Shown here: positions 1 through 64,000 of the stretch, one piece after another | Position numbering within the stretch: position 1 is the first letter of the stretch | How the letters are laid out: the number at the start of each line of letters is the position of its first letter | Assembly: GCF_030295705.1 (NCBI RefSeq) | Contig: NZ_AP027274.1 | Location: 1,612,001-1,676,000 of the forward strand | Direction of reading: 5' to 3' | DNA: 64,000 bases | DNA from: Polynucleobacter sp. TUM22923 | GTDB lineage: Bacteria; Pseudomonadota; Gammaproteobacteria; Burkholderiales; Burkholderiaceae | Translations under genes and position numbers: made by a program | Notes under the pieces: model-generated | Database searches by the model: none | The model's input: only the letters and a program-made list of their open reading frames with translations | Told to the model about the DNA's origin: nothing

Positions 1-1
1 T

Positions 2-826
2 AAATCCCTTTTAGAGCGCCTCTCTGAGTTTCTGACATCTCAGCCAAGCAGCCCCACAGTACGCCGTCAAGAGTTGATTGACACCCTCAGAGATGCACAA
101 ATCGAGGGATTGATTGATGCAGATGCCTTATCCATGATTGAAGGCGTCTTTCAGGTAGGGCAATTATCTGCTCGCGATATTTTGGTGCCACGCGCACAAA
201 TTGATTGGATTGATATCAACTTGCCCTTATCTGAGATTATCAAAAACGTCATTACTGCTGCGCATTCTCGCTTCCCTGTTTTTGAAGGAAGTCGCAATAA
301 CGTCATTGGCACCTTATTGGCCAAAGACCTACTTCGGCACTCCACTGAAAAAGATTTTCAGGTGCGAGACTGGTTACGCCCCGCAGTCTTTATTCCTGAA
401 TCTAAAAGACTCAGCGTTTTATTGCGAGACTTTAAAGACAATCGAAACCATTTAGCGATCGTGGTTGATGAATACAGCGGTGTTGCCGGCATCATCACCA
501 TTGAAGATGTGCTGGAGCAGATTGTTGGCGACATTGAAGATGAGCATGACATCGATGAGGAGGCAGACAACCTCATCGCTCTAGATAATGGGGATATGCG
601 CGTTAAGGGTATCACTGAGCTAGATCAATTCAATCAGGCCCTTGGCACTCAATTTGATATTGAAGGTATCGAAACTATTGCCGGCCTCGTCATTCAGCAT
701 CTGGGACGCGTACCAAAAATAGGAGAGCGCATCTCCATCGAAGGTATCGAGTTTGAAATACAACGCGCCGACCCAAGACAGATTCATATCCTGCTTGCAC
801 GGCAGCTGCCAAAAAATACTAAGTAA
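2..826 (+). CDS. corC: CorC/HlyC-type transporter-associated CBS protein (5' end missing)
   Basis: The reading frame is open to the left edge of the window, so the gene is truncated at its 5' end. A TTG at 74 is an internal leucine, not the start. The visible part holds two CBS domains, the first starting around the LVPRAQIDWI stretch and the second around VVDEYSGVAGIITIEDVLEQ. A C-terminal CorC_HlyC domain follows, ending in the DPRQIHILLAR segment. Family members bind adenine nucleotides and are linked to Mg/Co efflux and envelope maintenance. The biochemical role is not firmly settled. The stop lies 8 nt before lnt, the same corC-lnt order as in many proteobacteria, which argues for one operon. 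Confidence 0.9.
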   Translation, partial: KSLLERLSEFLTSQPSSPTVRRQELIDTLRDAQIEGLIDADALSMIEGVFQVGQLSARDILVPRAQIDWIDINLPLSEIIKNVITAAHSRFPVFEGSRNNVIGTLLAKDLLRHSTEKDFQVRDWLRPAVFIPESKRLSVLLRDFKDNRNHLAIVVDEYSGVAGIITIEDVLEQIVGDIEDEHDIDEEADNLIALDNGDMRVKGITELDQFNQALGTQFDIEGIETIAGLVIQHLGRVPKIGERISIEGIEFEIQRADPRQIHILLARQLPKNTK

Positions 827-834
827 GTATTACC

Positions 835-2358
835 GTGACTGATCGGCCTTTGCTAAGAGTGCCCAATAGCATTGCCCTGGCGATGCTATTCATTACCGGA
901 GTGATGCTTGCTGGCGCTGCAGAGCTCCCTTATGGAGGGTGGATTCAGATTCCACTACTCAGTTTAGTGTGGTGGCAAATATCCACACAAGCAAACCCAT
1001 CTATCAAAAAGCTATTTTTACTAGGCCTCTTTTTTGGCTTAGGTTACTTTGTACTTGGTCTGTGGTGGATTTATATTAGCCTGCATGATGTAGGTGGCAT
1101 GCACCCCGTCATTGCTAGTCTTGCTGTCTTTTTATTGGCCACAGTGATGGCCTTATTTTTCTCGGCTGCCTGCTTAATTCTCCACCTGAAAAAAAGTCGG
1201 CATCTCAGTGGTCTCGTATTTGCCTCAAGCTGGGTGATGGTGGAATATATCCGCGAGTTTATTTTTACTGGCTTTCCCTGGATGGGTTTTGCAGAAGCTC
1301 AAGTCAATGGGCCTTTTGCTTGGGTGGCACCGCTAATGGGCGGACTGGCCTGCACTTTTCTTGCTGTCTGGGTTTCTTGGGAAATTTTTCAGCTTAAGAA
1401 GAATTTCTTTTTTAGCGCTACTTGCATTGTTGCTGCTATCACATTGTCACAGTTGGCCAGTCTTTGGAGCTTTACCAAGCCGACGGGAGAACCCCTTAGC
1501 GTGCGCTTGATTCAGGGGAATTTTAAGCAAAGCTTAAAGTTCAACCCAGAGTCGATTGAGCAGCAATTTGTTTTTTATACTAAGGCAATTGAAAGTCAAG
1601 CGGCTGATCTCATCATCACACCTGAGACCGCTTACCCTTGGCCCCAAAGCAATCTTCCTGGAGGGCTTCTTCAATCCATACAAGGTTTTTCAACTAAGAG
1701 CTCTAGCAATGTATTGCTTGGGGTAATTGGTGAAACATCCAACACACAGGGTGTTCAGTATTCCAATCGCGTACTGGGTCTATCTCCTAATACGGCGCCT
1801 TATCAATACGACAAATCACATTTGGTACCATTTGGCGAATTCGTTCCGCCTGGCTTTCATTGGTTTGTGAACGCGTTTCATGTTCCGATGAGTGACTTTG
1901 CACGAGGGAAGTTAGATCAGGCTCCCTTTAGCATTGAACGTTTAGACCAAGAAACACTCAACGCTGCCATCACGATTTGCTATGAGGATGTCTTTGGTGA
2001 AGAGTTAGCCTCCAGAATTCGCAAAAGTATCAAACCAGTCAATCTCCTGATTAATGTGACCAACCTAGCCTGGTTTGGAAATTCTCAGGCACCGAAACAG
2101 CAATTAAGACTCTCCCAATTGCGCTCACTCGAAACCGGGCTTCCCGGCCTGCGCGCTACCAATACCGGCTTGACTGCAGTCATAGGGCCTGATGGCGCTG
2201 TTCTGACAGAACTCAAGCAGTGGACTCAGGGCACTTTGAGCGCGAAGGTGCAAGCGTATGCGGGTACAACTCCTTATGTAGTCTGGGGCAATGCCCCTAT
2301 TTTGACCCTTTCTGCCCTCCTACTGATCTTAGGGTGGATTCGTCAAAGACGTATTTAG
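835..2358 (+). CDS. lnt: Apolipoprotein N-acyltransferase
   Basis: This 507-residue inner-membrane enzyme transfers a third acyl chain from phospholipid to the N-terminal cysteine of lipoproteins. It is the last step of lipoprotein maturation, before Lol sorting. The N-terminal 200 or so residues are a bundle of hydrophobic helices. The C-terminal half is a nitrilase-like domain with the catalytic triad visible: Glu264 (ITPETAYPW), Lys327 (YDKSHLVPFGEF) and Cys382 (ITICYEDVFGEE). A last membrane helix lies near the C-terminus. The start is a GTG 8 nt after corC with no Shine-Dalgarno (SD) sequence, so translation is probably coupled to corC. Length is normal for the family. Confidence 0.96.
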   Translation: MTDRPLLRVPNSIALAMLFITGVMLAGAAELPYGGWIQIPLLSLVWWQISTQANPSIKKLFLLGLFFGLGYFVLGLWWIYISLHDVGGMHPVIASLAVFLLATVMALFFSAACLILHLKKSRHLSGLVFASSWVMVEYIREFIFTGFPWMGFAEAQVNGPFAWVAPLMGGLACTFLAVWVSWEIFQLKKNFFFSATCIVAAITLSQLASLWSFTKPTGEPLSVRLIQGNFKQSLKFNPESIEQQFVFYTKAIESQAADLIITPETAYPWPQSNLPGGLLQSIQGFSTKSSSNVLLGVIGETSNTQGVQYSNRVLGLSPNTAPYQYDKSHLVPFGEFVPPGFHWFVNAFHVPMSDFARGKLDQAPFSIERLDQETLNAAITICYEDVFGEELASRIRKSIKPVNLLINVTNLAWFGNSQAPKQQLRLSQLRSLETGLPGLRATNTGLTAVIGPDGAVLTELKQWTQGTLSAKVQAYAGTTPYVVWGNAPILTLSALLLILGWIRQRRI

Positions 2359-2418
2359 GGCTGATTTCCAAATTTTCTAGCTTAGCCATGTAAAATCAAC
2401 GCCTTAGCCAGGTTAATC

Positions 2419-3312
2419 ATGCTTACTTTTCAGCAAATCATTCTTAAACTCCAAGATTATTGGGATCAACAAGGTTGTGCTTTATTACAACCCATTGATC
2501 TCGAAGTCGGTGCGGGTACATCTCATACAGCCACTTTCTTGAGGGCCATTGGTCCCGAGCCATGGAAAGCTGCCTATGTTCAACCATCGCGCAGACCGAA
2601 AGACGGCCGCTATGGAGAGAACCCGAACCGCTTACAGCACTATTACCAATTTCAGGTCGTACTTAAGCCTGCGCCAGAAAATATTCTCGAACTCTATTTG
2701 GGCTCACTGGCCGCACTAGGTTTAGACCTTCAACAAAACGACGTGCGTTTTGTGGAGGACGACTGGGAAAATCCAACGCTTGGGGCTTGGGGGCTTGGCT
2801 GGGAAGTATGGCTGAACGGTATGGAAGTAACGCAGTTCACTTATTTCCAGCAAGTGGGCGGCCTGGACTGCAAACCGGTTTTAGGTGAAATTACTTACGG
2901 TATTGAGCGCCTGGCAATGTATATCCAGAATTGCTCCAATGTCTACGACCTAGTTTGGGCAGATGGAATTTCCTATGGTGACGTGTATCACCAGAACGAA
3001 GTGGAGCAATCGTGTTACAACTTTGAGCACTCCAATACAGATTTACTCTTTGCTAATTTTACAAACTATGAGAATGAAGCAAAGCGTCTCATGGAAGTTC
3101 CACTAGCGCTTCCCGCTTATGAAATGGTTCTGAAAGCGGGTCATACTTTTAATCTATTAGATGCCCGCGGCGCTATCTCCGTCACTGAGCGCGCCGCCTA
3201 CATTGGTCGCATCCGCAACCTTTCTCGCGCAGTAGCTCAAGCCTATTTTGACTCACGCGAAAAATTAGGGTTTCCAATGTGTCAACGCCCTTCTTTGCTC
3301 GCAGCCGATTGA
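2419..3312 (+). CDS. glyQ: Glycyl-tRNA synthetase alpha subunit
   Basis: The 297-residue catalytic alpha subunit of the bacterial alpha2-beta2 glycyl-tRNA synthetase charges tRNA-Gly in the cytoplasm. The sequence is typical from its first residues ([20 protein letters not shown]) through the conserved [19 protein letters not shown] segment. Length matches the family. The ATG at 2419 has only a weak AGG upstream. The 60-nt gap after lnt carries a repeated CTTAGCCA octamer and may hold a promoter, so glyQS could start its own transcript. glyS follows after 16 nt. Confidence 0.98.
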
Positions 3313-3328
3313 GATTCCTAAGTCCACT

Positions 3329-5467
3329 ATGAGTACATCAAACCCAGCTCCTCAAACTGCCAGTCTACTGATTGAAATTTTTACTGAGGAACTCCCCCCA
3401 AAATCTTTACGCCGTCTTGGGGATGCCTTTAGTGATGGTATTTACGATACCCTTAAATCCGTCGGCCTTCTTGGGGAAGACTCTATTGTCAGTGGTTACG
3501 CCACACCCCGTCGACTAGCAGTGCACATGACCGGGGTTTTGAGTCAAGCACCTGACCACCCTGTACGTGAAAAATTATTGCCCACCAGCATTGCATTTGA
3601 TGCTGATGGAAAACCCACTGCACCCTTACTAAAGAAGTTGAGTGCGCTGGGTTATCCCGATATCGATTTATCCACTCTAGAAAAATCAGGCGAAGGTAAG
3701 AATGAAGCCCTCTTTCTGAATGTGATTGCTCAGGGCGCTACCTTAGAGAAAACCGCACAGCAAGCATTAGTGCATACGCTGAGTAAGCTACCCATCGCTA
3801 AAATGATGCACTATCAAGTGCTGCAGAAAAATGGTCAATTAGCAGATGTAGAATTTGCTCGTCCAGCACACCGTATTATTGCCCTCCATGGTGATCGAGT
3901 GCTGAAGCTTAGCGCCTTAGGTATTGATGCTGATAATCAGACTGAAGGTCATCGCTTTATGGCTTCTGACATCATCACGATCGCCTCTGCCGATACTTAT
4001 GCTGCCGCACTCACGACTCAAGCCAAAGTCTTGCCTAATTTTAATCAGCGACGCGAATTTATTGAAGCCGCCTTATTAAAGGCAGCCGGTAGTGACTCAG
4101 TGCTGATGCCCGATAGTTTATTGGACGAGGTCACTGCCTTAGTGGAATGGCCAGCCATCTACGAATGTCATTTTGATTCAGAATTTTTGGAAGTACCTCA
4201 AGAATGCTTGATTTTGACGATGCAAACCAATCAAAAGTACTTTGCCCTGACAGACTCAGAAGGTAAATTAAGAAATCGCTTCTTAATTGTTTCGAATATT
4301 CAAACGGATACACCAGAGGCGATTATTGCCGGTAATGAACGCGTGATACGCCCACGTTTATCTGATGCCCGTTTCTTTTTTCAGCAGGATCAAAAAAGGC
4401 CGTTAGCCTCAAGGGTAGCCGACCTTAAAAAAGTGGTCTACCACAATCAATTAGGCAATCAGTTTGAGCGAACACAGCGTGTTCAAGCAATTGCTGTTGG
4501 CATTGCTCAGGCATTATCCGCAGATGAATCTCTTGTGAGTCGTGCCGCTGAAATTGCAAAAACAGACTTACTAACCGATATGGTTGGCGAGTTTCCAGAG
4601 CTGCAAGGCATCATGGGGCGATACTACGCCACCTATGATGGCGAACATACAGATGTAGCCTCTGCTTGCAGTGAGCACTATAGACCACGCTTTGCTGGGG
4701 ATGCTTTACCAGAAACCCAGACCGGTACGATTCTAGCGATTGCCGACAAGCTCGAGACCTTAATTGGTATTTGGGGTGTGGGACTTGCCCCAACAGGCGA
4801 TAAAGACCCCTATGCACTTCGTCGCCATGCCTTAGGAATCTGCCGCCTGTTATTGGAGAAGAATCTGGCCTTAAGTCTGCCTGCATTGATTGCACTAGCT
4901 CGTCGGCAGTTTTCACAAGCGGATGTTCAAGAAAAAGCAAATGGTGACGATATCTACGCCTTCATCATCGATCGTCTGCGCGCTTATTTGCGAGATCAAT
5001 CTGTTGCTGGCAAGCCATTTACCACTGGTGAGATAGATGCTGTTTTAAGCCAATCCCCTGCCCAACTTAACGACCTAATGGATCGCTTAACTGCTTTGCG
5101 TGAATTTAACGCACTTCCAGAAGCCAGTCAGTTAGCCGCAGCTAATAAGCGAATCAGCAATATTCTAAAGAAGACTACTACTGTTATTCCGGAAAACTGT
5201 TCCAACGCACTACTGCAAGCACCTGCAGAAGTTGTACTGTTTAAAGCGCTAGAAAGTATTGCCCCTCAACTGACAACAGCTTATGCGCAACGGCAATTTG
5301 TAGTATTTCTCAAAGCGCTGGTTGCACTCAGCAATCCCATTGATCAGTTCTTTGCTGATGTCATGGTTATGGATCCCAATCCAGAGTTACGCGATAACCG
5401 CCTAGCCCTCTTGCAACAACTTCACCAGAAAATGAATCTTATTGCCGACCTCGGCAAATTAGCATGA
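3329..5467 (+). CDS. glyS: Glycyl-tRNA synthetase beta subunit
   Basis: This 712-residue subunit pairs with GlyQ. It provides tRNA binding and the HD-like and DALR anticodon-binding regions of the alpha2-beta2 enzyme. Its N-terminus, LLIEIFTEELPPKSL, is diagnostic, and the later segment GDKDPYALRRHALGICRLL is the conserved family motif near residues 490-510. The start has no clear SD sequence and lies 16 nt after glyQ, so the pair is co-transcribed. The stop overlaps the gmhB start by 4 nt. Length is usual for betaproteobacteria. Confidence 0.97.
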   Translation: MSTSNPAPQTASLLIEIFTEELPPKSLRRLGDAFSDGIYDTLKSVGLLGEDSIVSGYATPRRLAVHMTGVLSQAPDHPVREKLLPTSIAFDADGKPTAPLLKKLSALGYPDIDLSTLEKSGEGKNEALFLNVIAQGATLEKTAQQALVHTLSKLPIAKMMHYQVLQKNGQLADVEFARPAHRIIALHGDRVLKLSALGIDADNQTEGHRFMASDIITIASADTYAAALTTQAKVLPNFNQRREFIEAALLKAAGSDSVLMPDSLLDEVTALVEWPAIYECHFDSEFLEVPQECLILTMQTNQKYFALTDSEGKLRNRFLIVSNIQTDTPEAIIAGNERVIRPRLSDARFFFQQDQKRPLASRVADLKKVVYHNQLGNQFERTQRVQAIAVGIAQALSADESLVSRAAEIAKTDLLTDMVGEFPELQGIMGRYYATYDGEHTDVASACSEHYRPRFAGDALPETQTGTILAIADKLETLIGIWGVGLAPTGDKDPYALRRHALGICRLLLEKNLALSLPALIALARRQFSQADVQEKANGDDIYAFIIDRLRAYLRDQSVAGKPFTTGEIDAVLSQSPAQLNDLMDRLTALREFNALPEASQLAAANKRISNILKKTTTVIPENCSNALLQAPAEVVLFKALESIAPQLTTAYAQRQFVVFLKALVALSNPIDQFFADVMVMDPNPELRDNRLALLQQLHQKMNLIADLGKLA

Positions 5468-6036
5468 GCACTAGCTCCACTAAATTAATTATTTTGGATC
5501 GCGATGGTGTGATCAACGAAGATCGAGATGACTATGTCAAATCAAGCGAGGAATGGGTTCCTCTTCCGGGTAGTTTAGAGGCAATTGCTCTGCTAAACCA
5601 AGCGGGCTACCAAATTACGGTGGCTACCAATCAATCCGGTTTGGCTCGAGGATTTTTCAACATCAATGATTTGCATGCGATGCATAGCAAGATGGAAAGA
5701 TTACTCAAACCATTAGGCGGTCATATTGATAGTATTTTCTTCTGCCCCCATCTGGATGCACATGCATGCGATTGTCGCAAGCCCTTGCCAGGCATGATGA
5801 AAGAAATTGCTTTACGCTACAAGCAATCCCATAGTGCTAACCCGTTACTGGGCGTCCCTATAGTAGGTGACTCCTTACGAGATCTTCAAGCAGGCATTGC
5901 CCTTGGTGCCAGCCCCCATTTAGTGTTGACTGGAAAAGGCCGCAAGACTTTAGAGGCAGGCGGACTACCTGAAGGCACCCACATTCATGCAGATTTATTG
6001 GCTTTTGCAAACGCACTGATACAAGATAAGGTTTAA
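5464..6036 (+). CDS. gmhB: D-glycero-beta-D-manno-heptose 1,7-bisphosphate 7-phosphatase
   Basis: This 190-residue HAD-superfamily phosphatase removes the 7-phosphate in the ADP-heptose pathway for the LPS inner core. The nucleophile motif DRDGVIN begins at Asp12. The motif ATNQSGLARG follows, then a zinc-binding loop CPHLDAHACDC that separates GmhB from histidinol-phosphate phosphatases. A GDSLRDLQAG motif supplies the Mg-binding aspartates. It overlaps glyS by 4 nt (ATGA), so translation is coupled. plsC follows after 5 nt. Confidence 0.95.
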   Translation: MSTSSTKLIILDRDGVINEDRDDYVKSSEEWVPLPGSLEAIALLNQAGYQITVATNQSGLARGFFNINDLHAMHSKMERLLKPLGGHIDSIFFCPHLDAHACDCRKPLPGMMKEIALRYKQSHSANPLLGVPIVGDSLRDLQAGIALGASPHLVLTGKGRKTLEAGGLPEGTHIHADLLAFANALIQDKV

Positions 6037-6041
6037 GAAAA

Positions 6042-6776
6042 ATGGTCGTTTTACGCTCCACTCTGTTTGCCTTATTTTTACTGATTTTTACGCCGATATG
6101 GTCCGTGCTCTGCATCCTCGTGTTCCCATTTTTAAATCCTGAGAACCGCTATCGCTTTATTGGCCTTTGGAATAAGGTTGTCATCTGGATACTGAAACCA
6201 CTTTGCGGTATCTCCTATGAAATTCGCGGTATGGAGAATATGACTGCGGTCCTCGATCAGCCTGTAGTTGTCCTCAGCAAGCACCAATCGGCTTATGAAA
6301 CCATTGCTTATATTGCTTTGCTCCCTAAGCAAGTCTGCTTTGTCTTTAAGCGAGAATTGCTCTGGATTCCATTTTTTGGCTGGGCCTTGGCTTTGCTCAA
6401 AATGATTCATATCAACCGGGCTAGCAAAGAGTCAGCGGCGCTGTCCGTGGTGGGACAAGGGCGTAAGCGCCTCAGCGAGGGCAAGTGGATATTGTTATTT
6501 CCAGAGGGTACGAGAACGCCTACAGGCTCACATCAACCCTATAGCAAGGGTGGCGCAAGACTTGCTAGCGCTACCGAGGCTTTAGTTATTCCTATTGCGC
6601 ACAATGCAGGTCGTTGCTGGCCCAAGAATAGCTTTATGAAACAAGCAGGCACCGTCATTTTTTCGATTGGCCCCGCCATTCCCTCTGCCGGCAAGACAGG
6701 CGGACAATTACATCAAGAAGTAGAGCGCTGGATTGAGGCAGAAATGCGAGTGATTGATCCTACTGCGTACCCGTAA
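6042..6776 (+). CDS. plsC: 1-acyl-sn-glycerol-3-phosphate acyltransferase
   Basis: This 244-residue inner-membrane enzyme makes phosphatidic acid from lysophosphatidic acid. An N-terminal membrane segment covers about residues 5-30. The catalytic HX4D motif appears as HQSAYE, with His81 and a Glu at position 86 where Asp is usual. The glycerophosphate-binding motif FPEGTRTPTG follows near residue 152. An AAGG-like SD lies upstream of the ATG. The gene ends the plus-strand run and converges on rsmA with a 17-nt gap and no visible terminator. Confidence 0.93.
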   Translation: MVVLRSTLFALFLLIFTPIWSVLCILVFPFLNPENRYRFIGLWNKVVIWILKPLCGISYEIRGMENMTAVLDQPVVVLSKHQSAYETIAYIALLPKQVCFVFKRELLWIPFFGWALALLKMIHINRASKESAALSVVGQGRKRLSEGKWILLFPEGTRTPTGSHQPYSKGGARLASATEALVIPIAHNAGRCWPKNSFMKQAGTVIFSIGPAIPSAGKTGGQLHQEVERWIEAEMRVIDPTAYP

Positions 6777-6793
6777 TTTACATTACTAGAGAA

Positions 6794-7573
6794 TTAAGCA
6801 GTGAGCGTTTTAGCCCACTCAACATAGCGCTCCACTGAAATATCCTGGGCACGTGCTTTTAACTCAGACTCTGACAAAGTAATTCTGTCGGCGTAGGAAG
6901 ATAAGTTGGTGCGCAACATTTTTCTTCTCTGAGAGAAGGCTGCTGCCACCACCTTCTCTAGGGCGCGCCACTGAGCATCATTCAAATCAAAATCTTGCCT
7001 AGGAATCATGCGCACAACTGCGGAGTTGACCTTAGGCTGGGGATCAAATGCTTCAGGAGGCACCTCCAATACCAACTCCATGTCATAACGTGCTTGCAGC
7101 ATGACCGATAGTCTAGAAAACTCTGAGCCCCCTGCCTTAGAAACCATCCGCTCTACTACCTCAGCCTGAAGCATAAATACTTGCTCATCAATGACATGCG
7201 CTGCAGATACCAAATGAAAGAGTAGCGGTGAAGAGATGTTGTAAGGCAGATTGCCCACTACCTTGCATGAAACGCCATCAGCAGATTTAGCCTTAGCCCA
7301 ACCCAGAAAGTCATATTGGAGTGCATCTCCCTCAATGACGTTAAGCCCTTTCAGGTCCTCTTGCTTCCAATATGCCACTAAGTCTCGGTCAATCTCCAGG
7401 AGATCTAAGTGATCAAGATTACTAAGCAAGGGTCTAGTCAGCGCGCCTAAACCAGGACCAATTTCCATGATGTGCATATTGGCATCAGGGTTGATGGCAG
7501 CGACGATCGAATAAATAACACCTGAGTCTTGTAAAAAATTTTGGCCAAAGCGTTTTCGTGCTTGATGCTTCAT
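6794..7573 (-). CDS. rsmA: 16S rRNA dimethyladenosine transferase (KsgA)
   Basis: This 259-residue SAM-dependent methyltransferase dimethylates two adjacent adenines in the 3'-terminal helix of 16S rRNA during late 30S assembly. The hallmarks are all present: KRFGQNFLQD at the N-terminus, the SAM-binding motif EIGPGLGALT near residue 38, and the catalytic NLPYNISSPL near residue 108. The C-terminal substrate domain is intact. It overlaps the pdxA stop by 4 nt (ATGA), the last step in a lptD-surA-pdxA-rsmA operon seen widely in proteobacteria. Confidence 0.97.
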   Translation of the reverse strand: MKHQARKRFGQNFLQDSGVIYSIVAAINPDANMHIMEIGPGLGALTRPLLSNLDHLDLLEIDRDLVAYWKQEDLKGLNVIEGDALQYDFLGWAKAKSADGVSCKVVGNLPYNISSPLLFHLVSAAHVIDEQVFMLQAEVVERMVSKAGGSEFSRLSVMLQARYDMELVLEVPPEAFDPQPKVNSAVVRMIPRQDFDLNDAQWRALEKVVAAAFSQRRKMLRTNLSSYADRITLSESELKARAQDISVERYVEWAKTLTA

Positions 7574-8601
7574 GTGGATATATTTCTATTTTTAGAATGG
7601 TGTGCTAATTGATAAGCCAAGCGAAGTGCCTCCAACATGCTACTGGAATCAGCGATTCCCTGACCAGCAATATCCAAAGCTGTGCCATGGTCTACAGAAG
7701 TTCGAATGATTGGCAAACCTAAAGTCACATTCACTCCACCACCAAAACTAACAAACTTAAAAGGTGCCAAGCCTTGATCGTGATACATCGCAATAAAAGC
7801 GTCTACTGTTTCTAAAGCGCCAGCATCAAACATCGTGTCGCCAGGATAAGGCCCGCTTACCTGAATACCTAGAGCCTGAGCAGCCTTGATTGCAGGAATA
7901 ATCATATCGATTTCTTCATGACCTAAATATCCAGACTCTCCCGCATGAGGGTTCAAGCCTGAGACTCGAATCGATGGCATTGCAATTCCAAATCGAGTAC
8001 GCAGATCCTGATCCACAATCTGGATTGTTTCCAAAATATAATCCTGACTTAACGCAGCAGGCACATCCTTTAAAGGTAAATGGGTTGTTACTAGGGCCAC
8101 CCTCAAATCTCGCGACTGATGCAGCCCTAAAAATCCTGTTGGTAAGCTTGCACAAAGCATCATCACTACATGATCTTGTTTGCACAAATTGGCAAGGTAT
8201 TCTGTGTGGCCTGAGAAAAAACTACTCCCCACGGGGAGGCCATCATTGATCACACTCTTGTGTACTGGCGCCGTTACCATGGCATCAAATCGACCCTCAA
8301 GACAAGCAGTCGTTGCATTATCGAGAATATCCAGAACATACTGAGCATTGGCCGGATCAAGTTGACCGAGCCTTACTGGCACTGTTAGAGGATTAGATTG
8401 AACATGCAAGCGGTCGCTGACCTCTGCAGGAATAGCCGTATTGGAAAAAAGGCTGCTATCCCCCAGCAGAGTAATTTGAACCTCAGACTGCTCTTTCAGA
8501 AATGCAAGTGCAGCTGCAATAGAAACCTCGGGCCCTACTCCTGCTGGCTCACCGGAGCAAATAACGAGATTAACGGGGGCTGGATGCTGGATCATCGGCA
8601 T
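7570..8601 (-). CDS. pdxA: 4-hydroxythreonine-4-phosphate dehydrogenase
   Basis: PdxA oxidises 4-phosphohydroxy-L-threonine in the DXP-dependent pyridoxal phosphate pathway. The family start SGEPAGVGPE is clear, and three metal-binding histidine motifs follow (GHTEYLA, NPHAGESG, MYHDQGLAPFK). The frame is open up to 8694, but the extra residues do not look like the family and would run deep into surA. ATG at 8601 (343 aa) or at 8595 is more likely and overlaps the surA 3' end by 26-32 nt. No SD separates the two choices. Confidence 0.95.
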   Translation of the reverse strand: MPMIQHPAPVNLVICSGEPAGVGPEVSIAAALAFLKEQSEVQITLLGDSSLFSNTAIPAEVSDRLHVQSNPLTVPVRLGQLDPANAQYVLDILDNATTACLEGRFDAMVTAPVHKSVINDGLPVGSSFFSGHTEYLANLCKQDHVVMMLCASLPTGFLGLHQSRDLRVALVTTHLPLKDVPAALSQDYILETIQIVDQDLRTRFGIAMPSIRVSGLNPHAGESGYLGHEEIDMIIPAIKAAQALGIQVSGPYPGDTMFDAGALETVDAFIAMYHDQGLAPFKFVSFGGGVNVTLGLPIIRTSVDHGTALDIAGQGIADSSSMLEALRLAYQLAHHSKNRNIST

Positions 8602-10039
8602 TAATGATCTTGACTGTCGCTGTGTCGCGCAATTCACGTAACCAGTCTTGATAGGCTTGGTCGAACTTACGCTCCCGAATCGCTGCACGGGCAAACTGAC
8701 GCTGTTTCTCTATAGTCAATTGCGCCTCACGACGTTCAAGCACCTGAATTAAGTGCCAGCCAAACTCCGTTTTTACTGGATTACTGACTTCCCCAATTTG
8801 CAGGCGATTCATTGCCTGATCAAACTCAGGTACTAAATCTCCTGGCCCCATCCAGCCGAGATTTCCACCATTCGCAGCCGAGCCATCTTCAGAATATTTT
8901 TTAGCCAGCTCACCAAAGTCTGCCGTTTTAGCGCGCACTTGATCTCGATAACCCGCTAAACGTCTCTCGGCATCTTGGTCTGTTAAGCCCTCACGGCTCC
9001 GCAGCAAAATATGACGGGACATTGTCTGCGTCACCATAATGTTCTGAGGCGTAGTAGGTGTACCTTCTTGAGGAGCGGCTTGCTGAGGCTCAGCATTGGC
9101 AACTAGCGCACGACGATCTAATACTTTCAAGACATGGTAACCAGCAGGACTTTTAACCACCGCATTGGCAACCTGACCGCTACCTGTATTTCTAATAGCA
9201 TCGTAAAATAACTGTGGAAGGCGGTCGGGCGTGCGATAGCCCAATTCCTGAAACTTAATCTTGGGATTATCTTTTGCAGCTAAGGCGCCCAACTGCAAGA
9301 AATCGACATCTCCTCGGGCATCCCGCAATAAAGACTCTGCCTTTTTCTTTGCCTCTGCCTGAGCGCCCGCTCCTGCAGCGGCATCAGCTGGAATAAAGAT
9401 CTGCGCCACATCTATTTCTTCTGGCTCACCCTTGCCCGCTGGGGTAGATCGAGTAGTGCCTGTGCCTGTGCCTGCCCCTGCGCCTGCGACAGCACGATTG
9501 CGATCAGTAATAAAGTTATCAATTTCTGCATCAGAAATTTTGACTTTAGCCTCTACTTCACGTTCACGATACCGACTCAAAATGACATCGTCACGCAACA
9601 TTTGTCGGTAACGCTCATAAGTACTGCCAGTAGCAACAATTTTGACTTTCAATTCAGCAAGTGAAAGTTTGTTCTTTACAGCAATGTCTCCGATAATTTT
9701 ATCGAGCTCTTTGTTGCTTACAGAAACTCCTTCTTGCTCTGCATTTTGTAATTGAATTTTTTCAATAATCAAACGCTCTAATACAGTCTTACGCAACGTA
9801 GCAGCATCAGGCAGTTTGCCTCCCTGTTTTTGTAGGGCCGCGATACGATCATCAATTTCTTTGCGGGTCACAAAGCCGGTATTGACTACGGCAGCCACAC
9901 CATCAATATTCCGAATTTTGCTTTCTACAGTTGGCGCAGTCTTTGGACTGTTTTGCGCCAAAGCGAACTGTGGCAGTAAGGAAGCGCCAAGCCAAAGAAT
10001 GGCAGCTAAGGCTTGTTTGAATGAAGTGCTATGCATCAT
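8570..10039 (-). CDS. surA: Periplasmic chaperone and peptidyl-prolyl isomerase SurA
   Basis: SurA (489 aa) escorts outer-membrane proteins, including LptD, through the periplasm. Residues 1-28 form a signal peptide ending ALAQ. A SurA N-terminal chaperone domain follows (VAAVVNTGFVTRKEIDDR), then two parvulin-type domains. The second is the better conserved (SRHILLRSREG, YSEDGSAANGGNLGW). Between the chaperone domain and the first parvulin domain sits a Gly/Ala/Thr-rich linker encoded by a hexamer repeat at 9455-9490. The start overlaps the lptD stop by 4 nt. Co-transcription with lptD, its main client, is the usual arrangement. Confidence 0.96.
   Translation of the reverse strand: MMHSTSFKQALAAILWLGASLLPQFALAQNSPKTAPTVESKIRNIDGVAAVVNTGFVTRKEIDDRIAALQKQGGKLPDAATLRKTVLERLIIEKIQLQNAEQEGVSVSNKELDKIIGDIAVKNKLSLAELKVKIVATGSTYERYRQMLRDDVILSRYREREVEAKVKISDAEIDNFITDRNRAVAGAGAGTGTGTTRSTPAGKGEPEEIDVAQIFIPADAAAGAGAQAEAKKKAESLLRDARGDVDFLQLGALAAKDNPKIKFQELGYRTPDRLPQLFYDAIRNTGSGQVANAVVKSPAGYHVLKVLDRRALVANAEPQQAAPQEGTPTTPQNIMVTQTMSRHILLRSREGLTDQDAERRLAGYRDQVRAKTADFGELAKKYSEDGSAANGGNLGWMGPGDLVPEFDQAMNRLQIGEVSNPVKTEFGWHLIQVLERREAQLTIEKQRQFARAAIRERKFDQAYQDWLRELRDTATVKIINADDPASSPR
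9455..9490. repeat. Imperfect hexanucleotide tandem repeat inside surA
   Basis: Six consecutive hexamers of the form TGNNCC lie in register (AGTGCC, TGTGCC twice, TGCCCC, TGCGCC, TGCGAC). On the coding strand they encode alternating Gly-Ala and Gly-Thr pairs in the linker before the first parvulin domain of SurA. Because each unit is six bases, gain or loss would lengthen or shorten the linker by two residues without breaking the frame. Confidence 0.85.
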
Positions 10040-12564
10040 TGATAGTTCTCATATATTGAAGGCGGTATAGGCTTAGAGGTAGGCAGATATCCTGGGATAT
10101 TTAGCTTCATGATATCAACTGGATTACTTCCGGCGCTACCAAAGCCCCTAAATTCAATTTGGAATAAAACCTGCGTGGTGGTAATTTGTGAAGTATTGAG
10201 TACTTGTGAGTAGGCACCTCTGAATGTCCAGCAGTCCCGCATCCACTCAAGCGCAACCAAAGTATTTAGTGTTTTTGTTGATAAGGCGTCGTAGCCCCAA
10301 CGCCCTAGAACCGAAACCTCACGCGTCAAGGGCCATTGGCCGGACACGTTATATTGGTCGGTAGTGGTCTGAGCTAGCGTCGCTGGAGTGGGTCCAAAGG
10401 ACTGTGTTGGCGGAGTCCAAACATTTCGGTAACCGAAATTAAGACTGCGGCCAGGCGTTGGACGCCAGCTACCACCCACGGTTGTTTGAACAAATTTGTT
10501 TAACTGGGTGTTGTACTGCCCAAACATATCAGCACTAAAGTTACCAAGTAGGCGTATCGATCCCGAGCCCAAAGTGTCAGAATAGGTACTTGGGTTAATG
10601 ATGTTGCCGTTCAATCCCACTTTTTGAGGCGTGAACGACTGTCTTTGAGCAAGAGTGACGTTGGCACGCTCCGCGCCAGTACCCGCCTCAATCATGCGAC
10701 TCGTGATGCCCCCAGTTAACTTGTTGTTGTCGGCAATGCGATCATTACCGACGAACGTGTTTTCACTAAAAATCTGGGTTACACCAAAGCCGGCATCGGA
10801 AGTATCAAATAGAGGTGTCATTGCCTGACTTTGATATGGGGTATACACATAATAGGCTCGGGGCTCCATTGTGAGCAGCATGTCACGCCCAAAAAATCCT
10901 TTGAGTTCTGCCGCATCTCTTTCGAATGACAAACCTGAATCTAAGCTCAGTGTAGGAATAGCAAACCCTTGGGGAGGTGGCGCACCCAGCGTTACGGACG
11001 TTGCCGCGTAGTTATTCGCCTGAAAGCTCACCTTAGGGGTCACGTAATAACCCGGTGTAATTTGAGGTAAGGCCATAGCGCCTTTAATGACTGTCCGGTC
11101 AGCCTGGCTATATAAGTAGCCTGCTGGAGCTGCCGCTAAATTACTGTTCACGTTATAGGAAAACCGCGTGTAATCCGTTGAGAAGGTGGTTACTGGCCCA
11201 GAAGGCAAAGCAAGGTACTTTCCAGAGGCATCGGCTACTGTGGGGGTAAGGCGATTACTGTAGCTCGCATTGACGTTCGGCAATATGTTGTAAGGTGACT
11301 GAACAGTCACCGTTGGATCGGGTTGCAAGGTTTGGAAGGTTAATGCTCTGGCAGATACATTCCAATTACTTAAACTTCCCGTCAAACCTTTCGTGGTGCC
11401 CACTTCTTGACGAAACTGGCTAGTCACCGCACCAGCGATACTTTGTGAAAAGTCGGTGGGATATAAATTGTCAGAAACGCGAGCGACGTTGGCATAACCA
11501 GTCCACGCCCCTGCAATTGGAATGCCGCCCATCCCCAATAAAGCGCCACTGAAATTTTGTCTTTGTTGCCAGTCATACCGCCAACGATCCGTGCCGGTTT
11601 TGCGATCGTACGGGAGATAGTCGCCAGCTAAGGTGCCCGCATACTGTTGATCTAGGAATTGGTACTTCGCGCCCAACTGAACACCACGTTGACCCATCAC
11701 ACGAGGTAACAATAGTAAATCTCGGTTTGGTGCGATATTGGCATAGTAGGGCTGAGTGATATCGATACCGTTTCTGGAGCTATAGCCTGCAACAGGCGCC
11801 AAAATTCCGGATCGACGCTCCTTGGAGGTTGGTGCTGTGAAATAGGGAACATAGGCAATCGGCACGTCGAAAAATCGCATTACCCCATGAGTGCCAACCA
11901 TCTCTTTTTGCTCGTTGTCGATTTCAAGCGTGCTAGCCGTGAAATACCAATCTAAGTTTTCTGGAGTGCAAGTTGTATAAGTGGCTTTATCGAAAACAAA
12001 AACATCTGCAGTTTGGATCGTTAATTTATTCGCAGTGCCACTAGCGCGATTATCTTTAAGCTCATAAGTGGGTGAATCCATTTCACCTTCACGTGCATCC
12101 ACCTTAAATCGTGCCTTAGGCCCCTTAAAAGAAGCGTTGCCTTTAGATAGCTCCGTATTGCCAACTAAGTTTGCTACATCAGAGTCAGGGTCGTATTTAA
12201 TTTCATCGGCTTTAAGAACCGCGCCATTACGGCGAATTTGTGCGCGACCTTTTAAACGCATCTCGCGATCGACTACTCCATCTATTGAATCGCTGGAGGT
12301 AAAAGTGAGCGCTTTACCGTCTTCGATTGGCTTACCAACACGCAACTGGTCGTCTAATTTCAAAATCGTAACGGCACCACGATCAGGTATCAAAATAGCA
12401 TTTGCAGAATTGCTTAATGACTGCGAAGTGGGTGGCAATGGAGTGGGTGCCTGAGCTGCCCCAGGAAGCGCAAATTGTGACAACACTACCCCCAACATTA
12501 AGCGCAGGGTTGCAGTACAAAAAAGAAGGGCACAAGGGCCGGCACGAAGGCGATAATGACTCAT
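10036..12564 (-). CDS. lptD: LPS-assembly protein LptD (outer-membrane translocon)
   Basis: LptD (842 aa) forms the outer-membrane beta-barrel that places LPS in the outer leaflet, together with LptE. Residues 1-38 look like a signal peptide ending GAAQA. An OstA/LptA-like beta-jellyroll covers about residues 80-230, and the rest is the C-terminal barrel domain. The mature protein appears to have only two cysteines, one after the jellyroll (YTTCTPENLDW) and one near the C-terminus (MRDCWTFRG). The E. coli protein has four. The ATG at 12564 lies only 32 nt from the divergent amgK start, with a perfect TATAAT box in between. surA follows with a 4-nt overlap. Confidence 0.96.
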   Translation of the reverse strand: MSHYRLRAGPCALLFCTATLRLMLGVVLSQFALPGAAQAPTPLPPTSQSLSNSANAILIPDRGAVTILKLDDQLRVGKPIEDGKALTFTSSDSIDGVVDREMRLKGRAQIRRNGAVLKADEIKYDPDSDVANLVGNTELSKGNASFKGPKARFKVDAREGEMDSPTYELKDNRASGTANKLTIQTADVFVFDKATYTTCTPENLDWYFTASTLEIDNEQKEMVGTHGVMRFFDVPIAYVPYFTAPTSKERRSGILAPVAGYSSRNGIDITQPYYANIAPNRDLLLLPRVMGQRGVQLGAKYQFLDQQYAGTLAGDYLPYDRKTGTDRWRYDWQQRQNFSGALLGMGGIPIAGAWTGYANVARVSDNLYPTDFSQSIAGAVTSQFRQEVGTTKGLTGSLSNWNVSARALTFQTLQPDPTVTVQSPYNILPNVNASYSNRLTPTVADASGKYLALPSGPVTTFSTDYTRFSYNVNSNLAAAPAGYLYSQADRTVIKGAMALPQITPGYYVTPKVSFQANNYAATSVTLGAPPPQGFAIPTLSLDSGLSFERDAAELKGFFGRDMLLTMEPRAYYVYTPYQSQAMTPLFDTSDAGFGVTQIFSENTFVGNDRIADNNKLTGGITSRMIEAGTGAERANVTLAQRQSFTPQKVGLNGNIINPSTYSDTLGSGSIRLLGNFSADMFGQYNTQLNKFVQTTVGGSWRPTPGRSLNFGYRNVWTPPTQSFGPTPATLAQTTTDQYNVSGQWPLTREVSVLGRWGYDALSTKTLNTLVALEWMRDCWTFRGAYSQVLNTSQITTTQVLFQIEFRGFGSAGSNPVDIMKLNIPGYLPTSKPIPPSIYENYQ

Positions 12565-12579
12565 AGATCCAGACCCGCT

Positions 12580-12588
12580 TATTATACG
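12580..12588. promoter_or_regulatory. Overlapping divergent -10 boxes for lptD and amgK
   Basis: The 32-base gap between lptD and amgK holds a perfect TATAAT on the minus strand (12586 to 12581). TATTAT and TATACG overlap it on the plus strand (12580-12588). If used, the lptD mRNA would have a leader of about 10 nt and the amgK mRNA a leader of about 2-5 nt. No good -35 is visible in either direction, and any -35 would fall inside the opposite gene. Confidence 0.45.
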
Positions 12589-12596
12589 AATCGACC

Positions 12597-13601
12597 ATGA
12601 CCGACTCCCGCTTAGATACCCTCCGAAACTGGCTAACAGGCCTTGAAGCTAGCTGGCAATTAGATATGTCCACTTTAGCCCCTGCATCTGCAGATGCCAG
12701 CTTTCGTCGGTATTTTCGAATTCACTCCAAAAATCCCGATTTTGGCTCTTTGATCGTAATGGACGCCCCACCCCAATATGAGCCCCTAGACGCCTTTTTG
12801 AAGGTAGATTTATTGCTAGAGGAAGCAGGTTTGTATGTCCCCAAAATCTACGAGAAAAACATTGTCGAAGGATTTCTTCTGCTTGGTGATTTAGGCAATC
12901 AAACTTATTTGGCTGCCCTGAATTCAGAATCAGCAGATGGGCTCTATCAAGATGCAATTGATGCTTTAGTAAAAATGCAACTAGCTAGTCAATCCGATGT
13001 ACTGCCCAACTACGATCAAGCACTACTTCAACGAGAATTAAATTTATTTCCAGAGTGGTACTTAGGAAAACATTTGCACTTGCCCCTAACAGTAGCGCAA
13101 GACTTGCAAATTCAGAATGCTTTTTCCCTCATCATAAAAAATAATTTAGCTCAAGCGAAGGTCTACGTACACCGCGACTTTCATTCACGCAATCTGATGG
13201 TGACTGAAAAAAATAATCCAGGCGTAATCGATTTTCAAGATGCAGTGTATGGACCCATTACCTATGATGCCGCTTCTTTATGGCGCGATGCCTATATTGC
13301 TTGGCCCGAAGAGCGTGTGATTGACTGGGTGATTAAATACTGGGAAGAGGGTCGCAAAGTAGGCCTGGCAATGCCAAATGATTTTGGCCAGTTTTATCGT
13401 GACTTTGAATGGATGGGCTTACAAAGACATCTCAAAGTGTTGGGCATCTTTGCAAGACTCTTTCATCGCGACGGTAAAGAGGCCTACCTCAAGGATATTC
13501 CCTTAGTACTGGAGTACGCGATTGCTACTGCCAATCGATATATTGAATTAAAACCCTTAGCGCGCATCTTAGAATCTACTCGACGTGATCCAGATGCCTG
13601 A
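12597..13601 (+). CDS. amgK: N-acetylmuramate/N-acetylglucosamine 1-kinase (AmgK)
   Basis: This 334-residue protein of the aminoglycoside phosphotransferase fold phosphorylates MurNAc (and GlcNAc) at the anomeric carbon in the peptidoglycan-recycling route first described in Pseudomonas. The kinase motifs are visible: the catalytic loop HRDFHSRN (His192, Asp194) and the metal-binding VIDFQDAVYGP (Asp212). The name rests mainly on context, since murU overlaps its 3' end and lptD is divergent, the same neighbourhood as in Pseudomonas. The ATG at 12597 has no SD. A general sugar or aminoglycoside-like kinase would be the alternative. Confidence 0.88.
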   Translation: MTDSRLDTLRNWLTGLEASWQLDMSTLAPASADASFRRYFRIHSKNPDFGSLIVMDAPPQYEPLDAFLKVDLLLEEAGLYVPKIYEKNIVEGFLLLGDLGNQTYLAALNSESADGLYQDAIDALVKMQLASQSDVLPNYDQALLQRELNLFPEWYLGKHLHLPLTVAQDLQIQNAFSLIIKNNLAQAKVYVHRDFHSRNLMVTEKNNPGVIDFQDAVYGPITYDAASLWRDAYIAWPEERVIDWVIKYWEEGRKVGLAMPNDFGQFYRDFEWMGLQRHLKVLGIFARLFHRDGKEAYLKDIPLVLEYAIATANRYIELKPLARILESTRRDPDA

Positions 13602-14319
13602 TTCAACAGGAGCTAATGCGATTCCTTGTCTTCTTCTGGCGGCAGGCAGAGGTGAGCGTATGCGCCCACTAACCGATGAGACACCAAAACCGCTACTTTC
13701 TATTAAAGATAAATCCTTATTAGCTTGGCATCTAGAGGCATTGAATGCAGCGGGCATCCAAGAGGTTGTTATTAATCACGCATGGCTAGGACAAAAAATT
13801 GAGGATGCGCTTGGTGACGGGCATCAATTTCATTTGAATATCACCTACTCGCCAGAAAAGAATGCATTAGAAACTGCCGGCGGTATACGACAGGCACTGC
13901 CACACCTTAATACAGAGGATTACTTCCTGGTCATCAACGGGGATGTGTTTTGCCCTCATTTTCCGATTGAGCAGCTTTTAAATAAGCTCACCGTTTTACG
14001 GAGCACCCAAAAACCAATCTTGGCACACCTCATCATGGTTCCCAACCCAGCCCATCATCCTGAGGGGGATTTTGACCTTTTGGATTCACGGGTATCCGAA
14101 AATCGATCGGATCAGGGCGAAAAGCTGACCTTTTCAGGTATTGGCCTTTATCACCGGGATCTTTTCAAAAACCTAATAATCGGCAAATCAGCCAAGTTAG
14201 CGCCTTTACTAAGAGATGCCATGAGAGAAAATCAGGTGTCCGGTGAAAAATATACAGGACCATGGCACGATGTAGGTACACCGCAACGATTACAAGAGCT
14301 CAATGCAGCACATGAATAA
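13594..14319 (+). CDS. murU: N-acetylmuramate alpha-1-phosphate uridylyltransferase (MurU)
   Basis: MurU converts MurNAc-1-phosphate to UDP-MurNAc, bypassing de novo synthesis and the target of fosfomycin (MurA). The N-terminal nucleotidyltransferase signature LLAAGRGERMRPLTDETPKP is clear, followed by the metal-binding NGDVF and the C-terminal PWHDVGTPQRL typical of the family. A GTG at 13585 is also in frame, but ATG at 13594 overlaps the amgK stop by 8 nt and fits the family start better (241 aa). pepP overlaps its 3' end. Confidence 0.9.
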   Translation: MPDSTGANAIPCLLLAAGRGERMRPLTDETPKPLLSIKDKSLLAWHLEALNAAGIQEVVINHAWLGQKIEDALGDGHQFHLNITYSPEKNALETAGGIRQALPHLNTEDYFLVINGDVFCPHFPIEQLLNKLTVLRSTQKPILAHLIMVPNPAHHPEGDFDLLDSRVSENRSDQGEKLTFSGIGLYHRDLFKNLIIGKSAKLAPLLRDAMRENQVSGEKYTGPWHDVGTPQRLQELNAAHE

Positions 14320-15685
14320 CAATCTGATCTACCAAGAACGTCGTATTGCCCTAGCAAAGCAAATATGCACCAAAACCGGTGGTGGAATCGCCATTATTTC
14401 AACCGCACCGGAAGCTGCTCGTAATCGCGATAGTGAATTTCCCTACCGCCACGATAGTGATTTCTTTTATCTCACTGGTTTTGAGGAGCCCGGCGCAACA
14501 TTGGTTCTCAATATTAGCGGCAATCAACATCAACCCCAACTTGAATCTCACTTATTTTGTAGACCCAAAGATCCTGAACGAGAAATTTGGGATGGTATTC
14601 GTCTAGGTCCCCAAGCTGCGCCAATTGCTTTAGGAGTGGAGTACGCACACAGCCACCACGATTTAGATCAGAAGCTAAGTGAGCTATTGGCCGATCAAGA
14701 GGCTGTTTATGTTCGGCTATCCGAAAGTGCTGAAGCCGATCGTCGCCTGCGCCACTGGATGAAAAAAGTACGTCAACAAGCCCGTTCTGGCGTAAATCCT
14801 CCATCCGAGTTTCATGATGTTGAAACCCTTATTCATGAAATGCGTTTATTTAAAGACGTCCATGAAATTGACACTATGCGTCGCGCTGCGCAAATTTCTG
14901 CACAAGCCCATGTTCGTGCAATGCAATTTTGCAAGCCGGGCATGCGTGAGTACCATTTAGAAGCTGAACTACTTCATGAGTTCCGCTCTAGTGGGTCACA
15001 AAGTGTTGCTTACAACAGTATTGTGGCTAGTGGTGCCAATGCTTGCATTCTTCACTATCGTGCTGGCGCTGCCGAATTACGCAGTGGCGAGCTTTGCCTC
15101 ATTGATGCAGGATGTGAATTGGATGGCTATGCCTCTGATATCACTCGCACCTTCCCAGTTAATAGAAAATTCACTGGGCCCCAACGAGCGCTTTACAACA
15201 TTACACTTGCGGCACAAGAAGCGGCAATTTCGGCAACCAAGCCCGGCAATACTTTTATGCAGCCACATGAAGCTGCGCTCAAGGTATTAACTCAAGGCCT
15301 ACTTGACGAGCAATTACTTAAATTGTCTGAGCTAGGTTCCTTAGAGAACGCCCTAGAAACTGCTGCCTACCGTCGTTTTTATATGCATCGCACCTCGCAC
15401 TGGCTGGGCATGGATGTCCATGATGTAGGGTCCTATCGCGAAACACTGGCACAAGGGGTAAAGAGTCCAAAAGAGAACCCTTCTCGCATCTTAAAACCTG
15501 GCATGGTTTTAACGATCGAACCTGGTTTATACGTTCGCCCCGCTGATGACATTGATGAAAAATTCTGGAACATTGGCATCCGAATTGAAGATGATGCGGT
15601 AGTCAATGATGTTGCTTGTGAATTGATTTCTCGTGGCGCTCCAGTCGATGCAGATGAAATCGAAGCAGTGATGAAAAATAGTTAA
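14303..15685 (+). CDS. pepP: Xaa-Pro aminopeptidase II
   Basis: This 460-residue cytoplasmic metallopeptidase removes N-terminal residues that precede proline. An N-terminal AMP_N domain (HDSDFFYLTGFEEPGA) is followed by the pita-bread catalytic domain. The dinuclear metal ligands are visible as Asp268, Asp279 (ASDITRTFPV), His366 (HRTSHWLGMDVHDVG), Glu406 (TIEPGLY) and Glu429. The first ATG at 14303 overlaps murU by 17 nt. A second ATG at 14312 overlaps it by 8 nt and is equally plausible. A ubiquinone hydroxylase gene follows after 2 nt, the same pepP-ubiH order as in E. coli. Confidence 0.96.
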   Translation: MQHMNNNLIYQERRIALAKQICTKTGGGIAIISTAPEAARNRDSEFPYRHDSDFFYLTGFEEPGATLVLNISGNQHQPQLESHLFCRPKDPEREIWDGIRLGPQAAPIALGVEYAHSHHDLDQKLSELLADQEAVYVRLSESAEADRRLRHWMKKVRQQARSGVNPPSEFHDVETLIHEMRLFKDVHEIDTMRRAAQISAQAHVRAMQFCKPGMREYHLEAELLHEFRSSGSQSVAYNSIVASGANACILHYRAGAAELRSGELCLIDAGCELDGYASDITRTFPVNRKFTGPQRALYNITLAAQEAAISATKPGNTFMQPHEAALKVLTQGLLDEQLLKLSELGSLENALETAAYRRFYMHRTSHWLGMDVHDVGSYRETLAQGVKSPKENPSRILKPGMVLTIEPGLYVRPADDIDEKFWNIGIRIEDDAVVNDVACELISRGAPVDADEIEAVMKNS

Positions 15686-15687
15686 TC

Positions 15688-16845
15688 ATGAAGTCTGAGA
15701 CTTACGACATTGTGATTCAAGGCGGCGGCCCAGTTGGCCTAGCCTGCGCTGCATGGTGTTTACAGAAATTTCCTGAGGTCAGCCTCACGCTATTGGATCG
15801 CAACCCGATCAATGATGCGGATTTAGTAGCGGGTGATAGTAGAGGCACTGCCCTCTCTCACGGCAGTAAATTACTGCTGGATACGATCCATGCTTGGCCC
15901 AGTGATTGCGCTGATATTCACAGCGTACACGTATCGCAAGCAGGTCGCTTTGGTCGCGCACTCATGAAACGTGAAGAGCTGGATCAAGATGCACTTGGAC
16001 ATATTGTCCGCTACCGTGATATTCACCTTACGCTACGTCTAGCACTGAGAGCAATTCAAGCCCACAGCCCAAATTTTGTATGGCAACAGATTGAGGCAAA
16101 CCAAGACCTTGGCGATATTCATGGGCGAGTTGTGGTGCATGCCGAAGGTGGACTCTTTAAAACCCAAGACTGGGTTGAGTCTGGGCGAGACTATCAGCAA
16201 TCGGCTTTAGTCGGTTTGGTTGAAGTTGAAAAGGCCATCCCTCATCAAGCATGGGAGCGCTTCACCCCGGAAGGTCCTTTAGCAATTCTGCCTAGTCACT
16301 TTGGCCCGCACACACTTAATTTAGTTTGGTGCGCAAGTCCAGATGCCTCACAAGCACGACTCGCATTAGGTGATGCTGATTTTTTACGTAGCCTGCAAAC
16401 AGCATTTGGCTCACGCGTTGGGCAATTTTTAAAAATACGAGATCGCCGCCTTTACGAATTGGGCCTGAACTACCGCAAAGAAATTACCTCTGGTAATGAG
16501 GTGTGGATTGGTAATGCTGCGCAGGCTTTGCACCCTGTAGCTGGTCAAGGTCTTAACCTAGGGTTCAGAGATGCCTATCTCTTGGCGGAAAAGCTCAGCA
16601 TGCTGTTCTCCCTAGCGGATGCACAAAAGACTCCAGCTGCAATTGAAGAGTCCCTGCATGAATATGCCCAAAGCCGAAAAGTAGATCGAATGGCTACTAT
16701 TGGCCTTACGGACTTTATGGCGAGAATCTTTACTTCTGATCTAGTCCCCATCGTATTAGCCCGGGGATTGGCTTTATCGGCTCTACAGTGGCTTCCCCCA
16801 GTCAAAACAGCCTTAGCCCGGCAAATGATGTTTGGTAGGCGCTAA
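15688..16845 (+). CDS. FAD-dependent ubiquinone hydroxylase, UbiH/VisC family
   Basis: This 385-residue flavoprotein monooxygenase of the UbiH/UbiF/COQ6 family hydroxylates the ring of a ubiquinone precursor. The FAD-binding GGGPVGLACAAW motif lies at the N-terminus, and a DSRGTALSHGS segment follows near residue 50. The second FAD motif GNAAQALHPVAGQGLNLGFR is near residue 275. Position next to pepP suggests UbiH (C6 hydroxylation), but the family has several paralogues of differing site preference, so I leave the symbol blank. It starts 2 nt after pepP. The 155-nt gap to dusB holds only weak dyads (16868-16881 and 16908-16932) and no convincing terminator. Confidence 0.88.
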   Translation: MKSETYDIVIQGGGPVGLACAAWCLQKFPEVSLTLLDRNPINDADLVAGDSRGTALSHGSKLLLDTIHAWPSDCADIHSVHVSQAGRFGRALMKREELDQDALGHIVRYRDIHLTLRLALRAIQAHSPNFVWQQIEANQDLGDIHGRVVVHAEGGLFKTQDWVESGRDYQQSALVGLVEVEKAIPHQAWERFTPEGPLAILPSHFGPHTLNLVWCASPDASQARLALGDADFLRSLQTAFGSRVGQFLKIRDRRLYELGLNYRKEITSGNEVWIGNAAQALHPVAGQGLNLGFRDAYLLAEKLSMLFSLADAQKTPAAIEESLHEYAQSRKVDRMATIGLTDFMARIFTSDLVPIVLARGLALSALQWLPPVKTALARQMMFGRR

Positions 16846-17000
16846 GGCTCTGTAATACGCTGACGCACTGGTCAAGACCAGCACGCTTCATGTAATCTTA
16901 TTTCCTTAATCTGCCTATTTTTTAAGCAGATTGAACTCTATTTATGCTAAAGTGACAGCCTTTCCAGCGCTCAATAGATTTGCTTTAGCCAAAAACATCC

Positions 17001-18017
17001 ATGAAGATCGGCCAACACCTTCTTGCAAATAGACTTTTTGTCGCTCCAATGGCGGGGGTCACTGACCGCCCATTTCGGCAGCTATGCAAAAAGCTGGGTG
17101 CCGGCTATGCCGTATCAGAAATGATTGCGTCTAATGCCCTACTCTGGAAAAGTGAAAAAACCCAGCGTCGCGCTAATCATGAGGGAGAGTTCAATCCCAT
17201 TGCCGTCCAAATTGCTGGCGCGGATCCGCAAATGATGGCTGCTGCAGCTCAACTCAATAGAGACAATGGCGCACAAATTATTGACATTAATATGGGCTGC
17301 CCCGCTAAAAAAGTATGCAATGTAGCTGCCGGCTCTGCCCTACTCAGAGATGAGCCTTTGGTACAGCAAATTCTGGAAGCGGTGGTCCAAGCCGTTGGTG
17401 TAGGACCTGATGCCATTCCGGTGACTTTAAAAATTCGCACTGGCTGGGATCGTGAAAATAAGAATGCCATCGCCGTAGCACAGCTTGCTGAAAAAGCAGG
17501 CATCTCGATGCTCACGGTTCATGGTCGCACCAGAGCGGATCTCTATCATGGCGAAGCAGAATATGAAACGATTACAGCAGTAAAGAATAGCGTCGCTATT
17601 CCGGTTGTGGCGAATGGTGATATCACCACCCCTGAAAAAGCAGCCTTAGTTTTACAAGCGACCGGTGCTGATGCCATCATGATTGGCCGTGCCGCTCAGG
17701 GTCGCCCTTGGATTTTCCGTGAGATTGATTATTTTTTGAAAACAGGTGGCAAGCTACCTACACCGCAAATTAATGAAATTCAGGAGATTATGAATAGTCA
17801 TTTGATTGACCATTATGAGTTCTATGGTGAATATGTTGGGCTGCGTACTGCACGGAAACATATTGGTTGGTATTGCAAGGGCTTACGAGATTCGCATGCC
17901 TTTCGACAGAGAATGAATACGGCTGACGATTGCAAAACGCAATTGCAAATGGTCAATGATTTCTTTAATGAGATGAAGTCCCATTCAGATCGATTGCTTT
18001 TTTTAGAGGCCGCTTAA
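17001..18017 (+). CDS. dusB: tRNA-dihydrouridine synthase B
   Basis: This 338-residue FMN enzyme reduces uridine to dihydrouridine in the tRNA D-loop. The signature APMAGVTDRPFR is near the N-terminus. The catalytic-cysteine motif INMGCPAKKVCN is near residue 100, and FMN-binding segments KIRTGW and NGDITTPEKA are present. The neighbour fis supports DusB rather than DusA or DusC, since dusB-fis is a conserved proteobacterial pair. The ATG has no visible SD. An 81-nt gap separates it from fis. Confidence 0.95.
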   Translation: MKIGQHLLANRLFVAPMAGVTDRPFRQLCKKLGAGYAVSEMIASNALLWKSEKTQRRANHEGEFNPIAVQIAGADPQMMAAAAQLNRDNGAQIIDINMGCPAKKVCNVAAGSALLRDEPLVQQILEAVVQAVGVGPDAIPVTLKIRTGWDRENKNAIAVAQLAEKAGISMLTVHGRTRADLYHGEAEYETITAVKNSVAIPVVANGDITTPEKAALVLQATGADAIMIGRAAQGRPWIFREIDYFLKTGGKLPTPQINEIQEIMNSHLIDHYEFYGEYVGLRTARKHIGWYCKGLRDSHAFRQRMNTADDCKTQLQMVNDFFNEMKSHSDRLLFLEAA

Positions 18018-18098
18018 CTCACTTTTTTATGTTCTTCATTTTCGCTGCACCTGATATTTTAATTTAGCGCTAAAACACTACTTATCCATTACCTGCCC

Positions 18099-18338
18099 AT
18101 GACTACCAAGCATCCCATAACTGAATGTATCGAGACTCAGCTGCAACAATACCTTGATGACCTCAAAGGCACGCCACCCTCAGACCTCTATCAAATGGTG
18201 TTGGCAGTTGTAGAAAAGCCGATGCTCGAATTAGTCATGCAGCATGCTAAACAAAATCAGTCCTTAGCGGCGCAGTATTTAGGCATCAATCGCAATACAC
18301 TTCATAAGAAACTTGCTGAGCATCAGCTGCTCAAGTAA
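18099..18338 (+). CDS. fis: Fis-family nucleoid and transcription factor
   Basis: This small 79-residue protein carries the C-terminal Fis helix-turn-helix, [19 protein letters not shown]. It is preceded by a helical dimerisation segment ([19 protein letters not shown]). It is shorter than the 98-residue E. coli protein because most of the N-terminal beta-hairpin arm is missing, as is common in betaproteobacteria. That arm makes the contacts that activate the Hin/Gin recombinases in enterics. Position after dusB supports the name. purH follows after 44 nt. Confidence 0.92.
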
Positions 18339-18382
18339 TTACCTCTTTCACATTTTTTATTCACCCAATACCCTCGCCCAAT

Positions 18383-19963
18383 ATGATCCGTACAGCCCTA
18401 CTTTCCGTCTCCGATAAAAATGGCATTGTGCCCTTTGCCAAAGCTCTTCATGAGCAAGGCATCAAGCTTATCTCTACAGGTGGAACGGCAAAGCTGTTAG
18501 CTGAAAATCATTTGCCCGTTGTCGAAGTATCTTCCTTAACCAAGTTTCCTGAGATGCTAGATGGTCGCGTCAAAACACTGCACCCGATGGTACATGGGGG
18601 ATTATTAGCCCGCAGAGACCTGCCCGAGCATATGGCTGCACTTCAAGAGCATGGAATTGATACGATTGATCTGTTGGTGATTAACCTCTATCCATTTAAT
18701 GAGACGATTGCCCGTGAAGACTGCTCATTTGAAGATGCAGTGGAGAATATTGATATTGGTGGCCCAGCAATGTTGCGTGCTGCCGCAAAAAATCATCAAG
18801 ATGTCACGGTGCTCATTTCGCCTGAAGACTATGAGCCTGTCTTAGCAGAAATGAAAGCCAATCAGAATGAAGTCTCCTATAAGACTAATCTGCGTCTTGC
18901 TAAAAAAGTATTTGCGCACACTGCCCAATATGATGGCGCTATTGCTAACTACTTAAGCGCATTGGGCGATGATCTAGATCACAAAGCACGCTCAGCATAT
19001 CCAGCTGTTCTGCACCTCGCTTTTGAGAAGGTCCAGGAAATGCGCTATGGTGAGAACCCCCACCAATCCGCAGCCTTCTATAAAGATATTCAGGCGGTAG
19101 AAGGTGCCTTAGCAAACTATCATCAACTGCAAGGTAAGGAGCTCTCCTACAACAATATTGCAGATGCAGACTCCGCTTGGGAATGCGTTAAGAGTTTCTC
19201 AAATCAGGCTGGAGGTACTGCAGCCTGCGTCATCATTAAACATGCAAATCCTTGTGGTGTTGCCGTTGGTGATCATGCCTTGGAAGCCTATCAAAAAGCA
19301 TTCAAAACGGATCCAAGTTCGGCCTTTGGTGGAATCATTGCCCTTAATGTTCCCTGTGATGGCTTAGCAGCCGAAACTATTTCCAAGCAATTTGTTGAAG
19401 TGTTGATTGCGCCAAGCTTTACAGACGAAGCTAAAGTCATTTTTGCCGCCAAACAAAATGTCCGCTTATTAGAAATTCCGCTGGGCGTTGGATTTAATGG
19501 TTTTGATTTCAAAAGGGTTGGAGGTGGCTTACTCATTCAATCCCCGGATGCTAAAAATGTACTGCAAAGTGAAATGCGGGTTGTTAGCAAAAGATTGCCT
19601 ACCCCGAGTGAAATGCATGACATGATGTTTGCCTGGCGTGTCGCCAAATTTGTGAAATCGAATGCGATTGTGTATTGCGCTAACGGGATGACTCTGGGGG
19701 TCGGTGCCGGCCAAATGAGTCGGGTGGACTCTGCCCGTATGGCTAGCATCAAAGCAGAGAATGCCGGTCTGAGTCTTAAAGGCTCAGCCGTTGCAAGTGA
19801 TGCCTTCTTCCCCTTCCGAGATGGTCTAGACGTGGTTGTGAACGCCGGCGCAAGCTGCGCCATTCAACCAGGTGGCAGCATGCGTGATGATGAAATCATT
19901 GCCGCTGCAAACGAACATGGTATTGCGATGATCTTTACGGGCATCCGTCACTTCCGTCACTAA
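18383..19963 (+). CDS. purH: Bifunctional AICAR transformylase / IMP cyclohydrolase
   Basis: PurH (526 aa) catalyses the last two steps of de novo IMP synthesis. The N-terminal MGS-like cyclohydrolase domain ([24 protein letters not shown]) covers about residues 1-195. The C-terminal transformylase domain contains KHANPCGVA with its catalytic histidine, and the closing segment [23 protein letters not shown] in broken form. The ATG lacks an SD and lies 44 nt after fis. ruvC follows after 30 nt, suggesting one dusB-fis-purH-ruvCAB unit. Confidence 0.97.
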
Positions 19964-19993
19964 GTTATCAACGAGAAAAGTTAAATTAATAGC

Positions 19994-20512
19994 ATGCGCT
20001 GGATAGGAATTGACCCGGGTCTTCGTATCACTGGTTTTGGTGTCATTGACGTCGATGGGCAAAAACTGACTTATGTCGCCTCTGGGACGATCGAAAGTGG
20101 TGACCCTGCTCAAGGTTTGCCAGAAAGATTGGGCATCTTGTATGCTGGCATTAAAGAGGTTTTAGAAACTTACCATCCAGAAGCTGCTGCAATTGAAGAG
20201 GTCTTTCTGAACGTCAATCCTCGCTCTACCTTAATGCTTGGGCAGGCTAGAGGGGCCGTGATTGCCGCCCTCGTCTCTGAAAAACTCTCCGTTGCTGAAT
20301 ACAGCGCTCTTCGAGTCAAGCAATCTATTGTTGGGACTGGGCGTGCAGCCAAGCCGCAAGTCCAGGAGATGGTTAAACGTCTTCTGAGATTGAGTCGTGC
20401 TCCGGGAACGGATGCTTCTGATGCTTTAGGTGTAGCGATCTGCGCAGCCCATCATGCTCAAATTCCGAAAGCCATTAGCGCTGCATTAGCGCCTAAGAAA
20501 CGCAGCAAGTAA
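19994..20512 (+). CDS. ruvC: Holliday junction resolvase RuvC
   Basis: This 172-residue endonuclease resolves Holliday junctions symmetrically as a dimer, in complex with RuvAB. The RNase H-like fold shows its acidic catalytic residues in [12 protein letters not shown] (Asp7), IEEVF (Glu68 region), and [15 protein letters not shown] near the C-terminus. An SD-like GAGAAAAG precedes the start. I see no LexA-type box in the 30-nt gap, so SOS control, if any, would come from further upstream. Confidence 0.96.
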
Positions 20513-20539
20513 TCTCATCACAGGTTAATATCTCATAAT

Positions 20540-21121
20540 ATGATCGGTCGCATCCAAGGCATTCTTGTCTCTATTCACCCACCTCGCCTACTAGTAGATT
20601 GTCAGGGAGTTGGATATGAGATTGACGTACCCATGAGCACTCTGTACCAGCTCCCAGAGGTCAATCAAAAAATTACCTTACTAACGCACTTCCAAGTTCG
20701 CGAAGATGCTCAGCAGCTCTTTGGTTTTGCAACAGAAACAGAGCGCGCTGCTTTTAGGGCTTTAATCAAAATCAGTGGTGTTGGTTCTCGTACCGCTTTA
20801 GCGGTGCTATCTGGCATGAGCGTCGATGAGCTAGCTCAGGCAATTGCCATGCAAGAAGCGGGCCGCTTGACCCAAGTACCTGGTATCGGTAAAAAGACTG
20901 CCGAACGTCTTTGCTTGGAGCTAAAAGGAAAACTGATCGCAGGGCTGGAAGTGATCCCCGGAAAACCAAATGTCATTGAAGCTAGCAGTGAAATACTGCA
21001 AGCACTTCTTGCATTGGGATACTCTGAGAAAGAGGCGCATCTAGCCCTCAAACATATCCCTGCTGATAGCTCAGTCTCGGATGGCATCCGAATGGGTTTA
21101 AAGCACCTCTCTAAGTCTTAA
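20540..21121 (+). CDS. ruvA: Holliday junction DNA helicase subunit RuvA
   Basis: RuvA (193 aa) forms the tetramer that holds the four-way junction and loads RuvB. An N-terminal OB-fold ([20 protein letters not shown]) and a tandem helix-hairpin-helix region ([34 protein letters not shown]) are visible. The C-terminal RuvB-binding domain follows. It lies 27 nt after ruvC and 20 nt before ruvB, as expected for a ruvCAB cluster. Confidence 0.97.
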
Positions 21122-21141
21122 ATAAGCACTACACTTGTGAC

Positions 21142-22215
21142 ATGGCAATACATACCGAAGACTTGAGCGCTATTCCTGAAGACTTACCAGAATCTACTTC
21201 AGATCGACTGGTGAGTGGGGCTGTTGGTAATTCAGAGGCTATCTTCGAGAGAGCCTTACGCCCAAAACAGTTAGATGAATACGTTGGTCAAACTAAGGCG
21301 CGAGCCCAATTAGAAATTTTTATTGCTGCTACCAGAGCAAGGGAAGAAGCGCTAGATCACGTCCTTCTCTTTGGGCCTCCCGGCCTAGGCAAAACCACCC
21401 TGGCACACATCATTGCGCGAGAATTAGGGGTGAATTTACGCCAAACTAGTGGACCCGTCTTAGATAGACCCGGTGATCTTGCAGCCCTACTCACTAATCT
21501 TGAAACTAATGACGTCCTTTTTATTGATGAAATTCATCGTCTTTCTCCAGTAGTAGAAGAGATTCTGTACCCAGCCCTAGAGGACTACAGTCTTGACATC
21601 ATGATCGGTGAAGGCCCTGCTGCACGTAGCGTGAAGATTGATCTGAAACCCTTCACCTTAATTGGTGCAACAACGCGCGCAGGCATGCTAACCAACCCGT
21701 TACGTGATCGTTTTGGCATTGTCGCTAGGCTTGAGTTCTATACCACCGAAGAACTCACCAAAATTATTAATCGCTCTGCCAATTTACTGAAAGCCAAGAT
21801 CGATCCCGCTGGTTCTGTTGAGATTGCTAAACGCGCTCGTGGTACTCCTCGCATTGCCAATCGCTTGCTGCGTCGCGTACGAGACTATGCAGAGGTCAAA
21901 GGCACTGGTGTTATCACCAAAGATATAGCCGATGCCGCACTCAAGATGTTAGATGTTGATCCTAGTGGATTTGATGTAATGGACCGAAAGTTACTCGAGG
22001 CTATCTTGCATAAATTCGATGGCGGCCCAGTTGGCATTGATAACTTAGCTGCTGCTATTGGTGAAGAGCGCGACACTATTGAAGATGTTCTAGAGCCCTA
22101 CTTAATTCAGCAGGGATATTTGCAGCGTACCTCGCGCGGACGAGTAGCCACTCGCCAAGCCTACGCCCATTTTGGACTGACGCCACCCATCGGATCCATT
22201 GGCTCAGAAGGCTAG
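21142..22215 (+). CDS. ruvB: Holliday junction branch-migration ATPase RuvB
   Basis: This 357-residue AAA+ motor drives branch migration with RuvA. Walker A is GPPGLGKTT near residue 79 and Walker B is LFIDEIHRL near residue 130. Sensor 1 is GATTRAG and the arginine finger region is LRDRFGIV. A winged-helix C-terminal domain ([12 protein letters not shown]) completes it. The start lacks an SD. It ends the plus-strand run and converges on tyrS after 32 nt with no clear terminator. Confidence 0.98.
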
Positions 22216-22247
22216 AGGCCTAAATATCCAGCTTATCGCTGTAGACT

Positions 22248-23480
22248 TTATTTCAGCGTTACCTTAGCAAAGCGGCGTTTTCCTACCTGTAGCAAGTAAA
22301 CTCCTGCCGCCAGCTTCATGGCTTTGTCGCTGACAGTCGCACCATCGATCTTCACACCATTTTGCTCAAGATTGCGATTGGCCTCAGAGGTAGATGGTGC
22401 TAATCCAGCGGCTCTAAGCAGATTTGCAACACCCATTGGCGCGCCTTCTAGACTTACTTCCGGAACATCATCTGGAATACCACCCTTAGCTCGATGATTA
22501 AAATCTTCTAGCGCTTTTTCTGCAGCAGCTGGTGAATGAAAGCGACTAACGATCTCTTGACCAAGCAATACTTTGCAATCGCGTGGATTACGACCGGCAG
22601 CTATCTCTTGTTTCATGAGATCAATTTCTGCCAAGGGGCGGAAAGAAAGTAATGTGAAGTAATCCCACATCAGATCATCTGAAATACTCATGAGTTTGCC
22701 AAACATCTCGCTTGCAGGCTCGCTGATGCCGATGTAATTGCCTTTAGACTTACTCATTTTCTCAACGCCATCCAACCCTACCAACAAAGGCATTGTCAAA
22801 ATACATTGGGGTTCTTGGCCATACTCACGTTGAAGCTCGCGGCCTACTAAGAGGTTAAATTTCTGATCAGTGCCACCAAGCTCAAGATCGCTCTTTAAGG
22901 CTACGGAGTCATAACCCTGCATGAGTGGATACAAAAACTCATGTACTGAGATCGGTACTCCGCTTCGATAGCGCTTTGTAAAATCATCCCGCTCTAGCAT
23001 TTGAGCCACCGTATATTTTGCTGCCAACTGAATCATGCCGCGCGCGCCCAAGGGGTCGCACCACTCACTGTTGTAGCGTACTTCTGTTTTAGCGGGATCA
23101 AGAACCATGCTTGCCTGACGATAGTAAGTCTGCGCATTGACAGCAATTGCTTCTGCAGTCAAAGGTGGCCTAGTGGCATTGCGACCAGACGGATCACCAA
23201 TCATGCTGGTGAAATCCCCAATCAAGAAAATCACGGTATGACCTAAATCTTGAAGCTGACGAAGCTTATTGAGAACAACCGTATGCCCAAGATGAATATC
23301 GGGTGCCGTTGGATCTAAGCCTAACTTAATCCGCAAAGGTACGCCTGTAGCCTGGCTTTTTGCCAGCTTCTTAATCCAGTCAGCCTCAACCAGCAGCTCA
23401 TCAGAGCCCCGCTTAGTGACTTCAAGGGCTTCAAAAACTGCAGGAGTTAGTGGATATTGTTGTTCTGGTTTACCCGTCAT
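22248..23480 (-). CDS. tyrS: Tyrosyl-tRNA synthetase
   Basis: This 410-residue class I synthetase has the HIGH-type motif [10 protein letters not shown] and the KMSKS loop ([12 protein letters not shown]). A C-terminal S4-like RNA-binding domain ([20 protein letters not shown]) follows. The exact KMSKS sequence and the length put it with the TyrZ-like branch of TyrRS rather than the E. coli TyrS branch, where the motif diverges. The gene is divergent from anmK across an 89-nt gap. Confidence 0.96.
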
Positions 23481-23569
23481 GCGTTATCGATTCACCGAGT
23501 CGGTTAAATTAGTATTTATATTGCTAAAGCATAATTGTCGCATTCCTGAGAACAAAGCTCTGATACCGT

Positions 23570-24700
23570 ATGAATAAGCTCCGCTCCCTCTTCATTGGAC
23601 TCATGTCTGGCACTAGCCTAGACGGGATTGATGCCGTGCTTGCAGAGCTAGGTTCCGATGGAGAAACCACCCTGATCGGGTCAGTGAGCGCCCCATTCAC
23701 CCCAGAATTACGCAAAGCCCTCTTCGACCTTCAAAGCCCGGGCCCAAACGAGATCCACCGTGAAAACCAAGCAGCTAATGCCCTGGCAATCAGTTATGCC
23801 CAAACCGTTCAACTATTACTCGCTCAGTCTGAGCTGACCCCCTCCGATATCAAGGCTATTGGTGCTCATGGTCAAACTATTCGTCATCAAGCAGATTTAC
23901 CTCATCAGCTAGCCTATACCCATCAGACCCTCAATGCAGCCCTTCTAGCAGAATTAACGGAGATTGAAGTGATCGCTGACTTTAGAAGTCGTGACTTGGC
24001 TGCAGGGGGGCATGGGGCACCGCTAGTGCCTGCTTTTCATCAACAGCAATTTGGCTCAGGTCAAAATATTGCCGTCCTTAATTTAGGCGGCATTGCTAAT
24101 CTCACACTGCTACCCATCAATGGAGAGGTCACCGGTTTTGATTGTGGCCCGGGAAATATGTTGATGGATGCCTGGATCTCAGATCAGCAAGGGCACGCAT
24201 TTGATCGAAATGGATTATGGGCATCACAAGGTCAAGTCCATCCAACATTACTGAACAAGATGCTGTCAGATGCATTTTTTACTAAAGCCCCACCAAAGAG
24301 TACTGGGCGAGATGACTTTCATTTGACATGGCTGCAACAACAAATCGGTGCTGACAATATTCATGCCGAGGATGTTCAAGCTAGCCTTTTGCATTTAACA
24401 GTTCACTCAGCTTTACAAGCCTTAAAGTGCTATGCACCCCAAACCCAAAAGCTGATTATTTGCGGGGGTGGTGCACGTAATGGAATCATGCTGGAGGTTT
24501 TTAAAACCTACGCTGCAGCATTATTTAAAGATGAGCTCAAGATTGTGACCAGTGATGCACTAGGGGTTGATCCGCAGCTGGTAGAGGCCCTTGCTTTCGC
24601 TTGGTTGGCATGGGCTCACAAAGAAAAACGGCCAGCAAATTTGCCGGCCGTAACGGGTGCGAAGGGTCCTAGAATTTTAGGCGCTTGCTACCCAGCTTAA
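23570..24700 (+). CDS. anmK: Anhydro-N-acetylmuramic acid kinase
   Basis: AnmK (376 aa) hydrolyses the 1,6-anhydro ring of anhMurNAc and phosphorylates it to MurNAc-6-phosphate, during recycling of cell-wall fragments. The N-terminal nucleotide-binding signature GLMSGTSLDGIDAVLAEL is diagnostic, with GAHGQTIRH and DCGPGNMLMDAW further on. Length is typical. It supplies MurNAc sugars that amgK and murU, elsewhere in this window, could reuse after dephosphorylation. An imperfect 22-nt dyad sits near its 3' end (24629-24650) inside the coding region. Confidence 0.96.
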   Translation: MNKLRSLFIGLMSGTSLDGIDAVLAELGSDGETTLIGSVSAPFTPELRKALFDLQSPGPNEIHRENQAANALAISYAQTVQLLLAQSELTPSDIKAIGAHGQTIRHQADLPHQLAYTHQTLNAALLAELTEIEVIADFRSRDLAAGGHGAPLVPAFHQQQFGSGQNIAVLNLGGIANLTLLPINGEVTGFDCGPGNMLMDAWISDQQGHAFDRNGLWASQGQVHPTLLNKMLSDAFFTKAPPKSTGRDDFHLTWLQQQIGADNIHAEDVQASLLHLTVHSALQALKCYAPQTQKLIICGGGARNGIMLEVFKTYAAALFKDELKIVTSDALGVDPQLVEALAFAWLAWAHKEKRPANLPAVTGAKGPRILGACYPA

Positions 24701-24731
24701 GTAAATGTAAGACTTTTCTTTAGTTGATTCT

Positions 24732-25118
24732 TTAAGCGGAGAAAGAAGAGCCACAACCGCAAGAAGAACTTGCATTTGGATTCTTAATCACAAACTGTGA
24801 TCCATTGATATCTTCTTTGTAGTCAATCTCAGCACCAACCAAATATTGGAAGCTCATTGAATCAACCAATAAAGTAACGCCGTTCTTTTCAAAGAGGGTG
24901 TCGTCTTCGTTTACAGCATCATCAAATGTGAAGCCATATTGAAATCCTGAGCAACCGCCTCCCTGAACAAAGACGCGCAGTTTGAGTTCTGGGTTGCCCT
25001 CTTCAGCAATCAAATCTGCAACCTTAGCTGCAGCACTATCGGTAAATACCAATGGTGTTGGTGGTTCAGCAAAATCTTGAACCGCTGTGCTTGTTTCTTG
25101 AGTAGCTAATTGGGTCAT
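24732..25118 (-). CDS. erpA: Iron-sulfur cluster insertion protein ErpA
   Basis: This 128-residue A-type carrier hands Fe-S clusters to client enzymes, in E. coli notably IspG and IspH. Three conserved cysteines are present, one in [11 protein letters not shown] and two in the C-terminal [10 protein letters not shown]. The N-terminus is about 15-20 residues longer than E. coli ErpA. A good SD (AGGAG) precedes the ATG. The gene stands alone, convergent with anmK. The 80 nt to argC contains a short AGGCC dyad but no T-tract terminator in the right direction. Confidence 0.92.
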
Positions 25119-25198
25119 GGTTTACTCCTAATTCAAATGACAATATTTTATTTTAGGCCTTTAATGGCCTGCGTGCCAAAAGGTCTTTATCCCATCAA

Positions 25199-26257
25199 CT
25201 AGGGCGATACAGCAATTTGAGTCAATCCAGTCGTCTCAGGCAGACCAAACATCAAGTTTAAGCACTGAACGCCCTGACCCGAGGCCCCTTTGACCAGATT
25301 GTCCTCAACCACCAAAATAACCAGGGTATCGCCGTTTCCAGGACGGTGGATGGCGACTCTTAATCCGTTACTTCCCCGTACAGAACGTGTTTCTGGATGG
25401 CTGCCTGCAGGCATAACATCCACAAAAGGCTCATCTTTATAGAAATTCTCATACAACTCTTGATAATCCACACCCATACCTGCCTCAGTTAAGCGGGTAT
25501 AGATGGTCGAATGAATGCCGCGCACCATCGGCGTAAGGTGTGGCACAAATGTCAGGCCAATCTGATCATGGCCTGCAATTGCCTTTAATCCTTGAACAAT
25601 TTCAGGGAGATGGCGATGGCCTTTAACGCTGTAAGCTTTAAAGTTATCACTCGCTTCTGAAAGCAGGGTTCCGATCTCGGCCTTGCGTCCAGCGCCTGAC
25701 GTCCCAGATTTTGAATCAGAAATAATGTGCGTGCCATCAATCAACTGCTTTCCACCGGTGGACTTTTGGGACAGTAACGGTGCCAAACCGAGTTGTACAG
25801 AAGTAGGGTAGCAACCAGCCAAACCTACCACTCGGGCTTTTTTAATAGCCTCCCGATTGATTTCCGGTAAGCCATAAACTGCTTCGGCCAAAATCTCTGG
25901 GCAACTATGCTCCATGCCATACCACTGAGCAAATTCTTTCACATCCTGCAAACGAAAATCCGCAGCAAGATCCAAAACCTTAACCCCCGCAGCTAAGAGT
26001 TCTTTTGCTTGCGCCATCGCAACTCCGTGGGGGGTAGCAAAAAACACTGCATCACATTCCGTTAGCTTTGCATCATCGGGGGTAGAAAATTTCAGATCAA
26101 TACGGCCCCGTAAAGATGGAAATAGATCTGCTACTGGTAAGCCAGCTTCTGTGCGTGAGGTAATCGCCGTAATCTGCACCTCAGGATGCTGCGCCAAAAG
26201 ACGCAAGAGCTCGACGCCGGTATATCCCGTGCCACCTACAATGCCAACCTTAATCAT
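25199..26257 (-). CDS. argC: N-acetyl-gamma-glutamyl-phosphate reductase
   Basis: ArgC reduces N-acetylglutamyl phosphate in arginine synthesis. The start at 26257 gives the family N-terminus [20 protein letters not shown] with its Rossmann motif. The longer frame to 26299 adds 14 residues that do not fit. The catalytic cysteine lies in [20 protein letters not shown] strong SD, GGAGAAAA (26260-26267), precedes this ATG and supports it. That SD is fully complementary to UUUUCUCC in the candidate small RNA at 27388-27493. The protein is 352 aa, of the type 1 family. Confidence 0.95.
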
Positions 26258-26336
26258 GCTTTTCTCCGAAATGCAAAGCGAACGCAATACTGTAATCACG
26301 CCACAGAATGAATACTACCCAATCTCACCATTGTAG

Positions 26337-26366
26337 AAACAAAAAGGGCCGCTTGCGCGACCCTTT
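26337..26366 (-). terminator. Rho-independent terminator after rpsI
   Basis: On the minus strand an AAAGGG/CCCTTT stem with an inner GCG/CGC, one mismatch and a TTGC-type tetraloop runs into TTTTTGTTT. It lies 27 nt past the rpsI stop and before argC, so it should end the rplM-rpsI transcript and isolate argC. Confidence 0.8.
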
Positions 26367-26392
26367 CATCAAACTTTAGCGACTGAAAGAAA

Positions 26393-26794
26393 TTAGCGCT
26401 TACTGAACTGCTTACGACGACGCGCGCCGTGCAGACCAACTTTTTTACGCTCAACTTCACGAGCATCGCGAGTAACCAAACCTGCTTTAGACAGGGCTGG
26501 CTTCAAGGTATTGTCGTAGTCGATTAATGCACGAGTCACACCGTGACGCACTGCACCAGCTTGACCAGTTTCACCACCACCACTAACGTTCACTTTAATA
26601 TCAAAGGTTGTTAGGTGTGCCGTGAGAGCCAAAGGCTGACGAGCAATCATGCGAGATGTTTCACGAGCAAAGTAAGCGTCGATGGGCTTACCGTTAACGA
26701 TAATGTCACCTTTGCCAGTTTTCATGAATACGCGTGCCACAGAACTCTTGCGACGACCCGTACCGTAATTCCAATTTCCGTAATTAATAGCCAT
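26393..26794 (-). CDS. rpsI: 30S ribosomal protein S9
   Basis: S9 (133 aa) has the standard start [20 protein letters not shown]. Its C-terminal tail, [11 protein letters not shown], reaches the P-site tRNA in the ribosome. A strong SD (AAGGA) precedes the ATG. It follows rplM after 9 nt, the universal L13-S9 pair. Confidence 0.99.
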
Positions 26795-26803
26795 TTGGTT
26801 TCC

Positions 26804-27232
26804 TTAGATCTCTAACGCTTTTGGCTGTTGAGCCGCATGCGGATGACTGGCGTCGCCATAGACTTTCAATTTCTTGATCATGGCATAGCCTAATGGGCCT
26901 TTTGGCAACATACCCTTCACAGCCTTCTCTAAGGCGCGACCTGGAAAACGGTCTTGCATTTTGTCGAAGTTAGTCGAGCTAATACCGCCTGGGTATCCAC
27001 TGTGACGGTAATAAATTTTGTTCAAGCCTTTTGTGCCTGTGACACGCAGCTTAGAAGAGTTGATGACAACAATAAAGTCGCCGGTATCAACGTGTGGGGT
27101 GTATTCAGGTTTATGCTTGCCGCGTAGACGGAGTGCCACTTCACTGGCGACACGACCGAGGACTTTGTCCGTAGCGTCAATCACGAACCATTCATGCACT
27201 ACCTCATGGGATTTTGCAGAAAAAGTTTTCAT
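26804..27232 (-). CDS. rplM: 50S ribosomal protein L13
   Basis: L13 (142 aa) is intact. It begins [19 protein letters not shown] and contains the conserved [14 protein letters not shown] and [11 protein letters not shown] segments. The mRNA leader upstream is about 140 nt if the TATAAT at 27378-27383 is its promoter. The ATG is preceded by a modest AAGAAA rather than a strong SD. Confidence 0.99.
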
Positions 27233-27377
27233 GATTTCTTAAATTGTTATAGTCAAAAAATACTCCAATTAAGCTACTTCTACCTTGGCCCTGCTTATAT
27301 TTGCAAGCTCGCAGATTCGTTAACTTCATCGGTACAACAATCGCCATTGACTAGATGGCAACTCAGTAAAGCCTTAA

Positions 27378-27383
27378 ATTATA
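27378..27383 (-). promoter_or_regulatory. Possible -10 box for rplM-rpsI
   Basis: A perfect TATAAT on the minus strand lies just past the T-tract of the small-RNA terminator. It would give an rplM leader of about 140 nt. No good -35 is visible at 16-18 bp spacing, because that stretch falls in the terminator stem, so the assignment is tentative. Confidence 0.3.
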
Positions 27384-27387
27384 ACCC

Positions 27388-27416
27388 AAAAAAAACCCAG
27401 GAACGAGTCCTGGGTT
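27388..27416 (-). terminator. Rho-independent terminator of the candidate small RNA
   Basis: A perfect 9-bp stem (AACCCAGGA/TCCTGGGTT, 27394-27402 with 27408-27416) with a 5-nt loop is followed on the minus strand by an unbroken run of T (8 As on the plus strand, 27388-27395). It cannot serve rplM, which lies downstream, so it must end a transcript that begins within the gap. Confidence 0.88.
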
Positions 27417-27493
27417 GGAATCCACTTATGTTTAAGTGGAGGAGACACTGGGAGAAAACCAAGTCTTATACAAGACTAACTTTCAATATGAAC
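27388..27493 (-). ncRNA. Candidate small regulatory RNA with anti-Shine-Dalgarno tracts
   Basis: The 401-base gap between rplM and the OsmC-family gene holds a self-contained minus-strand RNA of about 100-106 nt. Reading 5' to 3', it has three parts. Hairpin 1 has a 6-bp AGTCTT stem with a GTAT loop (27477-27462). A 21-nt unpaired linker (27461-27441) contains UUUUCUCCC and GUGUCUCC. Hairpin 2 has an 8-bp TCCACTTA stem with an AACA loop (27440-27421). Last comes an intrinsic terminator. The linker joins hairpin 2 as UCUCCUCC, complementary to SD sequences. I recall a betaproteobacterial toxic small RNA family and Burkholderia ncS27 with CUCCC motifs, and this may be a relative. No convincing ORF overlaps it. 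Confidence 0.75.
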
Positions 27494-27522
27494 ATTGTAC
27501 CTATAAATATGGTGCAACGCAA
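27494..27522 (-). promoter_or_regulatory. Promoter of the candidate small RNA
   Basis: On the minus strand, TTGCGT (27522-27517) and TACAAT (27499-27494) are separated by 17 bp, predicting a start near 27487. An alternative -10, TATAGG (27505-27500), predicts a start at 27493. That start would place the FNR-type palindrome exactly at -41.5. Confidence 0.6.
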
Positions 27523-27527
27523 GAAAC

Positions 27528-27541
27528 TTGATTAAAATCAA
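27528..27541. promoter_or_regulatory. FNR-type palindrome TTGAT-N4-ATCAA
   Basis: The 14-mer TTGATTAAAATCAA matches the FNR/ANR consensus TTGAT-N4-ATCAA in all ten defined positions. It lies 5 bp upstream of the -35 of the small-RNA promoter. Its centre is -41.5 from a start at 27493, or -47.5 from a start at 27487. It could also act on the OsmC-family gene, whose ATG is 93 nt away. No fnr gene is in the window. Confidence 0.6.
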
Positions 27542-27633
27542 CTTTATGCTGCTTTTTAACCAAAACAAGGATGTAATAAAATTGATAAACTATTGATAAT
27601 ATTGATTAATTTAGTAAGTAAGGGGTCACTAAT

Positions 27634-28056
27634 ATGGAGTGTAAAGTTTCTTGGCTAGGTACGGATGGCATGGCTTTTTCAGCCGAAACGGGTAGTGGCC
27701 ACCTTGTAAATATGGATGGCGCTCCCGAGGCTGGTGGCAGAAACCTGGCCCCAAGGCCTATGGAACTGCTGTTAGCTGGTGCCGGTGGATGCTCAGCGTT
27801 CGATGTGGTGTTAATCCTTCAGCGCTCTAGACAGGCCATTACAGCTTGCAATGTCAGTCTTCAGGCGGAGCGTGCCAGTGAGGACCCTAAGGTCTTTACC
27901 AAAATCAATCTGCACTTTCAGGTTACCGGCAAAGATCTCGATGCCGCTAAGGTGGATCGGGCGGTGAAACTGTCTCATGAGAAATATTGCTCGGCGACTG
28001 CAATGCTAGCCAAAACTGCTGAGCTGACCTACAGCGTTGAGGTCATTGCGGAATAA
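27634..28056 (+). CDS. OsmC/YhfA-family protein
   Basis: This 140-residue protein has the OsmC fold, with two conserved cysteines in the GAGGCSAFDVV and KYCSATAMLAK segments. OsmC/Ohr relatives reduce organic hydroperoxides using such a cysteine pair, but the YhfA-like branch, which this resembles, has no settled substrate. An SD-like AAGGGG lies about 10 nt before the ATG. Upstream, three ATTGAT repeats (27581, 27592, 27601) sit in an AT-rich stretch. The stop codon is only 2 nt from the 3' end of the convergent RNase P RNA. Confidence 0.88.
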   Translation: MECKVSWLGTDGMAFSAETGSGHLVNMDGAPEAGGRNLAPRPMELLLAGAGGCSAFDVVLILQRSRQAITACNVSLQAERASEDPKVFTKINLHFQVTGKDLDAAKVDRAVKLSHEKYCSATAMLAKTAELTYSVEVIAE

Positions 28057-28058
28057 GT

Positions 28059-28365
28059 GCAGAGTCAATCGATAAGCCGGATTCTGTCGCCCAGATTTGC
28101 ATCTGGGGGCAATCATTCCTCTAGGCCGGCAGTTACCTGACGGCTCAAGCTCCCTACCCGCAGACTCAGCGGGTCGCCTCATCGCCTGCTTACTTGGGAT
28201 TGCTCCAGGTGGAGGTTACCGCGTTTCACCGTAACTAAATACGCTCGTCTCTGTGGCCCTATTCCTCACGTCACCGTGGATGGCCGTTAGCCATCACCCT
28301 ACCCTATGGAGTCCGGACTTTCCTCCCCCTCAATAAAGAGGCGGCGATTGCCCAATTGACTCTGC
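28059..28365 (-). ncRNA. rnpB: RNase P RNA, bacterial type A
   Basis: The minus strand carries the universal RNase P core: GAGGAAAGTCCGGACTCC near the 5' end, GGTGAAACGCGGTAACC and CCTGGAGCAA in the middle, and ACAGAATCCGGCTTA near the 3' end. The ends form a perfect 11-bp P1 helix (GCAGAGTCAAT at 28059-28069 with ATTGACTCTGC at 28355-28365), which sets the boundaries to within a few bases. At about 307 nt it is shorter than the E. coli RNA (377 nt), so some peripheral helices must be reduced. This fills most of the gap between the OsmC-family gene and pyrC. No intrinsic terminator fits in the 2 nt before the convergent OsmC gene. Confidence 0.97.
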
Positions 28366-28409
28366 GCATGCAGTCTAACGCAGTCACAGAAAAAACGCTT
28401 GAAATTAAA

Positions 28410-29471
28410 TTAGCCCAAAGACCATGCAATCGTTTCGCCAGCACGTAATGGGACGATTGTTTCATTACCCAAGGGCAACTCAGCCGGAATAGATTGCGCT
28501 TGCTTTACTAGTGTTATTTTTTTGGTATTGCGAGGCAGGGAGTAAAAATCAGGTCCAAAAAAGCTAGCAAAACCTTCTAATTTATCAAGTCGATCTACGC
28601 TTTCAAAGGCCTCTGCATAGAGACCTAGGGCATTAAAGGCGCTGTAGCAACCCGCACAACCGCAAGCCGCCTCTTTTGCACCTTTGGCATGCGGCGCACT
28701 ATCAGTACCCAAGAAAAATCGAGTGTTACCGCTTGTGGCGGCCTCAAGCAAAGCAACACGATGCTCTTCACGCTTGAGAACAGGAAGGCAATAGTGATGC
28801 GGACGAATACCGCCGGAGAAAATGGCATTGCGATTCATCAATAAATGTTGAGGAGTGATTGTTGCAGCGATAATGTTTTTCCCGTTGGTTTGCGTATCGC
28901 GAACATAGTGCACCGCCTGCCTTGTGGTGATGTGCTCAAAGACGATCTTGAGCTCAGGAAAATCCTTACGTAGCGGCTCAAGCACCTGGTCAATAAATAC
29001 GGCCTCACGATCAAAGATGTCGATGTGCGCACCCGTCACTTCCCCGTGCAACAGTAATGGCATACCCACCATTTGCATGGCTTCCAGAACACCATAGCAG
29101 TGCTTAATATCGCTTACCCCGGCATCACTGTTGGTCGTTGCACCCGATGGGTATAGCTTAAATCCAATAATGCCAGCAGCCTTAGCTTTACGCACCTCCT
29201 CTGCAGCAGTATTGTCGGTCAAATACAAGGTCATTAATGGCGTAAAACTGTTGACGCCTAACAAGTGCAGATTGGCCTCAATGCGAGCACGATATTCCAC
29301 CGCTAAATCAACTGTAGTTACTGGCGGCCTCAAATTTGGCATGATGATGGCGCGCGCGAACTCACGAGCAGTATCAGCCAAAACATCCCTCATCACTTCG
29401 CCATCACGGATGTGCAAGTGCCAGTCATCTGGCTGAGTTATTTGAATCGATTGAATTGAGTTTATAGGCAT
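28410..29471 (-). CDS. pyrC: Dihydroorotase
   Basis: PyrC cyclises carbamoyl aspartate in pyrimidine synthesis. It is a zinc-dependent amidohydrolase. Metal ligands are visible in [10 protein letters not shown] near the N-terminus. The carbamylated lysine lies in [12 protein letters not shown], and further ligands in [17 protein letters not shown] and LGTDSAPH. The frame is open to 29510, but ATG at 29471 gives the family start (353 aa) and lies 4 nt past the upstream glycerate kinase stop. There is no strong SD, so coupling is likely. Confidence 0.95.
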
Positions 29472-29475
29472 ATAT

Positions 29476-30807
29476 TTATTCAGTATTAACCAAGATGATG
29501 CGGAAATCATTCACATTCGTCAGTGTAGGGCCAGTTTCCACCAAAGCATCTAATTGTGCAAAAAAACCATAAGAATTATGTTGCACCAAATATTGCCCCG
29601 CAACTAAACTTTGCGCTTGGGCGACCGCCCGAAGCTCAGGGCTAAACCAAGCACCAGCATTCTTCTCGCTGCCATCAATACCATCAGTGTCTGCCGCTAA
29701 GGCAGAGACATTTCGAATGTCATGAGTGGCGTTAAAAAATGAAAGTAAAAATTCACTGCAGCGTCCGCCACGCCCTTGTATTCCAGTTGGCAATGTCACA
29801 GTGCACTCACCCCCAGAAATAAAAGCAAGCGGTTTTTTCTTGAGCCGTCCATCAGCAATTGCTTTTTTCACTAGATCCGCTTGCTCTATACCGACATGCT
29901 GGGCTTCGCCGGTGATCGTATCCCCCAAAATTACTACCTCATAGCCAAGCCGGTCTACATAATCTGCTGCTGCCTCTAAACTTTTGTAAGCAGTAGCAAT
30001 CACATGATTATTCACTTGGGCGGATTGCAAATCTTGCTCTTTTAAAGTCTCCGCAATCTCGCCTAAACATCCACGCCACAAGTGATCTAAGACTGATGCA
30101 GGAATAACCCCCTCACCCAAATGATATTGATGAAGCAGGTCTACGGCATCTTGATAGGTTGAGTAATCAGCAGCACATGGACCGCTACCAATATCAGCAG
30201 GTAAGTTACCCGTTACATCAGAAATCAATAAAGCCTCCACACGAACGCCCTTAGCAATAGCCAGCCTTGCTAAATTACCACCCAAAATAGCTGACAGATG
30301 CTTGCGAACAATATTCATTTCCTCAATGGGCGCACCAGAACGCAATAAAGCTTCTGTGGTCTGGCGCATATCATCCATGGTGATGCCGGCTTGTGGAAGC
30401 GTGAGTAGACTAGAACCTCCGCCGGAAATCAGGGCAATCATGACATCACCCTGCTTTAAGTCGTTAACAAGATCAAAGATGGCTTTAGCACCATCCATTC
30501 CAGCTTGATCTGGTAAGGGATGTCCGGCTTCGATAATCTGAATATGACTAGTTGGAGAGTAGTGCCCATAGCGAGTAATCACCAGTCCCTCTAAAAAGAC
30601 TTGAGGCCAATGTATTGCCGCATAAGATTCCAAGGCGCTAGCCATTGACGCACTTGCCTTACCAGCACCCACAACCAGACATCTCCCCTTAGGTTCTTGT
30701 CCTGGCAGAAAAATCTGTTGAAGGCATTCTGGAACGATTAACTTTGGATCAGCAACCGCTACAGCCGCTGCAAATGCATTTTTGAGGATCGTTTCTGCCG
30801 AAGTCAT
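29476..30807 (-). CDS. Glycerate 2-kinase, MOFRL family
   Basis: This 443-residue protein belongs to the GckA/TtuD family, often labelled hydroxypyruvate reductase in older records. It phosphorylates D-glycerate to 2-phosphoglycerate. An N-terminal glycerate-kinase domain contains [12 protein letters not shown] and [13 protein letters not shown]. The C-terminal MOFRL domain contains [12 protein letters not shown] and [12 protein letters not shown]. No glyoxylate-pathway genes lie beside it. It sits 9 nt after the ABC exporter and 4 nt before pyrC in a tight run. Confidence 0.9.
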
Positions 30808-30816
30808 ACCCGTATT

Positions 30817-32640
30817 CTAATCAAGGGTAGCGCGTTCTTGCATCTGCCACATTTCTGCATAGTGGCTATTGGCAGCCAATAATTTTGCATGCGTACCGCG
30901 CTCAACAATCTGACCGCGTTCCATAACAAGGATTTGATCAGCATGAATAATGGTAGAAAGTCGATGCGCAATAATCAAAGTAGTGCGATTTTTAGCTAAG
31001 CCCAATAACTCTTCCTGGAAAGCTCTCTCTGTCTTTGAATCCAAAGCAGAAGTCGCCTCATCAAAAATCAACATAGCCGGTTTTTTCAATAAAGTGCGGG
31101 CGATAGCTACCCGCTGCTTCTCACCACCGGAGAGCTTGAGGCCCCGCTCGCCCACTTGAGTGTCATATCCATCTGGTAGACGCTTAATAAAGCTATCAAT
31201 CTGCGCTGCTCTTGCAGCCTCATGGATTTCCTCGATCGAGGCATTCGGATTGCCGTAAGCAATGTTGTATCCAATGGTGTCATTAAATAACACCGTATCT
31301 TGTGGCACGATACCAATTGCTTTACGCAAACTAGTCTGAGTCACCTGAATAATATTTTGTCCATCTATTAAGACCTGACCAGACTGAACATCATAAAAGC
31401 GAAACAATAAGCGGGCTAAAGTGCTCTTACCCGCCCCGCTGCGACCCACTACAGCAGTAATTGTTCCGGCTGGGATATTAAAACTCACATCACGCAAAAT
31501 TTCTCGCTTCTGATCATAGTGAAACGAGACATTTTCAAAGCGCACATCAGGGCCTAGCCCATGATTCGCTATTTGCAAAGGTTTGGCGTTCGGAATATCG
31601 GCAACTTCCTTGTCCGTATCAAGCAGCGAAAACATTCTATCCATATCGGTTAGCGCTTGTTTGATCTCACGATAGATCACTCCCAAGAAATTTAAAGGAA
31701 TATAGAGTTGAATCATTAGGGTGTTGACCAACACCAGATCACCCAAAGTCATCGTTTGATCAATCACTCCCAGCGTCGATCGCCATAGCACTAAGACTAA
31801 GCCAACGGCAATGATCATTTGCTGACCTAAATTGAGGACTGCCAACGATTTTTGAGACTTCACTGCAGCAACTTGATAACGCTGAAGGTTCTGATCATAG
31901 CGCCCAGCTTCAAACGCTTCATTACCAAAGTATTTGACAGTCTCAAAATTGAGTAAAGAATCAATCGCCTTTTGATTGGCTTTTGAATCCATCTCATTCA
32001 TTGTGCGCCGAAAATGGGAACGCCATTCAGTGACCACTACGGTGAAGGCGATGTAGAGCACTAGTGCGACCAAGGTAATCACTGCAAACCAAATATCGTA
32101 TGCATAGGCTAGATAGCCTAAGACCAAGCAGAACTCGATCAAAGTAGGCAAGATACTGTAAAGCGAGTAAGAGATCAGTGACTGTATCCCGCGAGTACCG
32201 CGTTCAATATCACGGCTCACACCGCCAGTTTGTCGTGCTAAATGAAAGCTGAGAGCCAAGGCATGTAGATGCTCAAATACTCTAAGAGCAACCTTACGAA
32301 CGGCATTTTGAGTTACGCGTGCGAACAAGGACTCGCGTAATTCTGTAAATAAAGAAGTTGATATTCTTAAAAGGCCATATGCCAAAATCAAGACTGTAGG
32401 AACGACTAGTAGGACCTGTGCAGAATCTGATTTGATATTTAAAGTATCAATTAATTGCTTCATCAGAATTGGAATTCCAAGATTACTTACCTTGGCGGCA
32501 ACAAGACAAGTTAAAGCAATCGCAACTCTGAATTTATATTCCAGCAAATAAGGAAGTAAATCGCGAATGACTTTCCAATCATTTCCCTGAGCAGCCGTAG
32601 GAGTTTGTGCGGAGTGATGGTGGCCTGATGCGGGTCTCAT
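30817..32640 (-). CDS. Atm1-type ABC exporter
   Basis: This 607-residue half-transporter has six predicted membrane helices in residues 35-330 followed by an ATPase domain. Walker A is GRSGAGKST, the signature is LSGGEKQRVAIARTLL, and Walker B is MLIFDEATSALD. The membrane domain (VSNLGIPILMKQLIDTL) resembles Atm1/ABCB7 transporters, which export glutathione-linked sulfur or metal species in mitochondria and some proteobacteria. A good SD (TAAGG) lies upstream. MsbA-like lipid export is a less likely alternative. Confidence 0.85.
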   Translation of the reverse strand: MRPASGHHHSAQTPTAAQGNDWKVIRDLLPYLLEYKFRVAIALTCLVAAKVSNLGIPILMKQLIDTLNIKSDSAQVLLVVPTVLILAYGLLRISTSLFTELRESLFARVTQNAVRKVALRVFEHLHALALSFHLARQTGGVSRDIERGTRGIQSLISYSLYSILPTLIEFCLVLGYLAYAYDIWFAVITLVALVLYIAFTVVVTEWRSHFRRTMNEMDSKANQKAIDSLLNFETVKYFGNEAFEAGRYDQNLQRYQVAAVKSQKSLAVLNLGQQMIIAVGLVLVLWRSTLGVIDQTMTLGDLVLVNTLMIQLYIPLNFLGVIYREIKQALTDMDRMFSLLDTDKEVADIPNAKPLQIANHGLGPDVRFENVSFHYDQKREILRDVSFNIPAGTITAVVGRSGAGKSTLARLLFRFYDVQSGQVLIDGQNIIQVTQTSLRKAIGIVPQDTVLFNDTIGYNIAYGNPNASIEEIHEAARAAQIDSFIKRLPDGYDTQVGERGLKLSGGEKQRVAIARTLLKKPAMLIFDEATSALDSKTERAFQEELLGLAKNRTTLIIAHRLSTIIHADQILVMERGQIVERGTHAKLLAANSHYAEMWQMQERATLD

Positions 32641-32649
32641 GTGTCTACC

Positions 32650-33096
32650 TTAATCTAATACTGAAAATAACTGCGAAATAGCTTGGCCATTGCTGGGTGA
32701 AAAACACAAGCTAGCAGCCTCTTGAAAATGTACCCACTGATAAGCTACATGCTCTCTTGGAGCGAGTGTAATGGGAGTGTCATCAGGTACCAGTAGTGAA
32801 AACCAATGCTCGGTATTTTTGATCACTCCAGGGGCATATCGATGACGCCACTGGGGATAAATCTCATAATCAATCTGATGATGCATACTTTGCAATGCGC
32901 CTAAAGATAGGAGGGCAACATTAATTCCTGTTTCCTCGTGCACCTCTCGCGCAGCGGCTACAGAAAGATCTTCATCAATCGCATCAATACTGCCAGTAAC
33001 CGATTGCCAAAAGTTAGCCTTATCAGCTCGCTCAATTAATAGGACTTCCCCATTCGATTTATAGATTACTACTAAAACCGAAATGGGGATTTTCAA
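32650..33096 (-). CDS. nudB: Nudix hydrolase, likely dihydroneopterin triphosphate diphosphatase
   Basis: This 148-residue Nudix protein carries the box as GSIDAIDEDLSVAAAREV followed by HEETGI. Its position after aspS and its N-terminus (KIPISVLVVIY) match NudB, which removes pyrophosphate in folate synthesis. The only reasonable start is TTG at 33096, 20 nt after the aspS stop. No ATG or GTG fits. Another Nudix substrate cannot be excluded from sequence alone. Confidence 0.82.
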   Translation of the reverse strand: MKIPISVLVVIYKSNGEVLLIERADKANFWQSVTGSIDAIDEDLSVAAAREVHEETGINVALLSLGALQSMHHQIDYEIYPQWRHRYAPGVIKNTEHWFSLLVPDDTPITLAPREHVAYQWVHFQEAASLCFSPSNGQAISQLFSVLD

Positions 33097-33116
33097 GATA
33101 CGGTAAAAGTCTTTTA

Positions 33117-34916
33117 TTAAGCCGCTGGAGTCGTTTGACGCAAGCGAATATGCAATTCGCGTAACTGACGCTCATCAACTGGGCTAGGAGCCTGAGTTAG
33201 CAGGCACTGTGCGCGCTGTGTTTTAGGAAAAGCAATAACGTCACGGATCGAATCAGCACCGGTCATCATGGTCACAATACGATCCAATCCAAAGGCAACG
33301 CCTCCATGGGGAGGAGCGCCGTACTGCAATGCATCTAACAAGAAACCAAACTTTGCCTGAGCTTCCTCAGGACCAATCTTCAATGCGCGGAATACTTTAC
33401 TTTGCACTGCCTCTTGGTGAATACGTACTGAGCCGCCACCGATTTCACTACCGTTTAGAACCATGTCGTACGCTTTTGCTAGGCACTTGCCTGGATCAGA
33501 TTCAAGATAATGCATATGCTCATCTTTAGGGCTTGTGAACGGATGATGGCAGGCTACCCAACGAGCGTCGCCCTCGTCGTAATCAAACATTGGGAAATCT
33601 ACAACCCATAATGGCTTCCAACCTGCAGTAGAAAGGCCATGAGCTTTACCCCAAGTAGAGTGCCCAATTTTCAAGCGCAAGTTACCAATGGCATCGTTAA
33701 CTACTTTTTCTTTGTCGGCGCCAAAGAAAATAATATCGCCATCTTTAGCGCCAGTGCGCTTCAGAATGCCTTCGATAGCAGCATCATGTAAATTCTTAAC
33801 GATTGGGGATTGCAAACCATTACGACCCTCTGCCACAGAGTTCACTTTGATCCAAGCCAAACCTTTAGCGCCATAAATACTGACAAATTGGGTGTAGTCG
33901 TCAATTTCGCTACGGCTAATTTCTGAGCCTCCTGGTACGCACAGACCAACGACGCGCCCACCTTCTTGATTAGCTGCCCCGGAAAATACTTTGAAATCAA
34001 CATCCTTCATTAAATCTGTTAATTCAGTAAATTCAAAATTCACACGCAAATCTGGCTTATCCGATCCAAAACGTGCCATGCCTTCGGAGTAGGGCATGGT
34101 TGGGAATGGATTTGCTAGCTCCACATTCATCGTTGTCTTGAAGATGTGACGAATCATATTTTCAAATAACTCACGAATCTCAATCTCGTCCAAAAAGGCG
34201 GTTTCACAGTCGATCTGAGTAAATTCTGGCTGACGATCAGCGCGCAAATCTTCATCGCGAAAACACTTAGTAATTTGGTAGTAACGATCAAAACCTGCCA
34301 CCATCAATAGCTGCTTAAATAACTGGGGGGATTGTGGCAAAGCAAAAAATTGTCCATCATGCACACGAGATGGCACCAAGTAATCACGTGCGCCTTCAGG
34401 AGTACTCTTCGTCAACATTGGCGTTTCAATATCAATAAAGCCTGCAGCATCTAAGTAACGACGGCATTCCATGGCTACGTTGTAGCGCAAACGTAAATTC
34501 TTTTGCATTTGCGGACGACGCAGATCTAGGACTCGATGCGTTAGACGTGTGGTCTCAGACAAATTCTCGTCATCAAGTTGGAATGGCGGGGTAATCGAGG
34601 CATTCAGAATGACTAAGCCATGACAAAGGATTTCCACTTTTCCACTGACAACATCATTGTTTTCAGTGCCCGTAGGGCGGGCACGCACTAAGCCTTTAAT
34701 TTGAATGCAGAACTCATTACGTACTTGCTCTGCTAATCCAAACATCTCTGGGCGATCTGGATCGCAGACAACCTGAACAAAACCTTGGTGATCTCTTAAA
34801 TCAATAAAGATCACGCCGCCATGATCACGGCGACGATTAACCCATCCAGAGAGGGTGACTTCTGTACCAATAAGAGCTTCAGTTACCTGGCCGCAGGTGT
34901 GGCTTCGCATCGACAT
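33117..34916 (-). CDS. aspS: Aspartyl-tRNA synthetase
   Basis: This 599-residue class II synthetase starts [20 protein letters not shown]. It has an OB-fold anticodon domain ([20 protein letters not shown]), the motif 2 region ([19 protein letters not shown]), a bacterial GAD insertion and a motif 3 arginine in [16 protein letters not shown]. Bacteria that also make Asn-tRNA by transamidation often have a non-discriminating enzyme, but that cannot be judged here. An AGGAAA SD precedes the ATG. Confidence 0.98.
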
Positions 34917-34932
34917 AACAATTTCCTATAAA

Positions 34933-35586
34933 TCAAAAATGAGGATCTGACTTAATAGCAGTCAAATGAGTGGGGCTGGAGGGTGGAACTGATCCCATAG
35001 AAACAATATGCTTAAGCGCCTCTTCAACACTCATATCTAACTCTATGGTGTGAGCACGAGGCACGATCATAAAAAATCCAGATGTAGGATTTGGGGTGGT
35101 GGGCAAAAATACATTGACATAATCGCCCCCTAACTTAGCAGCTACTTCCGTCGCAGGGTTACCCGTCTGGAAGGCAATAGCCCAAGACTCAGCGTGAGGA
35201 TACCGAATCAATAATGCCTTGCTAAAAGCTTGGCCGCTTCCAGAAAATAGTGTTGAGGAAACCTGTTGAACACTAGAGTAAATTGAGCGCACGATTGGAA
35301 TGCGATTCATGATGCGATTCCATACCTTCATCCACCACTGCCCTGCAAAACTAATTGCCAACAAACCGGTAAACATAATGACGGCAATTACGATCAAGAT
35401 GCCAACTGCTGGTAACTCTCGGAAATGTTGCAAGCCTGGGGAGAACTGAATCGGAAATACGGCAATAATGGCATGCATTACAGACCCGAATACGCCGTCA
35501 AGCAAACCTAGGCCCCAGGTAATCACCCAGATGGTGACAGCCATAGGTGCCCACACTAGGATGCCTGCGATAAAGTATTTTTTCAT
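34933..35586 (-). CDS. DUF502 family membrane protein
   Basis: This 217-residue protein has two clear membrane segments, at about residues 5-30 and 55-85. The soluble region after them contains RIPIVRSIYSSVQQVSSTL and PTTPNPTSGFFMIVPR, both typical of DUF502. No biochemical role is established for the family. It lies 16 nt upstream of aspS and 80 nt downstream of ubiB, an arrangement that suggests joint expression but does not reveal function. Confidence 0.85.
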   Translation of the reverse strand: MKKYFIAGILVWAPMAVTIWVITWGLGLLDGVFGSVMHAIIAVFPIQFSPGLQHFRELPAVGILIVIAVIMFTGLLAISFAGQWWMKVWNRIMNRIPIVRSIYSSVQQVSSTLFSGSGQAFSKALLIRYPHAESWAIAFQTGNPATEVAAKLGGDYVNVFLPTTPNPTSGFFMIVPRAHTIELDMSVEEALKHIVSMGSVPPSSPTHLTAIKSDPHF

Positions 35587-35666
35587 ATGCTTTTAAGGTA
35601 ATTACTGCTTGCGCTACGCTCAACCTCTTATTTTAGCGGGTTAGGCGCAGTATGGCGATAACGCCA

Positions 35667-37250
35667 CTAAAGATTCGAGCCAATCAGCAAGATACCAGCC
35701 AAAAACCCGCCTGCAAACAGTAAAGCCCCAACCAGTAAGCGATGGGTACGCCTTTCTTGCAGTAAAAGACCTTTTAAGACTTCTAATTCGCCTTTTTGAT
35801 CTTTTAATTGCACCGGGGGGCGCGACAAGGCCTCGGCGATCAAACGGGGTAAGGTTGGCAGAATTTGAGCCCATCCAGGTGCTTCAGCCTTGACTCCGTC
35901 TACCAAGGCTCGCCAACCTAGCTGCTGGCTGATCCATTTTTCTAAGATGGGCTTGGCAGTCTTCCAAAGATCAAGGTCGGGATCAAGTTGACGCGCAAGA
36001 CCCTCTACATTTAATAAGGTCTTTTGCAACAGGGTGAGTTGAGGTTGAATTTCCACTTTAAAACGTCGCGAAGTTTGGAACAAACGCATCAATACAATGC
36101 CTAAAGAAATCTCCTTCAAAGGACGATCAAAATAGGGCTCACAAACAGAACGAACCGCCCCTTCCAATTCTTCAACGCGGGTATTGGCAGGAACCCAGCC
36201 AGATTCGATATGTAACTCTGCAACTCGTCGGTAATCGCGATTGAAAAAGGCAAGGAAATTCAAGGCAAGATAACTTTTATCAGACTGACTCAGTGCCCCC
36301 ACAATCCCAAAATCAAGCGAAATGAAGCGGCCAAATGTTTCTGGCTCCAAGCTAATCATGATGTTTCCAGGGTGCATATCCGCATGAAAAAAACCATGCT
36401 CAAATACTTGTGTAAAAAAGATCTCCACACCATCTGCGGCTAATTTTTTAAAGTCTACCCCTGCAGCTCTTAAATCTGCGGTGCGTCCAATAGAAATGCC
36501 ATTCATTTTTTCCATCACAATGACATTGGTATGGCATAAATCCCAATACATTTCGGGAATCATCAGCTTAGTAGAGTCTGCGAAGTAGCGTCGAAGTTGG
36601 CTGGCATTTGCAGCCTCCCTCATCAGGTCCAACTCATCATGTAAGTGAGTATCAAACTCAGCAACGTTCTCGCGAGGCTTTAAACGACGGCCATCTTCAG
36701 AAATTCGTTCAATGATTTTTGCCAAGTCATACAACAACGCTAGATCACCCTCAATTACTGGGAGGATACCGGGGCGTAAGACCTTGATGGCAACAGCACG
36801 ACCCTCCCACTCTGGGTACTTCTCCGTACCACGTAAAAGACCAAAGTGAACCTGCGCTACAGAGGCGCTCGCTACTGGTGTCGCATCAAATTCAAGGAAA
36901 ATTTCTGCAATCGGCTTTCCCAATGCTTTCTCAATAAGGCGGCAAGATTCTTCATTAGAAAAGGGTGGGACTTGATCCTGTAACTTTGCCAATTCATTTG
37001 CAATATCTTCAGGTAATAAGTCACGACGAGTCGAAAGTACTTGTCCGAACTTAACAAAAATAGGGCCTAGCGCTTCTAAAGCTAACCGAATTCGCATGCC
37101 CCTGGGTAAAGCTTCCCCAGGCGATGTCCAACAAATGATTGATAACAAGCCACGACGCATTCCTGGCTTGAGGATATCGCGAAGTAAAGGTAACAAACCA
37201 TAACGCCATGCAGTAAAGAAAATAAATGAAAGTCGGGCAAGTCTACGCAC
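35667..37250 (-). CDS. ubiB: UbiB, ABC1/ADCK atypical kinase for ubiquinone biosynthesis
   Basis: UbiB (527 aa) is an atypical kinase-like ATPase needed for ubiquinone synthesis. It shows the family-defining KxGQ region ([16 protein letters not shown]) and the alanine-rich loop [12 protein letters not shown]. Later come the catalytic-loop segment [11 protein letters not shown] and the metal-binding SLDFGIVG. One or two hydrophobic helices at the C-terminus anchor it in the membrane. The start is GTG at 37250 with an AAAGG upstream, 6 nt after ubiJ. Confidence 0.95.
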
Positions 37251-37256
37251 TATGAA

Positions 37257-37874
37257 CTAACCTTTTTTCTCTAAAAATTGGATGCGTTTTTCCATGCGAT
37301 CCACCGCATCACGTAAAGCGCTTAATTCATTCTTGCGAACCATAAAATCCTGCTTATTTAAAAGTATCTTTTTTTCTTCGCTGATGTACTCAACCATATT
37401 TTCTAGTAGATCTTTTACTGCAGCACGTCCAGATAATATGAGTTTCTGACCCTGCTGCACCGCAAAGTGCGCTGGAGCATCGCCGATAAAGCGCGCTAAA
37501 TCCTCTTCATATTCCCAGCGAACCTGACCAGCGAGTCGACCTAATAACTGAGCTAGATCGGCATCTCCAGTAATTCGTACTGCCTTGATGGCCTGGTCTC
37601 GAAAACTTCCAGAGCCCCCCATCAATGCAGTCAACCCATCTGCTGATATTAACAACTCCAAGGTGGAAACCTCTACAGCTGGTGAAGCTGCCAGCAAACC
37701 CTCGGGCGTCAACTCAAAATATAGGTCTCCTACCGGAAGTTTCAGCAGTATCACCTTACCTGCATGCCTAGCTAGCTCAGACAGAGCCCAAGGCTCTGCA
37801 GTCAATACATGATTAATGCCACGACAGGCTGTAGCTGCTGCAATAGAGTGGCTTGCTGGAGAGATAGTGTTCAT
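37257..37874 (-). CDS. ubiJ: UbiJ, SCP2-domain ubiquinone accessory factor
   Basis: UbiJ works with UbiK as a lipid-binding scaffold for the Ubi hydroxylase complex. An SCP2-like domain spans about residues 20-110 and a coiled coil ends the protein (LSALRDAVDRMEKRIQFLEKK). The frame continues to a TTG at 37895 inside the preceding terminator, but ATG at 37874 is the better start (205 aa). That ATG lies only 6 nt past the T-tract, with no SD. The gene is therefore read by terminator read-through or from a near-leaderless mRNA. Confidence 0.88.
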   Translation of the reverse strand: MNTISPASHSIAAATACRGINHVLTAEPWALSELARHAGKVILLKLPVGDLYFELTPEGLLAASPAVEVSTLELLISADGLTALMGGSGSFRDQAIKAVRITGDADLAQLLGRLAGQVRWEYEEDLARFIGDAPAHFAVQQGQKLILSGRAAVKDLLENMVEYISEEKKILLNKQDFMVRKNELSALRDAVDRMEKRIQFLEKKG

Positions 37875-37880
37875 CAGTGT

Positions 37881-37902
37881 AAAAAACCCGCACAAGTGCG
37901 GG
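37881..37902 (-). terminator. Rho-independent terminator after the Tim44-like gene
   Basis: On the minus strand CCCGCAC and GTGCGGG pair as a 7-bp GC-rich stem (loop 2-4 nt) followed by TTTTTT. It lies 23 nt after the Tim44-like stop and only a few bases before the ubiJ start. Confidence 0.85.
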
Positions 37903-37925
37903 CTTTCAGTGGAAAGTATCTAAGC

Positions 37926-38849
37926 TTAAACTAACTGCTGGATACCCGCCAGTACCCAACCACCAGGACCAGTTACCGGCTTACTGAGATTCCAAACCTC
38001 AGTAAAGTTATTAGCAGGCGCATCGGCCTGCTCACGAATCATGCCGGAAAACTGAACACTGCAGTAATAAGTATCGCCAACAGTCTCAACACCCAATAAC
38101 TGGGCATTCAGCGTTACTACTTCCGTTTGATTAGCGGCATCAGCACGACCAGAGAGATCTTGCTCAATCGTCGCAAACATCTCTGGTGTCGCAAACTCAC
38201 GTAAAGCTACTAAGTCAACCTTGTCCCAGGCTTTTTGCAAACCCACAAAATACTGCTTAGCATTTTCTAAAAAGGCGTATTCATCGAATCCTGGCGGCAA
38301 TGTTGACACAAACGGTGCAGGTTCGGGCTGAGAGGCCATGGCACCAGCTCCGCTAAAAGCATTTGCAGCCGGTGTAAATGCGGGCTCCTGTCTAGGCGCC
38401 TGATCCATCTGGGTACGCTGCATGCCCTGAGATGGTACTTGTGGGCTACGGCCTGCTCCAGATAAAGTGGGTAGCAACTTTCTAATAACGAACATTAATA
38501 CAAAGCCTGCCAACACTGCTATTAATAGACCAGTGATCATGGATGAGGCAGCATCACCTAAGCCAAAATGGGACAAAAGATAACCAATTCCAAGCCCTGC
38601 AGCTAAGCCGCCCAAGATACCGCCCATACCCCCAAAGCGACTGGGTGCAGCAGCTGGTGCTGGCGCTGGAGCAGCTGGCTGAGCCTGCTGCGCTGGTTTT
38701 GGGGTTGGGGCAACTTGTTTTTGCATTGGCGCACTTGGTGCTTTGCCAAAACTTTTCCCACCACCAAGGCGAGCAGCATCAACATGGCCAACAGAAGCAA
38801 ATAACAAACTTAAACTCACTAGTACTGCTTTGAAAAAATGCTTATTCAT
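37926..38849 (-). CDS. Tim44-like domain membrane protein
   Basis: This 307-residue protein has a signal-like N-terminus (residues 1-25) and a Pro/Ala/Gln-rich stretch around residues 45-70. A Gly-rich hydrophobic region around residues 72-118 probably forms two membrane helices. A C-terminal Tim44/NTF2-like domain starts near YAFLENAKQYFVGLQKAWD. Its function in bacteria is not established. It sits between ubiE and ubiJ. Its SD, AGGAGACA (38855-38862 on the minus strand), is fully complementary to UGUCUCCU in the candidate small RNA. Confidence 0.85.
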   Translation of the reverse strand: MNKHFFKAVLVSLSLLFASVGHVDAARLGGGKSFGKAPSAPMQKQVAPTPKPAQQAQPAAPAPAPAAAPSRFGGMGGILGGLAAGLGIGYLLSHFGLGDAASSMITGLLIAVLAGFVLMFVIRKLLPTLSGAGRSPQVPSQGMQRTQMDQAPRQEPAFTPAANAFSGAGAMASQPEPAPFVSTLPPGFDEYAFLENAKQYFVGLQKAWDKVDLVALREFATPEMFATIEQDLSGRADAANQTEVVTLNAQLLGVETVGDTYYCSVQFSGMIREQADAPANNFTEVWNLSKPVTGPGGWVLAGIQQLV

Positions 38850-38905
38850 CTTTTTGTCTCCTATGGAACTACTTAAATTCTTAAGTGCTAAAAATATCAG
38901 AACTA

Positions 38906-39649
38906 TCAGTATTTAATACCAATATGCAAAGCAACGATACCCCCAGTCATCCTATGGGTATCAACTTCATCAAAACCAACCGACAGCATCAACTCTTTCA
39001 GCGCTTGTGCATCCGGGTGCATACGAATAGACTCCGCTAAATAACGGTAACTTTCAGCATCTTGGGCGATTTTCTCACCCAACCAGGGTAAAACCTTAAA
39101 TGAGTAGGCGTCATAGACCGGCTTTAGAAAAGCATCGGGTTGAGAGAACTCGAGGACTAAGACTCGCCCTCCTGGCTTAATCACCCTCAGCATTTCTCCC
39201 AAAGCAACATCTTTGTGCGTCATATTACGCAGGCCAAAAGCAACCGTTACAACATCAAAATGGTTTCCTGGAAAGGGGATTTTTTCTGCGTCGAATTGAA
39301 CACAGGGCAGAGCAAGGCCTTGATCTAACTGACGATCGCGGCCTACTCCCAGCATGGATGCATTAATGTCACTTAGCCACACTTGTGCATCATGATTCTG
39401 CCCCCAACCCGCTGCGCGGGCAAATGCCCCCGCGAGATCTCCGGTTCCACCGGCGATATCCAAAACCTTTTGGCCGGGACGAACTTGGGCACGAGCGATC
39501 GTCACTTTTTTCCACAAGCGATGTAGGCCGAATGACATAAAGTCATTCATCACATCATATTTACTTGCTACCGAGTGAAAAACCTCTGCGACCTTTCCCG
39601 CTTTTTCTGCCTCATCGACACTCTGATATCCAAAATGCGTTTTGCTCAT
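38906..39649 (-). CDS. ubiE: UbiE, ubiquinone C-methyltransferase
   Basis: This 247-residue SAM methyltransferase acts on the ring carbon in ubiquinone (and menaquinone) synthesis. The SAM motif [15 protein letters not shown] is near residue 65. The family signatures [13 protein letters not shown] and [10 protein letters not shown] are present, as is the RVLVLEFS segment. The start overlaps the DUF971 stop by one base (TGATG), so translation is coupled. Confidence 0.96.
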
Positions 39650-40038
39650 CAGTGGGTACCGCAGGACTTTCCGCCGGCTACATTCATCGGTGCATCTCGA
39701 TCAACGCCAGCGGCAGCTAGTTTATCTAAATGCTCTTTCCATATGGAGTCATAATGCTCACAGAGAAACTGTAGATAGTCCCAAGAATACAAACCAGAGT
39801 CGTGTCCATCAGAAAAGGAAGGTTTGATGGCATAGTGACCAACTGGCTCAATATTGGCGATCAATACCTCTCGCTTACCCGTTTGTAAAGTCTCTTGCCC
39901 AGGGCCATGTCCTTGGACTTCAGCAGAAGGAGATACCACTCTCAGAAATTCAAATGGCAAACGAAATACATGGCCATCCTGATAAGTCAACTCTAAAACC
40001 TTGGAGTGCTGGTGTACCACGATATTTGTTGGAATCAT
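39649..40038 (-). CDS. DUF971 domain protein
   Basis: This 129-residue protein matches DUF971, the small domain also found at the N-terminus of gamma-butyrobetaine hydroxylase. The conserved segments [19 protein letters not shown] and [17 protein letters not shown] are present. The C-terminus ends in CGTH after a Cys/His-poor body. Its one-base overlap with ubiE and its position upstream in the ubiE-Tim44-ubiJ-ubiB run suggest a link to quinone or Fe-S metabolism, but function is unknown. Confidence 0.85.
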
Positions 40039-43000
40039 TAAACCAATACCCTTTCAATGCCACCTTGATTGGCTTTAGCAACATAGTCTTGCATCCAATC
40101 TGGGCCTAATAATTTCTGAGCCATCTCGACTACGATGTAATCTGCGGTAGTTCCGCTATCAGCATCAAAACGGCTGAGACCCTGCAAACACGATGGGCAA
40201 CTAGTCAGAACCTTCACTTCACCCGTGAAATTACCTTCACGCAAAGCATCGGCACCCTTCTCCATTTCAATCTCTTTACGGAAGCGTATTTGTGTTGAGA
40301 TATCAGGACGAGTCACTGCTAAGGTTCCCGACTCACCACAGCAACGTTCATTCTTCTCTATGGCCTTGCCGTCTTCTTGCTGTATCAACTCATTGACCGT
40401 CTTCATCGGATCTTGCAACTTCATCGGAGAATGGCATGGGTCGTGATACATATATTTAACCCCAGTCACATTTGTTAGCTTCACGCCTTTTTCCAGCAGG
40501 TATTCATGAATATCAATAATGCGACATCCAGGGAAAATCTGATCAAACTGATAGCCCGCTAATTGGTCATAGCAAGTTCCACAAGAAACTACTACCGTCT
40601 TGATATCCAAGTAATTTAAGGTATTCGCCACGCGATGAAAAAGAACCCGATTGTCGGTAATCATTTTTTCAGCTTTATCGAAATCACCATTACCGCGCTG
40701 AGGATATCCGCAGCACAGATAGCCCGGAGGCAATACTGTTTGGACACCGACCTCCCATAACATTGCTTGCGTTGCCAATCCCACCTGCGAAAACAAACGC
40801 TCGGAGCCACAGCCCGGGAAATAAAATACTGCCTCAGTATCTGCCGTCGTTGTTTTGGGATCCCGAATAATTGGCACGTAGTTTGCATCTTCAATATCAA
40901 GCAAGGCTCTAGCAGTTTTCTTAGGCAAATTTCCAGGCATTTTCTTGTTAATGAAGAAGATCACCTGTTCTTTTATCGCAGGCTTACCAACAGTAGCCGG
41001 TGGATGAGCCGTTTGCTTACGGGCAAACTTGCGCAATACGTCATTACCCAAGCGTTGCGCTTTGTAACCCCAGCCAATCATGACTTTACGGGCCAAGTTA
41101 ATCGTATCTGGGTTAGTCGCATTCAAAAAGAACATGGATGCTGCCGTGCCGGGATTGAATTTTTGCTGCCCCATTTTGCGCAATAAATTACGCATATTCA
41201 TCGACACTTCACCAAAGTCAATATTCACTGGGCAAGGCGTCAAACACTTATGACAAACTGTGCAATGTGCTGCAACGTCATCAAACATTTCCCAGTGCCG
41301 AATCGAAATGCCGCGGCGGGTTTGCTCTTCATATAAGAAGGCTTCAATCAGCAACGAAGTAGCTAAAATTTTGTCACGTGGACTGTAGAGTAAGTTAGCG
41401 CGTGGTACATGCGTTGCGCAAACTGGTTTGCACTTACCGCAACGCAAACAGTCTTTGATGCTGTCAGCAATCGCGCCAATGTCACTCTGCTGCATGATGA
41501 TGGACTCATGACCCATTAAACCAAAGCTGGGGGTATAAGCCATACTTAGATCAGCATGAGGCATCAACTTGCCTTTATTAAATCGACCCTCGGGATCCAC
41601 GCGATTTTTGTAACTACGGAAATCTTTTAACTCTTCTTCCGTCAAGTACTCCAACTTCGTAATACCAATTCCATGCTCTCCTGAAATCACGCCATCTAAA
41701 GAGCGCGCTAGCTTCATAATGCGATCAACAGAGCGATGTGCGTCTTGCAACATCTCATAATCATCTGAGTTCACTGGAATATTGGTGTGAACGTTGCCAT
41801 CACCTGCATGCATATGCAGCGCCACAAAAACCCGCTTGCGTAAAATCTTCTTGTGAATCGCTTCCAGCTCACTCAAAATCGGTTCAAATGCTAAGCCGCC
41901 AAAAATGATTCTGAGCTCTGCGCGAACCTCTGATTTCCAGGAAGAACGCAGACTGTAATTTTGCAAATCCGGAAAATAGGTATCCATCTGAGTTAACCAC
42001 TCAGACCATCGCGCCCGCACATTGGCAATCAATTCAAGCGCCTGCTGTACGCGATCGCCTAAGATTTCTGCGGTCGAGATGTCGTCATCTTCCTCAGTCG
42101 ACTTACCCAGCGGTAATGGACTCTTATTGAGGAAAGATTCAAGACCATCTAAAACTTGTAGTTTATTTTTTAAAGACAGTTCAATATTGATGCGCTCAAT
42201 ACCATCGGTGTACTCACCCATGCGAGGCAAGGGAATCACCACATCTTCATTAATTTTGAAGGCATTGGTGTGACGAGCAATCGCTGCGGTACGGGCACGG
42301 TCTAACCAAAACTTTTTACGTGCCTCAGCACTGACCGCTACAAAACCCTCACCCACACGAAGATTAGCCATGCGGACTACTTCACTTGTTGCTGCAGCTA
42401 CTGCCTCTTCGTTATCGCCAGCAATATCCCCAATTAAAACCATTTTTGGCATGTTGTTGCGCTTGGACTTCGTTGAGTAACCCACCGCTCGTAAGTACCG
42501 ATCGTCTAAGTGCTCTAAGCCAGCCAATATTGGTCCGCCATCCTTGGTTAAACCATCGAGGTAAGCCTTAATTTCAACAATGCTAGGAATCGCTTCTCGG
42601 GCTTGTCCAAAAAACTCCAAACAAACAGTGCGCATGTACTTTGGCATGCGATGCAAGATCCAAGTAGCACTGGTAATAAGGCCATCGCAGCCCTCTTTTT
42701 GAACGCCTGGTAAGCCAGATAAAAACTTATCGGTAACGTCTTTACCCAAACCCTCTTTACGAAATTTCTTCCCCGCAACTTCTAGTATTTCTGTTTTGAG
42801 CACACGTGCACCCGGCTCGCTTAAGCCATCAGACCAGGTTAACTGAAAGCGCACCTGATCCACTATATGAATTTTTCCCAAATTGTGGTCAAGACGCTCA
42901 ACGTCTAACCAGTTACCTTCTGGGTCTACCATCCGCCAACTAGCTAAGTTATCTAATGCAGTACCCCAAAGAACTGCTTTTTTACCGCCTGCATTCATGG

Positions 43001-43880
43001 CAATATTGCCACCGATGCAACTAGCATCAGCTGACGTAGGATCCACTGCAAATACCAATCCGACACGATCTGCTGCGTCTGCGACACGACGAGTCACTAC
43101 ACCTGCACCCGTAAAAATGGTTGAGACCTCGTGATCTACACCTGGCAAGCGCTTACTTTTAACGCCATCGATTTGCTCAAGCTTTTCAGTATTAATGACT
43201 GCTGACAATGCATAAAGCGGAATAGCACCACCGGTATAACCAGTGCCACCACCACGGGGAACAATGGTCAATCCCAACTCAATACAGGCCTTCACTAAAC
43301 CAGGAATTTCTGATTCGTAATCCGGCTTTAGTACCACCAACGGAAACTCCACACGCCAATCTGTTGCATCTGTAACGTGTGCCGCACGCGATACGCCATC
43401 AAAGCAAATATTGTCAGTCGCGGTATGCCGACCCAGCAGCTTAAGAGCGCGCTTACGAATTTCACCAACCTCTTTAAAGCCTTGCTCAAAACGATCTACA
43501 GCGCCATTAGCAGCTTCTAATAAAACCCGTACTTGTTCAGCTGACTCTCCGCTAGATCGCTTCTTTACTTCACCAAGGCGATGCCAGAGAGCATCAATGA
43601 GTAATTGACGGCGATTCGCGTTATCCAATAAATCATCTTGAAGAAACGGATTGCGTTGAACTACCCAAATATCACCCAAAACTTCGAATAGCATCCGAGC
43701 CGAGCGTCCTGTACGACGAACTCCACGTAGATCATTCAGTACACGCCAAGATTCCTCACCCAGAAGGCGAATCACGATCTCACGATCGGAAAATGAGGTG
43801 TAGTTGTAGGGAATTTCGCGGAGGCGGGGGGTGGCCGCATCAGCATTTAATAGTTGGGTCAAACCTAAGGGTGCGTTCAT
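40038..43880 (-). CDS. Large FAD/FMN-binding oxidoreductase with Fe-S and CCG domains
   Basis: This 1280-residue protein joins several modules. They are an N-terminal DUF3683-like domain (residues 1-150) and an FAD-binding PCMH domain ([16 protein letters not shown] near 210). An FAD-oxidase C-terminal domain ([15 protein letters not shown] near 690; [10 protein letters not shown]) comes next. Two 4Fe-4S motifs follow ([11 protein letters not shown] near 808; CTVCHKC near 870), then two CCG domains (CCGYPQRGN near 1056; CCGESG near 1178). This resembles a GlpC/GlcF-type subunit fused to a D-2-hydroxyacid dehydrogenase, so electrons probably pass from a hydroxyacid to quinone. The substrate is unknown. 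The frame opens at 43955, but ATG at 43880 matches the family start. It overlaps the DUF971 start by 1 nt. Confidence 0.9.
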
Positions 43881-44013
43881 AGCTTCATAACTGATAAATA
43901 TGCATTTTAATTGATGAAGTTCATATTGGCAGGAAACCCAGAAAGTTGTCGCCAAAAGGGATAAACCCTTTCAAATTGAAGGGCTTAGGCCTCATTCATG
44001 GTACGCTCATCGG

Positions 44014-45534
44014 ATGGCAACGAACTATTTAAAGAAAATTTTATCGGCCCGTGTCTACGATGTGGCCAGAGAAACAGAGCTCCAGCTAGCGCCCGAACTG
44101 ACCAAGCGCTTAGGTAACCAGATTTTGCTCAAAAGAGAGGATAACCAGCCGGTTTTCTCTTTCAAACTGCGTGGCGCCTATAACAAAATGGTGAATTTGC
44201 CCCCTGAGGCCTTAAAACGTGGAGTAATCGCCGCTTCAGCCGGCAACCATGCCCAAGGGGTAGCCTTAGCAGCTGCCAAAATGAAGTGCAAGGCTGTGAT
44301 CGTGATGCCGCTAACTACTCCCAGCCTCAAAGTGGATGCTGTGAAGGCTAGGGGAGGCTCTTGGGTTGAAGTCATCCTACACGGGGAATCCTACAGTGAT
44401 GCCTTTCAATATTCCGAGCTTTTGGAGAAAAAGCGGGGGCTGACCTTTGTTCACCCTTTTGACGACCCTGATGTAATCGCTGGCCAAGGCACGATTGCCC
44501 TGGAGATTTTTGCGCAACATCCAGCTCCGATAGATGCCATTTTTGTAGCTATTGGCGGCGGCGGCTTAATTGCCGGCATTGGTGAATATGTCAAAGCTGT
44601 GAGCCCAAAAACAAAAGTCATTGGTGTTCAATCTGTTGATTCAGATGCCATGAGAAGATCACTTGAAGCCAATAAGCGCATTGAAATGAAAGATGTTGGT
44701 CTGTTTTCCGACGGTACTGCGGTTAAGCTGGTTGGTAAAGAAACGTTTCGTATTTGCAAGCGCGTAGTTGATGACATCATTACGGTAGATACCGATGAAA
44801 TCTGCGCGGCGATCAATGATGTCTTCACTGACACTCGCAGTATTTTGGAGCCTGCTGGTGCTCTAGCCATTGCTGGCATGAAAAAATACGTTGAAAAACA
44901 TCGTCTTAGAAAGAAAACCTTAGTTGCCGTTGCCTGTGGCGCCAACATGAATTTTAGTCGCCTGCGTTTTGTTGCTGAGCGTGCGGATGTAGGTGAAAGC
45001 CGTGAAGCTGTTTTTGCTGTCACCATTCCAGAAGAACGCGGCTCCTTTAAGCGTTTTTGTGAATTGTTGGGCAATCGTAACGTGACGGAATTTAACTATC
45101 GCATCGCCGATCAAAGTGAAGCCCATATTTTTATTGGTATTGCTACACAAAAAGCGACTGATAGCACCGCGATAGCAAAACATTTTCGTAAAGCGAAATT
45201 TTCCACCATTGATTTAACGCATGATGAGTTAGCCAAATCCCACCTACGCCACATGGTCGGAGGCCGATCAGCCCTTGCTCAAGATGAGCTGCTATACCGT
45301 TTTGAATTCCCAGAGCGCCCAGGTGCGTTAATGAGATTTCTGACCAGCATGGCACCGAACTGGAATATTAGCCTCTTTCATTACCGTAATCATGGTGCTG
45401 ATTATGGTCGCATCTTGGTAGGGATCCAGGTACCCAAGAATGAGCAAAAGCAATTTCAACATTTTTTAGCTAGCTTGGGATATCCGCATTGGAATGAAAC
45501 CGATAACCCCGCTTACCGTCTCTTCTTAAAATAA
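44014..45534 (+). CDS. ilvA: Threonine ammonia-lyase, biosynthetic
   Basis: IlvA (506 aa) deaminates threonine to 2-oxobutanoate, the first step to isoleucine. The PLP lysine is Lys51 in VFSFKLRGAYNKM. The glycine-rich phosphate loop is VAIGGGGLIAGIG. Two ACT-like regulatory domains fill the C-terminal 180 residues, marking the isoleucine-inhibited biosynthetic type rather than the catabolic form. The ATG has no SD. The 133-nt divergent gap upstream contains two mutually exclusive small hairpins (43956-43984). The stop overlaps the next ATG by one base. Confidence 0.96.
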   Translation: MATNYLKKILSARVYDVARETELQLAPELTKRLGNQILLKREDNQPVFSFKLRGAYNKMVNLPPEALKRGVIAASAGNHAQGVALAAAKMKCKAVIVMPLTTPSLKVDAVKARGGSWVEVILHGESYSDAFQYSELLEKKRGLTFVHPFDDPDVIAGQGTIALEIFAQHPAPIDAIFVAIGGGGLIAGIGEYVKAVSPKTKVIGVQSVDSDAMRRSLEANKRIEMKDVGLFSDGTAVKLVGKETFRICKRVVDDIITVDTDEICAAINDVFTDTRSILEPAGALAIAGMKKYVEKHRLRKKTLVAVACGANMNFSRLRFVAERADVGESREAVFAVTIPEERGSFKRFCELLGNRNVTEFNYRIADQSEAHIFIGIATQKATDSTAIAKHFRKAKFSTIDLTHDELAKSHLRHMVGGRSALAQDELLYRFEFPERPGALMRFLTSMAPNWNISLFHYRNHGADYGRILVGIQVPKNEQKQFQHFLASLGYPHWNETDNPAYRLFLK

Positions 45535-46457
45535 TGTCCTATTCACTCACTGGCAAACTGGTTGTAGCGATTTCATCTCGCGCCCTCTTTGATTTTGAAG
45601 AAGAGAATCGCCTCTTCGAATCTTCTGATGACAGCGCTTATATGAAGCTGCAGCTAGATCGCCTAGGTAATGCTGCTCAAAAGGGTGTTGCCTTTCCATT
45701 AGTAAAAAAACTCTTAGCTTTTAACGAGGAGGGTGAGCAACGCGTTGAGGTTGTTATTCTTTCTCGCAATGATCCTGTAAGTGGCTTACGTGTCTTCCGC
45801 TCCGCCAAACATCATGGCCTTCACCTTGAGCGGGGAGTGTTTACTAGGGGTCGCGCGCCCTATCACTATTTGCGCTCTTTACATGCGAACTTATTTCTCT
45901 CAGCAAATGAGGATGATGTTCGCGCTACGATTGATGCCGGGTTTCCAGCTGCTCGTGTTTACCCAGAATCGAGCAAAACAGCAGAATCTCACCCGCATGA
46001 AATCCGTATTGCATTTGACGGAGATGCCGTCTTATTTTCAGATGAAGCGGAACAAGTATTTCAGAGTAAAGGCCTGCTGGCTTTTGTTGATCACGAGAGT
46101 AAGAATGCTGCAATTCCTTTACCGCCTGGCCCCTTCAAGCCATTATTAGAAGCACTACATCGCTTACAGCGCACCACTAGTGAACAAGGGATGCGTATTC
46201 GCACTGCGCTAGTAACGGCTCGCTCTGCCCCCGCACATGAACGTGCCATCCGCACCTTAATGGCCTGGGGCATTGATGTAGATGAGGCGATGTTCTTAGG
46301 CGGTCTTGCTAAGAGCGAGTTTCTCCGTGAATTTGAGCCAGACTTTTTCTTTGATGATCAAACCGGTCACTGTCAGTCTGCCGCCTCTGTAGCGCCTACA
46401 GGCCACGTTGTTTCTGGTGTGTCCAACCGCCAAAAGTCTGAAGACCCAAAGAACTAA
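45534..46457 (+). CDS. 5'-nucleotidase (cytosolic NT5C-like family)
   Basis: This 307-residue protein matches the bacterial 5'-nucleotidase family related to eukaryotic cytosolic 5'-nucleotidase I. Conserved segments include VVAISSRALFDFEEE at the N-terminus, ILSRNDPVSGLRVF, IAFDGDAVLFSDEAE with HAD-like aspartates, and the C-terminal DFFFDDQTGHC. It should dephosphorylate nucleoside monophosphates. It overlaps the ilvA stop by 1 nt and precedes queF by 37 nt, so the three are probably co-transcribed. Confidence 0.85.
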   Translation: MSYSLTGKLVVAISSRALFDFEEENRLFESSDDSAYMKLQLDRLGNAAQKGVAFPLVKKLLAFNEEGEQRVEVVILSRNDPVSGLRVFRSAKHHGLHLERGVFTRGRAPYHYLRSLHANLFLSANEDDVRATIDAGFPAARVYPESSKTAESHPHEIRIAFDGDAVLFSDEAEQVFQSKGLLAFVDHESKNAAIPLPPGPFKPLLEALHRLQRTTSEQGMRIRTALVTARSAPAHERAIRTLMAWGIDVDEAMFLGGLAKSEFLREFEPDFFFDDQTGHCQSAASVAPTGHVVSGVSNRQKSEDPKN

Positions 46458-46494
46458 AAAACGAAGCACTGAAAAGATTAAAGAAAATAATAGT

Positions 46495-47322
46495 ATGACG
46501 ACATTACCTTTAGGCCAGCAATCGGCTTACCCTGATCAATATGATCCCAGTGTTTTATTCCCGATTCCTAGAGCAGAGAATCGCCTGAAGCTGAGGCTCT
46601 TAGAAAATCAAACACTTCCTTTTGTTGGCGTGGACATTTGGAATGCTTTTGAATTAAGCTGGCTCAATTTAAAAGGAAAGCCCCAAATTGCCTTAGCAGA
46701 ATTTCAGGTGCCAGCAGATTCGCCAAACATGATTGAATCTAAATCTTTCAAGCTCTACCTCAATAGCCTGAACAGCGTGCGTTTTGAAGATGAGAATGCC
46801 TTACGCGAAACACTGATCACGGATCTTTCTCAGGTAGCTGGTAGCAAGATTGCAACGCGCATTTTTCTCCCAGAAACAATCGCTAAAAAAGGTATGCAAG
46901 AAATGAGTGGCGTTTTAATGGATCGCCTCGATATTGAAATCGATCCTAGCTTAGCCGCTGATTCGGCATTACTAGAGGTTAATGCAGACTTTGGACCTAT
47001 TGAGCAATGCCTTGTGTCTCATTTACTTAAATCAAATTGCCCAGTCACAGGCCAGCCAGATTGGGCTAGCATTCAAATTCGTTACCAAGGACGCCCCATC
47101 TTAGAAGAAGGTTTATTACGCTACCTGATCGGTTTTAGACAATTAGGTGAGTTCCATGAGCATTGCGTTGAAACCATCTTCACCGATATCAAACGTCAAT
47201 GTAAGCCAGAAAAACTTTCAGTTTATGCACGCTATACCAGAAGAGGGGGTTTAGATATCAACCCTTTTCGCACAGACCACAATGCACCTTGGCCTGAAAA
47301 TACACGACACGCTCGACAGTAG
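46495..47322 (+). CDS. queF: NADPH-dependent 7-cyano-7-deazaguanine reductase
   Basis: QueF reduces preQ0 to preQ1 in queuosine synthesis. It is the long two-domain (YqcD-like) form. The catalytic cysteine lies in LLKSNCPVTGQPDW, and the QueF motif region continues in EFHEHCVETIF. The frame opens at 46408, inside the previous gene, but ATG at 46495 (275 aa) gives the normal family N-terminus MTTLPLGQQSAYPDQYD. There is only a purine-rich AAAGAAAA upstream. A bidirectional terminator follows. Confidence 0.93.
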   Translation: MTTLPLGQQSAYPDQYDPSVLFPIPRAENRLKLRLLENQTLPFVGVDIWNAFELSWLNLKGKPQIALAEFQVPADSPNMIESKSFKLYLNSLNSVRFEDENALRETLITDLSQVAGSKIATRIFLPETIAKKGMQEMSGVLMDRLDIEIDPSLAADSALLEVNADFGPIEQCLVSHLLKSNCPVTGQPDWASIQIRYQGRPILEEGLLRYLIGFRQLGEFHEHCVETIFTDIKRQCKPEKLSVYARYTRRGGLDINPFRTDHNAPWPENTRHARQ

Positions 47323-47327
47323 TCCAT

Positions 47328-47366
47328 AAAAAAATCCCTTGTAGAAAAACTCTAGAAGGGATTTTT
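47328..47366. terminator. Bidirectional terminator between queF and ssb
   Basis: AAAAATCCCTT (47330-47340) and AAGGGATTTTT (47356-47366) form an 11-bp stem extended by an inner TAGA/TCTA helix past one G-G mismatch, with an AAAAC loop. Each strand ends in a T-run, so it can stop both the queF (+) and ssb (-) transcripts. Confidence 0.9.
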
Positions 47367-47382
47367 ATTGGGCAAATACTAT

Positions 47383-47838
47383 TTAAAACGGAATATCGTC
47401 ATCCATTGCGCCCAGCGATGCGGCGTTAGAAGATGCCGGGGCAGAGTGCTCTACAGGCTTTGAGCGGGCATAACTTTCGCCGCCACCTTCACTACCACCC
47501 ACTGGCTTTCCACCGAGCATCTGCATAGAGTCTGCAACAATTTCAGTGGAGTATTTTTCTTGACCACTAGCATCAGTCCATTTACGTGTTCGTAAGCGTC
47601 CCTCTACGTAAACCTGTGAACCTTTTTTGAGATACTGACCAGCAATCTCAGCAAGCTTGCCAAAGAACGCAACGCGGTGCCATTCTGTGGTTTCTTTCAT
47701 CTCGCTAGTTTGCTTATCTTTGTAACGATCAGAGGTCGCCACTGAAATGTTGGTAACAGCGTCGCCACTTGGCATATAACGCGTTTCTGGATCACGTCCA
47801 ACGTTACCTACGATGATGACTTTATTTACCGAAGCCAT
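47383..47838 (-). CDS. ssb: Single-stranded DNA-binding protein
   Basis: SSB (151 aa) has an OB-fold ([20 protein letters not shown]) over residues 1-110, a Gly/Ser-rich linker and the acidic tail MDDDIPF that recruits repair proteins. The SD is GGGAGACA (47848 to 47841 on the minus strand). Seven of its bases pair with UGUCUCC in the candidate small RNA. No SOS-type box is visible in the 40-nt gap to the MFS gene. Confidence 0.97.
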
Positions 47839-47878
47839 GTTGTCTCCCGAAGAAAAATGATGCTATTAATGAATGAAG

Positions 47879-49057
47879 CTACGATGATGTCGTTGAAATA
47901 TCTACCGCCCTAGCAGGCAGTTCACGCATCGACCAAGCAATTATAAGCCAGCATAAAAGTAGTGCTGCGCCCATGGCAAAGACCGATAAATCTCCCTGGC
48001 TATCCATCAACCAACCCCCTGCTACAGCCCCTGTAAAGAGCCCAATCGATTGGGTAGTGTTGTAAACCCCTAGAGCAGTTCCTTTGGATTCTTTAGCAAA
48101 ACGTGAAACCAGGCTAGGCTGCAACGCCTCTAGTAGATTAAATCCGACAAAATAAATCAATAAAGCGGTGGCGATGGACATGACCGAATCAGCCCCAATA
48201 AAAGCGCACTCAGCAATAAACAGTAAAACAATTGCCAACAGCATTACTTTGCGTAATTGTTGCTTTTTCTCACCAAAAATGATGAATGGGGCCATTAAGA
48301 AAAAGGATAGTAAAACCACTGGAAGATACACCTGCCAATGCGATACCAGCGGAAGCCCTGCCTGAACTAACAAACGGGGTACTACCAGAAACATGGCTAC
48401 TTGAGTGGCATGCAAAACGAATACACCTGCATTGAGTCGCATCAGTTCAGGACGCAAAAATACCGTCCTTAGGCTTGCCTGCTCAATTTGAGCTGTAGGC
48501 TTAGAACTAGGTAAGACATAGTAGGTAACTAGCATTGCCCCAACACCTAACGATGCTAGTATGGCAAAAATACCACTCAAACCAATCACGCGGTAGATCG
48601 GCGCTGCGATCACCAGCGATAAAGCAAATGAGAGGGCAATGCTGCCACCAACCAGCGCCATAGCACGGGTGCGCACCTGCTCCCGCGTAAGGTCGGCCAC
48701 CCAAGCAGAAATAGCTGCAGAAACTGCCCCGGCACCCATGATTCCTCTGCCAATCGCAATCCAGAGTAAATCGTCCTTTGCGGCGCAAATAAGGGCACCA
48801 GCAACAAATAAAGATAAGCCCCACAGGACCACTGGCTTACGCCCAATGCGATCCGAAAGCCTGCCTAGGGGAATGTAAAAGCACGCTTGAACAATGTTAA
48901 AGATCCCCAGAGCCAGCCCTACCCAGAGCGCATGATCGCCCCCAGGCAAGCCGCGAGCATGAATGCTAAATACTGGTAACAGCAAAAATAAGCCCAACAT
49001 ACGCAGGCCGAAGATGCCCGCTAAGGCCAAAGTAGAGCGAAGTTCAGAAGGATTCAT
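47879..49057 (-). CDS. MFS transporter
   Basis: This 392-residue protein has about 12 hydrophobic helices. It carries the MFS loop motif GRLSDRIGRKPVVLWG between helices 2 and 3, typical of drug:H+ antiporters. The N-terminus (SELRSTLALAGIFGLRMLGLF, broken here) resembles a betaproteobacterial efflux subgroup. The substrate is not known. It is divergent from uvrA across 37 nt and has no clear SD. Confidence 0.88.
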   Translation of the reverse strand: MNPSELRSTLALAGIFGLRMLGLFLLLPVFSIHARGLPGGDHALWVGLALGIFNIVQACFYIPLGRLSDRIGRKPVVLWGLSLFVAGALICAAKDDLLWIAIGRGIMGAGAVSAAISAWVADLTREQVRTRAMALVGGSIALSFALSLVIAAPIYRVIGLSGIFAILASLGVGAMLVTYYVLPSSKPTAQIEQASLRTVFLRPELMRLNAGVFVLHATQVAMFLVVPRLLVQAGLPLVSHWQVYLPVVLLSFFLMAPFIIFGEKKQQLRKVMLLAIVLLFIAECAFIGADSVMSIATALLIYFVGFNLLEALQPSLVSRFAKESKGTALGVYNTTQSIGLFTGAVAGGWLMDSQGDLSVFAMGAALLLCWLIIAWSMRELPARAVDISTTSS

Positions 49058-49094
49058 AAGAAAGGACTATATTAGCAAGTTACGCTAAAAAATC

Positions 49095-51989
49095 ATGAAT
49101 AACGAAATTAAGATCCGCGGTGCACGCACGCACAACCTCAAAAATATCAACTTAGATATTCCTAGAGAAAAACTGGTTGTCCTCACTGGGCTCTCTGGTT
49201 CAGGTAAAAGCTCACTGGCTTTTGATACTCTTTATGCGGAGGGCCAGCGCCGCTATGTAGAGTCTTTGTCTGCTTATGCCCGCCAGTTCTTACAATTAAT
49301 GGAAAAGCCAGACGTTGATACGATTGAGGGCCTTTCTCCTGCGATCTCCATTGAGCAAAAAGCAACTAGTCATAATCCACGCTCCACCGTGGGCACCGTT
49401 ACCGAAATTCATGACTATTTACGGCTTCTGTTTGCCCGTGCCGGCACTCCACATTGCCCTGAACATGATCTCCCTTTAGAGGCGCAAAGCGTTTCTCAAA
49501 TGGTCGATACCGTACTATCGATGCCCGAAGATACCAAGCTGATGATTTTGGCTCCGGTAGTAGCGGAGCGTAAAGGGGAGTTTGTAGACCTATTTCAGGA
49601 CTTGCAAGCTCAAGGCTTTGTTCGCTTTCGGGTGCGCTCTGGCGGCGGCACAACGAATACCGCCAAAGCTGAAATCTTTGAAGTAGACCAACTTCCCGAA
49701 CTCAAAAAGAACGAGAAGCATTCTATTGAAGTAGTGGTTGATCGAATTAAAGTACGTCCCGATATTCAGCAACGCTTGGCCGAGTCTTTTGAAACAGCCC
49801 TTCGTCTGGCTGAGGGCAAGGCCATGATTGTTAATATGGATACTGGCAAAGAGATGATTTTCTCCAGCAAGTTTGCTTGCCCGGTCTGCTCTTACTCCTT
49901 GCAAGAGCTAGAGCCACGTCTCTTCTCATTTAATAATCCGATGGGGGCCTGCCCATCATGTGACGGCTTAGGTCACCAGTCTTTCTTTGATCCCAAACGA
50001 ATTGTTGCTCATCCTGACTTATCACTGGCATCGGGTGCCATTAAAGGTTGGGACCGCCGTAATCAGTTTTACTTCAAGCTTTTGCAGACGCTTGCCAAGC
50101 ATGGTGGCTTTGACGTTGAAAAACCATTCGAGACGCTTAATAAGAAACAACAAGATCTGATTTTGCTGGGCTCGGGTGACATCACTATTCCATTTGAGTA
50201 TATTAACGAGCGTGGTAAAAATAGCGTTCGTGAGCATGCGTTTGAAGGTATTGTTGCGAACTTTGAACGTCGCTATCGAGAGACTGACTCTGCCACCGTA
50301 CGCGAAGAATTAGCTCGCTACCAAAATGTACAAACCTGCCCGGCGTGCAACGGTAGTCGTTTGCGCAAAGAGGCGCGTTTTGTGAAGGTAGGCGAAGGTA
50401 AGCAGTCCCGCGCCATTTTTGAAATTAGCGCTCTACCTCTAAAAGAAGCAAAAGAATATTTTGAAGTGCTAGCCTTAAAAGGCGCTAAACGAGAAATCGC
50501 TGACAAGATCGTCATTGAGATTAGCTCACGCTTACGATTTTTAAATGATGTGGGTTTAGACTATCTCTCCTTAGAGCGAAGTGCCGACACCCTGTCAGGT
50601 GGAGAGGCGCAACGTATTCGTCTGGCATCCCAGATTGGCTCTGGCCTTACTGGAGTCATGTACGTATTAGATGAGCCATCCATTGGCTTACATCAACGTG
50701 ATAACGATCGTCTCATCGGCACACTAAAGCACCTGCGCGACTTAGGTAACAGCGTTCTGGTTGTCGAGCATGATGAAGATATGATTCGTGCATCAGACTA
50801 TGTGATTGACATTGGTCCTGGTGCCGGCGTCCATGGTGGCGAGGTAGTAGCCCAAGGTACGCCAGCCGAGGTAGAGGCAAATCCAAAATCATTAACAGGC
50901 GCCTACCTATCTGGACGTGAGTGGATTGCTGTTCCCGAAAAACGAATCCCTGTAAATGATCGCTTCTTAGAAATTATCGGGGCCCGCGGCAATAATTTGC
51001 AATCGGTCCACGCACAAATTCCAGTTGGTTTATTGACTTGCGTTACTGGTGTTTCAGGATCCGGTAAATCTACTCTCATTAATGACACCCTGCATCATGC
51101 AGTTGCACATCATATTTATGGCTCTAATGCAGAGCCTGCGGCACACGATGCTATCAAAGGCCTAGAGCATTTCGATAAAGTGATTAGCGTAGATCAATCG
51201 CCAATTGGTCGGACACCCCGCTCTAACCCAGCCACTTACACGGGTTTATTTACCCCCATTCGCGAACTCTTTTGCGGCGTACCCGCATCTCGTGAGCGCG
51301 GCTATGAAGCAGGACGCTTCTCCTTTAATGTCAAAGGGGGTCGTTGCGATGCCTGCGAAGGTGATGGCGTGATTAAGGTAGAGATGCACTTCTTGCCCGA
51401 CGTCTATGTACCTTGTGACGTCTGTCATGGAAAACGTTACAACCGAGAAACTTTGGATATTCGCTATAAAGGAAAGAATATTCATGAAGTGCTATCGATG
51501 ACTATCGAACAAGCCCATGATTTCTTTGAGGCAGTACCGATTGTTAAACGCAAACTCAAAACACTTTTGGATGTTGGTCTTGGCTATGTCAAATTAGGTC
51601 AAAGCGCCACTACCCTATCGGGCGGAGAGGCACAACGGGTCAAACTTTCGTTGGAACTTTCTAAGCGTGATACCGGCAGAACTTTGTACATTTTGGATGA
51701 ACCAACAACAGGTCTACATTTTCATGACATTCAGCTACTACTGACGGTTTTGCAAACACTGAAAAAGCAAGGTAATACGATTGTGATTATTGAGCACAAC
51801 CTAGATGTGATTAAGACTGCTGACTGGATTATTGACTTAGGCCCTAAAGGCGGTGCCGGTGGTGGACAAATTATTGCTACCGGAACACCCGAAGAAGTCG
51901 CTAAAAACAAGGCCAGCTTTACGGGTCATTATTTAGCGCCGCTACTCGTTCGAAAGACACCAGCAGTAGCCGTTAAAAAGAAAAAGTAA
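49095..51989 (+). CDS. uvrA: Excinuclease ABC subunit A
   Basis: UvrA (964 aa) detects DNA damage and loads UvrB in nucleotide excision repair. Two ABC ATPase modules are present, with Walker A at residues 32-40 (GLSGSGKSS) and again near residue 652 (GVSGSGKST). Two signature motifs LSGGEAQR follow. Zinc-binding CxxC pairs are visible ([30 protein letters not shown]). It is about 24 residues longer than E. coli UvrA. The 37-nt upstream gap shows no CTG-N10-CAG box, so SOS control is not apparent. Confidence 0.98.
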
Positions 51990-52009
51990 CTACAGCAATT
52001 GCTGTAGTT
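51988..52009. terminator. Palindromic hairpin between uvrA and the antiporter gene
   Basis: AACTACAGC and GCTGTAGTT form a perfect 9-bp stem around AATT. The whole is a 22-bp palindrome that includes the last two bases of the uvrA stop. It sits between convergent genes and is followed by TTT on the plus strand and by ACTTTTT on the minus strand. It probably acts as a weak bidirectional terminator. Confidence 0.65.
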
Positions 52010-52015
52010 TGCTTA

Positions 52016-53998
52016 TCAGAGCAATTTAGATTCGGCTAAGTCAGTCGCTTCTGAATTGCCTGACAGCACCAAAATGTCATTAGCCTGCAAACGCAATTGG
52101 GGACTCAGTTCTAATTTGACATAATCAGAGCCGCCTAACTTTCTTCTAACGGCCTGCACGCTAACACCCTCATTTTCTAGATGTAATTCATCAAGGGTTT
52201 TACCAATACTGACAGATTCAGGTAATAAGGTAACGGAATGTAAGCGCCAAGATTCGTTAGACCCAAAATCATCATCAGCAGCACCCCGGAAATAACCTCG
52301 CAACAAACTATAGCGGGCCTCCCTGGCAGTAGTAATGCGCCGCACTACCTTTCGCATTGGCACGCCCATCATTAGCAGTACGTGAGAGGCCATCATTAGG
52401 CTACCCTCAATCAATTCAGGAACAACTTCAGTGGCACCCGCTGCCTGAAGCTTTGCTAAATCTGCGTCATCTTTAGTGCGCACTAAAATGGTCATACCCG
52501 GACGCAAACGCTCTACTTGATGCAACACTTTTAGTGTCGCTGGTGTATCAGCATAGGTGATCACAACAGCCTTTGCTCTTGAAAGCCCCGCCGCAACTAA
52601 ATAGTTTTCTCTGCTGGCATCGCCATAAACAACGTTATCGCCTGCGGCAGCAGCTTCTTTGACCCGCTCAGGATCCATATCTAAAGCAAGGTAAGGAATC
52701 TTTTCCTGATCAAGCATCCGTGCCAGACCTTGTCCCGAACGACCAAACCCACAAATCACGACATGATTTTCAGTTCGGACACTCTTAGCGGCAACGCGAG
52801 TTAATGCGAGTGATTGCAATAACCACTCGCTCGAAGAGAAGCGCATTGCAATGCGATCGCTGTATTGAATTAAGAAAGGAGCGCCAAACATTGAAAGCAG
52901 CATGGCAGCCAACACAGCCTGGCTTAACGCAGGATCAATTAAATCTAGACCATCTATTTGCGTTAACAATACAAAACCAAATTCACCTGCCTGCGCTAGA
53001 CATAAACCGGTTCGAATAGAAATACCTGGGCTTGCGCCAAAGGCACGTGCCAATAAAGCAATTAATCCAAACTTAAAGAATAGAGGGCCAATTAGCAGGA
53101 GCAAGACGAGAGGCCACTGCTGATGAATCACCCTAAAATCTAACAACATCCCCACCGTAATAAAGAAAAGACCCAAGAGAACATCTCTGAAGGGCTTGAC
53201 ATCCTCCTCAACCTGGTGACGGTAAGGTGTTTCCGAAATTAACATTCCGGCTAAAAAGGCGCCCAACGCTAAAGACAAACCAAAGTGCTCTGTTAGCGCA
53301 GCCATACCCAGCACGATCAGCAAGAGATTGAGCATAAATAGCTCTTGAGAGCGTAATTTGGTCACCAAACCAAACCAGCGACTCATCAGGCTTTGGCCAA
53401 TAACAAAAATGAGGGTAAGGGCAACGGTAATTTTGATAGATGCCGTAGTCAGAGCAATAACCAGATCCTCAGGATTCTTACCCAAGGAGGGTAGCAAAAT
53501 CAGCAGAAAAACAACCGCTAAATCCTGGAACAGCAAAATACCAATGATGTTGCGACCATGCTCTGTTTCTATTTCAGAGCGATCAGAAATCAACTTAGTC
53601 ACGATAGCTGTTGAGGACATTGCTAAAGCACCCCCAAGAGCAAGGGCTGCCTGCCAAGAGATGGGGTACGCCCAGTTCAGTAGCAGGCTAGCGGGAACCG
53701 CCAATAACATCGTCAAAATAACCTGGCTGCCCCCCAAACCGAATACGATTGAGCGCATAGCCCTTAATTTATGAAGATTAAATTCCAGGCCGATCGAAAA
53801 CATCAAAAAAACGACACCAAACTCCGCTAAATACTTCACAGTCGCCGAATCATTGGCTAAATTTAGGGTGTGAGGACCAATTAAGACGCCAATAGCTAAA
53901 TAGCCCAAAATAGGCGGAAGCCCAAAATAGCGGAAAATAACCACCCCAGCCACTGCGGAGGCTAATAAGATGAGCGTTAATTGAAGGACTGACGGCAT
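52016..53998 (-). CDS. Monovalent cation:proton antiporter-2 (KefB/YbaL-like)
   Basis: This 660-residue protein has a 12-13 helix Na+/H+-exchanger domain over residues 5-380. An RCK/TrkA-N nucleotide-binding domain follows (VVICGFGRSGQGLARML near residue 415), then a TrkA-C domain at the C-terminus. Such proteins exchange K+ for protons and protect against electrophiles or pH stress. The KefB/KefC glutathione-sensing residues cannot be assigned with confidence. The SD GGTGAG lies just upstream. Only 11 nt separate its ATG from that of the divergent kdsD. Confidence 0.88.
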   Translation of the reverse strand: MPSVLQLTLILLASAVAGVVIFRYFGLPPILGYLAIGVLIGPHTLNLANDSATVKYLAEFGVVFLMFSIGLEFNLHKLRAMRSIVFGLGGSQVILTMLLAVPASLLLNWAYPISWQAALALGGALAMSSTAIVTKLISDRSEIETEHGRNIIGILLFQDLAVVFLLILLPSLGKNPEDLVIALTTASIKITVALTLIFVIGQSLMSRWFGLVTKLRSQELFMLNLLLIVLGMAALTEHFGLSLALGAFLAGMLISETPYRHQVEEDVKPFRDVLLGLFFITVGMLLDFRVIHQQWPLVLLLLIGPLFFKFGLIALLARAFGASPGISIRTGLCLAQAGEFGFVLLTQIDGLDLIDPALSQAVLAAMLLSMFGAPFLIQYSDRIAMRFSSSEWLLQSLALTRVAAKSVRTENHVVICGFGRSGQGLARMLDQEKIPYLALDMDPERVKEAAAAGDNVVYGDASRENYLVAAGLSRAKAVVITYADTPATLKVLHQVERLRPGMTILVRTKDDADLAKLQAAGATEVVPELIEGSLMMASHVLLMMGVPMRKVVRRITTAREARYSLLRGYFRGAADDDFGSNESWRLHSVTLLPESVSIGKTLDELHLENEGVSVQAVRRKLGGSDYVKLELSPQLRLQANDILVLSGNSEATDLAESKLL

Positions 53999-54003
53999 AT
54001 ACT
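53998..54003 (+). promoter_or_regulatory. Possible -10 box giving a leaderless kdsD mRNA
   Basis: TATACT (5 of 6 to consensus) ends 6 nt before the kdsD ATG at 54010. A start 7 nt after the box falls exactly on the A of the ATG. No SD precedes kdsD, which fits a leaderless mRNA. No good -35 is visible, and any -35 would fall inside the antiporter gene. Confidence 0.4.
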
Positions 54004-54009
54004 CACCCC

Positions 54010-55002
54010 ATGATAGCTAAGACTCGTGACCAAACCCTAAAGCTCGCACGCGATACCCTCACTATTGAGGCTGCTGCACTAATAACAATGCGTGATCGCC
54101 TAGAAGGCGTTAATGCGGACGCCCTAGTGCTGGCCGTAGAACTTCTGCACGCTTGCAAAGGCCGGATCGTCGTTTCTGGGATTGGTAAATCTGGACATAT
54201 TGCTCGCAAAATTGCTGCCACGTTCGCCTCAACCGGCTCACCGGCTTTTTTTGTCCATCCCGCTGAAGCTAGTCATGGGGACTTAGGTATGGTCACTCGT
54301 GATGATGTATTTGTTGCGCTATCTAACTCTGGTGAAACAGATGAACTCCTCACAATCGTGCCGATTGTGAAGCGTACTGGTGCAAAGCTGATTGCACTTA
54401 CTGGGGCACCAAATTCTTCAATAGCCAAATTAGCAGATGCCCATCTCGACACGAGTGTTGAAAAAGAGGCTTGCCCTCTGAACTTAGCCCCTACCAGTAG
54501 CACTACTGCAGCACTCGCTATGGGAGATGCCCTAGCCGTTGCTCTACTTGATGCACGGGGTTTTTTGGCTGAAGACTTTCAACGCTCACATCCTGGTGGA
54601 CGCCTAGGGCGCAAGCAGTTAATGCATGTTAGCGAAGTCATGCGTACATTTGACGAAACCCCCAAGATTGCTATTACCGCCTCGCTACAAGCTGCCCTGC
54701 TAGAAATGACTGCAAAGCGTATGGGCATGGTGGTTACTTTAGATGACGACAATAAGGTAGCCGGAATCTTTACTGATGGTGACTTACGTCGATTACTTGA
54801 AAAAAGTACAAATCTCGATGGCCTCACACTAAAAAATGCAATCACCTCTCAGCCGCGAACCATTCCGCCCGAACTCTTGGCAGAAGAGGCAATTGAGATG
54901 ATGGAAAAACATCGGATCAATCATTTAGTGGTTACCAATCCGAATGGCACTTTACTGGGCGCCCTCAATTTGCACGACCTATTTGCAGCCAAAGTAATTT
55001 AA
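54010..55002 (+). CDS. kdsD: D-arabinose 5-phosphate isomerase
   Basis: KdsD (330 aa) converts ribulose 5-phosphate to arabinose 5-phosphate, the first step to KDO in LPS. A SIS domain spans residues 40-180 (GIGKSGHIARKIAATFASTG; SNSGETDELL; APTSSTTAALAMGDALAVAL). Two CBS domains follow in the C-terminal half. kdsC lies 12 nt downstream, and the lptCAB genes complete an LPS supply and transport cluster. Confidence 0.96.
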   Translation: MIAKTRDQTLKLARDTLTIEAAALITMRDRLEGVNADALVLAVELLHACKGRIVVSGIGKSGHIARKIAATFASTGSPAFFVHPAEASHGDLGMVTRDDVFVALSNSGETDELLTIVPIVKRTGAKLIALTGAPNSSIAKLADAHLDTSVEKEACPLNLAPTSSTTAALAMGDALAVALLDARGFLAEDFQRSHPGGRLGRKQLMHVSEVMRTFDETPKIAITASLQAALLEMTAKRMGMVVTLDDDNKVAGIFTDGDLRRLLEKSTNLDGLTLKNAITSQPRTIPPELLAEEAIEMMEKHRINHLVVTNPNGTLLGALNLHDLFAAKVI

Positions 55003-55014
55003 TCCACTTAATCT

Positions 55015-55587
55015 ATGCCAAGCGCCTTTACCCCCCATAAAACAAACCCTTCAACCCAATACCCACAAGCCTGGGAGAGAGCTGGTCAAGTTAAATTACT
55101 AGTGCTTGATGTGGATGGCGTCCTCACAAATGGCCAGGTATTTATCGGTGAAAACGGTAAAGAGCTCACTAAGGCTTTTGATATTCAAGATGGTTTGGGA
55201 ATCAAGCTACTGCAAAAGATCGGCATTACAACTGCCATCATTACTGGGCGAAGCTCAAAGATGGTTCTTGGACGTTGTGAAGAGCTGGGTATTGAACATG
55301 TCCTCATGGGTGTTGAGAATAAAGCTTTAGCCTTAGACAGTATTTTGCAATCACTTGGGCTCAAGCATGCTGATTGCGCAGTAATGGGTGATGATTGGCC
55401 CGACTTTCAAATGATGAAGTCCGCAGGGCTTAAGGTGTGTCCCGCTCAAGGTCATGATGCCGTCAAAGAGGTTGCGCATTATGTGACTACAAGATGTGGC
55501 GGTAGTGGTGCTGTTCGTGAAATATGCGACCTTATTCTGAAAGCGCAAAACCGCTACGAAGAATTACTTGATCAGGCTCGCGCTTAA
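55015..55587 (+). CDS. kdsC: 3-deoxy-D-manno-octulosonate 8-phosphate phosphatase
   Basis: This 190-residue HAD-type phosphatase releases KDO from KDO-8-phosphate. The nucleophile motif is LLVLDVDGVLTNG near residue 30. ITGRSS is motif 2, and GDDWPDFQMM supplies the metal ligands of motif 4. The tetrameric KdsC family lacks a cap domain, which fits its short length. The ATG has no SD and lies 12 nt after kdsD. Confidence 0.96.
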   Translation: MPSAFTPHKTNPSTQYPQAWERAGQVKLLVLDVDGVLTNGQVFIGENGKELTKAFDIQDGLGIKLLQKIGITTAIITGRSSKMVLGRCEELGIEHVLMGVENKALALDSILQSLGLKHADCAVMGDDWPDFQMMKSAGLKVCPAQGHDAVKEVAHYVTTRCGGSGAVREICDLILKAQNRYEELLDQARA

Positions 55588-55597
55588 GCTTTCTCTG

Positions 55598-56242
55598 ATG
55601 CTACTTCACCCTCATAAAATAAAACTGAATCTGTTTCGCAACTTGTTGCGGCTAATGCCATTAATATTGTTAGGCCTAATTACCTTGGTCACTTTTTGGC
55701 TGGTCAGGCAAAGTTCTGCCACAGATAAATCTGCAATAGAGCGTGTTCGTCTTCATGAGCCTGACTACATTATCAAAAATGGAACGCTCTCTGCCTTAGA
55801 CGAATTAGGAAATACCAAATATAGAATCCTGGGCAAAAAAGTAATCCACTACGATGATGATGCTTCTATTGACATTGAAGCTCCACGGATGCGCCTCTTC
55901 CCTCCTGAAAAGTCACCAGTAACTGTAAAGGCGGATCTCGGTCATCTAGATGGTGATCTGACTATTCTGGATCTACTCGATAATGCTGAAATTTTTCGCC
56001 CTGCTCAAACTGCATCGAGCTCTGAGCCGGCAAGACCTCGCATGCTAGCCCGCTCCGCTTCATTCAAGGTATTTATTAACGATGATGTGATTGAAACGGA
56101 CAAGCCAATTACTTTAGAACAAGGTGTATCCGTACTGCACTCGAATGATGGCGGTATTTTCAATAATATTGAGCAAAGTATGACGCTCTCTGGCAATGTG
56201 AAGGGGCGTATTGAGCGCATTCAATCAGGGGCACAACCATGA
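55598..56242 (+). CDS. lptC: LPS export system protein LptC
   Basis: LptC is a bitopic inner-membrane protein that passes LPS from LptFG to LptA. One membrane helix (LRLMPLILLGLITLVTFWL) lies near the N-terminus. A periplasmic beta-jellyroll follows, with YIIKNGTLSALDELGNTKY and LEQGVSVLHSNDG segments. ATG at 55598 (214 aa) is 10 nt past the kdsC stop. A TTG at 55568 is also in frame and would overlap kdsC by 20 nt. The 3' end overlaps lptA by 4 nt. Confidence 0.9.
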   Translation: MLLHPHKIKLNLFRNLLRLMPLILLGLITLVTFWLVRQSSATDKSAIERVRLHEPDYIIKNGTLSALDELGNTKYRILGKKVIHYDDDASIDIEAPRMRLFPPEKSPVTVKADLGHLDGDLTILDLLDNAEIFRPAQTASSSEPARPRMLARSASFKVFINDDVIETDKPITLEQGVSVLHSNDGGIFNNIEQSMTLSGNVKGRIERIQSGAQP

Positions 56243-56811
56243 ATCTCCTCAAGACTATGTCAGCACCCAAAACAATCGCCACCCTTTTGATCTTATTAAG
56301 CTTTTCTATCCCCAGCGCCTATGCTGAAAAAGCAGATCAAGATAAGCCAATTGTCTTAGAGGCTGAAAAAGTCTCCGTCAACGATGTACAGCAGATTTAT
56401 GACCTAGAGGGAGAGGTACTCCTCACTAAAGGTAGCATCCTCATTACGGGTGAAAAAGGAAATATCAAGGTAGACGCCCAAGGCTATGAGTATGTTGATG
56501 TACAAGCTAGTCCTAAAGCCACTGCCAGCTTCCGACAAAGGCGCGAAGGGCCTGTGGATGAGTTCACGCAAGGTAGCGGTCAAAGCGTTCTCTATAACGC
56601 AAAAACTGAAGTTCTGACGTTGACTGGTGATGCGAGTCTGAAGCGCCTACTGAATATGCAGATGCTTGATCAATTGCGCGGCTGGAAAATTGACTATGAT
56701 GATGTGAAGCAAGTTTATAAAGTCTACCCACCTCCCAATGCTAAAGCAGCGGATTTACCTCTTGCCAGAGCAATCCTTTCACCAAGAAGAAAAGCTACAC
56801 TAGAGAAATGA
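56239..56811 (+). CDS. lptA: LPS transport periplasmic protein LptA
   Basis: LptA (190 aa) polymerises as the periplasmic bridge between LptC and LptD. A signal peptide ends at AYA near residue 29. An OstA-type domain follows ([40 protein letters not shown]). An AGGGG-like SD precedes the ATG, which overlaps lptC. The stop overlaps the lptB start by 4 nt. Confidence 0.95.
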
Positions 56812-57575
56812 CCACGGATTCCAGTAAACAGCAAAAGACCCCAACGCTAAGCGCTCAACACCTTCAAAAACGCTATGGCTCACGCACAGTAGTAAAAGAT
56901 GTGTCAATCGAGGTGAAGTGTGGTGAAGTCGTTGGATTACTCGGCCCTAATGGCGCCGGTAAAACCACTTCGTTTTACATGATTGTGGGATTGGTACCTC
57001 TGGATGGAGGAAGCATCATTCTGGATGGTACTGATATCACCCATCTACCCATTCATGAGCGAGCCCGCATGGGCCTGTCCTACCTTCCCCAAGAAGCCTC
57101 TGTTTTTAGAAAGCTCAATGTCGCTGAAAATATTCAGGCTGTACTGGAGTTACAAGTTCAGGCTGGCAAGCGTTTAAGTAAGGCTGAGATTGAACACCGC
57201 CTTGACGAGTTACTGGGTGAGCTACAAATTACCCATTTACGTAATAACCCTGCACTATCGTTATCCGGGGGAGAGCGTCGACGCGTAGAGATCGCCCGAG
57301 CACTTGCCTCACAACCGAAGTTCATCCTGCTAGATGAACCCTTTGCTGGTGTCGACCCTATTGCCGTCGGAGAAATTCAACGGATTGTGCGCTTTTTAAG
57401 AGATCGTCAGATTGGCGTCCTCATCACAGACCACAATGTTCGAGAGACTCTGGGTATTTGTGATCATGCTTACATCATTAGCGAAGGTAGCGTACTTGCC
57501 GCTGGAAAACCCGATGATATTATTGAAAATGATGCCGTCAGAAGAGTCTATCTAGGCGAAAACTTCCGCATGTAA
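56808..57575 (+). CDS. lptB: LPS export ABC transporter ATPase LptB
   Basis: LptB (255 aa) powers LPS extraction with LptFG. Walker A is GPNGAGKTT near residue 48. The signature is [17 protein letters not shown], Walker B is [13 protein letters not shown], and the switch histidine is in LITDHNV. It overlaps lptA by 4 nt. In many proteobacteria rpoN follows directly. Here the next 200 nt hold no gene. Confidence 0.98.
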
Positions 57576-57582
57576 GGCAGTC

Positions 57583-57630
57583 TCGATGTATTTCAGTCAT
57601 TAAAAATATTTATTTAATAGAAATACTCGA
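57583..57630. repeat. Long AT-rich stem-loop between lptB and hpf
   Basis: Eight bases after the lptB stop, TCGA and GTATTTC (with one bulged T) pair with GAAATAC and TCGA. An inner ATTAAA/TTTAAT helix has an 8-nt loop. No T-run follows, so it is not a standard terminator. The rest of the 200-nt gap (57631-57776) shows no ORF or recognisable remnant, only the hpf ribosome-binding site AGGAG at its end. Confidence 0.6.
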
Positions 57631-57776
57631 TACCCCCTTGGTTTTCAGCAAAATCGCTGATACGCTGGAGGTTCATGAGATTCACTTCCCAATAAATCAA
57701 TACCACTTTACAGGGGCTCGCTGCGCACCCCGGCTAATGCTTTGCGCATGCATTTTGATTTGAACAGGAGCTGCTG

Positions 57777-58106
57777 ATGAATTTAAAGATTAATAGCCGT
57801 CATGTCGAAGTTTCCCCAGCAATGCGTACCCATCTTGAAGCTGGGTTAGCCAAAATTCGTAAGCACTTTGATCACGTTCTCGATGCATCTGCCTTTCTTA
57901 TCGTGGATAACGCTAAAGAAAAAGATTTACGGCAAACTGCTGAAATTACACTTCATCTAAAGGGCAAGGAGCTTTTTGCTCAATCACATCACGCTGATCT
58001 TTATCACGCCATGGACTCGGTGGTCGAGAAACTAGAACGCCAGGTTGTGAAACATAAAGAAAAGATTCAAGATCATCATCACGAAAAAAACTTTGAGCAA
58101 TCATAG
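57777..58106 (+). CDS. hpf: Ribosome hibernation promoting factor, short form
   Basis: This 109-residue protein of the HPF/YfiA family (MNLKINSRHVEVSPAMRTHL) binds the 30S decoding region and silences ribosomes in slow growth. It is the short form, with no C-terminal dimerisation domain. It ends in a His-rich, charged tail (DHHHEKNFEQS). A good SD (AGGAG) lies upstream. In its usual setting it follows rpoN, which is missing here. Confidence 0.94.
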   Translation: MNLKINSRHVEVSPAMRTHLEAGLAKIRKHFDHVLDASAFLIVDNAKEKDLRQTAEITLHLKGKELFAQSHHADLYHAMDSVVEKLERQVVKHKEKIQDHHHEKNFEQS

Positions 58107-58119
58107 TTGTCAGGGCACC

Positions 58120-58125
58120 TATAAT
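58120..58125 (+). promoter_or_regulatory. Possible -10 box directly upstream of ptsN
   Basis: A perfect TATAAT lies 8 nt before the ptsN ATG, predicting a start at or within 2 nt of the ATG and hence a leaderless mRNA. A 7-bp inverted repeat (CAGGGCA at 58111-58117 with TGCCCTG at 58137-58143) brackets the box and the start codon. No -35 at normal spacing is convincing. Confidence 0.4.
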
Positions 58126-58133
58126 CATCGAAT

Positions 58134-58592
58134 ATGAATGCCCTGACTGATCTTTTTACTATAGACCGCATTGCCTTAAATAGCCCCTGCATCAACCGGG
58201 CCGAGGCATTTGCGGCTGTAGGCCAACTCTTCTCCACCCAAGTAGGTCTTCAAGCTGATGCGATAGTAGCCTTTCTTAATGCACGCGAAGATCTGGGCTC
58301 CACTGCACTGGGTGCTGGTGTTGCCATTCCACATGGCCGCGTTAAAGGCTTAAAGCAACCCATTGCAGCCTTTTTTAAACTCCAAGAGCCGATTGACTTT
58401 GCCTCCCCTGATGGTGAGGCTGTTTCTATTCTGATTTTTTTGTTGGTACCTGAAAAAGCGACCCAGCAACACCTTGAGATCTTGTCCTCAATTGCGCAAT
58501 TGCTTTCAGATCCAAGTGCACGCAAGACACTCGCCTCTGAAGATGATCCAAAAAGGGTTTGCGAGCTTTTGCAATCTTGGGGCTCGGCATGA
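58134..58592 (+). CDS. ptsN: Nitrogen-PTS enzyme IIA (EIIA-Ntr)
   Basis: This 152-residue regulatory phosphocarrier has the active histidine His67 in [13 protein letters not shown] and the family core [20 protein letters not shown]. It is the output of the nitrogen-type phosphotransferase system, which affects K+ homeostasis and stress responses. The ATG at 58134 has no SD, and a TATAAT lies just upstream. hprK overlaps by 4 nt. Confidence 0.95.
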
Positions 58593-59578
58593 TGACGCAA
58601 CCACTCCTGCTAGCGGGAGTGACTGCCCAGCAAATCTTTGATGACAATGCGTCAGAGTTAAAGCTCTCTTGGGTCGGTGGACTTGAGGGGGCTGACCGCA
58701 CCTTTCCACCAGAGGCTGTCAAAGCCGCTGCAGCTAGCTCAGACTTAGTTGGCCACTTGAATCTCATTCATCCCAGCCGAATTCAGATTTTTGGGGAACA
58801 AGAGGTCGTTTATCACGCAGAGTTAGATCAAAAACAAAGACAAGATCAAATTGCCAGCCTCATTTCTAAAACGCCACCCTGTGTAATTGTGGCTGATGGC
58901 AAGACAGCTGATGCGGACCTTCAGCTATTTTGTCAAAGGTCCTCAACACCCTTGTTCACAACGACTATTTCTGCTGCTGAGGTGATTGATCATTTGCGCA
59001 CCTATCTGACTAAGATTGGCGCACCACAGATCACCATGCATGGTGTATTTATGGACATCCTTGGTTTAGGCGTGTTGATCATTGGGGAGTCAGGCCTAGG
59101 GAAAAGTGAACTAGGCTTGGAACTCATTTCTCGAGGTCATGGCTTGGTTGCGGATGATGCGGTAGATTTTGCGCGCCTTGGACCGGATTACATTGAAGGC
59201 CGTTGTCCAGTCATCCTGCGCAATTTACTAGAGGTGCGCGGATTGGGTTTGTTAGATATTCGGACGATTTTTGGCGAAACTGCCGTACGGCGTAAATTGA
59301 AATTACGTCTGATCGTGCAACTAGTCCGCCGCAACGATGGAGAGTTTGAACGTCTACCGCTAGAAACTCAACATATTCCTGTTCTGGGTGTCCCCATCAG
59401 AACTGTCAAAATTCAAGTGGCTGCAGGAAGAAACTTAGCCGTTTTAGTCGAGGCGGCAGTACGCAATACGATCTTACAATTACGCGACATTGACACTCTA
59501 AAAGAGTTTATTGAGCGCCAGCGCTTGCAGATGACTGTAGAGGCTGAGTCCACTAAATCACAAGGACGCCTGATTTAA
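58589..59578 (+). CDS. hprK: HPr kinase/phosphorylase
   Basis: HprK phosphorylates a serine of HPr-type carriers. The P-loop GESGLGKSE starts near residue 166, and the catalytic loop [11 protein letters not shown] is near residue 190. The signature [15 protein letters not shown] follows. The frame opens at 58559 inside ptsN, but ATG at 58589 overlaps the ptsN stop by 4 nt and gives 329 or 330 residues, the normal start. No ptsH gene for its substrate is in the window. Confidence 0.95.
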
Positions 59579-59579
59579 T

Positions 59580-60470
59580 ATGCAAATCAATCTGATTACC
59601 GGCATCTCTGGCTCAGGTAAATCAGTTGCACTCAGGGCATTTGAAGATGCTGGCTACGATTGCGTTGACAACCTTCCAGTGACATTACTGGAAAGTCTCA
59701 TCACTACGCTGGAAAAAGAGATGAGTGAGCGCGTAGCCGTGGCGATAGACGCTCGGCGCGGTCAATCTTTGACAGAGCTCCCCAAAATACTAGAAAACTT
59801 GCGTACCCATCACCAGGTAAGAGTTGTATTTTTAAATGCGGATACCAACACCCTCATACAGCGCTTCTCAGAAACACGTCGACGTCACCCGCTCTCCGGA
59901 AAAACCCAACAAACGCAAGCAGCCACGCTAATTGAAGCTATTGATAAAGAACGTAACCTTCTAGAGCCGCTGCGAACGCAAGCACACAGCATCGATACGA
60001 GTAACCTGCCAGCACATGCATTGCGATCTTGGATACAAGATTTACTTAAAGATAAACCTCTTGGATTAACAGTCGTATTTGAATCCTTTGGATTTAAAAA
60101 AGGAGTGCCTAGTGAAGCAGATCTGGTCTTTGATGTGCGCTGCCTGCCCAACCCCCACTATGACAAAGCATTGCGTCCGCTCACCGGAAAAGATCAGCCT
60201 GTAAAAGAATTTTTAGAGCAGATTCCGGAAGTCATCAGCATGGAAAAAGACATTACTCAGTTTATTGAGAAATGGCTGCCTCACTATATTGCAGATGGAC
60301 GCAGTTATCTGACTGTCGCCATTGGCTGCACCGGTGGACAGCATCGCTCTGTCTATCTTGTCACTCGTATTGCCGATCACTTTTATGCAAAAAAAGACTT
60401 AGCGGCATTACAGATTAACTTTCTTAGTCGTCACCGTGAGCTAGACTCAATCCCTGCAGTAGTAATTTAA
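59580..60470 (+). CDS. rapZ: RNase adapter protein RapZ
   Basis: RapZ (296 aa) has the P-loop GISGSGKSVALRA at residues 8-20 and a second conserved segment FGFKKGVPSEADLVFDVRC. Its C-terminal domain carries AIGCTGGQHRSVYL. In E. coli it guides RNase E to the small RNA GlmZ and so controls glucosamine-6-phosphate synthase. GlmZ is not expected in betaproteobacteria, so the target here is unknown. Its 3' end overlaps mutY tail-to-tail by 47 nt. Confidence 0.95.
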   Translation: MQINLITGISGSGKSVALRAFEDAGYDCVDNLPVTLLESLITTLEKEMSERVAVAIDARRGQSLTELPKILENLRTHHQVRVVFLNADTNTLIQRFSETRRRHPLSGKTQQTQAATLIEAIDKERNLLEPLRTQAHSIDTSNLPAHALRSWIQDLLKDKPLGLTVVFESFGFKKGVPSEADLVFDVRCLPNPHYDKALRPLTGKDQPVKEFLEQIPEVISMEKDITQFIEKWLPHYIADGRSYLTVAIGCTGGQHRSVYLVTRIADHFYAKKDLAALQINFLSRHRELDSIPAVVI

Positions 60471-61563
60471 TTGGCTGCGGCAAGCCGTATTTACCAAGCT
60501 GCTTCAAAGAAACCCACCTTAGATTTTCACTAGAAAATTCTAGCGCTTGGTTGGCTGACACATGCCAGATTTGCATCCATAAACGTCTATGCGTAAAGAC
60601 ATGCTTAATCCGCTCACCTTGGATATTGATCTTGCAGTGTCGACCGATAGTTAGGTGATCTTCTTCCGGTAACGTCAGCGCAAGCAGGGCTTTACCTGTC
60701 ATTTGAAATGAGCCTACCTCATTCAAACCCTTTGCCCTCCAGGGAGATTCGGGCAGAGACCAGAGGCCGCCCCAGATTGCTTTAGGAGGACGTTTTTGCA
60801 ACAAGACAGCGTTTCCTCTTCGCAATACCATCATGTCGCAATCTAACTCTGGAGACTTTACTTTGGGAGCTTTGCGAGGTAACTGTAAAACTTGATCACT
60901 TAAATTTGCTTGGCACTGTTTTTCGAATGGGCATTTCTGAGCTCCGCTAATGCATACTGGCTTTCGAGAAGTGCACCAAGTTGCACCGAAGTCCATCAGT
61001 GCCTGGGTATATACCGGCATATCATCGCGATGTTTTGGGAGGAGTTGCTCAGCTAGACTCCACAATAGATCATTTACTGCCTTCTCCTGAAGTGCGCCCT
61101 CAACCCCAAAAAGGCGAGCCAAGATGCGCTTGACGTTAGCATCCAAAATGGGTGCTCGCTCTTGAAAAGCAAAAGCGGCAATTGCGCCTGCTGTTGAACG
61201 TCCAATCCCTTTTAACTGCTCGAGCAGCAAAGGATCGCTTGGAAATTTTCCTGAAAAGCGTTCCATCACCTCAATAGAACAAGCATGCAAGTTTCTCGCG
61301 CGCGAGTAGTAACCTAATCCAGCCCATTCAGCCAAGACATCATCGACTGGTGCCGAAGCCAATTTTTTTACCGTCGGAAAGCGTTTCATAAAGCGTGGAT
61401 AACGCTCTAAGACGGTAGCCACTTGCGTTTGTTGCAACATAATTTCGGAAACCCAAACAGCATATGGATCTTTGACACCTTGCCAGGGCAATCCTTCGCG
61501 CCCATCCACTTGATGCCAAGCAATGAGTTTTTGAAAAAAATTGCTAATCAGCGTTTTTGACAT
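60424..61563 (-). CDS. mutY: A/G-specific adenine glycosylase
   Basis: MutY (379 aa) removes adenine mispaired with 8-oxoguanine. The catalytic glutamate lies in VSEIMLQQTQ. The HhH-GPD region (LKGIGRSTAGAIAAFAF) has its aspartate in PILDANVKRIL. A C-terminal Nudix-like 8-oxoG recognition domain follows. The 4Fe-4S cysteines are Cys197, 204, 211 and 217, spaced C-X6-C-X6-C-X5-C. The usual spacing is C-X6-C-X2-C-X5-C, so there are four extra residues between the second and third ligands. The start overlaps mutM by 16 nt. Confidence 0.95.
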   Translation of the reverse strand: MSKTLISNFFQKLIAWHQVDGREGLPWQGVKDPYAVWVSEIMLQQTQVATVLERYPRFMKRFPTVKKLASAPVDDVLAEWAGLGYYSRARNLHACSIEVMERFSGKFPSDPLLLEQLKGIGRSTAGAIAAFAFQERAPILDANVKRILARLFGVEGALQEKAVNDLLWSLAEQLLPKHRDDMPVYTQALMDFGATWCTSRKPVCISGAQKCPFEKQCQANLSDQVLQLPRKAPKVKSPELDCDMMVLRRGNAVLLQKRPPKAIWGGLWSLPESPWRAKGLNEVGSFQMTGKALLALTLPEEDHLTIGRHCKINIQGERIKHVFTHRRLWMQIWHVSANQALEFSSENLRWVSLKQLGKYGLPQPIKLLLQGLSLAHGDD

Positions 61564-62384
61564 TTAATACAAAAATATGTGGAGCGTTGACCTTGCACAA
61601 TTTGTCTAATCGGGGTCTGACAAACTTTACATGCCTGATCTTTACGATCATAAACTTTCGTTTGCATCATAAAGTGGCCTGGATCGCCGGCGCTATTCAC
61701 AAAATCTTTTAGCGAACTGCCTCCAGCAGCAATCGCTTTTTTCAGAATGGAACGCACTGCAGCGGCCAAACGAGAGCACTGAGGACGGGTTAACTTACCG
61801 GCCGCCTTAGCGGGATGAATTCCAGCTTCAAATAAACTTTCTGAGCAGTAAATATTACCTACACCGACTACTGCTTGGCCAGCCAATAAAAATTGCTTCA
61901 CCGCAACACTCCGCTTACGAGACTGCCGATACAAAATCTCTGTACCCAGCTCATCTGCAAACTCTGGGGATAATGGCTCAACTCCTAATTTTTGTAACAG
62001 GGTATTTTTCTCGACAGGTCCTGCCGATTTAGGGTGCCATAGAACAGCGCCAAATTTACGTGGGTCATGCAAACGCAAGCTCAACTCATCAAACTCAAAT
62101 GTGACGCGGTCATGCGTCTTGAGGACATCGCTACTGGGCAATACGCGCAGAGTTCCGGTCATGCCCAAATGAATAAGCAAATAACCCGCATCCATTTCAA
62201 TTAATAAGTACTTTCCACGACGCTCAATTCCCCAGACTTTCTGCCCTGGCAGCCATTTTCCTAGCTGCGCAGGGACTGGCCAACGTAAGCGGCCATCAAT
62301 GACATTAACTGCACTGATGGTTCGCCCATTTAAATGGGGTTTGATACCCAAACGGGTAACTTCGACTTCGGGGAGTTCTGGCAT
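61548..62384 (-). CDS. mutM: Formamidopyrimidine-DNA glycosylase
   Basis: Fpg (278 aa) excises 8-oxoguanine and nicks the strand. The catalytic N-terminus PELPEVE follows the initiator Met. A helix-two-turn-helix (VGVGNIYCSESLFEAGIHP) and the C-terminal zinc finger (CKVCQ ... CIKCQ) are intact. mutM and mutY form a two-gene repair operon. The ATG has no SD and is divergent from the TPR-LolB gene across 29 nt. Confidence 0.97.
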   Translation of the reverse strand: MPELPEVEVTRLGIKPHLNGRTISAVNVIDGRLRWPVPAQLGKWLPGQKVWGIERRGKYLLIEMDAGYLLIHLGMTGTLRVLPSSDVLKTHDRVTFEFDELSLRLHDPRKFGAVLWHPKSAGPVEKNTLLQKLGVEPLSPEFADELGTEILYRQSRKRSVAVKQFLLAGQAVVGVGNIYCSESLFEAGIHPAKAAGKLTRPQCSRLAAAVRSILKKAIAAGGSSLKDFVNSAGDPGHFMMQTKVYDRKDQACKVCQTPIRQIVQGQRSTYFCIKCQKR

Positions 62385-62413
62385 GAATGCATTGTAGATT
62401 CGCGGATTAGAAT

Positions 62414-63907
62414 ATGCTTATGATTCCATTTTTTATAAAATCGCACTTTCGAGATTTATTACTCGCCTCCAGCCTAGGAATCTGCCTTTTTACCGGCCAG
62501 GCCCTTGCCAAAACCAATAGTATCGAAAGCGGTGAGGCCATATTTGAGGTTTTGGCCTCTGAAATTGCCCTGCAACGCGGAGAAGCCGGTCTTGCCTATA
62601 AAACCTATCTGGAACTCGCACGCCAACTAGATGATCCACGCCTTGCACAACGGGCCATGGAAATCGCCATTAACGCAGGCGCTCCCGATCTAGCCCTTCA
62701 GGCGGCTCAAACCTGGGATGGGCTTGCTGGTCCTAAGCAGACCAAACCAAAAGAAGTGTTGATCACTCTCTTAATCTTAAATCAGCGTTGGTCAGATGCC
62801 GTACAACCCGCTATCGCCCTCTTACGTCAGCAAACCCCAGCACAACGAGAAATCACACTCCAGCAAATTCAAGCATTGCTAGCCAAAGCAAAAGATGAGT
62901 CGGAGGCATTGCGGGCTTTCTACGAAATTGTTTCAACTCAGAAACCTCTCCCAAAAGATTTAGGACTCATGTACACCTACGCTATGTCTGCCGAAAAGGC
63001 TGGACAAATTGACGTGATGGAAAAAACATTGCGCGAAATCTTGCGTATCGACCCCAATAATGTCAATAGTTTGAATGCGCTTGGGTACGCTATGGCTGAT
63101 CGCAATCAAAAGCTACCCGAGGCATTAAAGCTCATTAGTAAAGCGCATCAGCTATCACCCAAAGATGGTTTTATTTTAGACAGTCTAGGTTGGGTGAACT
63201 TTCGCATGGGTAAAAATGCGCTGGCGTTAGAACAACTTGAGCAAGCATTTACTATCAAACCTGAAGCAGACATTGCCGCCCATATTGGCGAAGTCCTATG
63301 GGTAACGAATCGACCTACCCAAGCGGAGGCTATTTGGCGCAAAGGCCAACTACTCGACGCTAACAATCCTACACTTAAAGAAACAGTAAAACGCTTAAAG
63401 CCAGATTGGTCTGTTGCGGATACCGCCCTCAAGGGCACGTGGGACGGGCGTTTCTCGGTGAAGGTTACCGGGCTTACCGAAGGAAATAATCAAGGTGGCT
63501 CGGGTGGATTTTCACTAACTCAAGATGCACTCATTGATGTACTTGAAATTCGGAACCCTATGGGTGGATCGATTGCAAAAATAACGATTAAGCCAGGTGA
63601 AGCTATCTTAGAGCGTGATGGGCAAATAGTGACTGCGATTGATGCAGACACTCTGATTCAGAATACCTTAGGACTGCCTTTACCAGCGCGTGGATTATCG
63701 GACTGGCTTAGAGGAAATATTCGTCCAGGAACTAACGCTAGTGTTGAACGAAATACGCAAGGTCAAGTTGATAAAATTACTCAAGACGGCTGGATTCTCA
63801 ACTACGTCTGGGGAAATTCTCAGCGCTTAGAAAAACTCACGATGACGCGTAGCTCCAATGTTGGGTCGATTGATATTCGCCTCATTTTTGATGCCTCGAA
63901 TGACTGA
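62414..63907 (+). CDS. TPR protein fused to a LolB-like lipoprotein-insertion domain
   Basis: This 497-residue protein has an N-terminal signal peptide with a likely signal peptidase I site after GQALA (residue 32). A TPR-rich region spans about residues 35-335 (LGYAMADRNQKLPEAL; LDSLGWVNFRMGKNALALEQ). A LolB-like domain covers about residues 340-495 (GTWDGRFSVKV, LEIRNPMGGSIAKI, GLPLPARGLSDWLRG). LolB normally receives lipoproteins from LolA and inserts them in the outer membrane as a lipoprotein itself. The only cysteine near the signal (Cys24, after LGI) does not form a good lipobox. In relatives the TPR and lolB genes are separate neighbours before ispE. Confidence 0.88.
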   Translation: MLMIPFFIKSHFRDLLLASSLGICLFTGQALAKTNSIESGEAIFEVLASEIALQRGEAGLAYKTYLELARQLDDPRLAQRAMEIAINAGAPDLALQAAQTWDGLAGPKQTKPKEVLITLLILNQRWSDAVQPAIALLRQQTPAQREITLQQIQALLAKAKDESEALRAFYEIVSTQKPLPKDLGLMYTYAMSAEKAGQIDVMEKTLREILRIDPNNVNSLNALGYAMADRNQKLPEALKLISKAHQLSPKDGFILDSLGWVNFRMGKNALALEQLEQAFTIKPEADIAAHIGEVLWVTNRPTQAEAIWRKGQLLDANNPTLKETVKRLKPDWSVADTALKGTWDGRFSVKVTGLTEGNNQGGSGGFSLTQDALIDVLEIRNPMGGSIAKITIKPGEAILERDGQIVTAIDADTLIQNTLGLPLPARGLSDWLRGNIRPGTNASVERNTQGQVDKITQDGWILNYVWGNSQRLEKLTMTRSSNVGSIDIRLIFDASND

Positions 63908-64000
63908 AGAAAATTCTACAAATAGTCTTTTCAAAGATGGCTTGCAACTACGCTGCCCAGCAAAACTCAATCTCTTTCTTCATATTGTTGGGCAACGTTC
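63900..64000 (+). CDS. ispE: 4-diphosphocytidyl-2-C-methyl-D-erythritol kinase (3' end missing)
   Basis: The first 33 codons of a GHMP kinase run off the right edge. The segment LRCPAKLNLFLHIVGQR is the family N-terminus of IspE, which phosphorylates CDP-ME in the MEP isoprenoid pathway. The ATG at 63900 overlaps the stop of the TPR-LolB gene by 8 nt. The lolB-ispE order is the usual one in betaproteobacteria, which supports both calls. Confidence 0.88.
   Translation, partial: MTEENSTNSLFKDGLQLRCPAKLNLFLHIVGQR

Follow-up and report, generated by a model that had tools for sequence, protein, structure and literature searches.

A predicted small RNA of family RF02278 in Polynucleobacter sp. 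TUM22923 carries a PhaR-type dyad on the -35 element of its promoter

The stretch of Polynucleobacter sp. TUM22923 DNA analysed here (64 kb, hereafter the window) contains, on the minus strand between rplM and a gene of the OsmC family, a member of the Betaproteobacteria toxic small RNA family (RF02278), and a dyad that fits the published PhaR core overlaps the -35 element of its promoter. The element was confirmed as real and as beyond chance. We consider it likely that it specifies a trans-acting RNA of about 100 nt acting on ribosome binding sites, that its transcription is putatively repressed by PhaR at the -35 dyad and freed by polyhydroxybutyrate (PHB), and that a Crp/Fnr-type factor may provide a second input. 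The RNA family and its mechanism were already known; what looks new is the proposed regulator, that is, the PhaR-type dyad on the -35 element. Family membership, conservation, the dyad with its spacing, and the genes for PhaR, an Fnr-like protein and Hfq were computed here; PhaR binding at this promoter, the PHB signal, any effect of FNR and the targets are inferred.

In line with the first-pass annotation, which had proposed a minus-strand unit at this place, the gap between rplM (26804-27232, minus strand) and the divergent OsmC-family gene (27634-28056, plus strand, NF008009) was found to hold, on its minus strand, a promoter, three hairpins and an intrinsic terminator. The predicted transcript of about 100 nt (27388-27487, minus strand) was delimited from the fold and from a start inferred 7 nt past the -10 element. 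Its parts, all on the minus strand, are a 5' hairpin termed A (AGUCUU....AAGACU, 27462-27477; 87.9% of cells paired among 65 relatives), a linker of 21 nt with two CU-rich tracts (UGGUUUUCUCCCAGUGUCUCC, 27441-27461), in which GUGUCUCC is open, a hairpin termed B that, from the family model and the genus alignment, equals hairpin 1 of the family (27421-27440), and the terminator (27388-27416), which a terminator scan resolved into a hairpin at 27394-27416 plus a T-run. No other terminator was found in 27200-27660, where 0.3 were expected from shuffles, and no gene lies upstream of it on the minus strand, so that it serves no annotated gene, as had been claimed. The -10 element TACAAT (27494-27499, minus strand) stands 17 nt from the -35 element TTGCGT (27517-27522, minus strand), both read from the sequence, and the -35 region as a whole is TTGCGTTGCA. 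The promoter described earlier is thus present with its spacing, but TTGCGT agrees with TTGACA at only three of six positions, and a promoter scan of the locus did not include this promoter among those it reported. Solely a 113-aa ORF overlaps the promoter, and we take this ORF as spurious. The -35 element overlaps the PhaR-type dyad TGCGTTGCA (27513-27521, minus strand), which fits the consensus YGCRNYGCR (PMC12542648, PMC3206438), and an FNR-like palindrome (TTGATTAAAATCAA, 27528-27541) is centred at -47.5 relative to the predicted start. Directly downstream of the OsmC-family gene, we also noted RNase P RNA, class A (28057-28363, minus strand, 241 bits).

The suspicion that the RNA belongs to the betaproteobacterial toxic RNA family was borne out by a search against Rfam, in which the full RF02278 covariance model (positions 1-64) matched 27387-27447 on the minus strand with 53.3 bits, above the curated gathering score of 50; the E value over the whole window was 6.9e-8. 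The window RNA is a new RF02278 member, from a lineage with an altered loop and leader. Anti-hemB RNA (RF02837) gave a weak overlapping match of 26.3 bits, far under its cut-off of 49.5. The TUM22923 genome (1.86 Mb) contains one RF02278 match. Matches were present in 128 of 151 congeneric genomes (112 of the 117 good ones; 94 of the 151 over the cut-off), in 107 of 120 genomes of the family (1 to 7 each) and in 158 of 250 genomes of the order (93 over the cut-off; 89 of 120 genera), the three draws overlapping in part. Among the 138 loci of the genus, 116 lay between rplM and osmC as in the window, six had rplM without an osmC match, one had osmC only and 15 had neither.

The architecture of RF02278, a UGUCUCC tract followed by two hairpins of which the second is the terminator, is present in the window RNA. 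Its hairpin 1 has UUAAACAUAA in place of the CU-rich loop of the family (consensus CUCCUCcUG), one anti-ribosome site thereby being lost; this CU-rich loop is a consensus feature, not an Rfam criterion, and the score still exceeds the cut-off. The loop is of the AAACA type in the genus alignment, some congeners (e.g. L002) retaining CCCUCC, and the window RNA has, instead of the loop tract, a second CU tract upstream of UGUCUCC. The 110 nt at 27388-27497 folded better than all 200 dinucleotide shuffles (z -3.5). The linker had been described as 21 nt long and unpaired: its length stood, and GUGUCUCC was predicted to be open (unpaired probability 0.91), but UUUUCUCCC reached only 0.55 and the linker as a whole 0.69, part of it pairing with the 5' end of the predicted 100-nt RNA. 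Alignment across the genus showed the GUCUCC tract, the stem of hairpin B and the terminator to be almost invariant among 65 distinct RNAs from loci with an FNR box, hairpin A being less conserved. Covariation was weak, as most pairs in helices 2 and 3 never vary and controls slid by +1 and +3 scored higher.

Translational repression by RNAs of this kind has been studied in relatives. Burkholderia cenocepacia has four homologues, the double-hairpin RNAs ncS03, ncS05, ncS27 and ncS62, among which ncS27 has 92 nt, with processing possible; its overexpression slows growth, the complement of its CU region having the opposite effect (PMC5688073). The window RNA shares with these RNAs the two 3' hairpins, the UGUCUCC tract and the terminator; unlike them, it occurs in one copy, has lost the CU-rich loop of hairpin 1, and has an extra 5' hairpin, a CU tract beside UGUCUCC and an FNR-like box upstream. 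According to a preprint on S17 of Bordetella pertussis (PMC11722255), this RNA is pulled down together with Hfq, undergoes RNase E cleavage close to where its CU-rich loop begins, directly represses a sigma-54 activator and shows complementarity at or near the ribosome binding site in 70 of 92 affected genes, without toxicity to exponentially growing Escherichia coli. S17 resembles the window RNA in its promoter (-35 TTGCAT, -10 TACTAT, 17-bp spacer) and in the conserved 5' region of its short form, and differs from it in a 190-nt long form and in Bvg-linked expression (PMC11722255). Northern blots have revealed related RNAs in both Burkholderia and Bordetella (PMC5688073, PMC11722255), and further papers bear on the mechanism in relatives (PMC4603805, PMC7011215, PMC10987360). 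Thus, by analogy with S17 and ncS27, the repression of SD-led mRNAs by the CU-rich tract that had been proposed for the window RNA is well supported, though not new; for S17, the Hfq dependence, the processing by RNase E and one direct target come from the work of others, and a processed short form of the window RNA may exist on the same model. The TUM22923 genome contains an hfq gene. A duplex ranking over 57 putative genes of the window, the starts of which were guessed by a script, gave no clear target list, with GGAGACA near the start in two cases and GGAGA in six. Predicted pairing with the leaders of three phasin genes, phaB, phaR and fnr ranged from -9.8 to -19.1 kcal/mol, values that stand without a control and come from partly interrupted helices; neither analysis was counted as support for particular targets.

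The dyad recurs at the promoters of these RNAs. The core YGCRNYGCR was present upstream of the RNA at 96 of 121 loci of the genus, 59 of 70 of the family and 38 of 62 from other families of the order, compared with shuffle means of 1.0, 6.6 and 5.1 (maxima 3, 13 and 12), and four permuted cores were found at 0 to 7 loci. Likewise, TGC-N3-GCA occurred within 120 nt upstream of UGUCUCC in the genus at 100 of 121 loci, in the family at 52 of 70 (12 of 15 genera) and in other families at 38 of 62 (34 of 51 genera), with 3.1, 4.4 and 4.3 loci in the respective shuffles; all of these counts are inflated by kinship, as the rows share descent, and the shuffles (30 to 200 per test) ignore it. When the spacing was altered, N2 was found at 1, 1 and 3 loci and N4 at 0, 1 and 5 (genus, family and other families), and N1 (14/121, 9/70 and 11/62) and N6 (24/121, 11/70 and 16/62) recurred too. 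Between the dyad and the best -10 element lay 13 or 14 nt in the genus (97 of 126 sites) and 13 nt in the family (47 of 53) and the order (21 of 42), where 14 sites had no clear -10. An RNY centre was seen in 96 of 126, 52 of 53 and 37 of 42 sites, respectively, and the core was absent from 25 of 121, 11 of 70 and 24 of 62 loci despite persistence of the RNA. The 121 genus loci are the 138 minus 15 weak paralogue loci and two with short upstream DNA; the family and order loci comprise the best-scoring ones plus 80 places chosen for spread, not at random, with five order loci dropped as having no recognisable core and two same-family loci left out. At 13 other-family loci (L246, L250, L256, L260, L263, L265, L268, L271, L273, L283, L286, L291 and L293), a sequence close to TATTAGATAATTCTAATA was noticed by eye near the -10 element, the dyad at -35 being absent or elsewhere.

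A scan of named genomes for the RNA core alone yielded at least 120 loci, of which the 111 with 200 nt of upstream DNA were counted and nine were too short. Among the matches listed, 81 of these 111 loci had TGC-N3-GCA followed after 12-14 nt by a.A...T hexamer; no fewer than four of them (three from Ralstonia, one from Thiobacillaceae) do not resemble real promoters. The spacings N0, N2 and N4 gave none, and N1, N5, N6 and N7 gave 4, 2, 8 and 2, respectively. YGCRNYGCR was present in 93 of the 111 listed loci (shuffle mean 10.3). The dyad was found at all six listed Bordetella loci, three of which end in TACTAT, the -10 element reported for S17, and at all 11 listed Pandoraea loci. Among the 10 listed Cupriavidus loci, one had the strict dyad with a -10 element, and six more had the degenerate core elsewhere. 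The degenerate-core site in this genus reads CGCAGTGCA in five loci and CGCACTGCA in two (L296, L303, L349, L366, L387, L399 and L402) and lies 145-169 nt upstream of the RNA core.

The TUM22923 genome encodes PhaR (TIGR01848, 164.5 bits, cut-off 109.45), as do 146 of 151 congeners and all 117 good genomes; since PhaR is nearly universal in the genus, loss of the dyad cannot be tied to loss of PhaR, and a phyletic test is uninformative. The genome contains six exact TTGCRNYGCAMCA sites (none for the reversed pattern used as control), four of them inside long ORFs, and the two outside likely genes fall in the promoter of the RNA and in that of a phasin gene, 96 bp before the start of the latter. 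Among the four phasin genes of the genome, one has a dyad with the full core and a second has TGC-N3-GCA minus the RNY centre; the dyads within 100 bp from the start of these two genes are at 595353-595361, 595404-595412 and 930450-930458 (G000:C1), only the first with the RNY centre. The two remaining phasin genes had no dyad within 100 bp, and no TGC-N3-GCA was seen near the phaR locus. Among plasmid phasins (17 of 31 records), identified with phasin L179 as the query, a strict dyad was upstream of seven of 17 genes (12 sites, excluding one at L427 that falls within an annotated gene), compared with shuffle means of 2.3 genes (maximum 7) and 2.5 sites (maximum 8), and the degenerate core was found in nine of 17 versus a shuffle mean of 4.8. 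The GCACCA tail of the RNA promoters was present in three of the plasmid phasin cases with a dyad; phasin L175 as query gave no match against the plasmids. None of six Cupriavidus phasins had the strict dyad. PhaR of Ralstonia eutropha is said to use unrelated 12-bp repeats (PMC3206438), and phaP2 of Cupriavidus necator H16, though reported as unbound by PhaR (PMC12542648), has a degenerate-core match (CGCAGTGCG).

Dyads of this kind have been described at PHB promoters of other bacteria. PhbF of Herbaspirillum seropedicae, a PhaR, binds eleven PHB-gene promoters with the MEME motif TG[N]TGC[N]3GCAA, which the footprint at the phbF promoter covers (PMC3206438), and the PhaR palindrome of Sinorhizobium meliloti contains YGCRNYGCR, one of its sites being TTATTGCATTGCACAC at phaP2 (PMC12542648). 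These promoters resemble that of the window RNA in having a dyad of the TGC-N3-GCA type at or near the promoter, and differ in serving mostly protein genes. PhaR of S. meliloti also binds mmgR efficiently, a gene for a small RNA tied to PHB (PMC12542648, PMC8401924). MmgR (an alpha-r8 RNA) is an Hfq-dependent small RNA that is repressed by AniA/PhaR and has a PhaR-bound dyad, features that have a counterpart in the window RNA, where the links to Hfq and PhaR are predicted; it is alphaproteobacterial, however, and the likeness to RF02278 concerns regulation. In the literature covered, mainly open-access papers, no link between the RF02278 family and PhaR or PHB was found.

The first-pass annotation had cast the RNA as a candidate for anaerobic control; on this view, FNR at the upstream palindrome would be its main regulator in this genus. 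The dyad, which is the more widespread site, does not figure in that annotation. This palindrome is perfect and is the sole exact FNR-type box in the 64 kb, fitting TTGATNNNNATCAA; the pattern TTGA[TC]N4[AG]TCAA was present at 81 of 121 congeneric loci, and in 80 of these 81 exactly 5 bp separated it from the downstream TTGC of the -35 dyad, whereas its distance to the osmC start fell into two clusters (91-95 and 101-106 bp, 80 loci). The constant spacing to the dyad favours the box as serving the RNA promoter rather than osmC. The genome also encodes an Fnr-like protein with a CxxCx5C motif, which scored 223 bits against the 228-bit cut-off of NF008365, and the gene adjoins an iron-sulphur gene that we read as ccoG-like. 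Where an FNR orthologue was present, 70 of 94 genomes had the box, compared with 10 of 22 where it was absent (five loci with only a weak FNR match were left out), but this also means that an orthologue is missing from 10 of 81 box-bearing genomes, two of which (G016 and G135) have no PF13545 hit at all, and that 24 genomes have FNR without the box. FNR usually activates from -41.5 or about -61.5, and the centre at -47.5 is neither of these positions. Outside the genus, the box was found at 0 of 70 family loci, 1 of 62 order loci and, among the matches listed, 2 of 111 named loci. As box and FNR do not strictly co-occur and the box hardly appears in other genera, we treat anaerobic control not as the main explanation but as an alternative that we hold to be doubtful, although the box and an Fnr-like protein stand. 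Just upstream of the box in L014, L031, L033 and L042, there is a further palindrome (e.g. GTTGCATAGCAAC or GCTGCACAGCAAC), which resembles the second site of the TUM22923 phasin promoter.

A different objection accepts the RF02278 RNA and concerns the reader of the dyad, which could be another regulator with PhaR-like specificity or a mere feature of the promoter. The position of the dyad on the -35 element would fit this explanation, as would its absence from the phaR locus of the same genome, the single strict dyad with a -10 element in the listed RNA loci of Cupriavidus, a known PhaR genus, and the modest enrichment at plasmid phasin genes. However, sigma-70 requires no fixed sequence in the spacer, which holds the GCA half, the spacing and the RNY centre agree with the published PhaR core in nearly all family and most order sites, the degenerate-core site is present in seven of the 10 listed Cupriavidus loci, and the dyad is common to the RNA promoter and a phasin promoter of the same genome, all of which makes this explanation unlikely in our view. 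That hairpins and dyad serve the neighbouring genes only, with no functional RNA, is highly improbable given the family match, the genus-wide conservation, the Northern blots of related RNAs and a terminator without an upstream gene on its strand.

We return to the repressed small RNA as the preferred explanation. The locus would give rise to a trans-acting small RNA of family RF02278 of about 100 nt, the exposed UGUCUCC tract of which would pair with ribosome binding sites of the GGAG type and reduce translation of a set of metabolic mRNAs; a cut immediately 5' of the tract, like the one in B. pertussis S17, may free it, and Hfq may help. PhaR bound to the TGC-RNY-GCA dyad overlapping the -35 element would hold transcription down until accumulating PHB granules titrate it and the promoter is released. 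In this genus, a Crp/Fnr-type factor, plausibly FNR in most species, may add a second input via the box 5 bp upstream.

A dyad with the PhaR core on the -35 element in many genera names a candidate regulator for the B. cenocepacia RNAs and for S17. In B. cenocepacia, the regulator of RNA accumulation was stated as still to be found, and an upstream motif common to three of the four RNAs was reported (Fig. S3), the accompanying passages giving no regulator for it (PMC5688073); this motif may be the PhaR-type dyad, in which case the motif may already be in print (Sass 2017), though not its assignment to PhaR. The amounts of ncS03, ncS05 and ncS27 increase in glucose medium and starvation (PMC5688073), which, by analogy, would be compatible with PHB accumulation without testing it. 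For S17, an unnamed repressor was postulated, and PhaR is not named in the abstract, the first part of the results or the discussion (PMC11722255). Extending the proposal to the order, we lean only slightly towards the view that RF02278 RNAs of the Burkholderiales, S17 and the double-hairpin RNAs among them, largely form a post-transcriptional arm of the PhaR regulon, in which PHB would titrate PhaR off the -35 element and the RNA would cover ribosome binding sites and stop uptake and catabolism. PhaR would then be the repressor postulated for S17, the wiring of PhaR to a small RNA would be found twice (also as MmgR in rhizobia), and an oxygen-type input 5 bp upstream would be present in this genus. 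If true, carbon-storage status would be joined to translation control across an order of plant symbionts, freshwater bacteria and pathogens.

Two further elements were observed in congeneric genomes. In part of the genus (L126, L127, L129-L132 and L134-L138), there is a second conserved RNA-like element starting with TGTCTCCTCGGTACCCAG that matches RF02278 weakly (28-31 bits); the stretches read around it contained neither an rplM nor an osmC match. Four congeneric genomes (L123, L124, L125 and L128) contain elsewhere a paralogue-like element beginning AGTCTCCTCCAT, with 31-38 bits.
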